This document shows positions 1-23,079 of a stretch of 23,079 nt of DNA, in pieces (position 1 is the first letter of the stretch; each line of letters starts with the position of its first letter). Under the pieces are notes generated by a model. The model made no database searches. It saw only the letters and a program-made list of their open reading frames with translations, and was not told the DNA's origin. The DNA is from Ramicandelaber brevisporus (Eukaryota; Kickxellomycota; Ramicandelaberales; Ramicandelaberaceae), in NCBI GenBank assembly GCA_025201865.1, contig MU602944.1, positions 8,257 through 31,335 on the forward strand, read 5' to 3'. Position numbers and translations under genes: made by a program.

Positions 1-483
1 ATCCATGCTATTGATCACGAGGCGTGGATGGAGCTGGCCGACTGCTATCTTGCACTGAACATGTACCGCCAGGCTCTCTTTTGTCTTGATGAAGTTATGC
101 TGTTGATTCCACAAAACCACATTCCACAGCTCAAAGCCGCCGAGACGCTGTATTCGATTGGCCATCTGGCTTCTGCTCTCAAGCGATTCTGCAGGGCTCT
201 CGAGCTGTGTCCAGATAACGTGCGTGCCCTGTATGGCATTCAGCTGTGCCTGGCACGGCTTCTCAATCGAAGCGGCGACCCTAGTGGCTCAGGTGATGAC
301 GCTGTTGCTCCACCATCACAGGAAACGCTGGAGAAACTCTCTACTTTGGTGTCATCGCAACTGAACGACATTTACACGCGCTCTAAAGGGAACAAGGCGA
401 GTGCATCCATCAGCGTACAAGGAAAGCGCTCATACACTGCGCCATCTCACCTCGCAGCTATTGTTGCTCAGATGTGTAATTGA
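1..483 (+). CDS. EMC2: ER membrane protein complex subunit 2 (EMC2), C-terminal part; 5' end outside the window
   Basis: The frame is open from base 1 (Ile-His-Ala-Ile-Asp) to TGA at 481-483 and gives 160 residues; the start lies upstream. The sequence shows tetratricopeptide-type helices. ELADCYLALNMYRQALFCL and ALELCPDNVRALYGIQLCLA are the hallmark stretches of EMC2 (TTC35; Oca3 in fission yeast). EMC2 is the soluble cytosolic scaffold of the ER membrane protein complex, which inserts tail-anchored and multi-pass proteins; this role is family knowledge. After the TPR part (about residues 1-85) comes a Ser/Gly-rich linker (SGDPSGSGDD) and a helical tail ending in a hydrophobic AAIVAQMCN. The downstream gene converges on it, 351 bp away. 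A TPR protein of another family is the alternative, but the LCPDNVRALYG stretch makes EMC2 likely. Confidence 0.85.
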   Translation: MHAIDHEAWMELADCYLALNMYRQALFCLDEVMLLIPQNHIPQLKAAETLYSIGHLASALKRFCRALELCPDNVRALYGIQLCLARLLNRSGDPSGSGDDAVAPPSQETLEKLSTLVSSQLNDIYTRSKGNKASASISVQGKRSYTAPSHLAAIVAQMCN

Positions 484-726
484 ATAACCCCTTCCCATTA
501 AAATAGGTAATACTTGAAATTGTGGTTAATCGCTCAGTTTTGTTTTTGATTTTAATCTTTTTGTTTAAAAAAACAAACAAACATACATAGTACACTATAA
601 GCATTGCAAAAATAAATAAATCGCCATAAGATAATAATAAAAAGATAATTATGACGGGGAGGAGAATGCTAAAGAGGATGATGACAAATGAAGGAACGAA
701 GGTAAAGGAAAGGTGGAGGACAGAGG

Positions 727-770
<44 letters not shown>

Positions 771-834
771 GGATTGGTGTAGTAATCTATCTAATGAACT
801 GGGTGTTTGTGAATTGTATGCGTTTATTTATTGC
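484..834. other. Convergent intergenic region, EMC2 and phosphodiesterase 3' ends
   Basis: This AT-rich 351-bp gap lies between two converging genes. It holds overlapping AATAAA hexamers at 611-620, suited to EMC2 polyadenylation. It also holds TTTATT at 823-828 and 827-832, which read AATAAA on the minus strand, only a few bases past the phosphodiesterase stop. A long TG microsatellite fills about 731-769. No gene or structured RNA is apparent. Confidence 0.6.
731..769. repeat. (TG)n microsatellite
   Basis: About 19 uninterrupted TG dinucleotides lie between the EMC2 and phosphodiesterase 3' ends. The tract is noncoding for both genes. Its length makes it probably polymorphic between strains. 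Confidence 0.95.
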
Positions 835-3800
835 TTACCGCCGAATGATGACTGGTTGAGTTGCAGCGGTAGCAGGAGGAGGAAGGATAGGCATGATATC
901 GTTAGTGTGTAAATGAGTTAATGAGGAGACTGTTCTAGATACTCTTGGATGAGCCAGGTTAGTAGCATTTGTATGACCATTAAATATAGGTCTATGTAAT
1001 GAAGTGTTTTGATGGGCAGCTGAGTGTTTGTTGTTGACATGTAGATGTAGCAATTGTAGTTGGTGTAGCTGATGTTTAATGTTTGTTGATTCCGATTGTC
1101 CAATCAATATACTGGTGGAGCTGGTGGATTGCTGAGAGGGGACTCTAGTAGCAGGAAGAGAGACGGGCAAACCAATGGGAGGGGTTGAGGGATGGTTAAT
1201 TTCATTTGCCCACTTTAGTACGTTTAACTTAACATTATCAACGCAATATTGCAGCTCGGGTATTAAATCGGCCACCTTTTCATACATTGGTAAGGCTAGC
1301 TTCTCGTAGAAAAAGTGCTGAATCTGTGCAGTTTTATCTGGCAATCCAGGCATAGTTAGAGGCAAATTCAGACTTTCTTCAATATTTGTCAATATCAATG
1401 ATTCAACTACAAATCTCTCAGTCCACTGGGCTGCTACACTAAAATCTCTTGAAGTATTAACCAAGTCGCTGCATTTAATTAATGCTGCACATATGGTTTG
1501 TCTATCGCTTAATTTTATTTTTTCACATGAAAGATATCCATTATCTATATCATTGCGCATTTTTGCAAATCTATTCAAGTAATCTGAATGTCTACTCATA
1601 TCTGTTGCCAATACACTCGAGCTTGCAATTGCTCTAAAATGTGAATAATCAAACTGAGTATTACCATTGCTGCTGCCACTACTGTTGTTATTACTGTTAC
1701 TGTTACTGTTAATATTGTTGGGTAATTCTGAGCTTTGTGAGATTGGACAATACTTGGAAAATAACATGAACATTGACAATGCGTGGAAGTTTTCTAACAC
1801 AGATTGGTCATTAAACAAGTGGGCCAACGATGTGCCTGCGTTAGTCATGAACACATTAGACAGTCCCTGATGTCCCAAATCATGTCCCAAACACGCAATA
1901 ACCAGTGCAAATGCATCAATTGACTTTAAAATGTCTTTGCATGGTAGCGCTGTAGATTTCTCTTCTTTATTCTCATTGTATGTGAATCTCGATGAATGCA
2001 AAACTCCAGCTTTGTGCAGCATGTAATAAGTAGCTTGAGTAACATCCACTGCATGTTCAAAATTATGAAAGGCATTTGATGAATGATACGATCCACGAAC
2101 AGCCAGTAGGAATTTTCTAACGCCATCACGATCTAAAGCGACACCCGCCTGCTGAGCAGCACGTGTAACCATAATGTATGCACATCTCAAACAGTCATCT
2201 GCGCTGCGGAACGGAGTAAATGACCAACTCAGCAGTTCATCCTCTAATTGATTGACATGTGCCAGTATATCCTCGCTATTAATACTACTGTCATCAAACT
2301 CAACGCGAGAGAGCGAGGAAAGAGACTCTTCTCCACTTTCACCCATTCTGGGGAAACTACTCAAGTCATTTACATTTAAACTTGGTAGTAGAGTGTCCAA
2401 CACTATACTCTCCAACCAATAGGCACCACATGAATGGAAATGGTCTAATCCAGAACTTGGGTTAGAGTTAATAGGAGTGCCAGGCTGTTGAATTGAGTTA
2501 GCACTTGATCGACGCAAGTTGGAGTTAATATTATTGCTGTTGATATTAATGTTGGAATTGTTAGTCCCACAGCTACAGCCAATTACAGGAATATCAACAA
2601 CAGTTGGATCCAATGATAAGCCAGACAAGCTAAATCTACCAGCGGTTGTAGTGGGTGTGACTGGTGCTGCACTGGATGACGAGCGTGCTGATTCATTCTC
2701 TATGCCAATACTATTAATATTGATATTGACATTAGTACTGTTAGAGTGGAATGCAGCTTCCCGAGATAAATTAGAATCCATAACCACCACTACTCTATCG
2801 TTGCTATTATTATCTATGTTGGATGATGACGAAGAAGGAGGAGGCATGCCAGCGTTACCATTGTTACTAGCCAACGAGCTCTGCGAAGCTCTTGATGCAC
2901 CATAGGATGATGTGTGGCCAGTTAGAGGAGGCGATGGCAGCTGTGGTATAGCATTTCCACTAATATTGCTGCTGTTCACACTGTTGCTATGAGTGTTAAT
3001 GAGTACTTGCCAAGCAGAATTGACAGATTCGACCGAAACTGGTTTAGTTAAATATAATTTTGCACCAATTTCAATGCACTTTCTTATTAACACTGGAGAT
3101 GTGCAGATTGATGTAACAACGACTGCCATTGGCAATTGATTGCCTGATCTTGAACTCTCTTGTATTTTATGAATAATCTTTTCAGCCAATTTAATTCCAC
3201 ATGATGCAACCTCGATTGAATCAGTATTGTTACTACTATTGCCGTTGTTACCATTACTACTACCATTACTACCATTACTACCATTAATGCTACTGCCGCT
3301 ACTGTAGCAGCATGTGTTTCCAGCTAAATGATTATCAAGATCAATAATGACTAGCGTGGGCTGTAGAGCCGAGCCATTATTGGAGACAGTCGTGTTATTT
3401 GACGGTGATGACGCTGATGGAGATGATTGGTCCAAAATGGCATCGATAAAAGTAAGAGCCTCGCGACCATCCATTGCAGCTTGCACTCTATTATAGGACT
3501 CTAGCAAGTGTTGGACCAAGGAGGCTCCTCCATAGTTGATTGATCTCGATATGCCCAGTGATGATGCAAACGATTTTCGAGCACCTGGCGAAAGCTGAGA
3601 GTCTGATGTGGATTGACGCTGTATCTGTGTCTGCTGTATCTGCTGTGTCAGCTGCTGTATCTGTTGTTGTTGCTGTTGCTGTTGTTGCAAATGTGAATTA
3701 GACTCATTGATATCATGACGAGATGCATGGATAGACTTTGGGCGAAGAAGTCCATTAAAAATTGAGCGAAACACAGCCGAAGTCCGTGACCTAAGCTGCT

Positions 3801-4146
3801 GCTGTGAGCCTTGTCTTCGTGTAACTCGTATATTCGACACACCTGACGGCTGCTGTTGCTGTTGCTGCTGTTGCTGCTGCTGCTGAGATGCTGCTGAGAA
3901 GGGCTCTGCTACTGGTCCAGACAGAGAGACAGGGGGTGGTGGAGGTGGAGGAAGGGAAGTGGGGGCTGCTGCTGCTGCTGCTGCAGTGGTTGATTGATCT
4001 ATCACAGAGTGTATCCTCGTTGCACAGTCGTAGTTCTGGCCGTTGCTATTGCTGCCGGTGCTATTGCTGCTGCTGTTTGCGCCAGCGACTGCAGCCGGGA
4101 AGCACGCCGTGTCAACGAACAGTATAGCGACAGTTGACGATTGCAT
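835..4146 (-). CDS. RegA-like cAMP phosphodiesterase: N-terminal response-regulator receiver domain plus class I PDE catalytic domain
   Basis: The protein has 1103 residues and ends in TAA. I start it at ATG 4146; an upstream TTG would add ten residues. The class I cyclic nucleotide phosphodiesterase domain covers about residues 640-985. It has FHNFEHAVDV (His694 acid, His698 metal), HDLGHQGLSN (His755, Asp756), LIKCSDLVNTSR (Asp894) and a candidate purine-binding Gln943. The N-terminus carries receiver-domain elements: a first strand VAILFVD (residues 6-12, Asp12), helix and second strand near 209-238 (AAMDGREAL), LVIIDLD with candidate phosphoacceptor Asp269, AVVVTS (Thr345) and GAKLYLTKPV (Lys368). 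This order matches Dictyostelium RegA, whose phosphorylated receiver raises cAMP hydrolysis (family knowledge). Low-complexity Gln, Pro, Ala, Asn and Ser blocks split the receiver and link the domains (about 390-560). The C-terminal 110 residues look disordered. The catalytic call is firm; the receiver call is good but based on motifs. Confidence 0.88.
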   Translation of the reverse strand: MQSSTVAILFVDTACFPAAVAGANSSSNSTGSNSNGQNYDCATRIHSVIDQSTTAAAAAAAPTSLPPPPPPPVSLSGPVAEPFSAASQQQQQQQQQQQQPSGVSNIRVTRRQGSQQQLRSRTSAVFRSIFNGLLRPKSIHASRHDINESNSHLQQQQQQQQQIQQLTQQIQQTQIQRQSTSDSQLSPGARKSFASSLGISRSINYGGASLVQHLLESYNRVQAAMDGREALTFIDAILDQSSPSASSPSNNTTVSNNGSALQPTLVIIDLDNHLAGNTCCYSSGSSINGSNGSNGSSNGNNGNSSNNTDSIEVASCGIKLAEKIIHKIQESSRSGNQLPMAVVVTSICTSPVLIRKCIEIGAKLYLTKPVSVESVNSAWQVLINTHSNSVNSSNISGNAIPQLPSPPLTGHTSSYGASRASQSSLASNNGNAGMPPPSSSSSNIDNNSNDRVVVVMDSNLSREAAFHSNSTNVNININSIGIENESARSSSSAAPVTPTTTAGRFSLSGLSLDPTVVDIPVIGCSCGTNNSNININSNNINSNLRRSSANSIQQPGTPINSNPSSGLDHFHSCGAYWLESIVLDTLLPSLNVNDLSSFPRMGESGEESLSSLSRVEFDDSSINSEDILAHVNQLEDELLSWSFTPFRSADDCLRCAYIMVTRAAQQAGVALDRDGVRKFLLAVRGSYHSSNAFHNFEHAVDVTQATYYMLHKAGVLHSSRFTYNENKEEKSTALPCKDILKSIDAFALVIACLGHDLGHQGLSNVFMTNAGTSLAHLFNDQSVLENFHALSMFMLFSKYCPISQSSELPNNINSNSNSNNNSSGSSNGNTQFDYSHFRAIASSSVLATDMSRHSDYLNRFAKMRNDIDNGYLSCEKIKLSDRQTICAALIKCSDLVNTSRDFSVAAQWTERFVVESLILTNIEESLNLPLTMPGLPDKTAQIQHFFYEKLALPMYEKVADLIPELQYCVDNVKLNVLKWANEINHPSTPPIGLPVSLPATRVPSQQSTSSTSILIGQSESTNIKHQLHQLQLLHLHVNNKHSAAHQNTSLHRPIFNGHTNATNLAHPRVSRTVSSLTHLHTNDIMPILPPPATAATQPVIIRR
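3523..4110 (-). repeat. Low-complexity coding insertion (poly-Ala, poly-Pro, two poly-Gln tracts) inside the receiver domain
   Basis: Roughly residues 13-208 of the phosphodiesterase carry a Ser/Asn-rich stretch, a run of seven alanines, a run of seven prolines, a run of twelve glutamines and a second run of nine glutamines followed by a Gln/Ile/Thr-rich segment. On the plus strand these appear as CTG/TTG-type trinucleotide tracts near 3645-3690 and 3850-3890. The insertion lies between the first beta strand (Asp12) and the first helix of the receiver fold. The frame stays open throughout, so this is coding expansion rather than a broken gene. Confidence 0.75.
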
Positions 4147-4206
4147 AAGGATGTGTTGTGTGGTGCAAGGATTCAAGTCAGCAAGCTTCGCCGAAAGGGG
4201 GTTCTC

Positions 4207-4238
4207 TCTCTGACTGCCTGACTGACTGACTGACTGAG
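4207..4238. repeat. CTGA tetranucleotide tandem repeat
   Basis: Imperfect CTGA/CTGC units in tandem, about seven copies, 60-90 bp upstream of the phosphodiesterase start and so probably in its promoter or 5' leader. Confidence 0.85.
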
Positions 4239-4310
4239 CCGAATTTTACGAATAATTCAAAAAAAAAAAGGAAAGAACTCTCAGTCAGGCGCTGAGAGCG
4301 AGAGTGCACG

Positions 4311-4362
4311 CATGTGTGTGAGTGGGTGTGAGTGGGAGTGGGTGTGGGTGTGGGTGTGTGGA
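4311..4362. repeat. Imperfect GTG/GGTGTG purine-pyrimidine tract
   Basis: A G/T-rich run of GTGTGAGTGGG and GGTGTG units lies between the two minus-strand genes. On the minus strand it would read as a CA/CCCACAC-rich transcript segment. No further meaning is evident. Confidence 0.8.
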
Positions 4363-4396
4363 TGCGGGAGAGTGTTGCTTTTTCTTAACTTTACTG

Positions 4397-6982
4397 TTAA
4401 AGAGAGCGGCAAGTACCTGGAACAGAGAGAACAGAGGAAGTGAGGGTGCACAGAGGAGATGGCAGACGGATGACTGCCTCTTCCTGCATTGAAGCACCAT
4501 CCAGTATGACAAGGTAGCCACGTGGATTGTCGAGAGTGCAGTCTGTGGCAAAGAATACCACATAGCCGCTGCCGTCGCTACCGCCACCACCACCGCCGCC
4601 GCCGCCGCCGCCTCCAATCCTTCCTCCTTCGACACCCTCCTTGTGTTCTGCGTTTTTACGAGCAATGATGGCAGGTTCGGAAGGGAACCACCCAGGCCGG
4701 TGCCAAGTGATAGCCTCGTTTGTACCAGAGATGTCGATTTTCACTACAGAGTCCCACATTCCACCGCTGCCATTGTTGTTATGCAAACGATGTGAGGCGG
4801 AGTTTGATGCGGCGTTGCTGCTGGTGCTGGTGCTGGTGCTGGTGTCATTGTTGTTGTTGTTGCCGCTGTGAGAGAAAGAGAGTCCAAACACAAATGTGGG
4901 TACAGAGGATGGATCATCAACTGACGGGTGTGTTTTGGGATAGTCGATTGGCACTGCACTAATTGGCATTGAGGGTGCGTTTGGCCACACTGTGCCTGAT
5001 TTGATATTGCCAGATGAGGATAGAGTGGATGAGAATCGCTCGGATTCAATGGTCAAGTGGCTAAATGCAAATCTACGTAGCTCGCCTCCCTTTGTATTGA
5101 AGTGCCCAGAATGCAAATTGGCCAACGAAAGGTCAGACTCAATGCAGCTGTTCTGATGAACAATAATATCCAAATATAGCACATCATTCTCGGCATCTTC
5201 AATTGCAGAGACACATCTAGTTGGATGATAAAAGGGAGACTGATATACTGCAATTAATCTGCCTTGTTCACGTGATATGATATAGAATAATAAAGGATCG
5301 TCTGACAGCTGCTGGGCAGGCTGTTGCCATCCAAACGACTCACAAACTGTACTTGCTTTCCATTTAAGCTTCAGCCCGGTTGCTGATGAGTGCGAGGGCG
5401 ATGCCGGAATGACTACAAATCTAGGCGATACTGCAAAACTATTGATAAATGTCGGTTTAACTGCCTTAAACTCTGCAATAATCTCACCTAGCATTCCCTT
5501 CCCAGCATGCTTGACTGTGGCCAATACTTTAATAGTTGTACTTGATGATAACCCAATTTCATTGGACACTGTAATAAGCTCTCTAGAAGTTGGATCGTAT
5601 ACAGTTTGTGGGCATGTAAACGTAGCCTTATACATTGATGCAAACTCCTCCCATCTTCTCGTCCAGTTTACCTGCAGTGTTTCCACATCTATTTGCTGAA
5701 CATACCCAATGTGGTTCTGGCAGTAGATTGAGCCTGCTCGCTTAGCTACATTTTGTGCACCATTCTCACTCTCATTCTCATCCACATATTCGCTACTGGC
5801 CAGCGTCTGCTTTCTATTACCTCCACTCTGTCCACCTGGAAACTTGGTATAAATAGAGCCCATGCATGATATCAAATCTGGCTCATTGTGAAGACGCGAG
5901 CTGATTGGTGCAGGTGCCATCAGCTTTGCAATAAAGCTCTGGTTGGTGCCGGTTCCATAAAATGTTGCACTGTGCTCAGGAATATATCCACCACTCTGCT
6001 GAATCATATTGAACAGACTCTGGGCTGTTGGTCTACTAGCATAATCTAGCTGTTTATCAACTGAAGCACGTCCATCAATAGTAACCCTTGTTGCGACAGG
6101 CAGTGCATCTCTAATGTGCCCAAACTTGAAATGACGCGTCTCATATCCAGATTCACCTTGTCGAGTATATGGAACACTAAATGTACCCGGTCCAATGCAC
6201 ACAATAGTGGCTACGAGATCCTCCGGCACCTTGCCTGCAACAACCTGCAGCTTGGCTGATGCTGATGCTGATGCTGATGCTGACGATGAAATTCCAGCGC
6301 CTGATATCATCCGTACATATAAAGATGATGGATCTACGTGGTCCTCGCTGCTGATGCTGTAGTTTCCCGAAATCGAGTCAAATCTACGAGCCTGGTGAGA
6401 TACACGAGATGGCTGCACATTGGTGGATAAGCTCGGCCGAGGTCCGCTCGCTGCAAACGACATTCGCTGATGCTCAATACCGCGTCTTCTTGGTGGCAGA
6501 GGTGGCATCGATGGACTGGCCGCATCCGATTCCTCTTCATCATGCTTTGCTAGCTGAATGGCATCAGGGGCACCCATAGCTTGATTCTCATTACCGTCAC
6601 CTTGTGTAGCAGTAGTAGTAGTAGCAGGAGTAGTAATGGTAGCAGTAGCGGTAGCAGTAGTAGCAGTAGTAATAGTAGTGGTGGTGGTGGCAACAGTAGT
6701 GTCATCGTCAGCTTTAGGAGACGAGCTCTGAGGCTCGATAACGGCCCGTACTGATTCAGCTTTGGCGCTGTTGGAGATAGGCTCGCTCGATACCCCAGGT
6801 CCCGTGTTGGATGTCTGGTGAGGTGGAGTCTGCTGCTTGTTCATCAGCTCGGCAAACTCCAGTTCGAGGTCCTTTGAGGAGATGGGCTCGTCTAGTTCGC
6901 GCAGCATCGCCAGGGTCTCCTCTGACAGCTGCTCATCGTCGTCTACACGACCCACTGGACGGTCTGTTGGCGCGCTCTCCAT
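4397..6982 (-). CDS. Carotenoid-oxygenase (RPE65/CCD) family protein, probably catalytically inactive
   Basis: The protein has 861 residues. ATG 6982 (MESAPTDRPVG) is preferred; the frame runs further upstream but would then overlap the MCM8 start. The first 250 residues are low-complexity (Thr-rich, Ser/Ala runs). The rest shows the carotenoid oxygenase propeller: GKVPEDLVATIVCIGPGTFSV resembles the family's IPxxLxGTxxRxGPG, FGHIRDALPVATRVTIDG resembles FGHWFDGLxxxHRF, and GWFPSEPAIIARKNA and GYLVILDGASMQEEAVIRLP match its last blades. Active members cleave carotenoids or stilbenes using Fe(II) held by four histidines. Here the equivalent sites read Cys457 (TCPQTVYDP), Asn514 (INSFAVSP) and Arg589-Cys590 (TRCVSAIED). 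The final GFHG segment is missing because the frame stops 17 residues after RLPSPL. A poly-Gly run sits in the last blades. The family call is good; the inactivity is inferred from alignment by eye. Confidence 0.78.
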   Translation of the reverse strand: MESAPTDRPVGRVDDDEQLSEETLAMLRELDEPISSKDLELEFAELMNKQQTPPHQTSNTGPGVSSEPISNSAKAESVRAVIEPQSSSPKADDDTTVATTTTTITTATTATATATITTPATTTTATQGDGNENQAMGAPDAIQLAKHDEEESDAASPSMPPLPPRRRGIEHQRMSFAASGPRPSLSTNVQPSRVSHQARRFDSISGNYSISSEDHVDPSSLYVRMISGAGISSSASASASASAKLQVVAGKVPEDLVATIVCIGPGTFSVPYTRQGESGYETRHFKFGHIRDALPVATRVTIDGRASVDKQLDYASRPTAQSLFNMIQQSGGYIPEHSATFYGTGTNQSFIAKLMAPAPISSRLHNEPDLISCMGSIYTKFPGGQSGGNRKQTLASSEYVDENESENGAQNVAKRAGSIYCQNHIGYVQQIDVETLQVNWTRRWEEFASMYKATFTCPQTVYDPTSRELITVSNEIGLSSSTTIKVLATVKHAGKGMLGEIIAEFKAVKPTFINSFAVSPRFVVIPASPSHSSATGLKLKWKASTVCESFGWQQPAQQLSDDPLLFYIISREQGRLIAVYQSPFYHPTRCVSAIEDAENDVLYLDIIVHQNSCIESDLSLANLHSGHFNTKGGELRRFAFSHLTIESERFSSTLSSSGNIKSGTVWPNAPSMPISAVPIDYPKTHPSVDDPSSVPTFVFGLSFSHSGNNNNNDTSTSTSTSSNAASNSASHRLHNNNGSGGMWDSVVKIDISGTNEAITWHRPGWFPSEPAIIARKNAEHKEGVEGGRIGGGGGGGGGGGGSDGSGYVVFFATDCTLDNPRGYLVILDGASMQEEAVIRLPSPLCTLTSSVLSVPGTCRSL

Positions 6983-7190
6983 CGTCTTCTGTACGTTGCC
7001 AAGAGTTGTTATCGCCGAAGTGCGCGCTGGTGAGATTACTTCTTTCTTCGTGGAGCGTGTGTGTGTGCGTGTGTGTGTGTTGTGGGGGATTGTTCGATGC
7101 GGCTTGCGGGCCGAGCCTGTTTTGTTTGCTGATCTGTCTGACACTCCAACCGCAGCAATAACAACACAATCAATCAAAGCGCACACCAAC
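6983..7190. promoter_or_regulatory. Short divergent promoter shared by the carotenoid-oxygenase-like gene and MCM8
   Basis: Only 208 bp separate two divergent start codons, so the promoters must share or abut sequence. The region holds a GT/GC microsatellite (about 7057-7081) and an ATTG (7090-7093), which reads CAAT on the minus strand. The MCM8 start context, CACCAACATGAGC, is favourable with A at -3. No TATA box is obvious. Confidence 0.55.
7057..7081. repeat. (GT)n tract with one GC interruption
   Basis: Alternating purine-pyrimidine repeat in the middle of the divergent promoter between the carotenoid-oxygenase-like gene and MCM8. Confidence 0.85.
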
Positions 7191-10100
7191 ATGAGCGAGT
7201 CTGCACCGCCAAAGCGCCAGCGTCTTGATGACGGCAACAGCAGCGACGGCTCAATATCTGGATTTGCCGCACCGAAGACGAGTCGTAGTCGTGGTGGTGG
7301 TGGTGGTGGTGGCGGTCGAGGTGGACGTGGAGGTGGTGGACGTGGAAATGGTGGCAGCCGTGGCGGCCGCGGTGGCAGAGGAGGACAACGCAGCGGGAGT
7401 GCTTCTTCAGGCAGCTTCCGTCCATCTGCAGCGATGGATACTGAAATGGATGATGATTACACCGAAGTGTCGATATCGAAGCGCTCTGCGCGGAATCCAT
7501 TTGCCAGCTGGACAGCTTACTTGCCAAATGTTGCATATTCTCCAACTAGTGAGATTGGTCAGTTTGTACATCGAGGCATAAGTCATTATCGCATAAATCC
7601 ATCTGACTACACGGTTGTTGAGTCTGGCACAGTTCCAATTGTTGTATGCATCAACTATGAGAAGACTCTGAAAGCATTTGCACCTGATGGTGGAACTCAG
7701 GGCGATCAGAAGTTTACAAAGCTATTTGAGAGTGCATTACAAGCTCAGGCAGAGAATTACATTAAAGCGCTATGTATAGTATTCCATGAGATACTATTGC
7801 ACAACACCGCAGTGCCAGAGAGTGCAGCATCGAATAATGAGTCAATCACAGCTGTGCAGGTTTCCAACACTAAGTCGCAGTCGCTATTGACAGCAGCAAC
7901 CCCGTTTGCAGCAGTTGTAGTCCGAGTGCTTCACATTACTCCAACTACTCCACTGCGTGACTTTAAGGCCAATATGATTGGCCGCCTAGTTAGTGTGCGA
8001 GGCACAGTTGTTAGAACATCGTCCATCAAGCCATTGTTGACTCGGGTGGCGTTTCGATGTGCATCTTGTGGTGGAAGACAGACTGTGACGCTGACTGATG
8101 GTCGCTTTGTGTATCCAACTCGATGCAGTACTATTGGGTGTCGATGTAAGCAGTTTAATCCAGAGCGTGGCACCAACACAGCCAGTGGATCCAATGCTTC
8201 ACTGGACACTCGTACTATTGATTGGCAGCAGATTCGAATTCAAGAGAAGTTGGCAGATTCCAGGGAGGAGGCCGGCAGAGTTCCTCGCACTGTAGATTGC
8301 GAGCTAGCCAATGACTTGGTAGACACAGTTGTGCCAGGAGATGTGGTTACAGTTAGTGGTATAATTAAAGTGTTGCAGACTCCAGATAGTAGAGCAGCTG
8401 GTGGAAACTCGGCTCAATCAACAAATGCAATGTATGTATTATATATTGATGCGGTATCTATTCAGAAGTTAGGCGGTGGCTCCAGTGACAATGGCAATGG
8501 TGGTAACAACAATGGTAGCAACGTTAATGGTAGTAAATTTGATAAACGTAAGTATTCCAATAATGATAACGATGATGATGATGACGAGCGTAAGCAACGC
8601 ATTAATACAAAAGATGCAATATTTTTTACACCAAATGATTTGGCATTTATCAGAGACATTGTTCAAGAGCCTGATTTACTTCGATTGATTGTTCATTCTT
8701 TATGTCCTTCTATTTATGGACATGATTTGGTTAAATGTGGAATTTTATTGGGTTTATTTGGCGCACGTCGTCGCAATATTCAATCTGGAAACAATAATAA
8801 TAGTAATAATAGTAGTGGTGGCAGTAATGGTAATAGTAGTGGTGGTAGCAATGGTATTAATGATAGTGTAAATAACAATAATAAAAATGGCCACAGCAAT
8901 AGTAATAATTCAAGTAATAATAGCCATGGGAATAGGAACAGCAATAACAATAACCCTGCTAGTAATAATAATAGTAATAATGGAAAGATGAATATTAGAT
9001 CAGATCCGCATGTATTAATTGTAGGTGATCCGGGATTAGGCAAATCACAATTGCTTGGTACAGCAATAGCAGTAGCACCAAGAGGGGTTTATGTATGTGG
9101 AAGTAGTGGAATTACAACAGGAGGATTAACAGTGTCGCTTCACAGAGAATCAGGCAGTAAAGGTGACTTTGCGCTAGAAGCAGGCGCACTCGTACTGGCA
9201 GATCAAGGCGTGTGTGGAATCGATGAGTTTGATAAAATGAGTTCGGATTATTCGGCATTGCTGGAAGCTATGGAACAGCAGCAAATATCAATAGCCAAAG
9301 GTGGATTAGTGGCTAGTTTACCTGCTCGTACAAGTGTCATTGCCGCAGCGAATCCTGTTGGTGGTCATTATAACAGATCAAAAACAGTTTCCGAGAATCT
9401 CAGATTAAACTCTGCTTTATTGTCTAGATTTGATTTGGTGTTTTTATTGCTGGATCGACCAGATGCAAATATGGATGCATTTCTTACCGATCATTTGCTG
9501 GCCATGCATACTGGCTTATCTCGCACATCCATTGTACGTGCTCCTCCTTCTCTTTTAGCATCTTCCATGGCATCTGGTCCACTACACGCAGGTCAGACTC
9601 AATCACCCGTCAGTGGCAACAACAACAACAACAACAGTAGCAACAATAATAACAATGGTAGAATGTCACTAAGAGATAGATTGCCATTAAAACCTGGAGA
9701 GCAGTTTGACAGTGTTCCTCATCCATTGTTGCGTAAATACATTGCATATGCTCGCAAATATGTTCATCCAAGATTAACTGGTGAGGCAGCAAAGACTATT
9801 CAGAATTTCTATTTAGAACTAAGAAGCAAATATCGAGGAGAGAATACTACTCCAATCACCACTCGTCAGCTGGAATCTTTAATTAGATTATCTGAAGCTA
9901 GAGCTAAAATTGAGCTCAGAGAAGAAGTGACTGAAGATGATGCTCAGGATATTATTGAAATTATGCAGTATAATTTAACCGACACTTTTGCTGAGGATGA
10001 TGATATTATGCATAATTACTCACTAAATGGAGTTGATTTGCAAAGATCTCAAATGGGAACTGGAATGTCCCAGCGCGGTGAAATCAATAGATTTGCTAAA

Positions 10101-10289
10101 GCTCTTCACCAGCGTGCTAATTTCAAATCGAGCTCAATGTTCTCCAGAGCTGAACTACATCAGGTTGCCAGTGAAATTGGACTTCATATTAACAACATGT
10201 CTGTGATGGATGTTGTTGATTCAATGCGTAATCAAAACATCATCCTTCTTAAAGGAAACGGCCAATTCCAACTATGCTCCGCTTCTTAA
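7191..10289 (+). CDS. MCM8: DNA helicase MCM8
   Basis: The protein has 1032 residues; human MCM8 has about 840. The start MSESAPPKRQRL has a good context and a basic NLS-like PPKRQRL; open frame upstream is antisense to the neighbour. Residues 32-70 form an RGG-rich tail. The N-terminal MCM domain holds a zinc motif (Cys290, Cys293, Cys312, Cys317) and DWQQIRIQE, followed by GRVPRTVDCELANDLVD and VPGDVVTVSGIIKV, which are diagnostic of MCM8 rather than MCM2-7. The AAA+ core has Walker A GDPGLGKS (Lys618), Walker B GIDEFDK (Asp678-Glu679), AANPVGGHYN and the arginine finger SRFD (Arg746). The C-terminus has a lid and winged-helix region. MCM8 works with MCM9 in homologous recombination and interstrand crosslink repair (family knowledge). 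Asn/Ser/Gly-rich insertions lie before Walker A (about 8785-8990) and after the arginine finger (about 9606-9660). All catalytic residues are intact. Confidence 0.93.
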   Translation: MSESAPPKRQRLDDGNSSDGSISGFAAPKTSRSRGGGGGGGGRGGRGGGGRGNGGSRGGRGGRGGQRSGSASSGSFRPSAAMDTEMDDDYTEVSISKRSARNPFASWTAYLPNVAYSPTSEIGQFVHRGISHYRINPSDYTVVESGTVPIVVCINYEKTLKAFAPDGGTQGDQKFTKLFESALQAQAENYIKALCIVFHEILLHNTAVPESAASNNESITAVQVSNTKSQSLLTAATPFAAVVVRVLHITPTTPLRDFKANMIGRLVSVRGTVVRTSSIKPLLTRVAFRCASCGGRQTVTLTDGRFVYPTRCSTIGCRCKQFNPERGTNTASGSNASLDTRTIDWQQIRIQEKLADSREEAGRVPRTVDCELANDLVDTVVPGDVVTVSGIIKVLQTPDSRAAGGNSAQSTNAMYVLYIDAVSIQKLGGGSSDNGNGGNNNGSNVNGSKFDKRKYSNNDNDDDDDERKQRINTKDAIFFTPNDLAFIRDIVQEPDLLRLIVHSLCPSIYGHDLVKCGILLGLFGARRRNIQSGNNNNSNNSSGGSNGNSSGGSNGINDSVNNNNKNGHSNSNNSSNNSHGNRNSNNNNPASNNNSNNGKMNIRSDPHVLIVGDPGLGKSQLLGTAIAVAPRGVYVCGSSGITTGGLTVSLHRESGSKGDFALEAGALVLADQGVCGIDEFDKMSSDYSALLEAMEQQQISIAKGGLVASLPARTSVIAAANPVGGHYNRSKTVSENLRLNSALLSRFDLVFLLLDRPDANMDAFLTDHLLAMHTGLSRTSIVRAPPSLLASSMASGPLHAGQTQSPVSGNNNNNNSSNNNNNGRMSLRDRLPLKPGEQFDSVPHPLLRKYIAYARKYVHPRLTGEAAKTIQNFYLELRSKYRGENTTPITTRQLESLIRLSEARAKIELREEVTEDDAQDIIEIMQYNLTDTFAEDDDIMHNYSLNGVDLQRSQMGTGMSQRGEINRFAKALHQRANFKSSSMFSRAELHQVASEIGLHINNMSVMDVVDSMRNQNIILLKGNGQFQLCSAS
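8785..8990 (+). repeat. Asn/Ser/Gly-rich coding insertion before the MCM8 Walker A motif
   Basis: About 70 residues are built almost only from Asn, Ser and Gly, encoded by AAT/AAC/AGT/GGT codon runs. They sit between GILLGLFGARRRNIQ and the strand that leads into GDPGLGKS. The frame is intact. Length appears driven by trinucleotide slippage. Confidence 0.85.
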
Positions 10290-10384
10290 AATGATTGAGC
10301 TTATTAGAGAAGGTTTCGTATTTTTAAGCTTAAGTTTCATTTGAATGAGTTTTGTAAACAGAATAGTTTTAAATTTTGAAGCAT
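10290..10384. other. Convergent 3' gap, MCM8 and QCR2
   Basis: An AT-rich 95-bp gap between the MCM8 stop and the QCR2 stop. It should contain both polyadenylation sites; no canonical AATAAA is evident on the plus strand. Confidence 0.5.
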
Positions 10385-11743
10385 TTAGAGACCAAGAGTA
10401 TCGGCATATGGCAAGTTGTATCCGTAGCCAACAGCAGTTGGCTTGGAAGAGAAGGCAGACTTGGCCAAAGCGGCAACATCAGCAGCAGAGACGGATTCCA
10501 GAGCAGCAACTGACTCGGCAATCGTAGCCTTCTGAGCGCCAGACACACGGGCAGTCAAGTGCTCAATCTGACCCTGACGCTGGGTGCCAATATCACCAGC
10601 CTCGACACGCGCGGCGTTGATGGCACGACGCAGTTGAGACGCAGCAACAGAGCCAGAGGCAAACGAGGCAATCTGGGAGGCGGCGGCACGAACGGCATCG
10701 GCAATCTTGGCTGGAGTGGCGGTGACGTGGACAGCAAGGAGACCGGCGCCGTTGGATGGCAGAGCGAAGGCACCAATGCTGGCACCTGGGCCAGCCTTCT
10801 CGGCAGCAGCGCCGAGTGGAGTCTGGGCGGCACCCCACTTGACATGGGTCTCGCCGCCAAGCAGAGCAGCAAGGACGCGGACAGCCTCTGGGCTAGCAGC
10901 GCCAGTTGGGAAGGCGAGCAGGTACTGAGCAACATCGACATCGCGCTCAATGTTGAGCTGGCCGCCATGGTACTTGGCGGAAGCCTCGGCAACAGCAGCG
11001 GCAGCCTTCTTGGCAGCGAAGGCCTCGCCAAATGCAGCAGAAGCGGCGGCAGTCAGCTCAGAGTGAGCAACGCCGGTGCCAATCAGAGCGACGTTGGCTG
11101 GGTTGAAGGCACGCTCGGCATATGCCATCAGGGAGTCCAGGGTGACGTGGTCGTTCTCTGGCGAAACGAACAAAGAGTTGCCCAAGCCAGTGCGGAAGGC
11201 AACCTTATGGGCGGCGTCAACGATGGCAGTCAATGGCTCAGCCTTGGCAGCCTGTGCCTCAAAGTGCACAAACTCGCGCAGCTGGGTGAACTCGTGTGGA
11301 GCAAAGCGAGTCTCCTGAGCAATGTCGGCCAGAACGCTGGCAAAGTACGGAACATCCTCACGAAGGCACTCCGCAGTGTAAACAATGGCGTCGCGTGAAA
11401 GAGTGGCTGAAAGAGAGCCACCCTGCAGCTCGGCTTCGCGGGTCACACGGAAGGCAGAGCGTGCCTTGGTGTTCTTGAAGCCAAACGCCTTGAGATAATG
11501 GGCAGCACCCTGCTCCTTGTTGTTGCCAGCAGCCTCGAAACGGCTACCGGCACGAACGACGAGCGACACGGACGCAGCTGGAGCCGGACCCTCGATCGAC
11601 GCGATCTTGACACCCGAGGGGGTTGCAGACAGAGTTTCGAGCGCTGGCGAAAGAGCTGCAGAGGATGAGGCGAAGCGGCTCGAGGCGGACGAGCCCAGGC
11701 GCGCGAGCTTGGCGCCAGCTGCAGTGTACACGCGGATAGTCAT
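10385..11743 (-). CDS. QCR2: Cytochrome b-c1 complex subunit 2 (core protein 2), mitochondrial
   Basis: The protein has 452 residues, a normal length for QCR2. It starts at ATG 11743 with a mitochondrial presequence rich in Arg, Ser and Ala and lacking acids over about 30 residues. Two M16 peptidase-like halves follow. The first half keeps the fold signature SLVVRAGSRFEAAGNNKEQG followed by AAHYLKAFGFKNT. There the zinc-protease motif HxxEH is replaced by HxxKA, as expected for a core subunit without peptidase activity. The conserved features TLSRDAIVYTAECLREDVPY and NVALIGTGVAHSEL fit QCR2 of complex III, in the matrix arm of the respiratory bc1 complex. Codons are strongly biased toward C-ending forms, suggesting high expression. 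Mitochondrial processing peptidase alpha is the main alternative, but length and sequence favour QCR2. Confidence 0.87.
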   Translation of the reverse strand: MTIRVYTAAGAKLARLGSSASSRFASSSAALSPALETLSATPSGVKIASIEGPAPAASVSLVVRAGSRFEAAGNNKEQGAAHYLKAFGFKNTKARSAFRVTREAELQGGSLSATLSRDAIVYTAECLREDVPYFASVLADIAQETRFAPHEFTQLREFVHFEAQAAKAEPLTAIVDAAHKVAFRTGLGNSLFVSPENDHVTLDSLMAYAERAFNPANVALIGTGVAHSELTAAASAAFGEAFAAKKAAAAVAEASAKYHGGQLNIERDVDVAQYLLAFPTGAASPEAVRVLAALLGGETHVKWGAAQTPLGAAAEKAGPGASIGAFALPSNGAGLLAVHVTATPAKIADAVRAAASQIASFASGSVAASQLRRAINAARVEAGDIGTQRQGQIEHLTARVSGAQKATIAESVAALESVSAADVAALAKSAFSSKPTAVGYGYNLPYADTLGL

Positions 11744-12156
11744 TGCCGTTGTCGCGTTTTAAGCTGTAATAAAAGTGTGCTGATGAGTGGGAGATTTTGC
11801 GGTGTAAAGACTTTACTCCAAAAAATATCTTGCCGGCGGACACTTCCGATGAGGTTGATTTCGCTCTGAAATTCAATCCAATTCGTTTCAGCATCATACC
11901 GCTGGTATCGGCATCGGCATCATATATAATTCAGTCATCACATCCTCCCCCGTTTACCGCATTTTGTTTTCTTTCTTACTTTTGGATGAATTCTGCTCTT
12001 TGATATAGCTCGGCATATTAACTTGACTTGTCCCTAGTTTTACTTGCCTCTGATTTGAAATGATGGTTACTTGGTATATTCTTTTTATGTGTGTTTTTTT
12101 TATTGATTGATTGATTTGGAGGGAGGGCTTTCAGCACGCTGAATCTGTATCTGAGC

Positions 12157-12186
12157 GTGATTGTGATTGTGATTGTGATTGTGATT
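12157..12186. repeat. (GTGATT)n hexanucleotide repeat
   Basis: About five tandem GTGATT units lie in the long gap between QCR2 and the septin gene. Read on the minus strand they give an Asn-His run in an unsupported open frame. Confidence 0.85.
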
Positions 12187-12780
12187 GCGACTGCTAGTAC
12201 AGACGCTATGAGTGAATGTCGTATTCTTGCTGTTAAAGTGTGTCACGAAAGATATCGACATTGCTTCTATGGCTGGCCCCAGTCGACTCGGCCTTGCGTG
12301 TCGCTGTCTCAATGTCGCCTCCATCGTCATAGAGTCCAAAGTGCGAAATATGCTTGCTCGCGATGCGACTGGGCTGTCATCGCGGGAACTGACTGCCGCG
12401 TGAGAGTTTTTCGCCGTTGAATGTAGAATATAGTGGCTGGAGCGGCAACAAGTCCACCGGTGTATATCCGTTCCATCAAGACGACTTTGCAGAAGGATGA
12501 GCAGGGTACTGAAGCAGCATAGTCGAAGACGACTCTTCACTGGATGGGCCTTGTCGAGCTTGACACTGCTTCTTGGACAATGCTATCAGTCGCGGTCCAG
12601 ATGATGAACATGGGCGGCAATGTGAGAACTCGCCTCGCATTTCAGGAGTTCGTGGTGGGTAGACGCTCGCTGCTATTTGCCGTTCTGCTACGCACGCTGC
12701 TTGTTCTTGTCGACTACCAACCACTCCACAACAATAGCAACAGCGACAACAACAGTAGCATACAGCTAATCGTCCTTTGA

Positions 12781-13050
12781 GCTCGCGCTCTTTCTCTTTC
12801 TCCTTCTCCTTCTCCCACCTCAGACCCTCCCCATTGTTATTATACACACTTGCCTGTAATCGCCTTTCTTTCACGACAGCGAGGTTGTTTTTCTCCGTCT
12901 GTCCCTCTTCCTCGCCTTCTCTCTCTCTCTCGCTCGTTCTTGCTCTCGTTCTCGCATACTCTCTCCCACTTTGCCTCTTTGCTTCGTTGCCTTGATCTCC
13001 ATAAACACTTTGCTTTCTCTCTTTCTCTCTCTACGAAACACAGCTTTTTC
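12781..13050 (+). promoter_or_regulatory. Pyrimidine-rich leader upstream of the septin start
   Basis: Dense CT repeats (CTTTCTCTTTCTCC, CTCTCTCTCTCG, CTCTCTTTCTCTCTC) run for about 270 bp up to the septin start. In fungi such CT blocks often mark strong promoters and transcription start regions. The end of the tract also resembles an intron acceptor (TTTTTCCAG). Which it is cannot be told without transcript data. Confidence 0.45.
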
Positions 13051-13058
13051 CAGGAACG

Positions 13059-14210
13059 ATGAGCCCGCTTACGTCTGGTAGTCAACTCGGTGCTGGTATT
13101 GGTATCGCGAACTTGCCAAACCAGCAGCACAAGCTTGTCAGCAAGCAAGGCGCGCCGTTCACCATTATGGTGGTGGGCGAGTCTGGCGTCGGCAAGACTA
13201 CTTTTATCAACACCTTGCTCACGACCTCGGTTATGGACAAGGACAGCAGCGACACTGTGTCCCAGCGCCGCAAGAAGCAGCTCGACAAGACGGTGGAGCT
13301 CACTGTGCACAAGGCCGACATTGAGGAGAAGATGTTCAATGTGCGCCTGACTGTTGTTGACACGCCTGGATTTGGCGACTATGTCGACAACAACGAATGC
13401 TGGGGACCCGTCGTCGAGTTCATTGAGAACCAGTACGAGTCGTACCTTCGCCAGGAGCAGCAGCCGTCCCGCAAGGGCATCATCGACATGCGCGTCCACG
13501 CCTGCCTGTACTTTATCCGTCCCAGCGGCCACACTCTCAAGCCAATTGACGTCCGTGCAATGAAGGCCATCGGCTCACGCGTTAACCTCATTCCGGTTAT
13601 TGCCAAGGCCGACACCCTTCTGCCATCTGCTCTCAAGGCATTCAAGAAGCGCGTTGCCGAGGTCATTGCTGCCCAAGGCATCCGCGTCTACTCGCCACCC
13701 ATTGAAAGCGAAGATGAGTCCAACACTGCACGCAACCAGGAGATTGCCAACGCCATGCCGTTTGCTGTCATTGGTTCCGACCGCGACATTGTGACTCCCG
13801 AGGGCAAGCGCATCAAGGGCCGTCAGTATCCATGGGGTGTTGTCGAAGTGGAGAACGACACTCACTGCGACTTCCGCAAGCTGCGCAGCCTTCTCTTCCG
13901 CTGCCACATGCTTGATCTGGTGTCTACCACCGAGGAGGTTCACTACGACAAGTATCGCACATTGCAGATGCAGACGCGCAAGTTTGGTGAGCCCAAGCCG
14001 AAGAAGCTCGACAACAAGAAGTTCCGCGAAGAAGAGGAGGAGCTCGGCCGCCGCTTCAAGGAGAAGGTCAAGCTCGAAGAAACTCGCTTCCGTGCATGGG
14101 AGCAAAAGTTGCTGGCTGAGCGCGATCGTCTCAACAAGGATCTTGAGCACGAGCATCTCCTTGTCAAGCAGATTGAAGGTGAGTTGCTTATCCGCTCTGG
14201 TGGCCGCTAA
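13059..14210 (+). CDS. CDC12: Septin, Cdc12 group
   Basis: The protein has 383 residues and ends in TAA. The GTP-binding domain has P-loop GESGVGKT (residues 40-47), G3 DTPGFGD (101-107) and G4 AKAD (182-185). The septin unique element follows (about 258-310), starting at YPWGVVEVEN. The N-terminal GIANLPNQQHKLV just before the P-loop is characteristic of the Cdc12/Spn4/AspC group. The C-terminal coiled coil (about 320-375) with ETRFRAWEQKLLAERDRLNKDLE also matches that group. Septins assemble into hetero-oligomeric rods and filaments at the cell cortex and division site (family knowledge). The C-terminal extension is shorter than in yeast Cdc12. The coding sequence is intronless and rich in C-ending codons, in contrast with the phosphodiesterase and MCM8. 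The converging RPN11 gene ends 219 bp downstream. Confidence 0.92.
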   Translation: MSPLTSGSQLGAGIGIANLPNQQHKLVSKQGAPFTIMVVGESGVGKTTFINTLLTTSVMDKDSSDTVSQRRKKQLDKTVELTVHKADIEEKMFNVRLTVVDTPGFGDYVDNNECWGPVVEFIENQYESYLRQEQQPSRKGIIDMRVHACLYFIRPSGHTLKPIDVRAMKAIGSRVNLIPVIAKADTLLPSALKAFKKRVAEVIAAQGIRVYSPPIESEDESNTARNQEIANAMPFAVIGSDRDIVTPEGKRIKGRQYPWGVVEVENDTHCDFRKLRSLLFRCHMLDLVSTTEEVHYDKYRTLQMQTRKFGEPKPKKLDNKKFREEEEELGRRFKEKVKLEETRFRAWEQKLLAERDRLNKDLEHEHLLVKQIEGELLIRSGGR

Positions 14211-14429
14211 ATGCTCAAACCAAGAGCCCCCTTTTTAATTTAGTACTATCTTAACAAATGTGTTCTCCTACCTATTCTATCTCGAACTACTTTTATCTTT
14301 TTTATCTTTATCTTTTTTATCTTTCTTTCTCGCAATGGCTCGTTGCTTTCTCCGCATCCCAATGAAGTTTCTAACGCATCTCTCAAACAGCATCTCATTT
14401 CTTTTTTTTTTTCTAATTTATGATCTAAT
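14211..14429. other. Convergent 3' gap, septin and RPN11
   Basis: An AT-rich 219-bp gap with TTTATCTTTTTTATC-type repeats (about 14291-14325) and a T-run (about 14402-14412). On the minus strand the T-run supplies an A-rich 3' end for RPN11. It holds 3' untranslated sequence of both genes and no gene of its own. Confidence 0.5.
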
Positions 14430-15356
14430 TTAGCGGGAGCCAAAGATAACATTGTCGATAGCCGTGCCAAGCGTTTGCACAATGTTGTCGCCCATCGCCT
14501 CCTCAGACTTCTCCGCCAAGTGGCGCTTGGGGTCTTGCTTACCGACGTGGCGAATTTTGAGCTGCTCCTCCGTCATAGTCCTCTCGTCGTGGAGTGATTT
14601 GACAAATGCCTTTGCTTGTTTCAACATGTCGCCCATAGCCTTCTCGTTGCACTTGGCATGCTCCGCGAATCCTTGAAGCTTAAGGCCGTGAGTCCAATCC
14701 TTCTTGTGTAAGTTGAGCAACATTTGCTGCTCAAGTTCGTTCTTGCGATAGTTGATGGCAATCGAATAGTAGTGCTTGTTGAGGCCGTGCATCAGCGCGG
14801 ACATGTTCAATGGGGCCAGGTATCCAATGTTGGCCGTGGTCTGGCGCGGCTCGATGCCGAGCTGAACAATCTGCGGCTCAATTCTCCGGAAGGCATCGAT
14901 CACAACTTTGCCGCGAACCGACTGAATTGGATCAACGACAACGGCCACAGCGCGCGGATTGAGCCGCTCGAAGGCTTCCTGAGTGTTGACATCGACATTG
15001 GACAGCCAGCAACCAAAGCCAGGATGCGAGTGATACCAGCCCACAACCGATTCGCCACGGCCAGTCTGCTTCAGCATCTCCATCATATTGGTCTGATAGA
15101 CTTCGTCAATGGCCTCGACGGAGACACCGGTACCGCTCTGAGGCATCGCAAACACATCAATGACCTGGACGGTGTAATCATCAACAAACTCTCCGAGCAT
15201 CAGGCCCATAACTTCCATAGGCACGCCAGCACGGCCGTGCTTGAGCATCTTGAGCAGAGCGAGTGACGAGATGTGAACAACCTCTGACGTGTCGCTAAGA
15301 GGCACATCGACGCCGTGCTGGGCAACGGCACGTCCTGGAAGAGCAAAACTGTTCAT
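14430..15356 (-). CDS. RPN11: 26S proteasome regulatory subunit RPN11 (PSMD14/POH1), JAMM deubiquitinase
   Basis: The protein has 308 residues, as in yeast (306) and human (310). I use ATG 15356 ([10 protein letters not shown]); the frame is open further upstream but that would exceed the family length. The MPN+/JAMM metalloprotease site is complete: Glu48 in [10 protein letters not shown], then [17 protein letters not shown] with His109, His111, Ser119 and Asp122, at the same residue numbers as in the yeast protein. RPN11 sits in the proteasome lid above the ATPase pore and removes ubiquitin chains from committed substrates with a zinc-activated water (family knowledge). The C-terminal half continues with RPN8-binding helices. 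I searched for the Rpn4-type element GGTGGCAAA upstream and did not find it. CSN5 is excluded by length and sequence. Confidence 0.97.
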
Positions 15357-15776
15357 TGTCGGGGGGGGGTATGTTGTTGTAGTAAGCTTGGTGTTTATGC
15401 TGGAAGTCAAAGAAAAAAAGTAAAGCGATCGTGGAGAACGCGCGTCTGGGGCAATTTTTTCCAGCAAAAAACACACTGGACACATTTACGCTCAAACCAT
15501 TGGACAGTGCGCCAAAACAAGATGTGACAAGGGTTTGGATGATTTTGCATCTTTGCGTGCGTGTGTGTCTGTGTGTGTCTGTGTGTGTCTGTGTGTGTTT
15601 GAGTTTGTGGAAGGAGATGATGCGGGCTGAACACACATCCGTCAAGAGAGCCATAGCCCGCGCTTATCGCCAGCTAGCTTCGGAGCCGCTCTCTGTTTCA
15701 TTGCTTTATTTTCTTTTCTTTTTTTTCCTCCTCCTCCATCTATTATTGCAAACCTTCTCTCGTCATCCTTCTCCAG
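15357..15776. promoter_or_regulatory. Divergent promoter region of RPN11 and the seven-helix protein gene
   Basis: These 420 bp separate two divergent starts. A run of ten G (about 15360-15369) reads as a C-run in the RPN11 leader, right before its ATG. A TGTGTGTC-type tandem tract lies at about 15561-15598. A pyrimidine-rich stretch (about 15700-15770) precedes the start of the rightward gene. No other gene is seen. Confidence 0.5.
15561..15598. repeat. Ten-base GTGTGTGTCT tandem repeat
   Basis: Three near-perfect copies of GTGTGTGTCT followed by a partial copy, inside the divergent promoter of RPN11 and the seven-helix protein gene. Confidence 0.85.
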
Positions 15777-17783
15777 ATGCATATCCGATCGAGACTGCTT
15801 GTGCCATGGTTGGTGGCAATGCTGCTGATGGCGTTCAGCATGCTGTGCTCGGCATCCTTGTTTATTCCAGCGATCAACCGAACGTTTGCCATGTACGACA
15901 TGTACGGCGAAACCGATCAGACTTTTTACAACTTTACAGGGCCGCTCGTCTTGTTGCGGTTCAAACCAGAAGTGTGGTGCACGCTGGATGTGTCTGGCCA
16001 AGCCCCTCCGCCGCTAATCCCGCCAGCACAGATACCATTGTTGGCCAACTCATCATCCATGGTCTTCGTGTTCTCTGGTGACATGCACGCAGCAGACTGT
16101 CCATCATTTGCCTCAATTATGCGACAATTTCCATCCACTTTGCCAACAATCGAGAAAATGTACAGCATTCCTCCAGTACGTCTCGCAATATTCACCAGCT
16201 CATTGAAGTCAGACGTTGAGTTTGGATCAAATGAAGAAGAGCCGTTTGACGACTATTGGACAGCACGGCCACCTGGCCTTCGAACATCAGTGGTGGCTCT
16301 CGACTCTGGCTACATTCTACGAAAATTCATCACAATGCCTCATCCTCGGCCGCCTGCAGCAAACAGCACAGCAACACCGGCACCACCACCACCATCACCA
16401 TCACCATCACCATCACCATCGTCACCACCATTGGCGCCACAGCCGTCGGCCAGCGCAAACAGTGGTCCACCACCAGCCATTGTAGCGCACGCAATTCAGG
16501 AGATTGGGCCATGGAATGAATATATCAAGTCAACTTACTATCGAACAGAAACCATTCTTTTATCCGTATTGTACGGTCTCTACGCGGCATATGCAGCATT
16601 CATTCTCCTCCGGGCAGCAGTCCATCACACTCTAGGCAGATGGTTCAAGACAATCTCATTCTTGTGCGTTATTCAGATGATGGTAATGAACCTCTTTTGC
16701 CAAGAGCGATTTCCTATGACGCGTCTTCAGCGTTCAGTTCAATTTGCGACGTGGCTAATTGGTAATATCATGTACACATGCGTTGTTGTGAAATGGGCCG
16801 CATTTATGAGACGGCTCTGTCCAAGTAACTTTGTGTTTTACATGCTGGTGGCTGTGTGTGTCATAAACATTATTGTGTTCTCAATTGCGATGATTGTGTT
16901 GATTGTTGGGCTGTATAGTAAGTATCTATCGGTTCTCCAGGCTGGCTTAGAGCTGCTCACGAAGGGTTCTCTCATCACGTTTGGCATCGAGGCTCTATAC
17001 GTACTAGTAATTGGTTTTATATATATGACCCATTTGAACAGACTCAGAGTGACTCGCAACACCCTGCAGCTCCTCAAGCGTGAAACTGCATCGTTGTTCG
17101 TATTCTTTGTCGGTCGTACACTGATGTGCGTCTCATTGGGCTTACTGGGTGCCGGATATGTATTTGAAGTTGGGCATGCTAAAGTCACAGATGCATTCTA
17201 CCATGCTGGTGTGTTGGTTGTGTACGCTGGTATTCTATGGGCTCTCAACCTGCAGGATTATCCACAGCGCCGCCAAGAGGCTCCAGATGTCCGATCATCT
17301 TCCATAACCGATACTCAGGCAGTAAGCGATGGCCCACAAGACACGTTCTTTGCTCACCCAGTGCGATGCACAAGAGAGAGACTCTCCAGCATCGCTACAT
17401 TGGTTGGCAGGAACAATGGTCAGTACGCATCCAAGTCACCATCCAATCAACAGTTTGATGCACTGGGCCGTCAGCCTAGTATGAACGATGATCATTCAAA
17501 GCGAAGACCAAGCATATTCAATCCACGGTGGCTTCCAGTCCGAAGAGCAACCATTGGCACGTCAGCTTCTTTAACTTCCCCGGCAACGAGATCAGCATCG
17601 GCCGCAACTACTTCCGCGGCCCCAGTCAAACCAGATAACGAGAGTGGCCAAGACGTTGACTTGCGGATAGTTGCTGGTAATGAACAGCATGACTCCATTG
17701 AGGCTGATCAGCTGATAGACACAGGAAGACTTGACAAGCCTGCCAATGATGACAATGACCATGATCATGACCCAGTATCTTAA
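15777..17783 (+). CDS. Signal-peptide-bearing seven-transmembrane (receptor-like) protein, family not recognised
   Basis: The protein has 668 residues from ATG 15777. Residues 1-27 form a signal peptide (hydrophobic WLVAMLLMAFSMLCSA). An extracellular or lumenal domain follows to about residue 255, with N-glycosylation sequons NRT (34), NFT (52), NSS (91) and NST (196). This domain carries a Pro/Ser-rich repeat (about 201-232, SPSPSPSPSS). Seven hydrophobic helices then follow at about 258-280, 289-308, 321-344, 352-380, 397-420, 437-463 and 473-492. The tail of about 175 residues is rich in Ser, Arg and Asp and ends in an acidic HDHD segment. This layout (cleaved signal, glycosylated ectodomain, seven helices, Ser-rich cytosolic tail) resembles a G-protein-coupled or GOST-type protein. 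I recognise no signature of a known class, so a ligand or function cannot be given. The 3' end converges on the GMC gene, 64 bp away. Confidence 0.82.
   Translation: MHIRSRLLVPWLVAMLLMAFSMLCSASLFIPAINRTFAMYDMYGETDQTFYNFTGPLVLLRFKPEVWCTLDVSGQAPPPLIPPAQIPLLANSSSMVFVFSGDMHAADCPSFASIMRQFPSTLPTIEKMYSIPPVRLAIFTSSLKSDVEFGSNEEEPFDDYWTARPPGLRTSVVALDSGYILRKFITMPHPRPPAANSTATPAPPPPSPSPSPSPSSPPLAPQPSASANSGPPPAIVAHAIQEIGPWNEYIKSTYYRTETILLSVLYGLYAAYAAFILLRAAVHHTLGRWFKTISFLCVIQMMVMNLFCQERFPMTRLQRSVQFATWLIGNIMYTCVVVKWAAFMRRLCPSNFVFYMLVAVCVINIIVFSIAMIVLIVGLYSKYLSVLQAGLELLTKGSLITFGIEALYVLVIGFIYMTHLNRLRVTRNTLQLLKRETASLFVFFVGRTLMCVSLGLLGAGYVFEVGHAKVTDAFYHAGVLVVYAGILWALNLQDYPQRRQEAPDVRSSSITDTQAVSDGPQDTFFAHPVRCTRERLSSIATLVGRNNGQYASKSPSNQQFDALGRQPSMNDDHSKRRPSIFNPRWLPVRRATIGTSASLTSPATRSASAATTSAAPVKPDNESGQDVDLRIVAGNEQHDSIEADQLIDTGRLDKPANDDNDHDHDPVS
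16378..16434 (+). repeat. CACCAT/CACCAC repeat encoding the Pro-Ser linker
   Basis: Tandem CACCAC then CATCAC-type hexamers encode the Pro-Pro-Ser-Pro-Ser linker between the ectodomain and the first membrane helix of the seven-helix protein. The repeat is in frame and probably length-variable. Confidence 0.85.
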
Positions 17784-17847
17784 CTTATCTTAAGTTCTAT
17801 GTGTGTGTAATTCGGATAGATCTTTTTTCAAAGAAAAATATTACTAT

Positions 17848-19818
17848 TTAAAGTTTGGTTGAGGTGCGATGTGGTGTGTTACTAAGAATGAGCTCACTCG
17901 CGCGTTCACCAATGGTGATGGCCACAGCCATTGGATGCCCGCGAGGAACAGTAGGAACGACGCTCAAGTCAACTACTCTGAGACCACTGATACCATGGAC
18001 CCGGAGATGCGAGTCAACTACGGCCATCTTGTTGGATGCCGGCCCCATCGCACAGGTAGATGTAGGATGGTAAACGGTCTCACTACGCTCACGGATATAT
18101 GCCTTGATATCCGAATCGCTTGTGCTTGGCTGGTCGAGGTCGTAGAGTCCATAGGAATGGCCAGCAGCAACCATGTGCTGGTTAATGGCTCGTGTCGCCT
18201 TTACCGCATCAACGAACACATCCATGTCACGAGCATCGCTAAGGTACCTTGCTTCAATGCGTGGGGGTTCAAGTGGATTGCGTGACTTGAGTGAGACCCG
18301 ACCGCGTGAATGTGGTTTGAGCAGGATAGCCATGTAAGTTGCCATACCAGTCCAAAAAAGGGGAGGGTTGGCAGTGCCGGCTTCACCACGGCCATAGCCA
18401 TACACATTTATCACTTCAATGTTTGGAGCTGTAGCAAGCTCAGTGTCCTTCTCTTGTGAAGCATGCTCGCCTGAGTTGCCAATGAGCGCACGGATGGCGC
18501 TGTGGCGGTTATTGAAGAATGCCAATGCATCAAACATGTTTGTAGCCGCCATGCCTGATCCGTTCCACAGCCATTTGAAGAGCGGAAGCAGTGAAAAGTA
18601 TTTCATGAAGTGACGCGAGTCCCAGAATGGCACCTTGTACGCAACCTGAACGCTGAGATGGTCTTGGAGGTTGGCACCAACGCCAGGCAAATGGTGGGCC
18701 AGTGGGATGTTGTGCTCTTCAAGGACGTCGCGGGGACCGACACCAGAGAGCAAGAGAATGTGTGGAGACTGGATGGCACCAGCACTGATTATGACTTCAC
18801 GGCGAGCGCGAACTTGATAGAAATTACCTGAGGCGTCAACTAATTCTACACCGGCTGCACGCGGCTTGCCATCAGACGTGCGCTGGAATAGGACACGTGT
18901 GACTCGACCAAATGTGCCAATTGTCAGATTTGGACGGGCCGTGATGGTCTCGGGGGAGAGATAGGCAGTGCTTGTAGATACCCGCTTACCCTCTGGCGTA
19001 ATGGTGCGCTGACCGAGCGAAACGCCAAAAGTGGGTACGCTGTCATCATTGAGATCAGGGATACGAGGGATTCCGGCAGAGACACATCCGCTCACAAAGT
19101 GGCGCGAAACCGGATAGGCGCGTGCGTGACCAGGAGTAGTGGTGACTGGGCCATCCTGACCGTGGACCGCTGTTCGGTATCCATGTGCGAGGGAAGCTGT
19201 GTGGCCACTGTCGTCAATTTCCATCAGCATTGGGAGGTTCTCACAACCGCTCTGCGGCTGGACGTTGGGAGGCACAAAGCGCTCATACTTGAGAGAGCAG
19301 TGCTTGATCTTGTCCCACGACCACCCATCACAGCCATACTCTTGCTCCCATTCATTCCAATCCGTGCTGTGGCACTTCTGATGCAGCATTGCGTTTGTAG
19401 CACTGCATCCGCCAAGCATCTTGCCGCGTGGCCAGAACATGGCACGTCCGTTCATCTCGCGCTCTGGTTCTGTGTAAAACTGCCATGATCTCGTTGGATC
19501 GCGCATCATCTTGACGAACCCAAGCGGCATTGCTGACAACATTGTGGATTGGTCGGAGTCGCCGGCCTCAATGGCGAGAACAGACACTGACGGATCAGCA
19601 CTGAGTCGGTTCGCAAGGACAGAGCCGGCCGTACCACATCCGCAAATGATATAGTCGTATTCCTTGGCTGAGCTGTCGAGGTCGTAATATGGATGCAGTT
19701 CGCGTGCATCGAGCGATGTGCGCGAATGGGAACTGGTTTTCGACGCGAACGCAATCGGCGCCGTGTTGACGCGTGAGCGAACAAACAAAAGGAACTTGAG
19801 CCAAGCAAAAAGACCCAT
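17848..19818 (-). CDS. GMC-family FAD-dependent oxidoreductase (choline/alcohol dehydrogenase-like)
   Basis: The protein has 656 residues from ATG 19818 to TAA. A short hydrophobic N-terminus (LFAWLKFLLFV) could be a membrane anchor or signal. The FAD dinucleotide fold begins at YDYIICGCGTAGSVLANRL (GxGxxG at residues 60-65), followed by IEAGDS for ribose binding. The GMC signatures are WPRGKMLGGCSATNAMLHQ and SAGAIQSPHILLLSGVGP. The C-terminal catalytic pair is His584 (VYHPTSTCAMG) and His628 (PRGHPMAVAITIGERA), in a His-His arrangement typical of choline-dehydrogenase-like members. These enzymes oxidise alcohols, choline, aryl alcohols or sugars while reducing FAD (family knowledge). The substrate cannot be read from the sequence. 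The G-C-G variant of the nucleotide motif keeps all required glycines. The protein is longer than bacterial BetA because of the N-terminal extension and small insertions. Confidence 0.92.
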   Translation of the reverse strand: MGLFAWLKFLLFVRSRVNTAPIAFASKTSSHSRTSLDARELHPYYDLDSSAKEYDYIICGCGTAGSVLANRLSADPSVSVLAIEAGDSDQSTMLSAMPLGFVKMMRDPTRSWQFYTEPEREMNGRAMFWPRGKMLGGCSATNAMLHQKCHSTDWNEWEQEYGCDGWSWDKIKHCSLKYERFVPPNVQPQSGCENLPMLMEIDDSGHTASLAHGYRTAVHGQDGPVTTTPGHARAYPVSRHFVSGCVSAGIPRIPDLNDDSVPTFGVSLGQRTITPEGKRVSTSTAYLSPETITARPNLTIGTFGRVTRVLFQRTSDGKPRAAGVELVDASGNFYQVRARREVIISAGAIQSPHILLLSGVGPRDVLEEHNIPLAHHLPGVGANLQDHLSVQVAYKVPFWDSRHFMKYFSLLPLFKWLWNGSGMAATNMFDALAFFNNRHSAIRALIGNSGEHASQEKDTELATAPNIEVINVYGYGRGEAGTANPPLFWTGMATYMAILLKPHSRGRVSLKSRNPLEPPRIEARYLSDARDMDVFVDAVKATRAINQHMVAAGHSYGLYDLDQPSTSDSDIKAYIRERSETVYHPTSTCAMGPASNKMAVVDSHLRVHGISGLRVVDLSVVPTVPRGHPMAVAITIGERASELILSNTPHRTSTKL

Positions 19819-20986
19819 TTCAAGCAGTCAGATGAAGATGCTGCAGTTCGTATGGTGATGAAAGACAACGGAGTACTCTTCGAACAGAGACAAACAGAGA
19901 GGCAGACGGACAGAGAGATGAGCCTCCTTCCAGTGCGAATGGATATACCAAATGGAGGAAGGGGACACATGACTGTGAGAGCACCTTCTTTCAATCAACT
20001 GCCGAATTGACCGAAGCCTCAGCACACTGCCACTCGCTTCGGCTATTCGCAAGACTGCTGGATGAAGATGCTTTGTTTGTTGGCTTCCTCCCCTGCAGCT
20101 TTTACAAAGTGTGCAGCTTTCTTGGCTTCGTAACTGACTGAGCGATGCTGGCTCAGATTCTGCATCGACGGCGATAGATACATGTGGACTTGCGTTGCGG
20201 CGCATGCAGTAGTTATCGCGACTGCGAGCATCTCCCTGGCCACACCTGGAGATGATTGCACTTTCTTAACTGACAGGACTGATCTCACTCATGATTGAAA
20301 TTGCAACTGAGATTACTAGAGACGGACTCAAATCTTGTGGTGTTCCAAGCTGCCACTCATTTCAATCCCATCCACCTTCTTCAACACTAATCACATCTCC
20401 TCTTACTTACCATTGGCCACTATGTGTCTTGCTCTGTTTGTTCTGTTTTTCAAAAATGAAATCTATCGTTTTTGTGTTTTAAAAATACATGCTATGAACG
20501 AAGAGTATTAAGTGTGAACACATGTTCTGTTTTAAAGAGCTATATTTAGTGAGAGCAAAGCGTATCGTACTTTTGCAACAATACACGACTTTCAGACACG
20601 GTGCAAATCCGCCTACAATTCGCTTTTGGATTCCGTTCTGTTACTCCGCTTTGAGCCCCCTCCCCCAACTAATTCTTAGTGGCTAGATCCTTCCATTGGT
20701 CAACCTGGGGGAGAAAACAGTCGTATCGTTGTCACTCAGGAAGCCGTGTCAGCACAAGAGGATAGTAGCTTCTCCGCGTGTATCCGCGTGTATCCGCGTG
20801 GAATCTGAGGTTGGGGGAGAGAGGGGAAAGCAGGCGGGGGTCAGTGCAAAGTCAGCTGTGCCGTCGCTTCGATCATTAAGATTTAAATCCACAGAATTTC
20901 ATCAACGGCTCAGCCGTCGACTCTGTCTTCTGCACACTCCTTTTCACACACCAAAAGTCTCTTCTCTCCCTCTCTCTTTCCTCGAC
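19819..20986. promoter_or_regulatory. Divergent intergenic region between the GMC oxidoreductase and alkaline phosphatase genes
   Basis: This 1.17-kb region should hold the promoters of both genes. About 190-215 bp upstream of the phosphatase start lies a tandem ten-base repeat (20773-20800). A CT-rich stretch (about 20960-20985) directly precedes the phosphatase ATG. Short open frames on either strand show no domain, and their composition fits noncoding DNA. No tRNA is apparent. Confidence 0.5.
20773..20800. repeat. Three tandem copies of TCCGCGTGTA in the phosphatase promoter
   Basis: The decamer TCCGCGTGTA occurs twice in full and a third time as TCCGCGTG, with exact ten-base spacing (about one helical turn), roughly 190 bp upstream of the alkaline phosphatase ATG. 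The spacing would put each GCGTG core on the same face of the DNA, as for a cluster of transcription factor sites. This is inference. Confidence 0.8.
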
Positions 20987-22597
20987 ATGCGTCTTACATT
21001 CTCCTTGACTACCGCAGCTCTGGCCCTCGCGTCCGTTGCCACCCTGACCTCCGCTAGCAACGCCAACAACAATGGCAAGCACAACGGCAAGAAGCCATAC
21101 AGCCAGCGCGGCAAGAACGTCATTTTCTTCGTGAGTGACGGTTTTGGCCCAGCCTCGGAGACCATTGCTCGTACCTACATCTCCACCATCAAGAACGACA
21201 CCTCGTTCGTGTCGCCACTCGATGAGATCCTCGTCGGCTCTTCCCGCACGAGATCCACCGACTCTCTCATTACCGACTCCTCCGCCGGTGCTACTGCCTT
21301 CTCCTGTGCTCTCAAGACGTACAATGCCGCTGTTTCGGTTCTGGATGACAAGAACCGCACTCCTTGTGGTACCGTTCTGGAGGCTGCTCACAAGAAGGGC
21401 CTCAAGACTGGTCTCGTCACCACTGCCCGCATCACCCACGCCACCCCAGCTGCCTGGAACTCCCACGTCGTCGAGCGTGACTACGAAGCTCTTATTGCCC
21501 AGCAGCAGATTGGTAACAACTCCCTTGGCCGTGTCACCGACTTGATGTTTGGTGGCGGTGCTTGCTTCTACCAGCCCAAGTCCGTCAAGGGCAGCTGCCG
21601 TACCGACGAGCGCGACTTGTTCGACGAGGCAGCCAAGAAGTACGGCTGGCACGTCAAGAACGACCGCAAGGGCTTCGACTCCATCAAGGCCACCGATCCC
21701 TCTGAATTGCCAGTCATCTCGCTCCTGACTCCAAGCCACATGTCGTACGACATTGATCGCAACCCAGCCAAGGAGCCATCTCTCAAGGAGATGACCGAGA
21801 AGGCCGTCACCTTGCTGCACGAGGCTACCAAGAACAGCGACAAGGGCTTCTTCATCATGGTTGAGGGTGCTCGTATTGACATGGCTGCCCACGACAACGA
21901 TGCCGCTGCCCACGTTCGCGATGTCCTTGCCTACTGGGACGCCATTGCTTGGGCCAAGAGCTTCGTCAGCAAGCACGGAGACGACACCGTCATGATCTCC
22001 GTCTCTGACCACGAGACTGGTGGTGCCACTCTTGGCCGCCAGGTCACCAAGGAGTACCCAGCATACGTCTTCCACCCAACCAAGATGCAGAACGTCACCA
22101 ACTCCACCGAGTCCCTCAGCAAGGCCATCCTGAAGCTCAACTACACCACTGACGCTGACGGCCCACGCCAAAAGTTCCTGCGTGAGACCGTTCTGCCAAA
22201 GAGCCTTGGTCTTTCTGACTTCACTGAGGCCGATGTCCAGCGCATCGCATTGATCAATGACACTACTCTCTTGAAGGATGACCTCGGCAACCAGACCGCC
22301 TGGCGCATGCAGATGGGCTGGACCACCCACGGTCACTCTGGTGTTGATGTCAACTTGTACGCTTATGGCCGCCACTCCCACCTCCTGCGCGGTAACCACG
22401 AGAACACCGATATTGGCAAGTTCCTTGTCGAGTATCTTGACCTGAACTTGGCTCCAATTACCGCTGCTCTGAAGAACGAGGTTACCAACCAGACCGCTCC
22501 TACTCCACGCGCTCTGTTCAAGCAGAAGAAGCTGTCGGCTGAGCTCACCCAGCTCTTCGCTGCTGACCTCAAGCACCACCACAGCAGCAAGCACTAA
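20987..22597 (+). CDS. Secreted or vacuolar alkaline phosphatase
   Basis: The protein has 536 residues. I start it at ATG 20987, which gives a clear signal peptide (MRLTFSLTTAALALASVATL); the open frame upstream lacks coding character. The alkaline phosphatase active site is complete: Asp51 in FFVSDGFGP, nucleophile Ser98 in ITDSSAGATAF, HATPAAWNSH near 151, VEGARIDMAAH with Glu293, Asp298 and His302, SDHETGG with Asp341-His342, and HGHSGVDVNLYAYG with His450. These bind two zinc ions and one magnesium, as in yeast Pho8 and bacterial PhoA (family knowledge). Unlike Pho8 there is no type II membrane anchor; a cleavable signal suggests secretion or vacuolar delivery. Several NxS/T sequons (for example NDT at 70 and NQT near 434) fit glycosylation. 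The tail ends in a His/Lys-rich stretch. Very strong C-ending codon bias suggests high expression. The role is probably phosphate scavenging. Confidence 0.95.
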   Translation: MRLTFSLTTAALALASVATLTSASNANNNGKHNGKKPYSQRGKNVIFFVSDGFGPASETIARTYISTIKNDTSFVSPLDEILVGSSRTRSTDSLITDSSAGATAFSCALKTYNAAVSVLDDKNRTPCGTVLEAAHKKGLKTGLVTTARITHATPAAWNSHVVERDYEALIAQQQIGNNSLGRVTDLMFGGGACFYQPKSVKGSCRTDERDLFDEAAKKYGWHVKNDRKGFDSIKATDPSELPVISLLTPSHMSYDIDRNPAKEPSLKEMTEKAVTLLHEATKNSDKGFFIMVEGARIDMAAHDNDAAAHVRDVLAYWDAIAWAKSFVSKHGDDTVMISVSDHETGGATLGRQVTKEYPAYVFHPTKMQNVTNSTESLSKAILKLNYTTDADGPRQKFLRETVLPKSLGLSDFTEADVQRIALINDTTLLKDDLGNQTAWRMQMGWTTHGHSGVDVNLYAYGRHSHLLRGNHENTDIGKFLVEYLDLNLAPITAALKNEVTNQTAPTPRALFKQKKLSAELTQLFAADLKHHHSSKH

Positions 22598-22685
22598 AAA
22601 ATCATTCTAATTTTACCTGATACTTGAAAGTCTCCGTTATGTTCTCGAAACAAAATTGCAGTGTAGAAGAGAAGAATTACTATAA
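22598..22685. other. Convergent 3' gap, alkaline phosphatase and cyclic-nucleotide-binding protein
   Basis: An 88-bp AT-rich gap between two stops; it contains only 3' untranslated sequence. Confidence 0.5.
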
Positions 22686-23079
22686 CTAACTGATTAGGGG
22701 AAGGGTTTCAGATTCGTTGAGAGTCACGACAAATGTGAGGCTCATGAACTGCAGCATGAACTGCGGGTTCTCGTGCACCATGGTTTTGTAGGCTTGCCGG
22801 GAGAGACTGAGCACTGTGCAGTCGGTCTCGGCCCAGAGCGTGGTGGAGCGCCGCTTGCCCAGGAGCAGGCTCTTCTCGCCGACAATGGCACCAGGCAGCA
22901 CGGACTCGTCGATGGTCTGACAGCGCCGGGTAGCGTCGCTTGACTGGCGGACCATCCTCATTGCGCCGGATTCCACAACCAGGATCCCATAGTCAGGCGA
23001 GTCGCCGGCGGACCACACCCGCTCGCCGGCAAGAAGCTGCCGCGTCTCAAACCACCGCGCCACATACACCAGCATGTCT
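22686..23079 (-). CDS. C-terminal cyclic-nucleotide-binding domain protein, 5' part outside the window
   Basis: The frame is open to the window edge (an Asp codon precedes the first Met, at 23075) and ends in TAG at 22686, giving about 131 residues. The sequence is a CAP/PKA-type cyclic-nucleotide-binding fold: FETRQLLAGERVWSAGDSPDYGILVVESGAMRMV forms the first strands. The phosphate-binding cassette reads GAIVGEKSLLLGKRRSTTLWAE, with its Glu and Arg conserved. The C-terminal helix follows (SRQAYKTMVHENPQFMLQFM). The domain lies at the extreme C-terminus, as in fungal SulP/STAS transporters of the Vsb1 (YGR125W) type, and TTLWAETDCTVLSLSRQAY is similar to those. That family choice is tentative; a PKA regulatory subunit is less likely because no second such domain follows in tandem. 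Real nucleotide binding is not proven. Confidence 0.75.
   Translation of the reverse strand, partial: DMLVYVARWFETRQLLAGERVWSAGDSPDYGILVVESGAMRMVRQSSDATRRCQTIDESVLPGAIVGEKSLLLGKRRSTTLWAETDCTVLSLSRQAYKTMVHENPQFMLQFMSLTFVVTLNESETLPLIS

What the first reader, a model, noticed from the sequence alone, without database searches (positions are those of the whole stretch)
835..4146. RegA-like fusion of a phosphorelay receiver domain to a cAMP phosphodiesterase in a fungus
The sequence shows an intact class I phosphodiesterase site (His694, His698, His755, Asp756, Asp894) and, N-terminal to it, all four receiver-domain landmarks: acidic Asp12, Asp269 in LVIIDLD, Thr345 in AVVVTS, and Lys368 in YLTKPV. 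In Dictyostelium RegA this architecture lets histidine kinases control cAMP; mammalian PDE8 carries a receiver-like region. Well-studied fungi route phosphorelays through Ssk1 and Skn7 and have separate Pde1/Pde2. Here one protein could connect the two directly.
Basis: partly seen in the sequence, partly recalled or inferred. Interest (0 to 1): 0.8.

Follow-up and report, generated by a model that had tools for sequence, protein, structure and literature searches.

The report
Fungal cAMP phosphodiesterase with receiver domain
This gene is the fungus's version of the yeast enzyme that destroys the messenger cAMP, but it still carries a hidden bacterial-style switch domain at its front end, suggesting that early fungi may have wired stress-sensing phosphate relays directly to cAMP.

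Summary

It is not a new fusion. The tree puts it inside fungal Pde2, next to Coemansia-type fungi. The same front end occurs in Pde2 of many early-diverging fungi, is eroded in ascomycetes (lysine lost in 51 of 51), and was not found in four basidiomycetes. Asp269 and Lys368 are right. Thr345 is one off: Ser346 is the equivalent. The acidic pair is incomplete (Asp12, Thr13), with a conserved Asp271 after the acceptor.

Most likely: Pde2 in its ancestral form, a cAMP phosphodiesterase modulated by an atypical receiver, probably fed by this genome's Ypd1-type phosphotransfer protein. Phosphorylation is untested; a locked pseudo-receiver is the main rival. Ten literature searches found no such description in fungi.

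The parts
835..4146 (-). Whole ORF, 1103 aa, ATG at 4146, TAA at 835-837, no intron
   Evidence: start agrees with the M-x-x-x-x-C-S-V-L-V-V-D starts of many relatives
4111..4128 (-). Receiver strand 1 (residues 7-11) and Asp12; residue 13 is Thr, so the second acidic residue is missing
3535..4110 (-). Low-complexity insert 1 (residues 13-204: poly-A, poly-P, poly-Q), mostly disordered in the model apart from predicted helices at 119-132 and 146-179
   Evidence: pLDDT under 50 at 17-145 and 178-204, helices 119-132 and 146-179; helix 146-179
3424..3534 (-). Receiver helix 1, strand 2, helix 2 (residues 205-241)
3334..3357 (-). Receiver strand 3 with acceptor-position Asp269 (3340-3342) and conserved Asp271 (3334-3336)
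3205..3333 (-). Low-complexity insert 2 (residues 272-314: Ser/Asn/Gly) in the strand 3 to helix 3 loop, next to the acceptor site
   Evidence: (pLDDT under 50 at 275-305)
3148..3204 (-). Receiver helix 3 (residues 315-333)
3109..3129 (-). Receiver strand 4 (residues 340-346) ending in Ser346 (3109-3111), equivalent of CheY Thr87
3040..3096 (-). Receiver helix 4 and strand 5 (residues 351-369) with Gly361-Ala362 and Lys368-Pro369 (3040-3045)
2968..3033 (-). Receiver helix 5 (residues 372-393)
2278..2967 (-). Long linker, mostly low-complexity (residues 394-623), with predicted helices at 568-586 and 592-597
   Evidence: pLDDT under 50 at 392-574 and 608-616
1195..2277 (-). Class I cyclic nucleotide phosphodiesterase domain (residues 624-984; Pfam PDEase_I 693-972 = 1231-2070)

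Best explanation
The gene encodes the fungal high-affinity-type cAMP phosphodiesterase Pde2 in its ancestral, receiver-bearing form. SHOWN by computation: a class I phosphodiesterase domain with intact metal and purine-binding residues; an N-terminal receiver fold with acceptor-position Asp269, Ser346 and Lys368; the same arrangement across early-diverging fungi; an eroded version in ascomycete Pde2. INFERRED: the receiver is a regulatory switch on the phosphodiesterase. The likeliest input is phosphate passed from a hybrid histidine kinase through the single Ypd1-type HPt protein to Asp269, with the unusual Asp271 (acceptor +2) helping to replace the missing second acidic metal ligand. Phosphorylation would then raise or lower cAMP hydrolysis, as in Dictyostelium RegA, where phosphorylation activates (PMC11988041, passages).
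Against: The acidic pair is incomplete: Asp12 only, residue 13 is Thr. Among relatives with Asp12 the next residue was S, R, K, N, A or G (23 rows), and several lineages lack Asp12 (Mucor rows read F-N-D, so may hold an Asp in the second place instead). No M-P motif follows the acceptor. The three other receivers found in this genome (C144, C50, C132) all have the E-D pair and D-x-x-x-P after the acceptor, so this one is clearly different. Pfam does not reach its cut-off. Ascomycetes kept Pde2 while losing the lysine (0 of 51 Lys), so the enzyme does not need the switch there. I have no phosphorylation, interaction or activity data.
Confidence: 0.5

Rival explanations
1. Pseudo-receiver: the domain kept the receiver fold but is not phosphorylated. 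It is a fixed structural or docking module (dimerisation, scaffold or partner binding), or binds an anion or metal at the old site.
For: Second acidic residue absent; variable first acidic residue in relatives; Pfam below cut-off; long insert beside the site; site eroded in ascomycetes while the domain stays. Recalled, from no call: the paper on the C. albicans Pde2 crystal structure (6cpt/6cpu) describes an N-terminal part packed rigidly on the catalytic domain.
Against: Acceptor Asp, Asp+2, Ser and Lys are among the best-conserved columns of the domain in early-diverging fungi, which plain structural use does not readily explain.
Confidence: 0.42
2. A lineage-specific new fusion, unrelated to Pde2, that copies the RegA design.
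For: RegA has the same domain order (PMC11988041, passages).
Against: Tree puts the catalytic domain inside fungal Pde2; the same N-terminal domain occurs in Pde2 of many early-diverging lineages and, eroded, in ascomycetes (hhalign probability 99.6).
Confidence: 0.03
3. Chance resemblance: low-complexity sequence with a few hydrophobic stretches mistaken for a receiver.
For: Pfam E only 0.21 for this protein; 521 of 1103 residues with pLDDT under 50.
Against: the motif set occurs in 1 of 20000 shuffles.
Confidence: 0.01

Closest known systems
Fungal high-affinity cAMP phosphodiesterase Pde2 / PdeH (C. albicans Pde2 6cpt, Magnaporthe PdeH, Botrytis BcPde2)
   Same: Catalytic domain groups with fungal Pde2; best PDB sequence match 6cpt, E 1.7e-32; filamentous ascomycete members share the N-terminal domain in eroded form
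   Different: Here the acceptor Asp, Asp+2, Ser and Lys are kept; ascomycetes have Pro at +2 (49 of 50) and no Lys (0 of 51). The Magnaporthe and Botrytis papers have no occurrence of 'receiver' or 'response regulator' (term counts and passages); the arbuscular-mycorrhizal Pde2 table lists PDEase_I only (passage)
Dictyostelium RegA
   Same: Receiver N-terminal to a class I cAMP phosphodiesterase; RegA is fed by an HPt protein (RdeA) at Asp212 (PMC11988041, passages)
   Different: RegA phosphorylation is reported in the literature; here it is untested and the acidic pair is incomplete. Sequence kinship with RegA could not be tested
Receiver-phosphodiesterases from unnamed metagenome sources (P0028, P0032, P0205, P0207)
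   Same: Receiver plus PDEase_I in one chain; P0028 receiver matches the early-fungal N-terminal profile at E 2.4e-7
   Different: Their receivers are in the precomputed Pfam domains; P0028, P0032 and P0207 have a full acidic stretch (V-V-D-D-D), the P0205 record starts after that point. P0207's receiver matched the fungal profile only at E 0.074. Catalytic domains of the three put in the tree (P0028, P0205, P0207) fall outside fungal Pde2
Mammalian PDE8A
   Same: Human PDE8A is said to contain a REC domain (PMC9585345, passage); best human PDE in the sequence search (3.2e-20)
   Different: No mammalian PDE8 was in the tree; two nematode rows that I take to be PDE8-like (P0034 with a PAS domain, P0037) fall outside fungal Pde2. 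The PDE8 receiver region was not compared
Ssk1, hybrid histidine kinase and Skn7 receivers
   Same: Same fold
   Different: E-D pair in the C144, C50 and C132 receivers of this genome; no phosphodiesterase. No Response_reg match lay on a contig with an HSF_DNA-bind match, so no Skn7-type receiver was seen

Membership tests
Fungal Pde2 (class I cyclic nucleotide phosphodiesterase) | PDEase_I domain above the Pfam cut-off | tested here: met
   176.3 bits against 24.8, E 1.1e-51
Fungal Pde2 (class I cyclic nucleotide phosphodiesterase) | Metal-site His/His/Asp/Asp, catalytic His, purine-binding Gln and Phe | tested here: met
   His694, His698, His755, Asp756, Asp894, Gln943, Phe946 invariant in 42 sequences; roles recalled from PDE4 structures
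Fungal Pde2 (class I cyclic nucleotide phosphodiesterase) | Catalytic domain inside the fungal Pde2 clade | tested here: met
   19-row fungal clade 100/97 including Lachancea, Geotrichum and Fusarium; 33-row tree, 11 of 30 inner branches open, long branches flagged
Fungal Pde2 (class I cyclic nucleotide phosphodiesterase) | Nanomolar cAMP affinity and cAMP specificity | not testable with these tools
   needs enzyme assays
Canonical response-regulator receiver (PF00072) | (beta-alpha)5 receiver fold | tested here: met
   predicted structure only:
Canonical response-regulator receiver (PF00072) | Score above the Pfam gathering cut-off | tested here: not met
   12.2 bits against 30.2
Canonical response-regulator receiver (PF00072) | Acceptor Asp at end of strand 3; Thr/Ser at end of strand 4; Lys-Pro at end of strand 5 | tested here: met
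   Asp269, Ser346, Lys368-Pro369
Canonical response-regulator receiver (PF00072) | Acidic pair after strand 1 | tested here: not met
   Asp12-Thr13, one of two
Canonical response-regulator receiver (PF00072) | Phosphorylation at the acceptor Asp | not testable with these tools
   needs biochemistry
RegA orthologue | Receiver-phosphodiesterase order in one chain | tested here: met
RegA orthologue | Catalytic and receiver domains group with RegA in a tree | not tested
   no amoebozoan RegA record was listed by the three homology searches
RegA orthologue | Activity controlled by HPt phosphotransfer | not testable with these tools
   HPt and kinase matches are present, which is only permissive
C. 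albicans Pde2 N-terminal part as a relic receiver | Receiver fold in 6cpt residues 1-201 | tested here: inconclusive
   Sequence profile match begins at chain residue 195; the Foldseek alignments to 6cpu/6cpt have 402-408 columns, no longer than those to catalytic-domain-only chains such as 3ly2_A (411), ranges not given; the 50 rows shown by VIA do not include 6cpt. Range 1-201 recalled

The most novel reading that the evidence does not exclude
The common ancestor of terrestrial fungi had a cAMP phosphodiesterase directly switched by a histidine phosphorelay, using an atypical receiver with the metal-binding acid moved to acceptor +2 (D-x-D). The switch still works in Zoopagomycota and Mucoromycota, was disarmed in ascomycetes (whose Pde2 N-terminus, and perhaps the yeast one, is its fossil), and was lost in basidiomycetes. 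Fungal two-component signalling would then have one more kind of output beside Ssk1 and Skn7.
Probability: 0.38. Interest if true: 0.8.

Novelty: new variant of a known kind. Interest (0 to 1): 0.6.

Why it matters
Pde2 is a well-studied cAMP enzyme of fungi, yet in the papers I looked into (passages) its N-terminal part goes without a name. Recognising it as a receiver descendant gives a concrete, testable link between histidine kinase sensing and cAMP in early-diverging fungi. It would explain why Pde2 has a conserved non-catalytic half, and it corrects the view that receiver-phosphodiesterases such as RegA have no fungal counterpart. Even if the site is dead, the graded decay from early fungi to filamentous ascomycetes (and perhaps yeasts) is a clean case of a receiver becoming a pseudo-receiver.

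Tried and rejected
New fusion in this fungus: rejected. Chance motif: rejected.

Sequence link to yeasts and basidiomycetes (59 sequences of which 50 are shuffles): the Geotrichum N-terminus matched the ascomycete profile weakly (E 2.9e-4; best shuffle 0.076) but not the early-fungal profile (0.39; best shuffle 0.29). Lachancea and four basidiomycete N-termini (P0023, P0024, P0025, P0201) were not among the six best rows printed for either profile (worst printed E 2.1 and 1.2). Left as inconclusive for yeasts; basidiomycete loss rests on these four.

RegA/PDE8 tree: not possible, because no amoebozoan RegA record was listed (all three homology searches used; one search listed 120 of 201 hits). 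The full-length model searches showed only phosphodiesterase matches, so the receiver was folded alone. Fragments 1-390 and 1-645 (A3, A4) misaligned at their ends and were not folded; A5 (residues 1-380, output cut at 90000 characters) was used. Foldseek rmsd values for that model are high (4-12) because the inserts are aligned through; the VIA values (2.1-2.9) are the ones I rely on.

Counts: one search took 141 proteins (P0001-P0022 and P0086-P0204; P0023-P0085, basidiomycetes and distant phosphodiesterases, were not given) and kept 125. 16 were dropped: P0021 for no regex match, 15 for too short an N-terminus, including Syncephalis P0102 and P0108 and basidiomycete P0201. Many Coemansia gene models among the 74 non-ascomycete rows begin near strand 4, so they are gaps at Asp269. 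Four unnamed metagenome rows (P0159, P0161, P0175, P0199) were counted with the ascomycetes by their place in the hit list; other unnamed rows (such as P0093, P0101, P0139, P0192) were counted as non-ascomycete. Phylum labels come from organism names and recall. One search used 50 of 52 chosen sequences; one search used 37 of those 50 as the early set (window, five truncated rows and seven ascomycetes left out). A1 holds the window and one ascomycete, P0143, among its 42. One search matched strand 1 by a regular expression in 124 proteins; 28 had no match, it mis-registered the window row by one residue, and a few non-ascomycete rows (for example P0118, P0130, P0173, P0184, P0192) are not strand 1, so I use it only for the residue after Asp12.

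NCBIfam: 1 hit in 4 proteins, far below its cut-off (16.5 bits against 450); not used. No PDEase_II (Pde1 type) was found in this genome.

Literature: ten searches listed no paper that I could see describing a receiver in a fungal phosphodiesterase; I opened passages of eleven papers. The library lacks most subscription papers. Database labels show automated hints only: Pfam Response_reg precomputed for Halteromyces P0128, 'CheY-like' for metagenome protein P0093, 'regA' as a name for some fungal proteins.
Full report
WHAT IS THERE. The ORF runs on the minus strand from ATG at 4146 to TAA at 835-837: 1103 residues without an intron. Many relatives begin with M-x-x-x-x-C-S-V-L-V-V-D, which fits M-Q-S-S-T-V-A-I-L-F-V-D here and supports the start codon. 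Pfam finds PDEase_I (residues 693-972, E 1.1e-51) and only a weak trace of Response_reg (338-375, E 0.21, 12.2 bits against a cut-off of 30.2).

IT IS A FAMILY TRAIT. Of the 42 members of A1 (the window, one ascomycete and 40 others, mostly early-diverging fungi), 33 match Response_reg at E<=0.1 (best 2.2e-7); the window is not among them. In a second set of 20 (ascomycetes, yeasts, basidiomycetes and four metagenomic receiver-phosphodiesterases) 4 match (the call does not say which, presumably the four metagenomic ones). A profile of 37 relatives' N-termini, window left out, aligned to 7 receivers with probability 97.85 and score 78.8; 20 column-shuffled controls scored at most 21.0. The 7 ascomycete N-termini against receivers directly reached only probability 11.6 (score 26), but against the early-fungal profile 99.6. 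I read the ascomycete domain as a descendant that can hardly be recognised directly.

THE SITE. In 125 of 141 proteins with enough N-terminus, the 74 non-ascomycete rows have Asp at the Asp269 column in 55 of 58 residues, Asp/Glu at Asp271 in 57 of 57, Ser at Ser346 in 62 of 69, Lys at Lys368 in 66 and Arg in 4 of 72, and Pro369 in 71 of 72. In the 51 ascomycete rows Asp269 is kept (47 of 50), but position 271 is Pro in 49 of 50 and Lys368 is never Lys (0 of 51; Ser 36, Cys 7, Asn 5, Thr 2, Gly 1). Among 48 non-redundant non-ascomycete sequences, Asp269, Asp271, Lys368 and Ser346 rank 5th, 6th, 8th and 14th of 180 columns in conservation. So the phosphorylation-site geometry looks constrained in early-diverging fungi and relaxed in ascomycetes. 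Against a canonical receiver stands the acidic pair: Asp12 is followed by Thr13, and in relatives with Asp12 by Ser, Arg, Lys, Asn, Ala or Gly (23 rows); several lineages lack Asp12, and Mucor rows read F-N-D there. I propose that Asp271 stands in as metal ligand; this is inference. A CheY variant with Asp at this +2 position exists as a solved structure (3rvr, N59D, title only). That CheY needs Asp13 for metal binding is recalled.

THE PHOSPHORELAY IN THIS GENOME. G000 is 17.9 Mb in 510 contigs. The Response_reg search gave five matches in three genes, the window's own gene not among them: C144 (hybrid kinase of Nik1 type by my reading), C50 (HisKA plus receiver in one frame; no HATPase_c match was listed there) and C132 (Ssk1-like by my reading). 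HisKA matches above cut-off are on C144, C50 and C4, and the one HPt match is on C273 with H-Y-L-K-G. Fifteen HSF_DNA-bind matches (13 above cut-off) all lie on contigs other than those with receivers, so no Skn7-type receiver was seen (six-frame search, split genes can be missed). There is one cyclase-domain match, three PDEase_I genes and no PDEase_II match. The parts for HPt control are present; that is permissive, not proof.

MECHANISM. Best reading: a cAMP phosphodiesterase whose receiver moves with phosphorylation at Asp269 and so modulates hydrolysis. RegA is the precedent: phosphate passes from RdeA His65 to RegA Asp212 and activates it (PMC11988041, passages), and RegA is conserved in Amoebozoa and Naegleria (PMC4399386, passages). 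The direction of the effect here cannot be predicted. The rival, a pseudo-receiver used as a fixed scaffold, is nearly as likely (0.42 against 0.50).

PRIOR WORK. Ten full-text searches of open-licence papers listed no description that I could see of a receiver in fungal Pde2. The Magnaporthe PdeH and Botrytis BcPde2 papers have no occurrence of 'receiver' or 'response regulator' (term counts), and the mycorrhizal Pde2 table lists PDEase_I only (passage). Automated labels hint at it (Halteromyces P0128 with Response_reg; some fungal proteins named regA). No paper on the C. albicans Pde2 structure was listed, so whether its authors noted a receiver fold is unknown to me.

VERDICT. Interest 0.6; new variant of a known kind.

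Noticed in passing
window 22689-23078, minus: Open-ended reading frame with a cyclic nucleotide-binding domain (cNMP_binding, E 4.3e-15), cut by the window end, about 18 kb from the phosphodiesterase gene.
   Followed up: partly
window 4397-7237, minus: RPE65-type (carotenoid oxygenase) protein, E 6.5e-33, with a low-complexity front part; its ORF lies just upstream of the phosphodiesterase gene on the same strand.
   Followed up: no
window 7182-10286, plus: MCM8-type helicase (winged helix MCM8 domain E 1.2e-20) interrupted by large Asn/Ser/Gly low-complexity inserts, like the receiver.
   Followed up: no
window 15777-17783, plus: 668-residue protein with apparent membrane segments (by eye) and a proline-rich stretch and no Pfam family at E<=0.001.
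   Followed up: no
L003 (own genome C132) and L002 (C50): The Ssk1-like receiver has a Ser/Gly/Thr-rich insert of roughly 80 residues before strand 4; the C50 receiver has a similar insert before strand 3 (by eye).
   Followed up: no
L007 (C308) and L008 (C17), own genome: Two further PDEase_I genes forming their own pair (100/100) outside fungal Pde2, with H-S-F in place of H-N-F at the catalytic motif.
   Followed up: partly
P0023, P0024, P0025, P0201: Four basidiomycete phosphodiesterases with short N-termini that were not among the printed matches of either receiver profile: apparent loss of the domain.
   Followed up: partly
window 727-770: Long (TG)n run downstream of the phosphodiesterase stop codon.
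   Followed up: no
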